A stretch of DNA of 37,157 nt, from contig CASBRB010000150.1 of NCBI GenBank assembly GCA_949127975.1, forward strand, positions 1 to 37,157. The letters are read 5' to 3'. Below the pieces are notes generated by a model. The model ran no database searches. It worked only from the letters and a program-made list of their open reading frames with translations, and had not been told where the DNA came from. Shown here piece by piece: positions 1 through 37,157 of the stretch; positions within the stretch are counted from its first letter, which is position 1; each line of letters opens with the position of its first letter. Source of the stretch: Oscillatoriales cyanobacterium PMM_0019 (GTDB lineage: Bacteria; Cyanobacteriota; Cyanobacteriia; Cyanobacteriales; CASBRB01). Position numbers and translations under genes: made by a program.

Positions 1-78
1 AGGTTGGGTTGAGGAACGAAACCCAACATCACCCCTGTGGGTTTATGTTGGGTAACGCTTACGCTCAACCCAAGCTAC
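1..78. repeat. Dispersed repeat of the GTTGGGTT...AACCCAAC type
   Basis: The stretch contains GTTGGGTTGAGGAACGAAAC followed by CCAAC, and then TGTTGGGTAACGCTTACGCT followed by CAACCCA, so it folds as two adjacent hairpins. This kind of short dispersed repeat is common in cyanobacterial intergenic DNA. A degenerate inverted copy lies at 7852-7880. The frame open across 9-251 is an accident of the repeat and has no protein-like features. Confidence 0.6.
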
Positions 79-84
79 AATTTT

Positions 85-142
85 ATATAGCGGTTCGTAG
101 GGGCAATCCCCCTGCTCAAGCCCCCTATATCTGCCCAATGTG
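85..142 (+). repeat. MITE-like repeat, core copy
   Basis: This is a copy of the repeat also seen at 1177-1250, 4997-5067, 28894-28930 and 31822-31908 (inverted). The shared core is GGTTCGTAGGGGCAA, a short spacer, then CCCCTATAT. Here the right arm is changed (CAAGCCCCCTATAT), so the hairpin is weakened, and the terminal AGGACTTACGCA motif is absent. Confidence 0.6.
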
Positions 143-213
143 CTACAGTACTGTGTATGTTACAGGGGCTCTAGCTAGATATTTCTTAAGAAGCCCACGA
201 ATAAAAACCGATC

Positions 214-1119
214 CTAACTGTTGTCCAGCCAATTTCGCAAATCTTCAATAGTGGAAAAATCGAATAACGCCTCGCCTAAGGCTTCAACATAGTCCAAATC
301 AAAAGACCTAACCTGACTCTCCAATTCCCCATCGATTTCCCCAAGTTTACGCTTGAGTTGACGGATAATTAAGTTTTTTTCCCTTTCAATCCCTTGTTCA
401 ATCCCTTGTCTCATCCAACTGGTAACAATTTGCATAACTTCCTGCTGTTCTTGTGGTTGTAAGGAACCCAATTCTGTTTGAAACAATACTTCCTCTGTCT
501 GATTCAGATTCAGATAAGTGTCGATAAACCCCGATATTAACTGCATTTTTGCAGGATTTAATTTCAATGTTACCAGTAACCGCAAACATTCGGCTTTGAC
601 TTTCGGTCTGTCTTCTGGTGCTATTTTCATGTTCGTCATCAATGCTGATGCTACTGGATTGGGACGACTCAAAAAGTCTCGCCAGTTATATTGATTTAGC
701 TGAATGACCCGATAATTAAAATCCAATACTTTAAAATCTGGAAACCCTACTTGATATTGACTGATGGCTGGTTTTTTCGGCTCCTGATAGGAAAAAACCA
801 CGATGGGATAAATCGGTAAGCTGAATTTTTCGTGTAAGCGGGCAAAATAACGAAACATCCGACGGTCAAAGTTCGGTTCAGCACTAGATTGATTTTCCAG
901 ATGAATCAGAAAATAAGCTGACTCATTTTGAAACTTTATCCTAACAATTAAATCTGTTTCGTATCTTTCACCTTCGGTCACATCTGTAAACACTTCTTTG
1001 TCTAAAAATATGATAGAATCTGGATCTAAATAGTCCATAACTTGAGGAAAAAATAATTCAATAAATTCTAGAAAAAAGTTAGATATTAATTCCTTAAATA
1101 GACGGTCATGGTCAATCAT
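214..1119 (-). CDS. Rpn/DUF4351 family PD-(D/E)XK nuclease-like protein
   Basis: This 301-residue protein looks full length for the large cyanobacterial family annotated as Rpn-like recombination-promoting nuclease/putative transposase with a C-terminal DUF4351 region. The N-terminal half has the family pattern: MIDHDRLFKELI, then an acidic/hydrophobic core with ETDLIV (about residue 55) and FLIHLENQ (about residue 70), which fits a PD-(D/E)XK nuclease fold. The C-terminal half has the coiled, glutamine- and glutamate-rich MRQGIEQGIEREKNLIIRQL segment and ends in a short domain with LGEALFDF. The ATG at 1119 is preceded by GGAG about 5 nt upstream, which supports this start. It stands alone between repeat copies. 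E. coli Rpn proteins are reported to promote RecA-independent recombination, but the role of the cyanobacterial branch is unknown. Confidence 0.88.
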   Translation of the reverse strand: MIDHDRLFKELISNFFLEFIELFFPQVMDYLDPDSIIFLDKEVFTDVTEGERYETDLIVRIKFQNESAYFLIHLENQSSAEPNFDRRMFRYFARLHEKFSLPIYPIVVFSYQEPKKPAISQYQVGFPDFKVLDFNYRVIQLNQYNWRDFLSRPNPVASALMTNMKIAPEDRPKVKAECLRLLVTLKLNPAKMQLISGFIDTYLNLNQTEEVLFQTELGSLQPQEQQEVMQIVTSWMRQGIEQGIEREKNLIIRQLKRKLGEIDGELESQVRSFDLDYVEALGEALFDFSTIEDLRNWLDNS

Positions 1120-1176
1120 ATGCTCCTGTTATTTTCCGAGTATATCCTTAGTACTAGAATAACACATAGATCTAAC

Positions 1177-1250
1177 AGGACTTAAGCACTGCTTTTATAT
1201 GGTTCGTAGGGGCAAACCCCCTGTGGTTGCCCCTATATATGCCAGTGTGA
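1177..1250 (+). repeat. MITE-like repeat with left terminal motif
   Basis: The left end AGGACTTAAGCACT (1177-1190) matches the terminal motif AGGACTTACGCA with one change. The core GGTTCGTAGGGGCAA, spacer, TTGCCCCTATATATGCC forms a hairpin with a 9-bp TAGGGGCAA/TTGCCCCTA stem. The right end stops at GCCAGTGTGAGCC, so the right terminal motif has decayed. Confidence 0.65.
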
Positions 1251-1329
1251 GCCAAAAACACAGCATAATCCTGGGAGGGCGTGAGCCTTCAAGATCTAAA
1301 TGACTGATATGAGAAAGCGGAGCATGCCG

Positions 1330-2133
1330 ATGACTAATCCCAAATCCCCTGCGATTGTTGTTTTCGATATTGATGGTGTAGTGCGCGATGTGGGGGGTTC
1401 ATATCGTCGGGCTATAGCCGATACAGTAGAGCATTTCACTGATGGCGTCTACCGACCAACCCAAACAGATATCGATCGGCTAAAGTCAGAAGGAATGTGG
1501 AATAATGACTGGGAGGCGTCCCAAGAGCTAGTTTATCGACACTTCGAGGCTCAAGAACAGAGGCGCGAACAGGTTCAACTTGATTTTAACGCCCTGGTTG
1601 ACTTTTTCCAATCCCGTTATCGAGGAACAGATCCCCAAAATTGGACAGGGTATATTTGCCAGGAACCGTTACTGATACAGCCGAGTTATCTAGAGCAACT
1701 GAGTGCCGCTGATATGAGCTGGGGGTTTTTTAGCGGTGCCCCACACGCCGAAGCTACCTACGTGCTGGAGAGAAAATTAGGGCTGAAATCGCCAGTACTG
1801 ATTGGGATGGAAGATGCACCAGGTAAACCCGATCCCACCGGGTTATTAGCAGCAGTCCAACAGATAGAGATACGTGACAGAGTGAGTGCTGCAACTCCAG
1901 TTGTATATGCGGGAGATACAGTTGCCGATATGTACACAGTCGCTAAAGCAAAGGATATTAATTCTAACAGATCTTGGATTAGTGTGGGAATACTGCCGCC
2001 CCATGTTCAGGGAACTCCAGAACTTAGTAATGCCTATGCAGAAACTCTAATGGCGGCTGGGGCAAATGTGGTTTTGAGTAATGTCAAACAATTGACCCCA
2101 GAACAGATAAAATTGCTCATTATCGCAGGTTAA
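1330..2133 (+). CDS. HAD-superfamily hydrolase (TIGR01548-like)
   Basis: A haloacid-dehalogenase-type phosphatase of a cyanobacterial subgroup usually annotated as TIGR01548. Motif I is IVVFDIDGVVRD near the N-terminus, with the nucleophile Asp and the general acid Asp two residues later. The motif II region is WGFFSGAP, motif III lies around GKPDP, and motif IV is VVYAGDTVADM, supplying Mg-binding acids. The substrate is unknown. In-frame ATGs occur at 1300, 1309, 1324 and 1330. The one at 1330 has GGAG at 1319-1322, seven bases upstream, and puts motif I close to the N-terminus, so it is preferred; starting at 1300 would add ten residues. The gene ends inside the convergent TPR gene with a 14-bp overlap. 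Confidence 0.85.
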   Translation: MTNPKSPAIVVFDIDGVVRDVGGSYRRAIADTVEHFTDGVYRPTQTDIDRLKSEGMWNNDWEASQELVYRHFEAQEQRREQVQLDFNALVDFFQSRYRGTDPQNWTGYICQEPLLIQPSYLEQLSAADMSWGFFSGAPHAEATYVLERKLGLKSPVLIGMEDAPGKPDPTGLLAAVQQIEIRDRVSAATPVVYAGDTVADMYTVAKAKDINSNRSWISVGILPPHVQGTPELSNAYAETLMAAGANVVLSNVKQLTPEQIKLLIIAG

Positions 2134-2938
2134 GGAACTTATCCAGGGCGGCAACCATAAGAGGTGGCCAACGGCGGACAGTTTTTACCCAATCCAAGTC
2201 CTGATATCGTGAGTCGAGTCCGACAGCGGCTACCCAATGACTTTCGGCCTCACCCTCTTTTCCCTGCACCCACAAAGCTGCGGTGAGAGCGGCACGCATA
2301 TCCGGAAATTGGGGGTATTTGCGGATTAGATTCCGCATCGTGCGAATTGCCTCATTTGTCTCACCAACCTGATAGAGAGCCAAGGCATAATTAGCTCTAG
2401 CGAAAGCCAACTTAGGAGCCAAATCAGCAGCGCGACGATAATCTTCCATCGCATCAAGCCATCTTCCCAACCCCGCTTCAGCATTACCGCGATTATTATA
2501 AGCCATCGCATCATTGGGGTCTAATTCCAGCAGATGATTATAATCAGCAATAGCCTCCTCCCACCTGCCCAAACCTTCCAGAGCAGTACCACGATTAAGG
2601 TAGAGATCAGTAGCATTAGGAGCAAGGGCGATCGCTTTATTATAATCAGCTAGAGCCTCCTCCAACTTATTCTGACTCACCCTAGAATTCCCCCGATTAC
2701 TCCAAACAGCAGGATTATCAGGAAACAACTCTATCAACCGAGTCCAAGACATTTCCGCAGAAGCAAAGTCACCAACATTAGTAGCCTTAAAAGCCTCCTT
2801 ACTTAACACATCACCCTGCTCCAACTGAGCATTAGGATAGCCAGACTGTGGCACTTGAGCCATAACCGGCCCAACATCAACCAACCCAACTAGAACAACC
2901 AAAAAAACACTAACCAAACCCACAATCCAGCGCATCAT
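2120..2938 (-). CDS. Exported/lumenal TPR protein
   Basis: About 272 residues. The N-terminus is a hydrophobic segment (MMRWIVGLVSVFLVVLVGLV) ending in MAQ, which reads as a signal peptide and sends the protein to the thylakoid lumen or periplasm. The rest is tetratricopeptide repeats of the WSNRGNSRVSQNKLEEALAD, LYLNRGTALEGLGRWEEAIA and AYNNRGNAEAGLGRWLDAME type, giving four or five helix-turn-helix units for protein binding. A GTG at 2950 is in frame, but the tandem ATGs at 2938 and 2935 follow a GTGGGA stretch and start the signal peptide directly, so 2938 is chosen. It lies about 110 bp after ruvB on the same strand, separated by a repeat, and may be co-transcribed. The partner is unknown. 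Confidence 0.85.
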   Translation of the reverse strand: MMRWIVGLVSVFLVVLVGLVDVGPVMAQVPQSGYPNAQLEQGDVLSKEAFKATNVGDFASAEMSWTRLIELFPDNPAVWSNRGNSRVSQNKLEEALADYNKAIALAPNATDLYLNRGTALEGLGRWEEAIADYNHLLELDPNDAMAYNNRGNAEAGLGRWLDAMEDYRRAADLAPKLAFARANYALALYQVGETNEAIRTMRNLIRKYPQFPDMRAALTAALWVQGKEGEAESHWVAAVGLDSRYQDLDWVKTVRRWPPLMVAALDKFLNLR

Positions 2939-2990
2939 ATATATTCCCACTTATCCAACACATCGCATAAAACCAAAGAACCTAACTTTC

Positions 2991-3040
2991 CTCCGCGTCC
3001 TTTGCGTAAACCTTCGCGCCGCAATGCGATTAAAAAAAAA
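2991..3040. repeat. CTTTGCG-type dispersed repeat with poly-A
   Basis: The sequence TCCTTTGCGTAAACCTTCGC followed by a short GC stretch and a run of nine A matches the longer copy at 24031-24082, where CCTTTGCGCCCTTTGCGTTA also runs into poly-A. Both copies lie in short gaps between leftward genes. Confidence 0.5.
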
Positions 3041-3050
3041 CTCACCAGCG

Positions 3051-4142
3051 CTAATCATACCCCAAATGTTTCTGAGCAGCAGGGGTAGCCATACGTCCAC
3101 GCGGAGTGCGATGCATAAAGCCGATTTGCAACAAATAAGGTTCATAAACCTCCTCAATAGTCTGAGCATCCTCGCCAGTAGAAGCAGCTAGAGCCTCTAA
3201 ACCGACTGGTCCCCCATAAAACTGTTCAATTATGACACTTAACATCAGTCGGTCCGTCCAATCTAAACCCATAGGATCGACATTAAAAACTTGTAAAGCT
3301 TCTGCCGCGACATCCTGGTTAATTTCACCGTAATTTTTCACCTGGGCATAATCTCGCACTCGTTTCACCAGTCGATTGGCAATCCGGGGCGTACCTCTAG
3401 CTCGTCGAGCAATTTCTAACGCGCCGTCCTCAGTAATCGGGGCTTGGAGGATCTCGGCAGTTCGCAACACAATTAGGGTTAGTTCATCAGGCTCGTAAAA
3501 GCGTAGCCGTTCGATCATACCAAAGCGATCGCGCAATGGAGCACTGAGCAACCCCACGCGAGTCGTTGCCCCGACCAAAGTAAACTTATTTAGTGACAGA
3601 CTGCGAATTTTAGCACTTTGACCCTTACCAATGGTAAGATCTAAGCGGAAATCTTCCATTGCTGGGTAAAGCAGTTCTTCTGCCATACGGGACAGGCGAT
3701 GAATTTCGTCAATAAACAGGATATCCCCTGGACCGAGACTGCAAAGTATTCCTCTAATATCGCGCGGATGCTCTAAGGCTGGTGCAGAGGTAATTTTGCA
3801 ATTAACACCCATTTCAGTAGCTAAAATCAGCGACATAGTAGTTTTCCCCAGTCCTGGTGGGCCATATAGCAGCATATGATCCATTGACTCACCTCTACCT
3901 TTGGCTGCGAGTATGGCAATTTCTAAGATCCCCTTGAGATCTTTTTGCCCGATATAGTCAGCGAGTCGTTGGGGTCGAATACTTTCTTCTTGCTTACCTT
4001 CCTCATCAGCTACTGCTGTTGGTTGCAAAATTTCTTCAGTTCTAGGAGTAGTCTTAGAATTACGGCGCTTGGTTGGAATAGTTTGCTGTTTGGGTTGCCC
4101 GTCTGGTGGTGGAGTTTGTTGTTTGGAGGAGATGATCGCCAT
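3051..4142 (-). CDS. ruvB: Holliday junction branch migration helicase RuvB
   Basis: RuvB is the hexameric AAA+ motor that drives Holliday junction branch migration with RuvA during recombinational repair. At 363 residues it is a normal length for a cyanobacterial RuvB with an N-terminal extension of about 55 polar residues. Walker A is GPPGLGKT, Walker B is ILFIDEIHR, sensor I lies in [11 protein letters not shown], the arginine region is APLRDRFGM, and sensor II is GTPRIANRL. The C-terminal winged helix carries RTPRGRMAT, which contacts DNA. ruvA and ruvC are not nearby, as is usual in cyanobacteria. The gene is divergent from hisF, with about 55 bp between starts. Confidence 0.97.
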
Positions 4143-4197
4143 TTGGGGACTAAGAGTTAGTTACTATAATCGGTGTTTTTAAGGATATGTAATTGCC

Positions 4198-4974
4198 ATG
4201 CTAGCTAAACGAATCTTACCTTGCCTGGACGTGAAAGCGGGGCGGGTTGTTAAAGGCGTCAACTTTGTGAATCTGCGGGATGCAGGCGATCCTGTGGAAC
4301 TGGCACAGGTATACAATGACGCGGGAGCTGATGAGTTGGTGTTTTTGGATATTACTGCGACTCACGAAGACCGAAACACCATTATTGATGTGGTATATCG
4401 CACTGCTGAGCAGGTGTTTATCCCTCTAACGGTGGGTGGCGGGATTCAATCCTTAGAAAATATTAAACATTTGTTAAGAGCGGGAGCGGATAAAGTCAGT
4501 ATCAACTCGGCGGCAGTTCGCGATCCTGACTTGATTAACCGGGCGAGTTCGCGGTTTGGGAATCAGTGTATTGTGGTAGCGATCGATGCCCGACGGCGGC
4601 AAGACGCGGCTAATCCTGGCTGGGATGTTTACGTGCGGGGAGGGCGAGAAAATACAGGTTTGGATGCGATAGCTTGGGCTAAAGAAGTTGAGCAACGGGG
4701 ATGTGGTGAATTGCTCGTTACCAGTATGGATGCTGATGGCACCCAGGCTGGGTATGATTTAGAACTCACCCGCACTATTGCCGAACTCGTGGAAATCCCA
4801 GTGATTGCCTCTGGGGGTGCAGGTAACTGCTCACACATTTATCAGGCTCTCACCGCAGGCAAAGCAGAAGCGGCGCTTTTGGCTTCTTTACTGCATTACG
4901 GGCAACTCACTGTTGCTCAAATTAAACAACACTTGGCGGATCATCAGGTGCCAGTGCGGCTGCTGGAGCCTTAA
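4198..4974 (+). CDS. hisF: Imidazole glycerol phosphate synthase subunit HisF
   Basis: HisF is the cyclase half of imidazole glycerol phosphate synthase. It takes ammonia from HisH and converts PRFAR to IGP and AICAR in histidine synthesis. The 258-residue (beta/alpha)8 protein is full length. The catalytic Asp11 is in [16 protein letters not shown] and the second catalytic Asp is in VVAIDARR. The phosphate sites are VGGGIQ and ASGGAG. The ATG at 4198 gives the conserved [11 protein letters not shown] start. The other his genes are elsewhere, so it is a scattered single gene. A MITE-like repeat follows closely after its stop. Confidence 0.98.
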
Positions 4975-4996
4975 GCACATATATAGTAGGAGTCAT

Positions 4997-5067
4997 CTAT
5001 ATATAGCGGGTTCGTAGGGGCAAACCCCCTGTGGTTGCCCCTATATATGCCAGTGTGCGTAAGTCCT
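4997..5067 (+). repeat. MITE-like repeat with right terminal motif
   Basis: The core GGTTCGTAGGGGCAA, spacer, TTGCCCCTATATATGCC is nearly identical to the 1177-1250 copy. It ends in TGCGTAAGTCCT (5056-5067), the reverse complement of the AGGACTTACGCA terminal motif. The left terminus is unclear; CTTAAGCAC overlapping the hisF stop may be its remnant. Confidence 0.7.
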
Positions 5068-5216
5068 GTGGATTTGAGATTGAAAGAATGTCCTAAGCAT
5101 CTTGACTGTTGCTATATATGAGGTTAACCCTTTGGCAAGAAGCAACGTTTGCCAAGTAGCATTAATTCGTCATATTATGTAATATTAGAGTGAGCGAGTG
5201 TTACAGTTTGTAAATT

Positions 5217-5426
5217 ATGTTGATTGCTATTCTAATTTTTGATGTGGCGCTGGTTGCTTGGTCGCTGCACCTGATGCAGGAAGCCTTCGCTCAGCAGGAG
5301 TTTTCGTTAATGCTAGCTGGGATGTTGGTGGCAATGTCAGCGGCGGCGATGCTTGTGGTATATTTCCTCATGGGCAGCTATATTGGTTTTTTAGCGCAGA
5401 TGGCTCAACACCCCTACCCGTTCTAA
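5217..5426 (+). CDS. Small two-helix membrane protein, unknown function
   Basis: A 69-residue protein that is almost wholly hydrophobic. The first membrane segment is about residues 2-20 (LIAILIFDVALVAWSLHLM), followed by a short loop EAFAQQEFS and a second segment about residues 31-58 (MLAGMLVAMSAAAMLVVYFL). The C-terminus is short and polar (QMAQHPYPF). The composition and clean helix-loop-helix layout make it a plausible real gene. No family is recognised. It sits just upstream of tRNA-Ala and may share its transcript, although no promoter was identified. Confidence 0.65.
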   Translation: MLIAILIFDVALVAWSLHLMQEAFAQQEFSLMLAGMLVAMSAAAMLVVYFLMGSYIGFLAQMAQHPYPF

Positions 5427-5490
5427 GTAGAATTTTGTAGACTACTTGACAAACTGCTGGCAGTTGAGGGACAATAACAAAGGTTCGCAA

Positions 5491-5563
5491 GGGGTTATAG
5501 CTCAGTTGGTAGAGCACCTCAATGGCATTGAGGGGGTCTGCGGTTCGAATCCGCATAGCTCCA
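5491..5563 (+). tRNA. tRNA-Ala (anticodon GGC)
   Basis: A full cloverleaf is present: acceptor GGGGTTA paired with TAGCTCC (two G-T wobbles), D-arm GCTC/GAGC, anticodon stem CCTCA/TGAGG with a 7-nt loop carrying GGC at 5524-5526, variable loop GGGTC, and T-arm TGCGG/CCGCA with loop TTCGAAT. The discriminator base is A and the terminal CCA is not encoded, as is common in cyanobacteria. A transposon-like terminus starts 8 bp downstream. Confidence 0.97.
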
Positions 5564-5570
5564 TTTGTTG

Positions 5571-5692
5571 TGTACATTAAATAATTATTGTCACATTTAA
5601 AGAATTATTGTCCAATTTGACCATGTTATGGGATATAAGTGACGCATTTTCAAGTTTTTCAGGCATTAATTTAGTTTTAAATAATTCTTGTC
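5571..5692. mobile_element. Terminus of a Tn7-like, probably type V-K CAST, transposon
   Basis: Eight bases after tRNA-Ala the sequence reads TGTACA (5571-5576), followed by three copies of a TnsB-site-like repeat: TTAAATAATTATTGTC (5577-5592), TTTAAAGAATTATTGTC (5596-5612) and TTTTAAATAATTCTTGTC (5675-5692). Type V-K CRISPR-associated transposon ends also begin TGTACA and carry several AATTAATGTC-like TnsB sites, and these elements home to the 3' side of tRNA genes. A GTT at 5505-5507 inside the tRNA lies 63 bp before the terminus, which fits the GTN PAM and 60-66 bp offset known for ShCAST. No second TGTACA end was found before glpX. The remainder to 5912 holds no gene and no further repeat that I can see. 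Assignment to V-K rather than another Tn7-like branch is inference. Confidence 0.7.
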
Positions 5693-5912
5693 CAGAGTTG
5701 AAACCAGTTGAGTATTTTTTTCTTCTGCCTCCGGCTTCCGACTCTCCTGCTCGCCGGATAATAGCCCTAGGTTAAGTTATTATACTGGATTAGCGGAGAT
5801 GCTCATCTACCGATAGTAGTAATTCGGGCTTGATAAGCAAAGAATATTAAGTCTCTTGCTTTTTCTTGTAAAGTCCCGTGATTGGACTGTACCTCAAATT
5901 CAATACTAATTC

Positions 5913-6983
5913 TCAATCTTGATTATGGAGAAACCTGGCAGCTGACTCAAACCCTTTGGTAATCGATGAAGCCCATTGAAGGTACTCTTCGAGATCCAAA
6001 TTTAATACCTCCTCTCGATGAAAAGTTACTCCTGGCAGTTTTTCTGTCGGGCAACCTTGATTCAGGGCTTTGAGGCGTCGTGCATAACTGCTAGAAAGTA
6101 CGATCGCTTGCAAAAAATCGGTATTTTTTAACAAACGCAATACTTTAAATTGGGCAAGATGTTGTTCGCGTAAAGCCCAGTCGGAGCGCAGATCGAATTC
6201 AGTGGCGGCATAGGAAGATGTCAGTAGATCGAAGTAAGTCAGTTCGCATTGCGGCTTTTTATTTTCCTCAAAAATATAACATACGGCTTCTTTAGGTAGT
6301 TCTTCACTCAACACAAAAACGCCCATCTGGTAATGCTCGAATTTCTTGATTACTTCGGCTTCAAACTGCTCGACAACGGCTAACTTATCTGGAGCGTATT
6401 TCCAATATTTGCAATAGCCACTACGCCACTGGGGGAAGTTGAAGGTTTGGGAAACCGGAAAGAAACCCATTTCATATTCTTTTTCTGGAGAAGAATAGTC
6501 GATCGTCGGTTGTCCTGGTTGGCGCAGCTTTTTGTCCGTCTTCAAACTAAAAATTGCATCTCGGCGAGGGGTGTTGGGATAGTCGAGGGCTAGTTTGATA
6601 TCGAGATAAAACCAACGTTCTTCGGGTGGGTGGCGCTTGCCGAGATCGATCGATACGGGTTTGCCGGATAATAAAGCCATTAACAAGCTGGTTAGGCGTT
6701 GCTGTCCGTCGAGAATCAGGTATTTGGGAATTGGCGTTTCATTGATAACGACGCTTTCTACTAGGCGGGGTTTGAACTTGATTTTGGGATTGCCCTGCTT
6801 GAGAAACATAACTACTCCGATTGGGAAGCCCAAAGAAACGCTAGCCAGAGCGCGAGAAATCCGGTCTTCGTTCCAACACCAGGAGCGTTGGAAGTCTACC
6901 AGTTGAATTTTACCTTGTTGAGTATCCCGTAGCAGGTCTAAAAGCGGAATTTTGGTGATGTCAAAGGTGGAGATAGAGTTCAT
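5913..6983 (-). CDS. DUF262 (GmrSD N-terminal-like) protein, C-terminally truncated
   Basis: The 356-residue product has the DUF262 ParB-like nucleotide-binding domain. Near the N-terminus is LVDFQRSWCWNEDRISRALA, and near residue 95 is the diagnostic LILDGQQRLTSLLMALLSGK. DUF262 occurs in the GmrSD modification-dependent restriction enzyme and related defence proteins, where it is thought to hydrolyse NTP. Proteins of this group usually run to 550-600 residues and often end in a DUF1524 HNH nuclease. Here the frame stops after ESAARFLHNQD, and no HNH motif follows in the roughly 340 bp before the transposon-like terminus. The gene therefore looks truncated and the nuclease half is missing. 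It lies within the island as cargo or as an older neighbour. Confidence 0.82.
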   Translation of the reverse strand: MNSISTFDITKIPLLDLLRDTQQGKIQLVDFQRSWCWNEDRISRALASVSLGFPIGVVMFLKQGNPKIKFKPRLVESVVINETPIPKYLILDGQQRLTSLLMALLSGKPVSIDLGKRHPPEERWFYLDIKLALDYPNTPRRDAIFSLKTDKKLRQPGQPTIDYSSPEKEYEMGFFPVSQTFNFPQWRSGYCKYWKYAPDKLAVVEQFEAEVIKKFEHYQMGVFVLSEELPKEAVCYIFEENKKPQCELTYFDLLTSSYAATEFDLRSDWALREQHLAQFKVLRLLKNTDFLQAIVLSSSYARRLKALNQGCPTEKLPGVTFHREEVLNLDLEEYLQWASSITKGFESAARFLHNQD

Positions 6984-7115
6984 GCTATTACCTAGAGCTG
7001 TTGATTCTGACTAACAGATTTTGTCAATCTTACCAACAGCTTACATAAGCTAATTCCCCAAAGTTATGATTTATTATCATTGCTTTTTCCGGTCTAATTG
7101 AGTAAAATTTTGGTT

Positions 7116-7433
7116 TCAAAAATTCCCCTGATTAGATGGACAAAGCAGAACTTGTAAAAACTCTGGGAACTCGTCAAACCGCTCTAATATTAGATCTGCT
7201 AGTGTCAAGTACCATTTGTGGTAAGCTTGCGGTGACTGATGAGTGCGACCTTGACTAAACCAACTATGGCAGGTGCGGATATCGACCCAACAAATTTCAG
7301 CAATGAACTCACGGCTGACATCCCACTTGGCGCTAAACTTTTGATGATCTATTTGGGGCTGGGCATAGATATATGCTCTTAACCTTGTAAATTGCTCGTC
7401 GTTTAGGGGTCGGGGATATGAATAGTTACTCAT
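7116..7433 (-). CDS. Small WDVSRE-type protein, putative DNA-binding
   Basis: About 105 residues. The core FSAKWDVSREFIAEICWVDI, followed by RTCHSWFSQG, resembles a short helix-turn-helix in which an AEICWVD segment is followed by a recognition-like TCHSWFSQG helix. Small cyanobacterial proteins with this layout are common but have no known function. An ATG at 7454 is in frame, but the ATG at 7433 has GGAAGC a few bases upstream, so the shorter start is chosen. The upstream neighbour at 7461-7628 is a paralogue of the first half, and the two probably form one leftward unit. Confidence 0.6.
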   Translation of the reverse strand: MSNYSYPRPLNDEQFTRLRAYIYAQPQIDHQKFSAKWDVSREFIAEICWVDIRTCHSWFSQGRTHQSPQAYHKWYLTLADLILERFDEFPEFLQVLLCPSNQGNF

Positions 7434-7460
7434 TATTTTGCTTCCAACAGACATTCAATT

Positions 7461-7628
7461 TCATCCACAGATAAAAGCCAGTTCCTCTCGCGACACGTCC
7501 CAATATTTCAGAAACTCATCGAGTTCCATGAGATGTTGTTTTAGGGGCTGGAGATACAGAGCAAACGCATCCCAGTGTCTCTGAGTAGGAGTTTTTGGGG
7601 CAATAGCCATAGCTACGCTCATTGCCAT
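7461..7628 (-). CDS. Truncated paralogue of the WDVSRE protein
   Basis: About 55 residues when begun at the ATG at 7628; a longer frame reaches 7700 but would run through an inverted repeat. The segment FLKYWDVSREELAFICG matches FSAKWDVSREFIAEICWVD of the downstream neighbour and then stops where that neighbour continues into its putative recognition helix. Shifting frame by one base gives DEIECLLEAK before a stop, so a frameshift near 7464 is possible. It is best read as a degenerate duplicate of the 7116-7433 gene. Confidence 0.5.
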   Translation of the reverse strand: MAMSVAMAIAPKTPTQRHWDAFALYLQPLKQHLMELDEFLKYWDVSREELAFICG

Positions 7629-7671
7629 TTGGCAAGAAAGGGAACTATCGTATTTTAGTTGAGTTGAAGGG

Positions 7672-7720
7672 TATAGGTTCGGTTTTCCAGGAAGCTGCAT
7701 TGGTGAAAACCGAACCTATA
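7672..7720. repeat. 16-bp perfect inverted repeat
   Basis: The left arm TATAGGTTCGGTTTTC (7672-7687) and right arm GAAAACCGAACCTATA (7705-7720) pair perfectly around a 17-bp spacer. It lies just upstream of the small WDVSRE genes on their coding strand. There is no U-rich tail, so it does not look like a simple terminator. It could be an operator, a small mobile-element relic or a structured leader. Confidence 0.75.
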
Positions 7721-7851
7721 ATACCAATTTCATTAAATGTTGCTACAGATTCTTCTTCCCCTGTCGGCTCTCCCGTACAAAGGCGTGATAAGTTTTACTT
7801 ATCATTAGAAGAAAGGTTGAGCAGAGCAAAACCCAAGGTTTTCACAGTAAC

Positions 7852-7880
7852 AGGTTGGTTTTCGTACCTCAACCCAACCT
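7852..7880. repeat. Degenerate inverted copy of the window-start repeat
   Basis: AGGTTGGTTTTCGTACCTCA followed by ACCCAACCT is close to the reverse complement of the repeat at positions 1-27. Its ends (AGGTTGG/CCAACCT) can pair as a hairpin. Confidence 0.5.
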
Positions 7881-7954
7881 ATTTCGACATAACGAATAAG
7901 CCTCAAAGTATTATCCTTACTTGGTTCCATGAGTTCTATAGTTTCCTTTTCTTG

Positions 7955-7986
7955 GGCAGTTATTGCGAATATTCGCAATAACTGCC
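7955..7986. repeat. Perfect 32-bp palindrome
   Basis: GGCAGTTATTGCGAAT (7955-7970) is followed directly by its exact reverse complement (7971-7986), with no spacer. The wider gap 7629-8113 has no convincing gene. It holds the inverted repeat at 7672, the degenerate repeat at 7852 and this palindrome. The frame open on the plus strand across 7622-7981 runs through all three and is not protein-like. Confidence 0.9.
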
Positions 7987-8113
7987 AATATTCTCATTAA
8001 GTGTTCTAATTGACACATTATTGACGAATGAGGAATTAGCTGTAACCAATACTAGAAAAGGATTTGAACAGGTTCTCTTACGTCGAACTCAGGTCTGGAA
8101 GAGTTTCAATGAT

Positions 8114-8899
8114 TTAGGACTGAACTGAAAACTCTTCTGGATCAATACCGTGATTGACCCAGCGAATCGCTTCGCGGGCAGAAACGATATCCGGTGGTAC
8201 TCGTAAAACGTGAATGTAACCCGTGCTGGGACAAGTCATTTTTAGCAAATGGACGGGTTCGCTAGAAATTTCATCTCGCCAGATTGCCCTCTCTCCTCCC
8301 TCGTCCCAATCTTGCCCGTCGTAAACTTTGAGTGTGAAAGGTTCGAGATAATTAGCAATCCGGAGCAATGTATATTCTGCCCAAGAGTGGATCTCTTCCA
8401 TTGCTAACTCCTGGCAGAGTCGGGCATAACCAATATTTTGAATCAGGATTCGCCTCAATTCTGCATTTTGTTCTTCTAACAACCATTGGGACTGCCATTG
8501 CTGGTGCGGCAGTTTGCCCCAGTTTTCTGGTAATATGACCCCGTGATAGAAATAAGATCCAGAACCATCTGCAAACTCAATGGCTGGCGTTCCTGGTTCG
8601 GCATGGAGTTGTTTCTGCTCGTTTCGTGAAATTCTGATCGGGCGATCGCAAACTGCAACAAAACCCGAAAACTCATAAATCCAACCACAATGTCGAACAA
8701 TTGAGGAGTAGGCATCCCATAGTCTTGAATCGTGCGGAAAACCCACGGAAATACATAGTTCGTCCCAGCTAGCAGCAATAGCCTCTGTTTCTAGGGTTAA
8801 CAAATAACTACCTCTTCCTAAAGTTAGAATAAATTGATTATTCAAAACAGCCAATCTTTTTTTTAAGCAGATTTTCCCTAAACTGTGTAAAGTATTCAT
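8114..8899 (-). CDS. DUF6745-like protein, core and C-terminal part of copy B (frameshifted)
   Basis: This 261-residue frame holds the core and C-terminus of a DUF6745-like protein, a poorly characterised family in cyanobacteria and actinobacteria. Visible landmarks are RHCGWIYEFSGFVAVCDRPI, LHAEPGTPAIEFADGSG, YFYHGVILPENWGKLP and, at the end, LLKMTCPSTGYIHVLRVPPD with IRWVNHGIDPEEF. The N-terminal domain lies in the preceding frame (about 8866-9350). The two frames overlap at 8838-8899, and the T8 run at 8858-8865 (A8 on the coding strand) is the obvious slip point. One base gained or lost there joins both parts. Whether this is a mutation, an assembly error or programmed slippage cannot be told from sequence. 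The function is unknown. Confidence 0.72.
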   Translation of the reverse strand: MNTLHSLGKICLKKRLAVLNNQFILTLGRGSYLLTLETEAIAASWDELCISVGFPHDSRLWDAYSSIVRHCGWIYEFSGFVAVCDRPIRISRNEQKQLHAEPGTPAIEFADGSGSYFYHGVILPENWGKLPHQQWQSQWLLEEQNAELRRILIQNIGYARLCQELAMEEIHSWAEYTLLRIANYLEPFTLKVYDGQDWDEGGERAIWRDEISSEPVHLLKMTCPSTGYIHVLRVPPDIVSAREAIRWVNHGIDPEEFSVQS

Positions 8900-10112
8900 C
8901 CTGTATGTGATAAATATCTTTTAGTATCCTTGAGCTTGAACTTATACATCGGGCATATTTTTCAGGGAACTCTTTCATAATAGGGCTATAAAGAATAGGA
9001 TTGGTATCCAATTTATTCGAGATAGACATTTCTGTTATTGAACGAAAGGATTTCCCCAAAGGATTCCAAAACACCAATCTATGAATTGCTTGTCTTGTGG
9101 TTCTATATTGATTTTGATTTTGAAAATCAGGGTCTTGCTCAGCAGCAACAGCACTAGAATAGAAACGAATTTCTGGTGCTGACTGATTAAAAGCAGAGTA
9201 TGCCTTATTGATAGCTTCCCTTGCTTTGTCTTGATCAATACGGCTGTGTAGCAGGATGGCTTCCCATTTTTGTTGATATAACGGAGACAATGTTTGATAT
9301 TCGGTCAACAATATTTCAAGCAGGTTTTCAAGTTCTGTAATACTCCTTTCAAGAGATTCTAATTCCATTTCATCAATTAAGGAATCAATAACCAATATTT
9401 TATTTTTCCGCAAGGAACGGACTGCTTCTATGCTCAATGCCTTACGAATTCGTTCGGGACCAATGACCTGAATTAATATTTTCTTCAATTCTTCATCCTC
9501 CTCTCCCAATAACCATTGAGGTTGCCATTCGTCGCTTGGTAGCTTTCCCCATTTTTCTGGAAGGGCAACTCCATGATAGGCATAAATTCCAAAGCCATCT
9601 GAATACTCAATGGCTGAGGTTCCTGGTTCGGCATGGAAGCGTTGACAAGTTTCTTTTTGCAGTAGAGAATCAGGTGTCGCAGGTGTAAACAAACCACTTA
9701 ACTCGTCAGAAAAACCTTCGTAATCTTCGGTTGCGATCCTGATGGGGCGATCGCAAACAATCACACCGCCGTGGTTAAATTCATAAATCCAACCACAGTG
9801 CTGAAGAACCGGAAAATAAGTTTCATATAATTTTGAGTCATACCACAAACCTAAATCCATGCATAAGTCACACCAGATAATGTCAGTTAGGTGATCATCA
9901 ATGCAAAAGCTCGGATTATAGGTGTCGGCTATATTTTTTGAATTTAGTTGCCGTTTACCACGAAAATATTTTTCTTCAAAGATACCCCGCAATGCTCTCA
10001 CCGTATTCATTTGGAATATGTCAATTGTAAAATTTCTAGTATCTTTTTGATCTAGCAATCTTGCTTCGTAATCCAAAGACCTAGACAATGACCAAAAAAG
10101 CATAGCTCCCAA
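8838..10112 (-). CDS. DUF6745-like fusion: core of copy A joined to N-terminus of copy B
   Basis: The frame starts inside copy A at a shift near 10094-10099 (A6, T6 on the coding strand). It first reads the copy A core: LQHCGWIYEFNHGGVIVCDR, RFHAEPGTSAIEYSDGFG and YAYHGVALPEKWGKLP. Where copy A should continue to its C-terminal LRVPPD/WVNHGIDPEEF part, it passes after IEAVRSLRKNKILVIDSLID into a charged linker and then a second N-terminal domain (LSPLYQQKWEAILLHSRIDQ, PEIRFYSSAVAAEQDPDF). That matches LAPLYQRKWEGLFLQTGRID and PEIRFYASPDAAQQDTW of copy A. It ends after the poly-A slip point with KKKIGCFE. The array order is therefore N-core-N-core-C, two units fused with the first C-terminus lost. 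Confidence 0.68.
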   Translation of the reverse strand: MGAMLFWSLSRSLDYEARLLDQKDTRNFTIDIFQMNTVRALRGIFEEKYFRGKRQLNSKNIADTYNPSFCIDDHLTDIIWCDLCMDLGLWYDSKLYETYFPVLQHCGWIYEFNHGGVIVCDRPIRIATEDYEGFSDELSGLFTPATPDSLLQKETCQRFHAEPGTSAIEYSDGFGIYAYHGVALPEKWGKLPSDEWQPQWLLGEEDEELKKILIQVIGPERIRKALSIEAVRSLRKNKILVIDSLIDEMELESLERSITELENLLEILLTEYQTLSPLYQQKWEAILLHSRIDQDKAREAINKAYSAFNQSAPEIRFYSSAVAAEQDPDFQNQNQYRTTRQAIHRLVFWNPLGKSFRSITEMSISNKLDTNPILYSPIMKEFPEKYARCISSSSRILKDIYHIQDEYFTQFRENLLKKKIGCFE

Positions 10113-10513
10113 AATAATGATTGGGCTGACGGAGCTTGATTGATGACTTGGAATAGGAAAATTAAATTATCTAGATAAACTCGCCGATACACTTCTTCTG
10201 GGGGAAACATGTGATCATTCCAGCTAATAACATCTGGCAGCAAAGTAGAAGGACTTTGTTGATACCATGTATCTTGCTGAGCGGCATCAGGACTGGCATA
10301 AAAGCGAATTTCTGGTAATGGCAGATTCAACACGGAATAAACTGCATTAATGGCCTCTTTTGCCTTGCCTTGGTCAATTCTCCCTGTCTGCAAGAAAAGC
10401 CCTTCCCATTTCCTTTGGTACAAAGGAGCTAAGTCATTGCATGTAGACCATAATTTTTCTAGTTGTTCAGCTCGTTTGGATACATTATCAGTCATGTAAT
10501 CTCTCCCAGCCAC
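10052..10513 (-). CDS. DUF6745-like protein, N-terminal part of copy A (frameshifted)
   Basis: The 153-residue product begins MAGRDYMTDNVSKRAEQLEK and contains the N-terminal region of the family (LAPLYQRKWEGLFLQTGRID, QGKAKEAINAVYSVLNLPLP, EIRFYASPDAAQQ). After SLFWELCFFG the frame runs to a stop, while the neighbouring frame carries on with the core domain from 10112. The six-base homopolymer at 10094-10099 is the likely shift site. The ATG at 10513 is the first in frame; an internal ATG seven codons in (MTDNVSK) is an equally good start. The gene heads the DUF6745-like array and follows the small gene at 10620-10934 by about 105 bp. Confidence 0.65.
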   Translation of the reverse strand: MAGRDYMTDNVSKRAEQLEKLWSTCNDLAPLYQRKWEGLFLQTGRIDQGKAKEAINAVYSVLNLPLPEIRFYASPDAAQQDTWYQQSPSTLLPDVISWNDHMFPPEEVYRRVYLDNLIFLFQVINQAPSAQSLFWELCFFGHCLGLWITKQDC

Positions 10514-10619
10514 TTCGTAGTATCAGGTCTGCGTCGAAAACCTGTTGGTGGATCAAAAGATAAAACTCAAATTGCAGGTCAGAAAAATGTCGAATCAAGG
10601 CAAAATTTCGTCAACTCTT

Positions 10620-10934
10620 TCAATCACAAACATATCGTGACCTTTCTGTTTCATCCCTTCGTACTGCTTGGAATTCATATTCTCGCTGAATCCGAACCTC
10701 CCAATTTCCCTGCGGAACTTGAATGGGCTTGTGTTCTTCGTGAACTAAGGTTGCAAACTCAGAATGCACTTCTAGATAGAGCCTACCGTTCACTCCGTAC
10801 AAATCTGCCGAACCATCGTAAATAGAATGTTTGTGCCCTGTCACTTCTCCTACAGCCAGAGTTAAATGGGGAAGTTTTAGCTGCCCCAGCCTAACCTCAG
10901 AAATAGGAACTAAAATGACATCCCCTTGACGAAT
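10620..10934 (-). pseudogene. Small conserved protein lacking a normal start codon
   Basis: An open frame runs from 10946 to the stop at 10620. From ATT at 10934 it reads IRQGDVILVPISEVRLGQLK, LPHLTLAVGEVTGHKHSIYD, then LYLEVHSEFATLVHEEHKPI and PQGNWEVRIQREYEF. Similar small proteins in cyanobacteria begin with a QGDVILVPI stretch after an ATG, and I recall them beside DUF6745-like genes. Here an in-frame TAA at 10947-10949 is followed by TTA CGT AAA CCA ATT, with no ATG, GTG or TTG before the conserved region. The first usable conventional start is GTG at 10844, which would drop about 30 conserved residues. Either the start was lost by mutation, or ATT is used. The function is unknown. Confidence 0.6.
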
Positions 10935-11027
10935 TGGTTTACGTAATTAATATAAAAGTGCAAGATAAGCAAAAAAAAAAGTGCGGGCGCTCCCTTGGTG
11001 TGGAATGAACCTAAACAGCGGGTTAGT

Positions 11028-11192
11028 ATGTCGATCATGCCAACGGGTATCAGAAATTTTGACGCGATCGCTCGGAAGCATGGTCTATCAAAATCCGAGC
11101 TGGTTGAGCGGATCGTTCGCGGCTACTTTATATTGACCCCGCTAGCTTCACCTTCAGAGTCGCCGGGGGAAACTGAGGTCGATCGCACCTAA
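11028..11192 (+). CDS. Ribbon-helix-helix (CopG/Arc-like) protein, orphan
   Basis: Begun at the ATG at 11028 the product is about 54 residues. A TTG at 10995 would add NEPKQRVSMS, and since KQRVSMSIM could form the DNA-contacting beta strand of the fold, that longer start cannot be excluded. The helix pair FDAIARKHGLSKSELVERIV is typical of ribbon-helix-helix repressors, many of which are antitoxins. No toxin frame is adjacent, and the flanks hold only repeats and transposase remnants. It may be an autoregulator left from a mobile element. Confidence 0.6.
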   Translation: MSIMPTGIRNFDAIARKHGLSKSELVERIVRGYFILTPLASPSESPGETEVDRT

Positions 11193-11221
11193 TATTTTTT
11201 GGCGCACCCGTTGTGCCCGGT

Positions 11222-11430
11222 TTTAGCCGCAACTCTTTATCCTAGCACAAAAATTTACACTTTTCCGAGATAACGGAAATTCCCGATCGGTTATTTGGCG
11301 GGAGGTGGGTGGTTCGTTCTAACAAAAATCCACGCATTGATATGTGGTTTTTTTGACCTAGCGATCGCGCCAAAAATTCCCTAAATCAGCCAACCTTGAA
11401 TTTAGCCGCAACTCTTTATCCTAGCACAAA
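11222..11430. repeat. 30-bp exact direct repeat flanking 149 bp
   Basis: The 30 bases at 11222-11251, beginning TTTAGCCGCAACTCTTTATC, recur exactly at 11401-11430. A third, interrupted relative occurs at about 11485-11515 (TTTTAGCC, an insert, then AACTCTTTATAGGC), at the end of the IS transposase remnant. The 149 bp between the exact copies contain a GCGATCGC motif and a terminator-like hairpin but no gene. The 11193-11498 stretch has no other feature that I can see. Confidence 0.85.
11330..11354 (+). terminator. Possible rho-independent terminator
   Basis: CCAC (11330-11333) and GTGG (11344-11347) pair around a 10-nt loop and are followed by seven T. Flanking A and T bases extend the stem with one mismatch. 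The stem is short, so this is a weak candidate for ending the transcript of the ribbon-helix-helix gene. Confidence 0.3.
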
Positions 11431-11498
11431 GCTTAATGCAGCGGCTATTCCCGTATCACCTAAACTTGCTCCATGTGTAGCAGGTTTTAGCCACCGAT

Positions 11499-11797
11499 TC
11501 AACAAAACTCTTTATAGGCTTTCATTCTGTCAATAATGTCAGCCGCTTTACCCCATTTCAAGTCATGACGAGCCTGTTTAAACCAAGATTTTTGCTCTTA
11601 AACTTTATCGAAAGCAGCTTCACTAAAACGATTTAAATGTTCAGTAACATGGTAAAAGTCTAATAACTGCTCGGTTTTATGAATCACGCCTAATCTTTCT
11701 AAGAGTGGTGGGATATGTTTCCAGATCCATTCAGCTCCATCAGCTATAAGTAAAATCTGAGCGGCGTAGGTAATACCCAACGAAACTAAGTGCATTT
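11499..11797 (-). pseudogene. IS transposase fragment (DGAEWIW type, ISKra4/ISLre2-like)
   Basis: Reading leftward, LGITYAAQILLIADGAEWIW, KHIPPLLERLGV and LLDFYHVTEHLNRFSEAAFD give a transposase catalytic segment: an Asp in the DGAEWIW block and DFYH-x-x-EHL. After AAFDKV there is an in-frame TAA at 11598-11600, beyond which the frame continues with EQKSWFKQARHDLKWGKAAD and IIDRMKAYKEFC. Both termini of the protein are missing. The family name is from memory of similar motifs and is uncertain. The fragment abuts the TnsB remnant at about 11795-11800, in the same direction. Confidence 0.65.
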
Positions 11798-12230
11798 CCT
11801 TCTTTATTGATTTTGTCAAAAATAGATTCAATTAAACCACCTGCCTGGGGAAAAGCACGCAAACGCCGTAGAAAATTTAACTGTAGTGAAATTTGTTTTA
11901 AATGTTCAGACTTAAATTATTTTGCGCGGTCTGTGAGCATATATTCAAAAATTCCAAAAATCTCCCAATTTTTGTCAAGATTGTACTCTGTACCGTAATG
12001 CTTTGGTAAAATTACATGACGCAGAGCTAAACCAACTTCATGGGAACCAGCAGGTTCAAAACCTAGGTAGAAACCCGTGACACAACCAGAGTAACTATCC
12101 ATTACCAAAGTAATATATGGACGACCGATAACTTTCTTGTCTTCTTCGTCAACTTTCTGACGATGGGGGGATGGGCGTAGTCCGAATACATTATATCTCT
12201 TCACGAAACTTAACACAGTGCTGAGTTGAG
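11798..12230 (-). pseudogene. TnsB-like transposase remnant (CAST type V-K-like)
   Basis: Translated leftward it reads VDEEDKKVIGRPYITLVMDS, YSGCVTGFYLGFEPAGSHEV, GLALRHVILPKHYGTEYNLD and KNWEIFG...YMLTDRAK. After an in-frame TAA it continues FKSEHLKQISLQLNFLRRLR and GGLIESIFDKINKE. This follows ShCAST TnsB block by block (SRPWLTTVIDTYSRCIMGIN, LALRHAILPKRYGSEYKLH, FYTDGGKDFRSNHLSQIG, GGVVERPFKTLN). The second catalytic Asp (LTD) and the Glu (GGLIE) survive, whereas the region of the first Asp is disrupted, apparently by a frameshift near 12175. The N-terminal and C-terminal domains are gone; an IS fragment takes over at about 11797. The gene points toward tRNA-Ala, the opposite of what a simple LE-proximal insertion there would give. 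Confidence 0.82.
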
Positions 12231-12323
12231 ACTTGACTGCAAGCGTATACCGTCTCTGATAGACTTAAAGACTGGTATTGCAGATGGTAAAGCCAGTATC
12301 AAGCAGTTGGGAGGAAGCACTTC

Positions 12324-13361
12324 GTGGAAAATACACTAGGTTTAGAGATTATTGAGGTTGTGGAGCAAGCGGCGATCGCTTCTGCTCGGTGGATGGGCAA
12401 AGGCGAAAAGAACACGGCAGACCATGTAGCTGTGGAAGCTATGCGGGAGCGGATGAATAAAATCTATATGCGGGGGCGGATAGTCATCGGTGAAGGAGAG
12501 CGGGATGAAGCCCCGATGCTTTACATCGGGGAGGAAGTCGGCATCTGCACTCGTGAAGACGCCAAAGCATATTGCAACCCAGATGAATTAGTTGAGATTG
12601 ACATTGCTGTTGACCCCTGCGAAGGCACTAACCTAGTTGCCTACGGTCAAAACGGTTCAATGGCAGTGTTAGCGATTTCTGAGAAAGGAGGCTTGTTTGC
12701 CGCGCCTGACTTCTATATGAAGAAGTTAGCCGCTCCACCCGCAGCCAAAAATCATATCGATATTAATAAATCTGCCACCGAAAACCTGAAGATTATCTCC
12801 GAGTGCATGAACCGCTCTGTTGAGGAACTGGTGGTAGTGGTGATGGATCGCCCTCGTCACACAGAACTGATTCGGGAAATTCGCCAAGCTGGGGCAAGAG
12901 TGCGTCTGATCAGTGATGGTGACGTTTCGGCTGCCATCTCCTGCGCCTTCTCTGGTAGTAATATTCACGTTCTGATGGGAATTGGGGCAGCACCAGAAGG
13001 CGTGATTTCAGCGGCAGCTATGCGTTGTTTAGGCGGACACTTCCAAGGACAGCTGATTTACGATCCAGAAGTCGTTAAAACTGGGTTAATTGGCGAAAGC
13101 AAAGAAGGTAATATTGCTCGGCTTAAAGAAATGGGAATTACCGATCCTGACCGAGTTTATAACGCCGAAGAGCTAGCTTCTGGTAAAACAGTGTTATTTG
13201 CTGCTTGCGGGATCACCCCAGGAACACTAATGGAAGGCGTACGGTTCTTTAAAGGTGGCGCACGCACTCAAAGTCTGGTAATTTCTAACCAGTCACAAAC
13301 AGCACGATTTGTTGATACTATTCACATGTTTGATGAACCCAAGACGATCCAGTTGAGGTAG
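12324..13361 (+). CDS. glpX: Class II fructose-1,6-/sedoheptulose-1,7-bisphosphatase
   Basis: The bifunctional FBPase/SBPase of cyanobacteria dephosphorylates fructose-1,6-bisphosphate and sedoheptulose-1,7-bisphosphate in the Calvin cycle and gluconeogenesis. The 345-residue product is full length. Metal-binding motifs are [17 protein letters not shown] and [20 protein letters not shown]. The sugar-phosphate region includes [23 protein letters not shown] and [20 protein letters not shown]. The start is GTG at 12324, with GGGAGGA about 9 bases upstream and the expected [21 protein letters not shown]-terminus. It lies about 90 bp from the TnsB remnant, so its upstream region has been rearranged. 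hemA follows on the same strand, an adjacency I believe is common in cyanobacteria. Confidence 0.97.
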
Positions 13362-13371
13362 TATTCGTTAA

Positions 13372-13392
13372 TTGGTGATTGGTGATTGGTGA
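13372..13392 (+). repeat. Heptamer repeat (TTGGTGA)x3
   Basis: Three perfect tandem copies of TTGGTGA. The unit differs by one base from TTGGTCA, whose complement makes up the longer array at 13441, so the two arrays are roughly inverted and could pair with one mismatch per unit. Confidence 0.9.
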
Positions 13393-13440
13393 TTAGCCTT
13401 TGTGATTGGGGAAGAGGCGATTTTTGATTATTTTTATTGA

Positions 13441-13510
13441 TGACCAATGACTAATGACCAATGACCAATGACCAATGACCAATGACCAATGACCAATGAC
13501 CAATGACCAA
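13441..13510 (+). repeat. STRR heptamer array (TGACCAA)x10
   Basis: Ten tandem heptamers; unit 2 is TGACTAA and the other nine are perfect. TGACCAA is the complement of TTGGTCA, one of the short tandemly repeated repetitive heptamers first described in Calothrix and relatives. It occupies most of the glpX-hemA spacer. Exact copy number may be unreliable in an assembly. Confidence 0.95.
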
Positions 13511-13544
13511 TGAAATTTAGTGATTAGCAATTAACAAATAGCAA

Positions 13545-14837
13545 ATGAATATTGCAGTCATAGGACTTAGCCACAAAACAGCGCCTGTAGAAGTGCGGGA
13601 AAAACTGAGTATTCCAGAACCGCTCCTCGAAAGCGCTCTAGCACACCTGCGCAGCTATCCCCACGTTGACGAAGTTGCCATTCTCAGCACCTGTAACCGT
13701 TTGGAGATTTACATCGTCAGCAGCGAAGCTGAGCAGGGAGTTTCCGAAGTAAGGCAGTTTCTTTCCGAGCACAGCAAGTTACCTTTACACGTTTTGCGGC
13801 AACACCTGTTCATTTTGCTACACCAAGACGCCGTGATGCACCTGATGCGGGTGGCAGCAGGACTAGATAGCCTGGTGCTGGGAGAAGGGCAAATTCTTGC
13901 TCAAGTCAAACAAACTCACAAACTAGGTCAACAATATAACGGTATCGGTTCGATTCTCAACCGCTTGTTCAAACAAGCTCTGACTGCTGGCAAACGAGTC
14001 CGCACTGAAACCAGTATCGGCACTGGCGCTGTCTCTATCAGTTCAGCGGCAGTTGAGTTAGCCCAGATGAAAGTGCAGAACTTAGCCGCCTGTCAGGTGG
14101 CAATTGTCGGTGCTGGGAAAATGTCGCGACTGCTGGTACAACATCTGTTATCTAAGGGCGCAGTACAAATTTCGATTCTAAACCGCTCCTCTCGACGGTC
14201 TGAGGAATTAGCTAGCCAGTTTAAAGATGCCGAATTGCAACTGTATCCGCTTTCAGAAATGATGGCGGTGATTGCTAATTCAAATATAGTTTTTACTAGC
14301 ACTGCTTCTACAGAACCGCTGCTGAATCGGTCAAAGTTGGAAAGTGTCTTAGAACCGCACCGCTCTTTGATGCTGTTCGATATCTCTGTACCTCGCAATG
14401 TGGATGCAGATGTTAACGATCTAGAGAATGTCCAGGCATTTAATGTCGATGACTTGAAAGCGGTGGTGGCGCAAAACCAAGAAAGTCGTCGCCAAATGGC
14501 AAGAGAAGCAGAGTCACTGCTGGAAGAAGAGGTGGAAGGGTTTGATGTCTGGTGGCGATCGCTGGAAACAGTTCCTACTATTAGCTGCTTGCGGGACAAA
14601 ATGGAAACTATCCGCTCCCAAGAGTTAGAAAAAGCTCTGTCACGACTGGGCACGGAATTTGCCGAAAAACATCAAGAAGTTATCGAAGCTTTGACACGCG
14701 GTATTGTCAATAAAATTCTGCACGATCCGATGGTGCAACTCCGGGCGCAGCAGGATATTGAAGCCAGACGCCGAGCCATGCAGTCACTGCAAATGCTTTT
14801 TAATCTGGATGCAATAAGCGTGAATCAAAACACTTGA
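13545..14837 (+). CDS. hemA: Glutamyl-tRNA reductase
   Basis: HemA makes glutamate-1-semialdehyde from Glu-tRNA(Glu) with NADPH, the first committed step of chlorophyll, haem and bilin synthesis. The 430-residue protein is full length. The N-terminal catalytic domain has [20 protein letters not shown] and [12 protein letters not shown], with the nucleophilic Cys in STCNR. The hinge region is [17 protein letters not shown]. The NADPH domain has [17 protein letters not shown], and the C-terminal dimerisation helix includes [15 protein letters not shown]. The ATG at 13545 matches the family start. Its upstream DNA is the heptamer array, so its promoter is either within that array or shared with glpX. 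Confidence 0.97.
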
Positions 14838-15017
14838 GTCAACAGGAGTCAGGAGTTAATTAGTGGGGGATTCAGACCCGCCACTAATTGACTTCCAAGA
14901 CGAAGAACGCCCTACTAAGACCGCCTGTTCATTCAACATCACCCATGACCTAGTCTAGTGCTATAATGGCGGCTATTAATTTTTACAATTTTCATACTAC
15001 TGGCAGAGGAATCATAA

Positions 15018-16940
15018 ATGATAAAGAATTTTTCGGTAATTGTACCAGCTTATAATTGCGAAAATTTTATTACCAGAACACTGTCAAGTATAGAAGAAAG
15101 CATTCGGTTTTATTACGAAAAAGATAGCAATTCATCACCAGTCAAGGCAGAAGTAATTATTGTAAATGATGCTTCTACAGATCGGACAGTAGATGTAGTT
15201 AACGAGTTGGCTATATCCAAGCCACATTATAAGATTCTCAGTCATAAGAGTAATGGGGGTGCGGGAGCAGCTAGAAATACAGGAGTAAGGTTTGCTGAAG
15301 GAGCAGCGATATTTTTTTGTGATGGGGATGATTTGTTTTTACCAGAGCATATCTATGTATGCCTGTGGATTTTAAATCATTCTCTCCACCCTGAAATAAA
15401 GCCGCCGCTTCCCCCAACTCTTCCCCAAGCGCTGGCTGATTACCTCCAGTCAGTAAAATTACCCGATCGACCAGTTGATGCAGTAAAAACCAAACTAAAA
15501 ATTAAAGATACCATTCATCCTTATTGGAAAGAAAATATAGAATATAGTATACCTATAAATATTTGTATAAAAAAACAAAGTCACGAATTAATTGAAGGCT
15601 TTTCGGAAGATTATGCCAATCAAACATTAGGTGGTGAGGATATATTATATAGTCAGTGTATGCAGGTAATGTTAAATATTTTCAGAGTAGAATTAGAAAC
15701 AGTTGAATATGTAAGATATCCAGGTAATAGCTTCGATAAACAAATAAATAAATTTCAAAACGAACCTGGTAAGCATCAAGAAGATATATCACCTGAAAAC
15801 AAAAAGTTAATTGAGCTAAGAAATACAGTTTTAGAACAGAGGTTGTTTTACCTGCAAAATAAATTAATAATAACATCAAGGCAAGTTGCTCAGACCGTAA
15901 CCCAAGAGCCACCTGCCTCAATCATGCCAAATTCCAGTATTTCTGAAGCAATAGAGCTAGCGATCAAGTATCAGAAATCAGGGCGCTTAGTACAAGCCAA
16001 GCAATTATACCGCCAAATTTTATCGCAGTCACCAACTCAGGAGCAAATATTATATATACTTGGTGCGATCGCTCATTTAGGTGGTAGAATACCAGAAGCC
16101 GTTCTTTATTACAAACTAGCTCTTCAGATTAAGCCAGACTTTACAGAAGTCTACAAGCATTTAGGAATAGTTTTGCAGCGACAGGGTGAGGTTGCCGCAG
16201 CACAAGAATATTTGCAGATTGCTCTTGCTTTTGAGCCCAACTCATGGGAGGTTCACTATAACTTGGGCATGGCTCTACAACAGCTAGGACAACTAGAAGC
16301 GGCAATCGCCTCCTACCAACAGGCACTGGCATTAAACCCTAAGTGTGCAGAAATTTATCATCAACTGGGAAAAGCTTTCCAACAACTGAAAAACTTCTCC
16401 CAAGCAATAGTTTCCTACCAACAAGCTCTTGTACTCAAACCAGTAAAGGAAGAAGTTCACTTTAACCTAGGGCTACTCTGGGAACAGCTTGGGCAGCTAG
16501 AAACAGCTATCGGGTATTATCACCATGCTACCAAACTCAATCCTAAGTTTTTTGCTGCTTATATCCACTTGGGTAAGGCTTACTGGCAACTGCGGCAAAT
16601 TGAACCAGCGATGAGTTACTGGGAGAAAGCTTTTGCCATCAATCCCCAAACGACAGAATTTGAACAGATACGTCGCCTGATTGTTGAGCAGCAACCCGCA
16701 CATCCTCTACCCTGGTATCTTCTGGGTGTCACCGCCTTCAAGCGGGGAAATTATCAGCTAGCGACTGAGTACATCGGTAAAGCAATTGCTATTGAGCCTG
16801 CTAACGAAATGTTTTACAATAACTTAGGAGCAGTCCAACTGAAACAGGGGCATCTAGAGGCGGCAATGGCTTGTTATCAACAAGCTCTCTTAATCAACCC
16901 CAATTACCTGAAGTCAATTCTGGTGTCGGTAGTTGACTGA
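15018..16940 (+). CDS. Family 2 glycosyltransferase fused to TPR array
   Basis: A 640-residue fusion. Residues 1-130 form a GT-A domain: FSVIVPAYNCENFITRTLSS, EVIIVNDASTDRTVDVVNE, GGAGAARNTGVRFAEGAAIF and the metal-binding FFCDGDD. A middle region of about 170 residues is less conserved. From about residue 305 there are eight or nine TPR units (VHYNLGMALQQLGQLEAAIA, SYQQALALNPK and similar). Cyanobacteria often join glycosyltransferases to TPRs, presumably to recruit an acceptor or partner. The end NPNYLKSILVSVVD is abrupt for a TPR series and may reflect truncation by the repeat just downstream. The acceptor and sugar are unknown. The region is AT-richer than its neighbours, which may suggest transfer. 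Confidence 0.85.
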   Translation: MIKNFSVIVPAYNCENFITRTLSSIEESIRFYYEKDSNSSPVKAEVIIVNDASTDRTVDVVNELAISKPHYKILSHKSNGGAGAARNTGVRFAEGAAIFFCDGDDLFLPEHIYVCLWILNHSLHPEIKPPLPPTLPQALADYLQSVKLPDRPVDAVKTKLKIKDTIHPYWKENIEYSIPINICIKKQSHELIEGFSEDYANQTLGGEDILYSQCMQVMLNIFRVELETVEYVRYPGNSFDKQINKFQNEPGKHQEDISPENKKLIELRNTVLEQRLFYLQNKLIITSRQVAQTVTQEPPASIMPNSSISEAIELAIKYQKSGRLVQAKQLYRQILSQSPTQEQILYILGAIAHLGGRIPEAVLYYKLALQIKPDFTEVYKHLGIVLQRQGEVAAAQEYLQIALAFEPNSWEVHYNLGMALQQLGQLEAAIASYQQALALNPKCAEIYHQLGKAFQQLKNFSQAIVSYQQALVLKPVKEEVHFNLGLLWEQLGQLETAIGYYHHATKLNPKFFAAYIHLGKAYWQLRQIEPAMSYWEKAFAINPQTTEFEQIRRLIVEQQPAHPLPWYLLGVTAFKRGNYQLATEYIGKAIAIEPANEMFYNNLGAVQLKQGHLEAAMACYQQALLINPNYLKSILVSVVD

Positions 16941-16972
16941 ATAAATTTGTTAGACTGTAAGAATTCAGGAGT

Positions 16973-17036
16973 GTAGGGGCGGTGCCCCCGTGCCCGCCCG
17001 GATTGTAGGGGCGGTGCCCCCGTGCCCGCCCGGATT
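16973..17036 (+). repeat. 32-bp GC-rich unit in two tandem copies
   Basis: Two identical 32-bp units (16973-17004 and 17005-17036) begin GTAGGGGCGGTGCCCCCGTG and end CCCGGATT. The unit contains GGGGC/GCCCC, so each copy can form a hairpin. It resembles a common cyanobacterial dispersed repeat and differs from the MITE-like family elsewhere in the window. Confidence 0.9.
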
Positions 17037-17086
17037 CAGTAGTCAGTCAAATTCTGCAATCTGGTTCATTTTATTGAGTAGGGCAA

Positions 17087-17959
17087 ATGAAAAATTCAGA
17101 TTTATTAAAAGAAGTAGTTAATAATTTAGAGCAGGATCGAGAATCTTTACGGATTAAAAAGCTGATTGTTTGTGTATGCCAAGGAGTTTGGGAAAATGAT
17201 ACTAATAAACTTAGTAATTTAGACTTTCCAACTTGTATCGAAGAATTGCAAGCCAAAAATTCTACTTTAGAAGAGTTAAAAATTTCTCTATATAATGTTG
17301 TAAAAACTTTAAATAAGCCGCAGCAGTATGCAGCAATTGCTAAAACGATTTATAGCAATGTAGGCAGATTATATTCTAACGTTCCCAAATCTAATCAACC
17401 GCAAGAGCGATCGCAATTAAACAGTAACCCTGGTAATGACCCCACTGCTCCAGTTGAGTATGCTACACAAGGCTCGTTCAATTCCCAAAAACATCAGTCT
17501 ACTAGCCCAAATCGACGAGCATATGATAAATTTGATTTGCGGCTGGAAGTGATGAATTATACCAATCCACTCCGGGCTAAAATTCTTTTGTTTTCTACAC
17601 TCAATTACCCCTTTGATTTTAGTAATCAAGATTGGTCAAGTTTGAAGGCTCAAGAACTTGACGATTTGCTGAAAAAGCTGTTCCGTACCTGCAAAACTCT
17701 GACAGATTTAGAATCTCAGCTATATAATACTGCTAGTATACTTAACGACCCAGATGAAAATACTAAAGCGGCAAATGCCATTATTCAATCCCTGAAACCT
17801 TTTTATGTCACAGTTAAGGCAGATGGTAAACCAGGGCAAGCATTTGTGGGTAATGCTGATGAAGAGATGATTACAAGGGCGAATAATGCTGAAGGACTGA
17901 CACTGGATCGGGTTGGTGGTAAAAATGAAGATGATGATAATACCTGTCAGGTTTTGTGA
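17087..17959 (+). CDS. Duplicated-domain protein ending in CQVL, unknown function
   Basis: 290 residues, no signal peptide or membrane segment. Two helical domains of about 90 residues resemble each other. Domain 1 spans about residues 5-95 (RIKKLIVCVCQGVWENDTNK, LEELKISLYNVVKTLNKPQQ, TIYSNVGRLYS). Domain 2 spans about 145-235 (LRAKILLFSTLNYPFDFSNQ, LTDLESQLYNTASILNDPDE, NAIIQSLKPFY). A polar linker rich in Asn, Gln and Ser joins them. The acidic tail ends GGKNEDDDNTCQVL, which has the form of a CaaX box. The stop overlaps a possible GTG start of the pentapeptide gene, so the two are likely co-transcribed. I recall similar domains in other cyanobacteria but know no function. Confidence 0.75.
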   Translation: MKNSDLLKEVVNNLEQDRESLRIKKLIVCVCQGVWENDTNKLSNLDFPTCIEELQAKNSTLEELKISLYNVVKTLNKPQQYAAIAKTIYSNVGRLYSNVPKSNQPQERSQLNSNPGNDPTAPVEYATQGSFNSQKHQSTSPNRRAYDKFDLRLEVMNYTNPLRAKILLFSTLNYPFDFSNQDWSSLKAQELDDLLKKLFRTCKTLTDLESQLYNTASILNDPDENTKAANAIIQSLKPFYVTVKADGKPGQAFVGNADEEMITRANNAEGLTLDRVGGKNEDDDNTCQVL

Positions 17960-18027
17960 TTCTAGATCGCATAATTATAAAGCGTCAGAGATTCAAGAGA
18001 ATTATAGAAGAATTTCAGGTTAAATAT

Positions 18028-19020
18028 ATGGATGCTAATGAACTTCTGGGGCGATATGCAGCAGGAAAAAAAGAGTTTACTGGCGTAAACTTGGGTCTCG
18101 CCAACCTGTTTGGTGCCGATTTGATTGGTGTCGTTCTCATTGAGGCAGATCTGCATGGTGCAAATTTGGTTTTTGCATACCTAAATCGGGCGAAGCTGTT
18201 TAAAGCCAATCTGACGAGTGCTAAGCTGAGTGGTATCAACTTGTCGCAAGCAGATTTACGGGATGCTAAACTGCATGATGCAGATTTGCATGGGGCAATG
18301 CTCCAGGGGGCAGACTTACAGGGAGCAGACATAAGTTTGGCAAATCTGCTGGATGCTAACTTAATGTCCGCAGTTCTGCGTAACGTTAACCTTAATGGTG
18401 CTAATCTGACTGGTGCATGTCTTCGCGGTGCTAACCTTCGTGAGGAGAAAAGAGTTTACAATTCAACTTTGCGTGGTGCCAAAATGCGTAAAGCCGATCT
18501 ACGTGGTGCAAATTTTGCTGGTGCCGATCTGTCTAAAGCTGACTTGAGGGGTGCCAACTTGAATCAAGCCAATCTGCGTGGTGCAGACCTAAGTGGCTCT
18601 AACTTGAGTGGTGCTAACTTGAGTGGTGTACTGTTGAGTGATGCCAACCTGAATGATGTTTTTCTGTGTGATGCTAATCTCAATAATGCCAAGCTAGAGC
18701 GGGTATTACTGGTAGGTGCCGATCTGACTGGTGTCAACCTGGAAGGCGCACTAATGTCCGATACTAAGCTAAATCAGGCTAAACTGATTAAGGCTAACTT
18801 GAGATCTGCCAGACTCAATCGGGCCGATCTCAGTCGAGCAAACCTACGTGAATGTGATTTGAGTGAGGCGGACTTGGTTGATGCTTACCTTGCTAGGGCA
18901 GACCTAGGAGGTGCTAATTTAACTAATGCTAACCTGATTAGGGCTGAACTCAGTAGTGCTAATCTGCTTGGTGCCAATATGAGTGGGGCAACCATGCCCG
19001 ACGGCAGAGTTGTCTCTTAA
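18028..19020 (+). CDS. Pentapeptide-repeat protein
   Basis: About 330 residues, nearly all A(D/N)LXX pentapeptides (such as ADLHGANLVFAYLNRAKLFK and GADLSGSNLSGANLSGVLLS), which fold as a right-handed quadrilateral beta-helix. The short N-terminal part MDANELLGRYAAGKKEF is a common cap in cyanobacterial members. A GTG at 17956, overlapping the stop of the upstream gene, would add 24 basic residues. The ATG at 18028 gives the familiar MDANELL start and is preferred. It ends 4 bp into the convergent hemD gene. No signal peptide is present, so the protein is cytoplasmic; its role is unknown. Confidence 0.88.
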   Translation: MDANELLGRYAAGKKEFTGVNLGLANLFGADLIGVVLIEADLHGANLVFAYLNRAKLFKANLTSAKLSGINLSQADLRDAKLHDADLHGAMLQGADLQGADISLANLLDANLMSAVLRNVNLNGANLTGACLRGANLREEKRVYNSTLRGAKMRKADLRGANFAGADLSKADLRGANLNQANLRGADLSGSNLSGANLSGVLLSDANLNDVFLCDANLNNAKLERVLLVGADLTGVNLEGALMSDTKLNQAKLIKANLRSARLNRADLSRANLRECDLSEADLVDAYLARADLGGANLTNANLIRAELSSANLLGANMSGATMPDGRVVS

Positions 19021-19838
19021 GCCTCACCATTGCCAGGAAATATTAGGGCGTGAAATAATCCTTGTAAGGTATATTCCTTAGCTTCCACATCCACACGCCC
19101 CAGCAGTCTGTGACAGGTTTCGGATGTTTGAGGGCCGATAGAAGCAATGCAGACACCATCTAAAGACACCCCGCCTGCGTGTTCTAACAGTTGACAAAAA
19201 TTCTTAACTGTTTTAGAACTAGCAAAGGTAATCACATCTACTTTTTTGTTCTGTAGAGCCTCTAAAGGTGAAATGCCGTTGACTGAGGGTATCCGCAACA
19301 CACTTATATCTGGACAACGGGACTCATAAGCCGCCACCTCTGTGACTTCTGCTCCCTTAGCGGTTAATTCCTTTACCAAAACTTCTCGCCCTCCAGTTTC
19401 TACTCTAGGAAAGAGAATCTTTTTACCTACAGGTGGCTCTGGGAAATTTTTAACTAGAGAATCTGCTACAAAGTCCGGCGGGATAAAGTTAGGCTGTAAC
19501 CCTCGCTGTTTCAAGCTGGTAGCTGTTTTTTTACCAACAAGGGCAATTTTTAGATTGGCTAAAGCACTGATATCCTTACCCTGTGCTTCTAGCCTGTCAA
19601 AGAAATAGTCACTGCCATTAGTAGAAGTGAGAATCAACCAGTCGAAGTTTTCTAAGTGAGCGATCGCCTCATCAAGCTGTTCCCAACTTGAAGGAGGACC
19701 AATTTCTAAGGTAGGCATTTCTATTACCGTCGCACCCTGTTGCTGGAGGAGATGGCTAAATTCACTTGACTGCCCAGCAGCGCGTGTTACCAGAATAGTT
19801 TTACCTGCAAGTGGGTGATAATTTAGGGGTGAGGGCAT
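19017..19838 (-). CDS. hemD: Uroporphyrinogen-III synthase
   Basis: HemD cyclises hydroxymethylbilane with inversion of ring D to give uroporphyrinogen III. The 273-residue product has the two-lobed fold typical of the family: GKTILVTRAAGQSSEFSHLL at the N-terminus, NFDWLILTSTNGSDYFFDRL near residue 65, LFPRVETGGREVLVKEL in the middle, and VDVITFASSKTVKNFCQLL and CIASIGPQTSETCHRLLG near the end. The family is poorly conserved, but these blocks are characteristic. The gene is divergent from pyrF-pyrE (42 bp between starts). cobA, which uses its product, lies 2.2 kb downstream in plus coordinates. Confidence 0.93.
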   Translation of the reverse strand: MPSPLNYHPLAGKTILVTRAAGQSSEFSHLLQQQGATVIEMPTLEIGPPSSWEQLDEAIAHLENFDWLILTSTNGSDYFFDRLEAQGKDISALANLKIALVGKKTATSLKQRGLQPNFIPPDFVADSLVKNFPEPPVGKKILFPRVETGGREVLVKELTAKGAEVTEVAAYESRCPDISVLRIPSVNGISPLEALQNKKVDVITFASSKTVKNFCQLLEHAGGVSLDGVCIASIGPQTSETCHRLLGRVDVEAKEYTLQGLFHALIFPGNGEA

Positions 19839-19880
19839 GGTTAATTTTAAGGCCGCGATCGGAACTATGAGGAACTAGCA

Positions 19881-21353
19881 ATGAACGGCTCGGAAAAGTT
19901 GGAGATGGCGTTCGCGGAGCGACTCAGCAGGAGCATCAGTGAAAACCAGAGCCTCTTGGTTGTGGGACTCGATCCCAATCCAGAGATGATGCCTCTGCGG
20001 TATGGCAATCCGGAAGACACAGATAGCCTGATTAGTAGCTTGTTCCAATGGCTGCAATTCGTCATTAACCAGACTGCTGACTTGGTTTGTGCTTACAAAC
20101 CTACCCTCGGCTTCTATGAAGCGTTAGGTGCGCCTGGACTAGAACTGCTTGAGCAGGTATTACAAGCTATTTCGCCAAACATTCCAGTTATCCTGGATGT
20201 CAAACACGGCGATCTTAATACCAGTTCGCTCTTTGCCAGGATGGCGTTTGAACGGTGGCAGGTGGATGCCATCACCCTTAGTCCCTATGCTGGACAAGAC
20301 CAAATTGCTCCCTTTTTGGTTTATCCTGGCAAAGCAGTATTTGTATTGTGCTGTACATCGAATCCTTCCGCGATCGCACTCCAAGCCTATCCTACTCCAG
20401 AATCACCACTTTACTTACAAGTGGTGAAAGAAGCGCAAACCTGGGGTACACAGGAGCAACTGGGATTAGAGGTAGGGACTACAAATCCAGAGGTGTTGAG
20501 GAGGATAAGGGCTCAAGCGCCAGAGCGGATTATTCTGGCTCGCAGTATTTGGCAGGGAAACACCGATCTAACCCAAATCCTAACAGCAGGCTTAAATAGT
20601 GGTGGCGACGGGCTACTCATCCCCATTCCCCAAGACATGCTCGGAAACGAATCCCTAGGTGAACAAGTTCGATCGTTGCGAGAACAAGTGAATCAGGTAA
20701 GAAACCAAGTTATCATTGAAGGGGCTAGCTGCGAACTGTGGCTATCTAATGTCTGCACGCTGAATCCTCACCCTCACTTAGATTTAATTCTGCAACTTTA
20801 CGACATCGGCTGCATTTTATTTGGCAATTTTGTTCAGGCATCAGGAGCCACTTTTCCCTATTACATCGACCTCCGAAAAATCATCTCTAATCCCCAAATT
20901 TTCCATCAACTTCTAAATGCCTATGCCGAGATTTTGAAAGTCCTCAGCTTCGATCGAATTGCAGGAATTCCCTATGGCTCGTTACCCACAGCCACTGGGC
21001 TAGCTCTACACCTCAATTACCCAATGATTTTTCCCCGTAAAGAAGTCAAGGCACACGGAACCCGTCGGCTCGTTGAGGGGAACTTCCATCCAGGTGAAAC
21101 AGTGGTGGTGGTTGATGATATTCTTATAAGTGGCAACAGTGCAATGGAAGGAGCAGCTAAACTCCAGTCGGTAGGCTTAAAGGTTGAAGATATTGTAGTA
21201 TTTTTAGACCATGAGCAGGGGGTTAAGGACCGACTTCGAGAAAACGGCTATCGAGCGCATTCAGTTTTGACGATCTCCGAGGTGGTAGAAACCCTGTACC
21301 AAGCAGGTCGGATCGATGAAGGACAATTTAATATTATAGCGCAAGTTCATTAA
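19881..21353 (+). CDS. pyrF-pyrE: Bifunctional OMP decarboxylase / orotate phosphoribosyltransferase
   Basis: A 490-residue fusion of the last two enzymes of UMP synthesis. The N-terminal half is a type 2 orotidine-5'-phosphate decarboxylase: LLVVGLDPNPEMMPLRYGNP, VCAYKPTLGFYEALG, IPVILDVKHGDLNTSSLFA (the DxKxxD-type catalytic region) and ILARSIWQGNTDL. The C-terminal half, from about residue 285, is PyrE: IGCILFGNFVQASGATFPYYIDLR, IAGIPYGSLPTATGLALHLN, and the PRPP motif VVVVDDILISGNSAMEGA. The OMP decarboxylase-first order is the known cyanobacterial form and the reverse of animal UMPS. Internal frames on both strands are shadows of this gene. Confidence 0.96.
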   Translation: MNGSEKLEMAFAERLSRSISENQSLLVVGLDPNPEMMPLRYGNPEDTDSLISSLFQWLQFVINQTADLVCAYKPTLGFYEALGAPGLELLEQVLQAISPNIPVILDVKHGDLNTSSLFARMAFERWQVDAITLSPYAGQDQIAPFLVYPGKAVFVLCCTSNPSAIALQAYPTPESPLYLQVVKEAQTWGTQEQLGLEVGTTNPEVLRRIRAQAPERIILARSIWQGNTDLTQILTAGLNSGGDGLLIPIPQDMLGNESLGEQVRSLREQVNQVRNQVIIEGASCELWLSNVCTLNPHPHLDLILQLYDIGCILFGNFVQASGATFPYYIDLRKIISNPQIFHQLLNAYAEILKVLSFDRIAGIPYGSLPTATGLALHLNYPMIFPRKEVKAHGTRRLVEGNFHPGETVVVVDDILISGNSAMEGAAKLQSVGLKVEDIVVFLDHEQGVKDRLRENGYRAHSVLTISEVVETLYQAGRIDEGQFNIIAQVH

Positions 21354-21583
21354 ATTGGGAGCAACCCGATGTATGCAGATATAGGTTTAAAATAAGTATT
21401 CTCAACAGCGATGTAGTACAAAAGCAGGCGATCGCTGATCTAACATTAGCTGAAGCAAAAACTTGTGTAAACATAACTTTTTGGTGATTTAGCTTCATCC
21501 AATAGAGGGACGCAATCTGGATTTTAAATTTGCTCTCATAGAAGAGACGGTAGATTGTTGCAGCATCAACAGGAGGGATTGAG

Positions 21584-21820
21584 GTGAGGGAGAGTCAAAT
21601 TACTACGGAGCATCCTATTCGGCGGGGTTTCGGCGGAAAATATTTGTTGACCACTTTTATCGCTGGGCTGATTCTTGGTATAGCTGGTGGTGCATTTGTG
21701 GGGTGGTTTGCTCATCGGTTTTACTACCAACAGCGTTTAGGTCAAGTTCTGCTTTGCCAACAAAATCATGCGGGGTTACCAGAAGTTCAGATGAAGACTA
21801 TATGCGGTTCTGCTTTTTAA
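21584..21820 (+). CDS. Small single-pass membrane protein
   Basis: 78 residues. The start is GTG at 21584, with GGAGG about 8 bases upstream. A polar N-terminus of about 20 residues leads to one membrane helix (LLTTFIAGLILGIAGGAFVG, about residues 21-43) rich in small residues of the GxxxG kind. A cytoplasmic or lumenal tail (QQRLGQVLLCQQNHAGLPEV) contains two Cys, at CQQ and ICG. No family is recognised with confidence. The gap before it (21354-21583) has a GCGATCGC motif and nothing else that I can name. Confidence 0.65.
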   Translation: MRESQITTEHPIRRGFGGKYLLTTFIAGLILGIAGGAFVGWFAHRFYYQQRLGQVLLCQQNHAGLPEVQMKTICGSAF

Positions 21821-21862
21821 AGCTTTTTTAAAATAACTAAGTTTCAGGCGATTGCCATTGAG

Positions 21863-21997
21863 ATGAAGGTGCGATCGCCAGAGACTTTGTTGAGGATGAA
21901 TCTGTCAGAGCTATCTAGTAGAGACTATCCGAAGGCTACCAGCCGTCTGCAGGACAGTTTGATGAGTCTTAATTTCAAGGATTTGGGGTGTCAGTAA
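21863..21997 (+). CDS. Possible 44-residue protein or gene fragment
   Basis: An ATG frame gives MKVRSPETLLRMNLSELSSR and DYPKATSRLQDSLMSLNFKD, ending LGCQ. It is in the same frame as the 78-residue gene upstream, and the frame is open from the stop at 21820, so it could be a read-through tail or the C-terminal remnant of a lost gene. The composition is protein-like but no family is recognised. Confidence 0.3.
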   Translation: MKVRSPETLLRMNLSELSSRDYPKATSRLQDSLMSLNFKDLGCQ

Positions 21998-21999
21998 AT

Positions 22000-22734
22000 T
22001 TACGTGTAGCCAAACCTCCGTGCGTCAGGCGTTTTAACTACTTCTCCAATCACAATCACTACTGGTGAGAGTGATACGCCTGCTGTTTGCTCAACTATAT
22101 TTCCTAACTCTGCTTTCCAAACCTGTTGTTGAGGGTATCCCGCCCAACGGATGACAGCTATAGGTGTTTGGAGCGATCGCCCGTGTCGCTGCAATTGGGA
22201 TATAATTTCTCTAAGTTGACTCCCACCCATCAAAATTACTAGGGTATCTATCCGCGCTAGTGCCTCCCAATCAAGGGCATCTGGCTCATGGGCAGTAACA
22301 ACTGCAAAACATCGACTGAGTACGGGATCTGTCAGGGGAATTCCTGCAAACATTGGAGCTGCTAGGGCTGATGAAATTCCTGGAACTACCTCATAATCAC
22401 AATTGGCAGCTATCAATGCCTGAATTTCTGAGGTAGTGCGACCAAAAATAAAGGGATCTCCACTTTTTAGCCGCACTACCTGCAAGCCTTTATTACATTG
22501 CTCAACTAACAGGCGGTTAATTTCTGCTTGCGGTGTCGAAGGTTGTCCACCTCTTTTGCCGACATCAAACTTGAGGCACTCTGGTGGCACTAGCTGTAAT
22601 AACTGGGCATCCACCAAAGCATCGTATACTAATACCTCTGCTTGAGCTAATAACTGTTGAGCCCTCACAGTTAAGTAAGCGACATCCCCAGGTCCAGCAC
22701 CGACAATATAAACTTTACCGCTTGGCTTGGGCAT
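22000..22734 (-). CDS. cobA: Uroporphyrinogen-III C-methyltransferase
   Basis: CobA (SUMT) methylates uroporphyrinogen III at C2 and C7 with SAM to give precorrin-2, the branch point to siroheme and cobalamin. Landmarks of the tetrapyrrole methylase fold are KVYIVGAGPGDVAYLTVRAQ at the N-terminus, VGKRGGQPSTPQAEINRLLV, VVRLKSGDPFIFGRTTSEI and VVPGISSALAAPMFAGIPLT. The C-terminus has VILMGGSQLREIISQLQRHG and SPVVIVIGEVV. The single-domain length (about 244 residues) shows no CysG fusion. GTG at 22755 is in frame, but ATG at 22734 starts directly at the conserved region and is preferred. Confidence 0.94.
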   Translation of the reverse strand: MPKPSGKVYIVGAGPGDVAYLTVRAQQLLAQAEVLVYDALVDAQLLQLVPPECLKFDVGKRGGQPSTPQAEINRLLVEQCNKGLQVVRLKSGDPFIFGRTTSEIQALIAANCDYEVVPGISSALAAPMFAGIPLTDPVLSRCFAVVTAHEPDALDWEALARIDTLVILMGGSQLREIISQLQRHGRSLQTPIAVIRWAGYPQQQVWKAELGNIVEQTAGVSLSPVVIVIGEVVKTPDARRFGYT

Positions 22735-23008
22735 TTTCACAAGCTTGTTTGACACTGTTCTAAAGGTTTACTATCAATTTGTGATAGTTCAACTTGCTGC
22801 AATAGAGATTTCCAATCAGAAAGCAAGGCTGCAAAGTACTAAACACATACTTGTAAAAATTTTCTTTAAAGCTGTAGAACTACCTGGCATATTTAAGGAC
22901 TCCTCTTATTACTATTAGGACTTACCTTGCTACGAAAAAGAGTGATTTTAGGACTATTGGTAATTAGCAGCGATAAAAAAACTGTGTCAGCCCATCACCA
23001 GCCATGTT

Positions 23009-23962
23009 TTAAGCAAGAAGACAGGCGGCTGGGAAAATCAGGTATTCCAGGAAGAAGAGTTTCCAGATAAATTGGTAAAAGCGTGCGATCGCACTTTTAT
23101 CCTGTAAATCTACCCTCATACTCCGCCACCACATCAAGCCCAGTGCCACTAGATGAGTGATAACCAGAAATAAGTGGTTTACCTGTGGTAGCCACAGAAA
23201 ACCAGCGACAACCATCCCCAGATAACAGACGGTTAACACCCAACGCGCCAGATTAAAAACTGCTGGTGTCCCCAGTCGGATAGTGAAGGTAGTTATATTA
23301 TACAGGCGATCGCCCTCAATGTCGGGGATATCTTTAAAAATGGCGATCGCAAAAGTAAACACTATAACAAACAGAGTCAGAGCCCAAACCACAGAGGGAA
23401 TGGTGGGTAGGGCTTTTGCACCAGCCACCCAGTTGAAGTGCAAAAACAAACCTAAATTGACAATAGCTCCCCGCACCGAGAAAATGCAAAGCGCCGCCCA
23501 AAACGGGAACCGCTTTAAGCGGATAGGCGGCAAGGAATAAACCGTGCCAATTGCTAAACTGATCCCAACCATTGCTAGCAAAAACGGTCCCATTAACCAA
23601 GCCAACAGCAGAGCCAAGATACCTGTAACAGCGACAATTAGCTGCCCTTGCCGTTGAGAGAACTCCCCGGCGGCTATAGGAAGATGGGGTTTATTAACGC
23701 GATCGATTTCCACATCTTCCAGTTGATTTAGCCCCACAATGTAGACATTCCCACACAAACAAGCAATCCAAGCACCTAACACTTGGCTTACTTGGGAGAT
23801 GTTAAAGCCAGTGAAACTTACAGCTAAGGCTATAAAATACAAACCTACCACACTTAGACTGGTGCCAACAATAGTATGGGGGCGAGAAAACTTCCAAAAG
23901 GCATATAACCAATTATGCTGCTGAACTGGGTTAGCTTGAGATGAAGGAGCAAGGGATGGCAT
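23009..23962 (-). CDS. hpt: Homogentisate phytyltransferase
   Basis: This UbiA-type membrane prenyltransferase joins homogentisate to phytyl diphosphate, giving 2-methyl-6-phytyl-benzoquinol, the committed step of tocopherol synthesis. The N-terminal motif AFWKFSRPHTIVGTSLSVVG is typical of plant VTE2 and cyanobacterial HPT. The first Asp-rich motif is NQLEDVEIDRVNKPHLPIAA and the second is KDIPDIEGDRLYNI. About eight or nine membrane helices follow. A TTG start at 24019 would add 19 residues and would begin next to a repeat; ATG at 23962 (MPSLAPSSQANPV) is preferred. The gene follows the tocopherol methyltransferase on the same strand, which supports the pathway assignment. Confidence 0.93.
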   Translation of the reverse strand: MPSLAPSSQANPVQQHNWLYAFWKFSRPHTIVGTSLSVVGLYFIALAVSFTGFNISQVSQVLGAWIACLCGNVYIVGLNQLEDVEIDRVNKPHLPIAAGEFSQRQGQLIVAVTGILALLLAWLMGPFLLAMVGISLAIGTVYSLPPIRLKRFPFWAALCIFSVRGAIVNLGLFLHFNWVAGAKALPTIPSVVWALTLFVIVFTFAIAIFKDIPDIEGDRLYNITTFTIRLGTPAVFNLARWVLTVCYLGMVVAGFLWLPQVNHLFLVITHLVALGLMWWRSMRVDLQDKSAIARFYQFIWKLFFLEYLIFPAACLLA

Positions 23963-24030
23963 TTCAGTTGATACTAAACTCACATCAGAATTATTCCATA
24001 CTTCGGCGTAAGCGCTCAACTCGCAGCTAC

Positions 24031-24082
24031 CTTTGCGCCCTTTGCGTAAACCTTTGCGCCCTTTGCGTTAAAAAAAAAAAAA
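24031..24082. repeat. CTTTGCG-type dispersed repeat with poly-A
   Basis: CCTTTGCGCCCTTTGCGTAA is followed by a second CCTTTGCGCCCTTTGCGTTA and a run of 13 or more A. It is a longer copy of the element at 2991-3040 and fills the gap between the methyltransferase and hpt. Confidence 0.6.
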
Positions 24083-24115
24083 ACCAGATGCCAAAACATT
24101 CAACATGACACCTCC

Positions 24116-24961
24116 TTAACCTTTCGTAGCACAGAGCAAGCCAAATTTAATCAAACCACGCTGATAGCCTCGACTCATCAATCCTAAAGAAAGCGCAGCC
24201 TGAATAGTTGTCCAACCACTAAGGAGTAAACCTACAATTGCCCTGACATTGAAACTTGAATTAATTACATCATCCCAGAAAGGAGCAACAGCTTGGGACC
24301 AATCTGCCGTGCGAATATTCTGGAAAGAAACTTGGTGGGCTATATCTTCATATTCTGGCAGCGAAATTACATAAGGTAAACAATAAACCCGGTAAATATC
24401 AGCTAAATGCCTTCTCTCATCAGAAGTTAGCTGCCCATGGGGGGGAGTTAAAGAGCGATGGCACCAGGTTGCCATAATAAAAGTTCCCCCAGGCTGCAAC
24501 ACCCGGTAGCACTCCTGCAAGAACTTGCGCTTATCAGGCATATGTTCGCCACTTTCCAAAGACCATACTAAGTCAAAAGAAGCATCAGGAAAAGGCATAT
24601 TCAGGGCGTCTGCTACCTGAAATTGAGTTATAGAAAGAGCGGACTTAGCGCGTTCTGTAGCTCGACGTGCCTGCACTGGGCTAAGGGTGATTCCAGTAGC
24701 AGAGGCATTAAACTTTTGGGCTAGGTAAAGAGAACTACCGCCAATCCCGCAGCCAACATCGAGAATTTTCAGAGATTGCTGCACCTGTGCCCATTTGAGC
24801 AATTCTTCAATCAAGTCTATTTGTGCCTGACTGCGATTTTTCTTTTGGTTGCCCTCTGCACCATAATACCCGTGGTGCATATGTTCGCCCCACACATCCT
24901 CCCAGAGTTGGGAAGATGCGTCGTAAAATTGCTGAATTTCTCGATATAAATTTGTAGTCAT
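24116..24961 (-). CDS. Tocopherol-type methyltransferase (gamma-TMT-like)
   Basis: A 281-residue class I SAM methyltransferase. The N-terminal QQFYDASSQLWEDVWGEHMH, followed by HGYYG, is characteristic of the gamma-tocopherol methyltransferase family (VTE4), which makes alpha-tocopherol from gamma-tocopherol. SAM motif I is LKILDVGCGIGGSSLYLAQK, followed by ATGITLSPVQARRA. The acidic strand is FQVADALNMPFPDASFDLVW, then SLESGEHMPDKRKFLQECYR. There is no N-terminal membrane anchor, unlike the plastid enzymes. The start lies 3 bp after the stop of the TPR gene, so translation is likely coupled. Position beside hpt supports a tocopherol role, but exact substrate specificity (MPBQ or gamma-tocopherol) cannot be fixed from sequence. 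Confidence 0.87.
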   Translation of the reverse strand: MTTNLYREIQQFYDASSQLWEDVWGEHMHHGYYGAEGNQKKNRSQAQIDLIEELLKWAQVQQSLKILDVGCGIGGSSLYLAQKFNASATGITLSPVQARRATERAKSALSITQFQVADALNMPFPDASFDLVWSLESGEHMPDKRKFLQECYRVLQPGGTFIMATWCHRSLTPPHGQLTSDERRHLADIYRVYCLPYVISLPEYEDIAHQVSFQNIRTADWSQAVAPFWDDVINSSFNVRAIVGLLLSGWTTIQAALSLGLMSRGYQRGLIKFGLLCATKG

Positions 24962-24964
24962 TTA

Positions 24965-26215
24965 TCATTTGCTATTGGATTGTGCAGAGGAAGTTGCTCT
25001 TTTTATTTGCTGCATGAGCTTGTCAATTTGGTCTGCTCTTGCTTGATTACCCTGCTGGCTGAACAAGTTCTTAGCTTCCAGCAGAAATACACCTGCGTCT
25101 TCTGGCTGGTTAGACTTTTGCATTGCTATTCCCAAACTATAGAATGCGTCCGCTAAATTGGGATTGATGACAATTGCTTCTTTGTACTGGGCGATCGCTT
25201 GTGGTAGTTGTCCTTTCCGCTGATATGCCACTCCTAAGTTATAATGAGTTGGAGCGTCGTCGGGTATTAGCTGGATTGCTTGCTGCAATGCATCAATAGC
25301 AGCATCATACCTTCCGATTTCAGTCAACGCCACTCCCAGTTGTCGGTAAGCCTCTACATTTTGGTGATCGCGGGTAATTGCCTCTTTAAACTTGGGGATC
25401 GCATTCCTGTAATCTCCTTGTCGGGCAAGAATTACACCCAAATTATACTGAGCTTTATCCAAATTGGGATCGAGATTTATAGCTTTACTCAATTCTTCCT
25501 TGGCTTCCGGGAGATTGTTTTGTAGAGCCAGGAGTAATCCTAGTTGATAGTGAGCCATAACCAAGTCAGGATTGCTGTTGACAGCTGCTCGAAAGGCGAC
25601 TATCGCTGGTTCTGTCTGCTCTTGTTTCAGTAATAGCCGCCCCAAGTTATAGTAAGCTTGACTATAGGAGGGGTTGATACCAGTTGCTTTACTATAGGAG
25701 GCTATAGCTTCATTTATATTCCCTTGTGCCTCCCGAATCACGCCTATGTTATAATAAGCTGCTGCTAAGTTGGGATTGGTCTTTAATGCCTGCTGATATT
25801 GAGCGACGGCGGCATCGCTTTTTCCTTGCTCAGACAAAAGCAAACCTAAGTTATAATAAGCCTCTGCCATTGATGGGTTTAGGCTAATAGTGCTTTGGTA
25901 TTCGTTAATTGCCCCAGATCGATCGCCTTGCTGGGCTAAAATATTCCCTAACAGGTAATGAGCCATAGCCATATTGGGGTCAATACCAAGCGCCTTGCGG
26001 AAGTCCAGCACCGCTTGCAGGTAATCTCCATTGTTATAACGCCTCAGCCCTTGTTGAAACAACGTAGCAGCATCAATATCTTTTGAGTAAACTCCGTCAA
26101 TTAGCTGCTTGGTTCTAAGGTGTTGCGGGACATTTCCCGCTCTGGCTGTACTGGCTCCAGTCAGAGCGATAAGAGCAGCAGCAAGGACATGAATGCATGT
26201 GTGTGTTTTTAGCAT
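24965..26215 (-). CDS. Exported TPR protein in the tocopherol operon
   Basis: 416 residues. The N-terminus is a signal peptide (MLKTHTCIHVLAAALIALTG, then ASTARA with an AxA cleavage site). The body is about ten canonical TPRs such as AHYLLGNILAQQGDRSGAIN, AYYNLGLLLSEQGKSDAAVA and THYNLGVAYQRKGQLPQAIA. The last 40 residues are polar and Gln/Ser-rich. Its stop is 3 bp before the methyltransferase start, and its own start is about 40 bp from the queA stop, so queA, this gene, the methyltransferase and hpt probably form one leftward unit. It is presumably a periplasmic or lumenal scaffold; whether it has anything to do with tocopherol is unknown. Confidence 0.9.
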   Translation of the reverse strand: MLKTHTCIHVLAAALIALTGASTARAGNVPQHLRTKQLIDGVYSKDIDAATLFQQGLRRYNNGDYLQAVLDFRKALGIDPNMAMAHYLLGNILAQQGDRSGAINEYQSTISLNPSMAEAYYNLGLLLSEQGKSDAAVAQYQQALKTNPNLAAAYYNIGVIREAQGNINEAIASYSKATGINPSYSQAYYNLGRLLLKQEQTEPAIVAFRAAVNSNPDLVMAHYQLGLLLALQNNLPEAKEELSKAINLDPNLDKAQYNLGVILARQGDYRNAIPKFKEAITRDHQNVEAYRQLGVALTEIGRYDAAIDALQQAIQLIPDDAPTHYNLGVAYQRKGQLPQAIAQYKEAIVINPNLADAFYSLGIAMQKSNQPEDAGVFLLEAKNLFSQQGNQARADQIDKLMQQIKRATSSAQSNSK

Positions 26216-26254
26216 AAGTATAAAAATGCACCACTGAACTATCGGCGAGAATAA

Positions 26255-27340
26255 TTAAGCAATTTTGGCTTCAGGCAATATTAGCATAGCATCGCCAAAG
26301 GAGTAGAAGCGATAGCGCTGGTCGCGAGCTACTTGGTATAAATCTAGTAAACGCTGACGCCCAATCATGGCACTCACCAGCATCATTAAACTAGAGCGAG
26401 GCAGGTGAAAATTGGTAATCAGCCCCTCTACTATCCGCCAGCGGTAGCCCGGATAAATAAACAGCTCGGTTTTGCCACTAAATGCTCGGAGTTCCCCATC
26501 AGAGGCTGCCCCCTCCAAAGCTCGCGCCACGGTAGTGCCCACCGCAATAATCCGCCCTCCCCGAGACTGGGTTTCTTGAATTAAAGCCACTGTTGATGCG
26601 GGTACATCCACCCATTCCCCATGCATCTGATGAGTAGTAATATTTTCCACTTCCACCGGACGAAATGTACCAATACCGACGTGCAGTGTTACATAAGCCT
26701 GTTCAATTCCCTGTTGGCGGCATTGCTTTAATAGCTCATCGGTAAAATGCAGCCCTGCTGTTGGTGCTGCCACCGCTCCTAATCGTTGGGCATAAACTGT
26801 CTGATACTGTTCCGGCTGAGATTGGGACGCTGTAATGTAAGGTGGTAGTGGCATCTGCCCGAAGTGCTCCAACAGTTGGTTAAAGGAAACACCTCCTGGA
26901 ACCTCAAATTCCAACAACCGCCCACCTGTAGCATCATCCTTCGCCAAAACCCTCGCTCTGAGTTCAGGGATTTCACTTCTCATCAGGGGAGCGTCAAACA
27001 CAATTTCTGCTCCTACGTTGAGGCGTCTGCCTGGTTTAACCAAAGCGAGCCAACAGTTATTTTGCCGCTCTTCCAGCAGTAACACCTCCACAAGGGCTCC
27101 GGTGGACTTTTTACCATAAAGTCGAGCCGGGATAACACGAGTGTTATTTAACACCAGCAAATCTCCCACCTGCAAAAACTCCGGTAACTCACGGAAGACG
27201 CTGTAAGTATAAACTGTAGGAGACTTCACCACCAACAACCGGGCACTATCCCTAGGAACTACAGGCGTTTGAGCAATCAGCTCCGCAGGTAGTTCATAGT
27301 CATAGCTACTTGCTAACCGATCTAAGTTTATTCCTGCCAT
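26255..27340 (-). CDS. queA: S-adenosylmethionine:tRNA ribosyltransferase-isomerase
   Basis: QueA transfers and rearranges the ribose of SAM onto 7-aminomethyl-7-deazaguanine in tRNA anticodons, giving epoxyqueuosine. The 361-residue protein is full length. Family blocks are [20 protein letters not shown] at the N-terminus, [34 protein letters not shown] in the middle, [20 protein letters not shown], and the C-terminal [20 protein letters not shown] and [12 protein letters not shown]. It is the first gene of the leftward queA-TPR-methyltransferase-hpt set and is divergent from the 27494 gene. Confidence 0.97.
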
Positions 27341-27493
27341 TATGCTATTCTACTAAGAAGTCCTTGTTCAAATAAACTTTACAATTGGGTAAATCTCCCC
27401 AGGTAAAATCGGGGGATTCTCCCCTATGCCATCTCAGAATCCTTTGCAAGAATGGTGTTATAGGATTTGCTCTTACTCCGAAAGGGTCGTACA

Positions 27494-27883
27494 ATGGAAT
27501 ATGTATACTTTCTGGCGAATGCCAGTCTGACTCTGCGGGTGGTTGAGTCCCTGCACAACAGGCCCCAGGTGCCTGTTCACTTTATAACGGTGATACATCA
27601 GATCGATGGTTGGGTGGTGAAGATCAAAATGAATCGATCGCTAAACCCTCAACAACATGGGGACTTTAGGGCATTTATGTCCGAACATGGAATTCCCTAT
27701 CAACCTGAAATCCGCTTGCAAATGGCGCTGTGGAGTTTAGAAACTGGACAGTCACCAATCGATGTCATGCGGCGTTATCAAGTAGCCGTAGTTTCTCATG
27801 GTAAGCCCGATCGCACCGAAATTGAAGCGTTTCGTCAACAGTTTACCAGAGGGTTGGGTTATTGTCCGGAAACTTTAGCTTAA
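27494..27883 (+). CDS. Conserved cyanobacterial hypothetical protein
   Basis: About 129 residues from the ATG at 27494 (MEYVYFLANASLTLRVVESL). An upstream in-frame ATG at 27467 would add nine residues and is less likely. It is a soluble, balanced composition with predicted alternating strands and helices (VPVHFITVIHQIDGWVVKIK, EIRLQMALWSLETGQSPIDV) and a well-formed end (FTRGLGYCPETLA). I recognise it only as a type of protein widespread in cyanobacteria and do not know a function. It is flanked by queA (divergent) and yraN (convergent). Confidence 0.75.
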   Translation: MEYVYFLANASLTLRVVESLHNRPQVPVHFITVIHQIDGWVVKIKMNRSLNPQQHGDFRAFMSEHGIPYQPEIRLQMALWSLETGQSPIDVMRRYQVAVVSHGKPDRTEIEAFRQQFTRGLGYCPETLA

Positions 27884-27901
27884 TTAGCTACTAGCTGCGA
27901 G

Positions 27902-28297
27902 CTAATCAAAAGCTGACTGAATGTAGTGTTGCACAACGAGGTGGTAATCTTGACGTTCTGAGCTTGGCTTGTAACTAACAAGTGCGACATCAAATCGGCA
28001 AGGGAAACTTGCCCAATCCGGGTGGGCTGCTAAAAATATCTGAGCCACCTGCAAAATTTTTGCTTGTTTTTGTGGGGTAATTGACAGTAAACCATTGGCA
28101 TCCCAATTACCCCAACGGCGCGTTTTTACTTCAACAAACACCAGAAGCCTCTCCATAGACGGTAGCTCTGGACATTGAAGCGCCACTAGGTCTAATTCTC
28201 CCCATCGACAACGCCATCGGCGATACAGAATTTCCCATCCCTGAGCCTGCAACCATTGAGCCACCATCTCTTCTCCCAGTTCACCAATATCAGCCAT
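27902..28297 (-). CDS. yraN: YraN/UPF0102 family nuclease-like protein
   Basis: A 131-residue protein of the UPF0102 family, which has a Holliday-junction-resolvase-like PD-(D/E)XK fold. The N-terminal GELGEEMVAQWLQAQGWEIL contains the conserved helix. RWRCRWGELDLVALQ carries the GExDL motif, and LLVFVEVKTRRWGNWDANG carries the VEVKxR motif, so the catalytic Asp, Glu and Lys are all present. The end (FPCRFDVALVS) is also typical. The biological role is not settled. It is convergent with the 27494 gene and divergent from the pentapeptide gene. Confidence 0.93.
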   Translation of the reverse strand: MADIGELGEEMVAQWLQAQGWEILYRRWRCRWGELDLVALQCPELPSMERLLVFVEVKTRRWGNWDANGLLSITPQKQAKILQVAQIFLAAHPDWASFPCRFDVALVSYKPSSERQDYHLVVQHYIQSAFD

Positions 28298-28371
28298 GAA
28301 TTTTTGTTTGTAGATGGTAACTTATTGGTACTATAGATCTCGATAGATGTTTAGCCGTAGTTAAAATTAAC

Positions 28372-28878
28372 ATGATGCGTAGGCAATGGCTGAGTATACC
28401 AGTTGTAGTATTCACTTCAATCCTAGTTTTAGTTGTAGGTATAGTGACTTTTGGTGCTTGCGTCCCCCCTGCTTCTGCTTTAGAATACAACAAAGAAATT
28501 CTGGTTGGCAGCAATTTTTCAGGGCGGGTACTCACCGATTCTAGTTTTACCAAAGCAAATCTCCGCAACAGTAATTTCAGTCATGCAGATTTGCAGAGAG
28601 TTAGTTTTTTTGCCGCGAATTTAGAATCTGTCAACTTTGAGGGAGCAAACCTTACCGAGGCTACCCTAGATTCAGCCCGCTTTATTAAAGCTAACTTAAC
28701 TAATGCTGTACTCGAAGGTGCCTTTGCCGCGAACGCCAGGTTTGATGGTGCCATTATTGACGGGGCAGATTTTACCGATGTCTTACTACGTAGAGACGAG
28801 CAAGCAAAGCTGTGTAAAGTTGCCAAAGGCACGAACCCGACTACAGGGCGTAACACCCGCGACACTTTAGAATGTTAG
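28372..28878 (+). CDS. Lumenal pentapeptide-repeat protein
   Basis: 168 residues. The N-terminus has an Arg pair then a long hydrophobic stretch (LSIPVVVFTSILVLVVGIVT) ending PPASALEYNKE, which looks like a signal peptide with cleavage after ASA. The mature part has about 14 pentapeptides (FTKANLRNSNFSHADLQRVS, FEGANLTEATLDSARFIKAN). A short C-terminal tail carries two Cys (KLCKVAKG and LEC at the terminus) that could form a disulfide. This architecture matches small thylakoid-lumen pentapeptide proteins of cyanobacteria. Two ATGs (28372 and 28375) are equivalent. It is divergent from yraN, and a MITE-like core follows. Confidence 0.88.
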   Translation: MMRRQWLSIPVVVFTSILVLVVGIVTFGACVPPASALEYNKEILVGSNFSGRVLTDSSFTKANLRNSNFSHADLQRVSFFAANLESVNFEGANLTEATLDSARFIKANLTNAVLEGAFAANARFDGAIIDGADFTDVLLRRDEQAKLCKVAKGTNPTTGRNTRDTLEC

Positions 28879-28893
28879 GAACCCTAAAAAAAG

Positions 28894-28930
28894 GCTCGTA
28901 GTAGGGGCAATCCCCCCGTGGTTGCCCTGG
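28894..28930 (+). repeat. MITE-like repeat, core copy
   Basis: GCTCGTAGTAGGGGCAATCC, then CCCCGTGGTTGCCCT, is a shortened and mutated core of the 1177-1250 family. The terminal motifs are not recognisable, although ACTTTAGTCC nearby may be a relic. Confidence 0.5.
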
Positions 28931-28952
28931 ACTTTAGTCCTTATAAGCAATG

Positions 28953-29339
28953 CTACTTAAGGTTCTTTACCATTTCTAGTGTCAAAATGCCCATCGGTTT
29001 ATTCACGGTTAGCTGCATCAATTCTAACCACTGTGAACCGATTAAAATTTCGGGAAGCTCGTCCCCTACATGAACCGCAATAATAAATTCTTGCCCGGAC
29101 AAAACTACCTGACCTTCATAAAGGTCGAAAAACTCCGAACTTCGCGCTGTCCGCATCTCAACTTCTGGCGTAATTAAAGACCAGCCTAGAACTTCTATAT
29201 CTTGAGAGTTAATTGCTAGCCAGCCTGTTGTAAAACCAGTGTCTAACAGCACTTCTACTGTAAAATTATCGCCGTTAGCTGCTATCAATTCCATTTCCAA
29301 GAAAAGTTCGCCATTTTCTCCAAAGCGACCTTCTATCAT
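28953..29339 (-). CDS. Retropepsin-like (clan AA) aspartic protease-type protein
   Basis: About 128 residues from ATG at 29339. The segment FTVEVLLDTGFTTGWLAINS carries a DTG triad, the catalytic signature of retroviral-type aspartic proteases, and GDELPEILIGSQWLELMQLT matches the ILG-type psi-loop strand near the C-terminus. One domain per chain implies a dimeric enzyme. The start ATG overlaps the stop TGA of the upstream 107-residue gene (ATGA), so the two are translationally coupled; an earlier in-frame ATG at 29351 is less likely. Such pairs are, to my recollection, frequent in cyanobacteria and often multicopy, which raises the idea of a toxin-antitoxin-like or self-processing pair, but no function is established. 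Confidence 0.78.
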   Translation of the reverse strand: MIEGRFGENGELFLEMELIAANGDNFTVEVLLDTGFTTGWLAINSQDIEVLGWSLITPEVEMRTARSSEFFDLYEGQVVLSGQEFIIAVHVGDELPEILIGSQWLELMQLTVNKPMGILTLEMVKNLK

Positions 29340-29659
29340 ATCGTGCCACAAACACCCGACTCATTGAGGCGGAATGCTGTTAATTTAACATTGCGAGCGC
29401 CATAACGTTCGCGAATTTTCTGAATGATCCCTTCTAATTTGAGGTCAAGTACATACTCTCCGCTATCCGGTTCAATTGCGATGAACCAATTGTAATGAGT
29501 TTCGATCAGTTCCGGGCGGATTCGCTCAAATATTTCTCGGCAGCGCAAACCAAACTTAGTTCTTTCAGCTTTACGTCGAGCTAACTCCTCTGGCGGAATC
29601 GTGTATTCGGGGAAGATTCTGCCCCGTCGCGGCTGCTGCTTCTCTGATAACTGGGTCAT
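29336..29659 (-). CDS. Conserved hypothetical partner of the retropepsin-like protein
   Basis: 107 residues. The N-terminal part is basic and proline-rich (RRGRIFPEYTIPPEELARRK), followed by a helix (CREIFERIRPELIETHYNWF), then IAIEPDSGEYVLDLKLEGII and a C-terminal TAFRLNESGVCGTI. The ESG(V/I)xG end recurs in related cyanobacterial proteins I know only as hypothetical, and these are usually encoded just before a clan AA protease as here. Its stop codon overlaps the start of that gene. Confidence 0.75.
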   Translation of the reverse strand: MTQLSEKQQPRRGRIFPEYTIPPEELARRKAERTKFGLRCREIFERIRPELIETHYNWFIAIEPDSGEYVLDLKLEGIIQKIRERYGARNVKLTAFRLNESGVCGTI

Positions 29660-29779
29660 CTCATTGACAAGTTGCTTGGGGTATTATTTTAGGCTAGCAA
29701 ACTTTTCCAGTCATGTCAATACTCCTTTGCTCCGTTCGGTTGTTGCAACTGAACGCCTGCCGACTGTGCCCCTACTCCT

Positions 29780-31801
29780 TTAAATGAGCGGTAGTTGAAT
29801 GACTTCCGATAAGGGGAATAGGCGTTCTGTCTCTAATTCTCTAATCCGTCTATCGGCCTTATAGAAAGCCTCTATACAAGGATTTTTATGTTCCCGAACC
29901 GTTGTAATATCGAGCTTTTTGTACTCCTGCAAATATTTACTGCGGAGTTTTTCCCACATCACCTGCTCCATATTTGCCACAGCTACCTGTATCACTAAGG
30001 GGCGACGCAGGATTTCTTTCTCTGTTTTTTCGTCTATATGGAAAAGGTGAGCCACTTGCGCCATTTCCACAGGGTACTGGATACTGCGGTCTTGCAACAA
30101 CGAGATTAACCGATCGGGCTGAGATTCGCCCTCTATTTCTAAAATTCGTTGCCACAAAAATCTATGGTGAGAAAGGCTGAAACATAACTGGAAATCTTTT
30201 ATATATTCCGTTTCAAAAATATTGTAAATTTTCTGTCGATGTTCTGGAAAGTGCAGGTAAATCAGCAAAAGTAAAGCTTCTGCTTGTTCTAAACGATAAC
30301 GAGCGTCAGAAACTGCTAAGTCTGTCTGAGGGCGTTTAGACTGCTGGTTTTCCTGGCGTTTATAAAGCAGTTGACTTTTTCGCTTCAGGATACTTTTAAT
30401 TAGCTGCGGCATCGGTTGGGAATTGTCCTGCTTGAGTAGTTCTTCCCAATAACTGGCAACTTGGTTTTGGAGATTTTCTGTGACGACGCGCATCTGTCGA
30501 AAATCACTCTGGCTGAGTTGTTCTGCGCAATACTTGATATAATGGGTGAGGGTTTGATCGTTGGTAATGTTACTGAGTAACTTCACGATCGCCCCAACAA
30601 CTTCGAGAAACTGATCTCCTTGCTTGAGGTCTTTTCCTAGTAAAACTTGCTGAATCTGCCAATCCAGCCACAGGGGAGCGGTTTCTAGCAGTTCTCGATA
30701 TTTTTCTGGAGTGGCGATGGTATGAATAAATTCGTCGGCGTCTTTGCCATCAGGCAGTTTGAGAATTCGCAACTGCAATTGTCCCGTGTAGGCAAGACGC
30801 GCTACTTCTGAGATCGCCCGGAAAGCAGCCTTATCTCCGGCGGCATCAGCATCAAAGTTGAGTATAATCTGTTTAGAGTCGGTGTAACGCAGTAGTTGCC
30901 GCACCTGGTCTAAGCTCAGAGCAGTACCCAGAGATGCTACTACATTAGTTATACCGCAGGCATGGAGAGCGATCGCATCAAAATACCCTTCCACCACTAC
31001 CGCTCGATCCTGCTTGCTAATGGCATCACTAGCTTTATCCAGGGCGAACAAAGTTTTGCTTTTGTCAAATAATTCGGTTTCGGGGGAATTGAGATACTTC
31101 GGCTGCTCGTCGCCCAGACTTCTGCCACCAAAGCCAATTATTCGTCCTGGGGTGTCGTGGATGGGAATCATTAGGCGCGATCGGAATCGATCGATATAAC
31201 CATCACCCGACTTTCGTGGTAAAATTAAACCAGCCTGCTCCACTAACTGTAATGGGTAGCGTTTAGCTTCTACTAGGTAGCGGTAGAGAATTTCCCAACC
31301 CACAGGGGCATAGCCTAGCTGAAATTGTTGAATTGTTTCTTCCCTCAGATGTCGAGTTTTTTTTAGATACTCTAGAGCCTGCTGCCCCTCAGGTTGGCGC
31401 AGGGCGTGTTGATAAAAGCTCGTTGCCACTGCCAGAATCTCATAGAGTTGTTCGCGAAGCGACAACTGCCGTTGAAATTCTTGCCGTTGTTCTGGTTCTA
31501 AAGTTTGTACTGGCACCTGGTAGCGTCGTGCCAAATCCAGGACTACCTCTGAAAAGGAGCGCTTCCCTAGTGCCATCAAGAACTTGATGGTATCGCCTCC
31601 GGCTTGACAGCCAAAGCAGTAGTACATCTGCTTAGCTGGAGTTACGCTGAAACTAGGCGTCTTTTCCTCATGAAACGGACATAAGCCTACATGAACCTGC
31701 CCGCGCTTGCGTAGCACGACGTGTTCAGCGATAACATCAACGATGTCAGCTCGCTGTTTAACTTGCTCAATTGTATCTGGATGCAGCAGGGGAATTTGCA
31801 T
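29780..31801 (-). CDS. dnaG: DNA primase DnaG
   Basis: DnaG makes RNA primers for replication at the fork with DnaB. The 673-residue protein is full length. The N-terminal CHC2-type zinc-binding domain is GLCPFHEEKTPSFSVTPAKQ with YYCFGCQAGGD. The RNA polymerase domain includes LMIPIHDTPGRIIGFGGRSL and PKYLNSPETELFDKSKTLF. The TOPRIM acidic residues are in AVVVEGYFDAIALHACG and ILNFDADAAGDKAAFRA. The C-terminal part (from about residue 450) is the helicase-binding region, less conserved. The ATG at 31801 gives the usual MQIPLLHPDTIEQVKQRADI start. A MITE-like element lies just upstream. Confidence 0.97.
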   Translation of the reverse strand: MQIPLLHPDTIEQVKQRADIVDVIAEHVVLRKRGQVHVGLCPFHEEKTPSFSVTPAKQMYYCFGCQAGGDTIKFLMALGKRSFSEVVLDLARRYQVPVQTLEPEQRQEFQRQLSLREQLYEILAVATSFYQHALRQPEGQQALEYLKKTRHLREETIQQFQLGYAPVGWEILYRYLVEAKRYPLQLVEQAGLILPRKSGDGYIDRFRSRLMIPIHDTPGRIIGFGGRSLGDEQPKYLNSPETELFDKSKTLFALDKASDAISKQDRAVVVEGYFDAIALHACGITNVVASLGTALSLDQVRQLLRYTDSKQIILNFDADAAGDKAAFRAISEVARLAYTGQLQLRILKLPDGKDADEFIHTIATPEKYRELLETAPLWLDWQIQQVLLGKDLKQGDQFLEVVGAIVKLLSNITNDQTLTHYIKYCAEQLSQSDFRQMRVVTENLQNQVASYWEELLKQDNSQPMPQLIKSILKRKSQLLYKRQENQQSKRPQTDLAVSDARYRLEQAEALLLLIYLHFPEHRQKIYNIFETEYIKDFQLCFSLSHHRFLWQRILEIEGESQPDRLISLLQDRSIQYPVEMAQVAHLFHIDEKTEKEILRRPLVIQVAVANMEQVMWEKLRSKYLQEYKKLDITTVREHKNPCIEAFYKADRRIRELETERLFPLSEVIQLPLI

Positions 31802-31821
31802 ATTTGCATTTTTACATATTT

Positions 31822-31908
31822 AAAACTTACGCACACGGGCATATATAGGGGCAACCACAGGGGATTGCCCCTACTAACCGCTATATGTAGTGTAGTTGCG
31901 TAAGTCCT
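31822..31908 (-). repeat. MITE-like element with both terminal inverted repeats
   Basis: This is the most complete copy in the window, inverted relative to the others. The left end ACTTACGCA (31825-31833) and right end TTGCGTAAGTCCT (31896-31908) are terminal inverted repeats. Between them is the hairpin core TAGGGGCAA ... TTGCCCCTA. It has no coding capacity at about 87 bp, so any mobility would need a transposase in trans. It lies directly upstream of dnaG and may supply or disturb its promoter. Confidence 0.75.
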
Positions 31909-32022
31909 AATAAAATTTCCCACTTGATTAATTAATAATCAAATGGGATAATTTATAGTTTTGTTATGTGCTTTTCCAGGTACCTTATTTTTTTATGATG
32001 CAATTCCGTTATTTAGCACAAA

Positions 32023-32301
32023 TTAGAAGCTGGTGGGGCCAGCAACTCTATGCCAAATAAAGACAGCAATTATCGCACCTAAAACTGCCACAATTATGCC
32101 AGGGATGCTGAAGCCAGCAGCTGCAATTGCTAGATGCCCTGTAGTGAAAAAGGTAGCCAGGGTTCCACCAACGAAAGCTCCGACGATACCTAGTAAAATA
32201 GTACCTATCCAACCACCACCACCTCTGGCTCCGGGATCGACAGCTTTAGCAATAGCACCAGCGATCAGACCTAAAAGTATCCAGGCTATAATGTTACCCA
32301 T
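32023..32301 (-). CDS. GlsB/YeaQ/YmgE family stress-response membrane protein
   Basis: A 92-residue protein with three hydrophobic segments: IIAWILLGLIAGAIAKAVDP, then GWIGTILLGIVGAFVGGTLA, and FSIPGIIVAVLGAIIAVFIW. The glycine pattern GLIAGAIAK...PGARGGGGWIGTILLGIVGAFVGG is the diagnostic signature of the transglycosylase-associated/GlsB family. Family members are small inner-membrane proteins linked to general and acid stress in several bacteria, with no enzyme activity shown. The ATG at 32301 is the natural start. Confidence 0.93.
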   Translation of the reverse strand: MGNIIAWILLGLIAGAIAKAVDPGARGGGGWIGTILLGIVGAFVGGTLATFFTTGHLAIAAAGFSIPGIIVAVLGAIIAVFIWHRVAGPTSF

Positions 32302-32368
32302 TGCTTTTGTTCCTTCTCAATGCGTTTATCTTAACAATTTAATAGTAGCAATTTTACAAGAGATAGTT

Positions 32369-32435
32369 CATCTATCCAATGACGGAATATTGGTCAAGAT
32401 AACATCTACCCAATGACGGAATATCGTCAAAATAA
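32369..32435 (+). repeat. Tandem duplication of a 33-34-bp unit
   Basis: CATCTATCCAATGACGGAAT and 14 more bases (32369-32402) are followed at once by CATCTACCCAATGACGGAAT and 13 more (32403-32435). The copies differ by a few bases and one indel. It lies at the edge of the IS200/IS605-like terminus. Confidence 0.85.
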
Positions 32436-32450
32436 ATGTATGAAAGAAGA

Positions 32451-32650
32451 ATTGACACTCTCCCGGTTGAAAACCAGGAGATTCTTAGTTCATTGAGTCC
32501 ACTTAAATTAAGTTCCTTGCGGTACAAAACCTGCGAGGTGGTTCTCTCCCTAAGCTTTAACTTCCCGTGTGCCCCACGGTAGTTGGATTGCTCCAAAATT
32601 TGTTTGAGTTTAAATGCTGGTCGTCTAGTTCCCATAAAGATTTTACCTAT
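32451..32650. mobile_element. IS200/IS605-type terminus remnant (no transposase)
   Basis: ATTGACACTCTCCCGGTTGA, followed by AAACCAGGAGATTCTTAG, is the kind of sequence found at one end of cyanobacterial IS200/IS605-TnpB elements. It contains a subterminal hairpin CTCC-C-GGTT (32460-32468) paired with AACC-A-GGAG (32472-32480) and a 3-nt loop. The following 170 bp have no tnpA or tnpB. The frame open on the minus strand at 32372-32704 is a translation of this end and is not counted as a gene. The boundary on the right is a guess. The 32302-32898 gap otherwise holds only the tandem duplication at 32369-32435. Confidence 0.5.
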
Positions 32651-32898
32651 TCCTGGGCTGAAAACTAGAACTGCGGAATAGAACCTTATATCTTCAATTG
32701 TCAAGGTTCAGCGTTTGCCATTAGGCTACTAGGTTTTTAAAGTGGTTCATTACCTTGCCACTATAATTACTATACCAATATATGATTAGTTATGTCAACA
32801 CTTTTAGAGTAAATTTAAAAAAAAAATGGCGATTGAATCAGAGTACGATTTCATGCCCAGTTAAAACATGGGGGCTTTCATGCTCCCGGACTTATAAT

Positions 32899-32997
32899 GG
32901 TAAAATTAGTGCAGCTACGGTTATGGGCAGTGCGATCGCCCGAATGCACTATACTGCAATGATGGCAGCCGTCAGCTTCCAACATACTCCCCAGTAG
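32899..32997 (+). pseudogene. Remnant of an MHYT sensor domain
   Basis: In frame with the diguanylate cyclase that follows, the sequence reads GKISAATVMGSAIARMHYTA then MMAAVSFQHTPQ and a TAG stop. MHYT is a seven-helix membrane sensor domain found at the N-terminus of such cyclases, and this is its last helix with the MHYT motif itself. The preceding six helices are absent. The stop at 32995-32997 separates it from the rest of the protein. The frame continues upstream to 32782 with unrelated residues. Confidence 0.75.
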
Positions 32998-35310
32998 ATG
33001 AAACAAATGTTTCCGGTATTAGACAACTCGTTGCTGGCGGTGGCGATTAGCGTTGCTACCATAGTCATCCTGGCTATAGCCGTAATTGCTTTCCTATTAG
33101 AGCAGCGGATTAATCTTGAGATTGCTCAGACTGATACAGCACGTCACAGGGAAGAACGATTTCACTCGTTAGTCCAAAATGCCTCCGACATTATTGCCAT
33201 TCTTACTACTAATGGCGTAGTTAATTATGTGAGTTTATCCCTGACTCGGATTCTGGGCTACGATTCTCAAGATTGGTTGGGTAGAAAAGCTTTGGAGTTC
33301 GTCCATCCGGATGATTTAGTTAAAGCAGAGCGCCTGTTGCAAGACGCCTTCGACTATCCAACCGCTAACATTACTGGCATACTCCGGTTAAAACACGCGG
33401 AGGATGACTGGCACGATTTTGAAATAGTTGTGAATAACCTGCTCAACGATTCTAGTGTGGCGGGGATAATTATAACTTGCCGCGACATCACCGAACGTAA
33501 ACAAGCAGCTTTAGAACTGAAAAACCGATTGCAGCAGCAAGCAAGTATAGCACAATTTGGGCAGCAAGCTCTAGCTGGCACAGACTTGGACACGTTGATG
33601 GATACAGCAGCCAACACGATTGGGCAAACTCTAACGGTAGAGTACAGCGAAATTTTAGAACTCTTGCCAGAGGGTAAAGAATTGCGCTTGCGGGCAGGCA
33701 TCGGTTGGCAGCCAGGGATAGTGGGGGAACTGCTGGTGAGTAACGATACCACGAACTGGAGGGGCTATACCCTGGTTGCTGGGGAGCCAGTAATTATCGA
33801 AGATTTGCGTACCGAAATCCGGTTTAGTGGTTCGACACCGCTGCATCATGACAGAATTGTCAGCGGCATGAGTGTTATTATCCCAGGTAAGAATTGCCCT
33901 TATGGTGTTTTAGGGGCATATACCACCCAGCTACGTAAGTTTAACCCAGACGATATTTATTTTCTGGAGGCGATGGCGTCGGTGCTATCAACGGCAATTG
34001 AGCGCAAACAAACTGAAATGCTACTGCATCGGTATCGACTGCTTTCTGAACATACCCAAGAAATCATGTTATTTACCCGCTTAAACGGAGAAATCATCGA
34101 AGCCAACAACGCTGCCCTCAACGCTTATGGTTACAAAGCTTCAGAATTGCTGTCGATGAAATTCAGGGAGTTGCGGGCTGCACCTAGGCACTGCGTTATG
34201 CCCACAGAAAAAGAGCAGGCTAATTCAATGGGACTTATCTATGAAACACTTCACCTGCGCAAGGATGGCAGCACTTTTCCTGTAGAGATTAGTTCCCGTG
34301 GCACTCGGCTGGGGGGGGAACGGATGATTTTAAATATCATTCGCAATATTACTGAACGCCAGCGATTTGAACAAGCACTTTCCCGAGAAAAAGAGCTAGC
34401 CCAAGTAACTCTGCAATCGATTGGCGATGCTGTGATTACCACCGATGCTTTTGGCAGGATCAAGTCTATTAATCCTGTGGCTGAACAACTTACTGGTTGG
34501 CGTAAATCAGAAGCCCAAGGGCGACCTTTGAGACAGGTGTTCCGGATAGTTAACGCCAACACCTCTGAACCAGTGGAAAACCCAGTAGACACGTTGTTGA
34601 AAGGTAATAAAGATCCAGACTCTAACCTGTTGCAAGGTAACCAAGATGACAGTTTTACCGACAACACGCTGCTAATGTCGCAAGATAAGCGGGAGTTTGC
34701 CATAGCACTGTCGGCAGAACCTATTCGTTCTGATAAAGGTGAGATTATGGGTGTGGTGCTGGTATTTCGTGATGTTACTGAGTCTCGTCAGATGGCACAT
34801 CAGTTATCCTGGCAGGCTAGTCACGATCCTTTAACTGGGCTAGTGAATCGGCGGGAATTTGAAAACCGCTTGGCAGAAGCTGTAAATAGTGCCAAACAGA
34901 AAAATATGCAACACGCTCTGTGTTATTTAGATCTGGATAAGTTTAAAATAGTCAATGATACTTGCGGTCATGCAGCAGGGGATGAACTGTTGCGTCAGGT
35001 AACTAACTTACTGCAAGCTCAGGTACGCAAAAGCGATACAGTCGCTCGCTTGGGGGGTGATGAGTTTGCGGTGCTTGTGCTAGAATGTTCGTTGCATCGT
35101 GGGCAGACGATCGCAGAGAAGATATTGAGGGAGATTCAAACCTTCCGCTTTGTGTATAATGAGAAGACCTTTTATATTGGTGTCAGTATTGGCTTAGTGG
35201 AAATTAACCAAGACACGCCAAATTCTTCCTACATTTTGAGCGCCGCAGACTCAGCTTGTTATTTAGCTAAAAACGAAGGGCGGAATCGCATTTGTATTGG
35301 TTCTAGATAA
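32998..35310 (+). CDS. PAS-GAF-PAS-PAS-GGDEF diguanylate cyclase (lost MHYT sensor)
   Basis: 770 residues. A membrane helix (about residues 12-32) is followed by a PAS domain (ERFHSLVQNASDIIAILTTN, about 50-170), a GAF domain (about 185-340), a second PAS (LLSEHTQEIMLFTRLNGEII) and a third PAS (LQSIGDAVITTDAFGRIKSI). It ends in a GGDEF domain (HDPLTGLVNRREFENRLAEA, YLDLDKFKIVNDTCGHAAGD, TVARLGGDEFAVLVLE). The catalytic GGDEF and the inhibitory RxxD site (RKSD, five residues before) are intact, so c-di-GMP synthesis is likely. The protein probably once began in the MHYT domain upstream; translation from the ATG directly after the TAG would leave one membrane helix and no seven-helix sensor. 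No clear ribosome-binding site precedes this ATG. Confidence 0.88.
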   Translation: MKQMFPVLDNSLLAVAISVATIVILAIAVIAFLLEQRINLEIAQTDTARHREERFHSLVQNASDIIAILTTNGVVNYVSLSLTRILGYDSQDWLGRKALEFVHPDDLVKAERLLQDAFDYPTANITGILRLKHAEDDWHDFEIVVNNLLNDSSVAGIIITCRDITERKQAALELKNRLQQQASIAQFGQQALAGTDLDTLMDTAANTIGQTLTVEYSEILELLPEGKELRLRAGIGWQPGIVGELLVSNDTTNWRGYTLVAGEPVIIEDLRTEIRFSGSTPLHHDRIVSGMSVIIPGKNCPYGVLGAYTTQLRKFNPDDIYFLEAMASVLSTAIERKQTEMLLHRYRLLSEHTQEIMLFTRLNGEIIEANNAALNAYGYKASELLSMKFRELRAAPRHCVMPTEKEQANSMGLIYETLHLRKDGSTFPVEISSRGTRLGGERMILNIIRNITERQRFEQALSREKELAQVTLQSIGDAVITTDAFGRIKSINPVAEQLTGWRKSEAQGRPLRQVFRIVNANTSEPVENPVDTLLKGNKDPDSNLLQGNQDDSFTDNTLLMSQDKREFAIALSAEPIRSDKGEIMGVVLVFRDVTESRQMAHQLSWQASHDPLTGLVNRREFENRLAEAVNSAKQKNMQHALCYLDLDKFKIVNDTCGHAAGDELLRQVTNLLQAQVRKSDTVARLGGDEFAVLVLECSLHRGQTIAEKILREIQTFRFVYNEKTFYIGVSIGLVEINQDTPNSSYILSAADSACYLAKNEGRNRICIGSR

Positions 35311-35416
35311 TTATTTGGAGCTAAAGACGCGATATTACTTAGTATAGAACCGGAGGTGCATGCCATAAAGGAATCAGGAGTAAAAGCATATATGATGCAT
35401 AAATCGGGGGAAAGCG

Positions 35417-35851
35417 ATGTCTTTTCAGATCAAACACGGATTGTTCAAGCTTGATTTTGACTTTGATTTTAACGATTATCACGCCATTATAGGCGTGACA
35501 GTTGATGCAGATATTTATACTATCCAGAAACGCTATAAGCATATTGCTCGAATTCTCCATCCCGATACTTGCTCAGCCGTAAGCGCTTCGGAAAAAGAAA
35601 ATGCAGAGCAGTTGTTATCCAAGCTGGTAAATCCAGCATACGACCAACTGTCTAAGACGAGCAATCTGAGGGAACATCTTACCCTACTGGAGCTCCTGGC
35701 TAGGCGTCTGGCTAGGCAAACAGATAAAATCACTATTAAAAGCAAACTCGCCAAGCAGTTTAACCAAGCTAGCGGCGATTTACACGCCTTATACTCTAAC
35801 TATGTGCAAAAATTAGCAGCTATCCAGTATGACACCCTAGAAAAGCCATAG
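35417..35851 (+). CDS. J-domain part of a split J/TPR protein
   Basis: 144 residues. A J-domain occupies about residues 15-85: FNDYHAIIGVTVDADIYTIQ, KRYKHIARILHPDTC with the HPD motif that stimulates DnaK ATPase, and LLSKLVNPAYDQL. A helical region follows. In other cyanobacteria the same J-domain is continuous with a TPR domain in one protein of about 300 residues. Here the frame stops at TAG (35849-35851), and the neighbouring frame carries on in register. A one-base change near GAAAAGCC (about 35841-35848) would restore EKAIDVIGILSELNMVYLIR. So it is one gene broken by a frameshift, or an assembly error. Confidence 0.82.
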   Translation: MSFQIKHGLFKLDFDFDFNDYHAIIGVTVDADIYTIQKRYKHIARILHPDTCSAVSASEKENAEQLLSKLVNPAYDQLSKTSNLREHLTLLELLARRLARQTDKITIKSKLAKQFNQASGDLHALYSNYVQKLAAIQYDTLEKP

Positions 35852-35853
35852 AC

Positions 35854-36354
35854 GTGATTGGTATTCTTAGTGAATTGAACATGGTGTACTTGATAAGGAA
35901 AGAGACAGGTAGTTCGATTCTAAAGTCAGCCCTACCAACTGGAAAAACCCAAAACGAAACTGGTGGTAAGTCTGAAGATGATAAGGGACTAATTAAGCGG
36001 GAGTCCTTGGTCGATCCTTATATGCGTCGTGCCACAACATTTCTAGCCGATCGCAATTTTAACAAAGCAATTTTAGAGTTGCGATCGGCTCTGCATTTAG
36101 ATCCTAAAAACGCCAACTGTCATAGTTTACTGGGGATGGTTTATTTAAAACAAAATTTGGTGACAATGGCGAAGATTCACATTAACAAAGCCTTGGAATT
36201 AGACCCTAAAAATGCCAGAGCATTACAAGGCAAAGAAATACTAGACAAGCTGCCTCAAAAAGCAGCGGATAGCAAGGCAACAACCGATCCACAGTCGCCG
36301 CAAATCAAGGCAAATAAGCCTGGCGGTGGTTTATTTGGTGGAAAAAAGAATTAA
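35854..36354 (+). CDS. TPR part of the split J/TPR protein
   Basis: 166 residues from a GTG at 35854 that is probably internal to the original gene. ILSELNMVYLIRKETG continues the J-domain protein. A low-complexity linker (PTGKTQNETGGKSEDDK) leads to three TPR helices pairs (YMRRATTFLADRNFNKAILE, CHSLLGMVYLKQNLVTMAKI) and the C-terminal KPGGGLFGGKKN, a tail I know from cyanobacterial J/TPR proteins. If translated alone it would be a short TPR protein with no J-domain. The proper start and any ribosome-binding site are not evident. Confidence 0.78.
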   Translation: MIGILSELNMVYLIRKETGSSILKSALPTGKTQNETGGKSEDDKGLIKRESLVDPYMRRATTFLADRNFNKAILELRSALHLDPKNANCHSLLGMVYLKQNLVTMAKIHINKALELDPKNARALQGKEILDKLPQKAADSKATTDPQSPQIKANKPGGGLFGGKKN

Positions 36355-36383
36355 TGTTGTTTGTTGACGGTTAATCATAAAAA

Positions 36384-37145
36384 ATGCGCTCTAACCAACT
36401 CAAACAAAAACTCAAACAGGGCCAAGTCGTATTCGGTCCCTTTATCAATTGTGCCTATCCCGCTTTTATGGAAATATGTGGGCACGCAGGATTTGACTTC
36501 GCTATCATTGACATGGAACACGGTGCCCTACACACACTGGCTGCTGAAGACCTCTGCCGTGCTGCCGACTGCGTGGGGTTGGCACCGATAATCAGGGTGC
36601 GAAAGAATGACGCGCCGCAAATCCAACGCGCTCTTGACATTGGCAGTGCAGGTGTACAAGTGCCACAGATTGAAACTAAGGCAGACGCGGAAGCTGTGGT
36701 GCGTGGTGCTAAGTACAGCCCTCTAGGTGAGCGCGGACTTTCATTTGCCACACGAGCTGGTTGTTACACAGCCGCAGGCACGCAAATTACAGACAAGATG
36801 AACTCCGAGTCATTAGTTGTCGTTCACGTCGAAGGCAGGTGCGCAGTGGAGAACTTGGCAGAGATTGTTAGTGTGCCCCATATTGATGTTATCTTTCTCG
36901 GTCCATACGACTTGTCCCAGTCTTTGGGTATTCCTGGTCAAGTGCGCGATCGGCGTGTTATAGACCTGATGAACACTGCTGTACAAATTATCCGTAATGG
37001 TGGGAAAACCGCTGGCACGTTTGCTGACAATCCAGAAATCGCCAAGCAGTGGATTGACGCTGGGGTTCAGTACATTGGGCTAGGCGTGGATGTCGCTATT
37101 TTCCTGCGAGCATGCCAGGAGTTAGTCAAAGCGATGCGTACTTAA
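36384..37145 (+). CDS. HpcH/HpaI family aldolase
   Basis: 253 residues, the full length of the class II, metal-dependent HpcH/HpaI aldolase family. These cleave or form 2-keto-3-deoxy or 4-hydroxy-2-oxo acids to give pyruvate and an aldehyde. Family blocks are FGPFINCAYPAFMEICGHAG, FDFAIIDMEHGALHTLAAED, IIRVRKNDAPQIQRALDIGS, AGVQVPQIETKADAEAVVRG, VVVHVEGRCAVENLAEI and IFLGPYDLSQSLGIPGQVRD. Metal ligands are expected at the Glu of QIET or HVEG and the Asp of PYDLS. The real substrate is unknown. It starts 29 bp after the TPR frame, perhaps in one operon. After 37145 only 12 bases remain. Confidence 0.92.
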   Translation: MRSNQLKQKLKQGQVVFGPFINCAYPAFMEICGHAGFDFAIIDMEHGALHTLAAEDLCRAADCVGLAPIIRVRKNDAPQIQRALDIGSAGVQVPQIETKADAEAVVRGAKYSPLGERGLSFATRAGCYTAAGTQITDKMNSESLVVVHVEGRCAVENLAEIVSVPHIDVIFLGPYDLSQSLGIPGQVRDRRVIDLMNTAVQIIRNGGKTAGTFADNPEIAKQWIDAGVQYIGLGVDVAIFLRACQELVKAMRT

Positions 37146-37157
37146 ATTTGCAGCCTA

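What the first reader, a model, noticed from the sequence alone, without database searches (positions are those of the whole stretch)
5491..5692. CAST-like transposon terminus 8 bp downstream of tRNA-Ala(GGC)
TGTACA plus three AATTATTGTC-type repeats start just after a tRNA gene. Type V-K CRISPR-associated transposons have TGTACA ends with multiple TnsB sites and home to tRNA genes. A GTT in the tRNA (5505-5507) is 63 bp from the terminus, which fits the PAM and offset of ShCAST. The crRNA target would be the anticodon arm of tRNA-Ala(GGC).
Basis: partly seen in the sequence, partly recalled or inferred. Interest (0 to 1): 0.85.

Follow-up and report, generated by a model that had tools for sequence, protein, structure and literature searches.

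The report
Decayed CRISPR-guided transposon beside tRNA-Ala

Summary
tRNA-Ala(GGC) (5491-5563) is followed 7 bp later by TGTACA (5571) and three TnsB-site repeats (5576, 5596, 5676). The same end is the tRNA-proximal left end (LE) of V-K CASTs: 21 of 391 genomes of the order carry it exactly (reversed control 0), mostly 1-70 bp after tRNA genes, often with a full Cas12k gene just inside. Scytonema sp. NIES-4073 has a Cas12k-bearing CAST at the same tRNA-Ala(GGC): LE 85% identical over 139 bp, PAM GTA, and an anchor spacer matching 16 of 17 nt of the protospacer that the window carries at 5512-5528. In the window only a Cas12k C-terminal scrap (5803-5922, -) and a TnsB catalytic-core fragment with a stop (about 11800-12153, -; 80% identical to a CAST TnsB) survive. 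CRISPR array, anchor unit, TnsC, TniQ and right end were not found. So this is a dead V-K CAST. One correction: the PAM is GTA 5509-5511 (59 nt from the end), not GTT 5505-5507. The relic joins hisF-tRNA-Ala to glpX-hemA, blocks that are separate in relatives; whether the CAST caused that is open.

The parts
5491..5563 (+). tRNA-Ala(GGC), the attachment-site gene
   Evidence: ARAGORN; Rfam RF00005
5509..5511 (+). GTA, inferred PAM of the anchor protospacer (59 nt from the LE)
   Evidence: same position as the PAM of anchor protospacers in relatives
5512..5528 (+). inferred anchor protospacer GAGCACCTCAATGGCAT, inside the tRNA
   Evidence: anchor spacer of the NIES-4073 element matches it at 16 of 17 positions
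5571..5709 (+). left end (LE) of a type V-K CAST, starting TGTACA
   Evidence: 85% identical over 139 bp to the LE of L161 and L119; 76-82% to L068, L118, L112
5576..5592 (+). TnsB-site-like repeat 1
5596..5612 (+). TnsB-site-like repeat 2
5676..5692 (+). TnsB-site-like repeat 3
5803..5922 (-). remnant of the cas12k 3' end (last ~39 codons and the stop)
   Evidence: 57% over 30 aa to G362 Cas12k, E 5e-5; only hit in 500 kb with controls; 76% DNA identity over 113 bp to NIES-4073, E 1e-15
11800..12153 (-). tnsB fragment (catalytic core, one in-frame stop); TnsB-encoding side of the element
   Evidence: ShTnsB 3e-17; PADLOC TnsB V-K 2.7e-22; 80% over 128 aa to G362 TnsB; 83% DNA over 353 bp
5913..6983 (-). 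GmrSD_N-domain gene, possible old cargo
   Evidence: Pfam PF03235 1e-19; membership in the transposon not shown
8114..10513 (-). duplicated DUF6745-type genes, possible old cargo
   Evidence: Pfam PF20530, repeats D4/D6; membership in the transposon not shown
12206..12323 (+). native upstream region of glpX; the relic ends before it
   Evidence: aligned with G025 from 12206 on

Best explanation
A type V-K CAST once inserted just downstream of tRNA-Ala(GGC). Cas12k with a short anchor crRNA read the anticodon-arm region of the tRNA gene (PAM GTA) and the transposase placed the left end 59 nt further on, leaving the tRNA intact. The element has since died: about 1.25 kb with the fourth TnsB site, anchor unit, CRISPR array and tracrRNA region is gone, as are most of cas12k and tnsB, and tnsC, tniQ and the right end; other genes, perhaps old cargo, fill the space. 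Shown: the LE, the tRNA, the Cas12k and TnsB scraps with their order and orientation, and a Cas12k-bearing homologue at the same tRNA. Inferred: that this copy itself was RNA-guided, that both scraps come from one element, and the order of decay.
For: LE homology over 139 bp to CASTs with full Cas12k. LE of this type 1-70 bp after tRNA genes in 17 of 27 other copies. Named CAST at the same tRNA-Ala(GGC) in Scytonema sp. NIES-4073, with Cas12k and an anchor spacer matching 16 of 17 nt of the window's protospacer. Cas12k 3' end remnant at the right side and orientation. TnsB V-K fragment. PAM-LE distance 59 nt lies in the published 46-82 nt (PMC9938897).
Against: No CRISPR array, tracrRNA, anchor unit, TnsC, TniQ or right end found in the window, so RNA guidance of this copy rests on relatives. 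No empty site from a close relative was available. The TnsB fragment lies 6 kb from the LE with unrelated genes between, so it could come from another element.
Confidence: 0.93

Rival explanations
1. The end belongs to a small TnsB/TnsC-only Tn7-like element without Cas12k, of the kind found on Trichormus variabilis plasmids, inserted without RNA guidance.
For: Those elements have very similar termini (TGTACATTAAAGAATTATTTGTC; 88-89% over 45-50 bp) and a related TnsB (58-59% to the window fragment).
Against: The window keeps a cas12k 3' end at DNA level. Its LE matches Cas12k-bearing elements over 139 bp but the plasmid elements only over the terminal 45 bp, and it sits at a tRNA used by a Cas12k element.
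Confidence: 0.04
2. The relic is a composite: the LE and Cas12k scrap come from a CAST at tRNA-Ala(GGC), the TnsB scrap from a second CAST near glpX, and recombination between the two joined the hisF and glpX blocks.
For: hisF-tRNA-Ala and glpX-hemA are separate conserved blocks in relatives, far apart in single-contig genomes. In G020 a tRNA-Val(GAC) followed by a CAST-like end lies 2.6 kb upstream of glpX.
Against: The best homologues of both scraps among the loci compared come from one genome (G362), as expected for one element. Any other rearrangement, or a misjoin in this 512-contig draft, explains the junction equally well.
Confidence: 0.2
3. The repeats are ordinary AT-rich sequence after a tRNA (terminator or chance).
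For: The region is AT-rich and the repeats are short.
Against: Exact recurrence in 21 of 391 genomes with reversed control 0; paired inward-facing copies bound elements with cas12k, tnsC and tnsB; absent after tRNA-Ala(GGC) in relatives.
Confidence: 0.01

Closest known systems
Type V-K CAST of Scytonema sp. NIES-4073 (NZ_AP018268.1, locus L161)
   Same: Same tRNA-Ala(GGC) with identical protospacer, same LE (85% over 139 bp), cas12k 3' end 76% identical in DNA, same orientation.
   Different: Full-length Cas12k, CRISPR array and anchor unit present; LE 2 bp after the tRNA (7 in the window); a fourth TnsB site present.
   Same: Closest TnsB found (80% aa over 128 aa) and a close Cas12k 3' end; same LE type 2 bp after a tRNA-Ala.
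   Different: Sits at tRNA-Ala(CGC), not GGC; full Cas12k open frame.
ShCAST-type V-K CASTs (Scytonema hofmanni; literature PMC9938897, PMC11406308)
   Same: TGTACA terminus, tRNA-proximal LE, anchor targeting of tRNA genes with GTN PAM; TnsB fragment homologous to ShTnsB.
   Different: Different end repeats (window TTTAAAkAATTATTGTC); the window element lacks working genes.
TnsB/TnsC elements of Trichormus variabilis ATCC 29413 plasmids A and C (L003, L004)
   Same: Terminal repeats and TnsB related.
   Different: No cas12k annotated in the element; on plasmids; no tRNA reported beside the end.

Membership tests
Type V-K CAST | Left end with TGTACA terminus and several TnsB-site repeats shared with Cas12k-bearing elements | tested here: met
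[quoted passage not shown]
   literature architecture
Type V-K CAST | GTN PAM and anchor protospacer 46-82 nt from the LE | tested here: met
   GTA 5509-5511, 59 nt; protospacer confirmed through the NIES-4073 anchor spacer
Type V-K CAST | cas12k | tested here: inconclusive
   only the last ~39 codons remain; no intact cas12k in the genome
Type V-K CAST | tnsB of the V-K kind | tested here: inconclusive
   catalytic-core fragment with one stop, V-K by PADLOC
Type V-K CAST | tnsC | tested here: not met
   no convincing tnsC match in the window relic; lost, in a decayed element
Type V-K CAST | tniQ | not tested
   no tniQ query was run; no candidate among the ORFs of the relic
Type V-K CAST | CRISPR array, tracrRNA and anchor repeat-spacer unit | tested here: not met
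   no anchor spacer in the relic or genome; Rfam only finds the tRNA
Type V-K CAST | Right end and target-site duplication | tested here: not met
   no further end motif between 5700 and glpX
TnsB/TnsC-only Tn7-like element | No Cas12k in the element | tested here: not met
   cas12k 3'-end homology present

The most novel reading that the evidence does not exclude
The dead CAST marks, and may have caused, a large chromosomal rearrangement: recombination between two V-K elements at different tRNA genes, or an intramolecular replicative transposition, joined the hisF-tRNA-Ala block to the glpX-hemA block, so that CAST relics act as breakpoints of genome order in cyanobacteria.
Probability: 0.2. 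Interest if true: 0.5.

Novelty: new member of a known kind. Interest (0 to 1): 0.35.

Why it matters
It shows that an attachment tRNA plus a left end are enough to recognise an extinct V-K CAST from raw sequence. It documents tRNA-Ala(GGC), with a specified protospacer, as a site carrying this LE in four genomes (the window, Scytonema NIES-4073, Scytonema RU_4_4, Nostoc FACHB-110). Solo left ends beside tRNA genes form a fossil record of RNA-guided insertions that annotation can miss. If the link to the synteny break holds, it would connect V-K transposition with genome rearrangement.

Tried and rejected
A scan of named genomes for the predicted anchor unit TTGAAAGGAGCRCCTCAATGGCA found nothing; later the NIES-4073 anchor proved to differ by one base in the spacer. 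Searches for an anchor spacer inside the relic and in the genome were negative. Rfam on 5300-12400 found only the tRNA. The weak Cas12k match on contig C173 was first taken for noise, since the model also rings in two control genomes, but it lies beside tRNA-Pro(CGG) with an end-like flank and is probably a second relic. I first called the tRNA-proximal end RE from memory; the literature calls it LE (PMC9938897) and the report follows that. One scan used a wrong protospacer for L161 and the window because of a motif slip; one search repeats it correctly. A plasmid search with the DUF6745 protein gave only distant matches. Pfam does not recognise the remnants at 11500-11800 and 10600-10900.

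Full report
WHAT IS THERE. tRNA-Ala(GGC) lies at 5491-5563. After seven bases TGTACA begins (5571), followed by three copies of TTTAAA(T/G)AATTATTGTC with at most one mismatch at 5576, 5596 and 5676. Elsewhere in the window, both strands, only two poorer places (2 and 3 mismatches) come close, and the reversed-sequence control has none. The 22-base end occurs once in the genome.

THE END IS A V-K CAST LEFT END. The degenerate end pattern occurs exactly in 21 of 391 genomes of the order and never when read backwards. Of 27 further copies, 17 lie 1-70 bp downstream of a tRNA gene: Ala(CGC), Pro(CGG), Phe(GAA), Cys(GCA) or Val(GAC). In many of them a full Cas12k gene (NCBIfam NF038191, over the cut-off) reads toward the end from about 1-1.5 kb inside. 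G329 shows the complete order tRNA-Pro, end, cas12k, tnsC, tnsB, opposite end. This is the published architecture: the tRNA-proximal end is called LE, an anchor spacer of about 17 nt matches the tRNA beside a GTN PAM, and PAM and LE are 46-82 nt apart (PMC9938897; PMC11406308). I recovered such anchor units directly: 17-18 nt identical to the tRNA right after GTA, mostly preceded by a repeat tail ending TTGAAAG, in elements at tRNA-Phe, -Cys, -Pro and -Ala(CGC).

SAME SITE, INTACT COUSIN. A scan of named genomes for this LE beside tRNA-Ala(GGC) returned Scytonema sp. NIES-4073, Scytonema sp. RU_4_4 and Nostoc sp. FACHB-110. NIES-4073 has a full-length Cas12k (PADLOC Cas12k 3.6e-245) inside an LE 85% identical to the window over 139 bp. 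It also has a CRISPR array and an anchor unit, TTTGAAAG-GAGCACTTCAATGGCAT, that matches the tRNA-Ala(GGC) protospacer at 16 of 17 positions, with PAM GTA and 54 nt to the LE. The same protospacer in the window is 5512-5528, PAM GTA 5509-5511, 59 nt to the LE. Whether the other two hits hold whole elements was not resolved: no Cas12k or TnsB match was found in the 8 kb fetched, of which RU_4_4 shows only some 360 bases inside the end.

WHAT IS LEFT OF THE BODY. At 5803-5922, minus strand, the last ~39 codons of cas12k survive. The match is 57% over 30 aa to G362 Cas12k, the only hit in 500 kb of window, control and relative DNA, and 76% at DNA level over 113 bp to NIES-4073 cas12k (E 1e-15). 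LE homology stops at 5709, inside what is the fourth TnsB site of relatives. The cas12k 3' end lies about 235 bp from the LE terminus, against about 1,490 bp in NIES-4073, so some 1.25 kb is missing: the fourth site, anchor unit, CRISPR array and the expected tracrRNA region. At about 11800-12153, minus strand, a tnsB fragment spans the catalytic core with one in-frame stop: ShTnsB 3e-17, PADLOC TnsB V-K 2.7e-22, 80% over 128 aa to TnsB of G362. It is the only TnsB match in the genome. Between the scraps lie a GmrSD_N gene and duplicated DUF6745 genes, perhaps old cargo. No right end was found.

A SYNTENY BREAK. In relatives hisF and tRNA-Ala(GGC), often with the small ORF between, form a conserved block, and glpX-hemA another. 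In single-contig genomes the two lie far apart (for example G047 346 kb, G039 165 kb). In the window they meet across the relic: native glpX upstream sequence resumes at 12206, 53 bp after the tnsB fragment. The tRNA-Ala(GGC) 3' flanks printed for relatives do not carry this end. Whether the CAST caused the join is not shown. G020 has a CAST-like end after tRNA-Val, 2.6 kb upstream of glpX, which makes a two-element scenario possible. The window is one whole contig of a 512-contig draft, so a misjoin cannot be excluded.

VERDICT. A dead type V-K CAST at tRNA-Ala(GGC). It is a new, decayed member of a known kind; in terms of function nothing active is left here except possibly the LE itself.

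Noticed in passing
G000 contig C173 (L157: 6446-6550 +, tRNA-Pro c9160-9233): Probable second CAST relic in the same genome: tRNA-Pro(CGG) followed by TGTCGAGTGTCACATTATTTGTC, an end-like sequence of the ShCAST kind, and 2.6 kb inside a Cas12k N-terminal scrap (60% over 35 aa, E 6e-6) in the right orientation.
   Followed up: partly
L107 and L109 (G326, G329): Two different CAST-type ends stacked in series after one tRNA-Pro(CGG), and in G329 a second Cas12k just beyond the far end of the first element: tRNA genes act as stacking sites for V-K elements.
   Followed up: no
L112, L068, L161 anchor units: Anchor spacers carry 1-3 mismatches to their own tRNA target (L161 one, L112 two, L068 three), while L119 is exact: decay, or tolerated mismatches.
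   Followed up: no
L003 6006-10000 and L004 6002-10000 (T. variabilis plasmids A and C): Compact elements with the same kind of termini but only TnsB, a TniB/TnsC-like ATPase and an unknown 180-aa protein; no Cas12k annotated.
   Followed up: partly
L074 (G045) 4430-9412: A 5-kb decayed V-K element with both ends, 11-12 bp after tRNA-Phe(GAA), cas12k broken into pieces, anchor spacer still exact over 17 nt.
   Followed up: partly
L071 and L075 (G038, G055): Solo ends of the ShCAST kind directly after tRNA-Ala(TGC) and tRNA-Ala(CGC); in L071 the neighbouring ORFs look like ordinary genes with no CAST gene recognised.
   Followed up: no
window 7765-7885: A 122-bp stretch 88% identical to one on contig C173 of the same genome, near the probable second relic: a dispersed repeat.
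   Followed up: no
window 11222-11251 and 11401-11430: An exact 30-bp direct repeat 179 bp apart in a non-coding-looking stretch; origin unknown.
   Followed up: no
window 13440-13530: Tandem 7-bp repeats (ATGACCA) between glpX and hemA.
   Followed up: no
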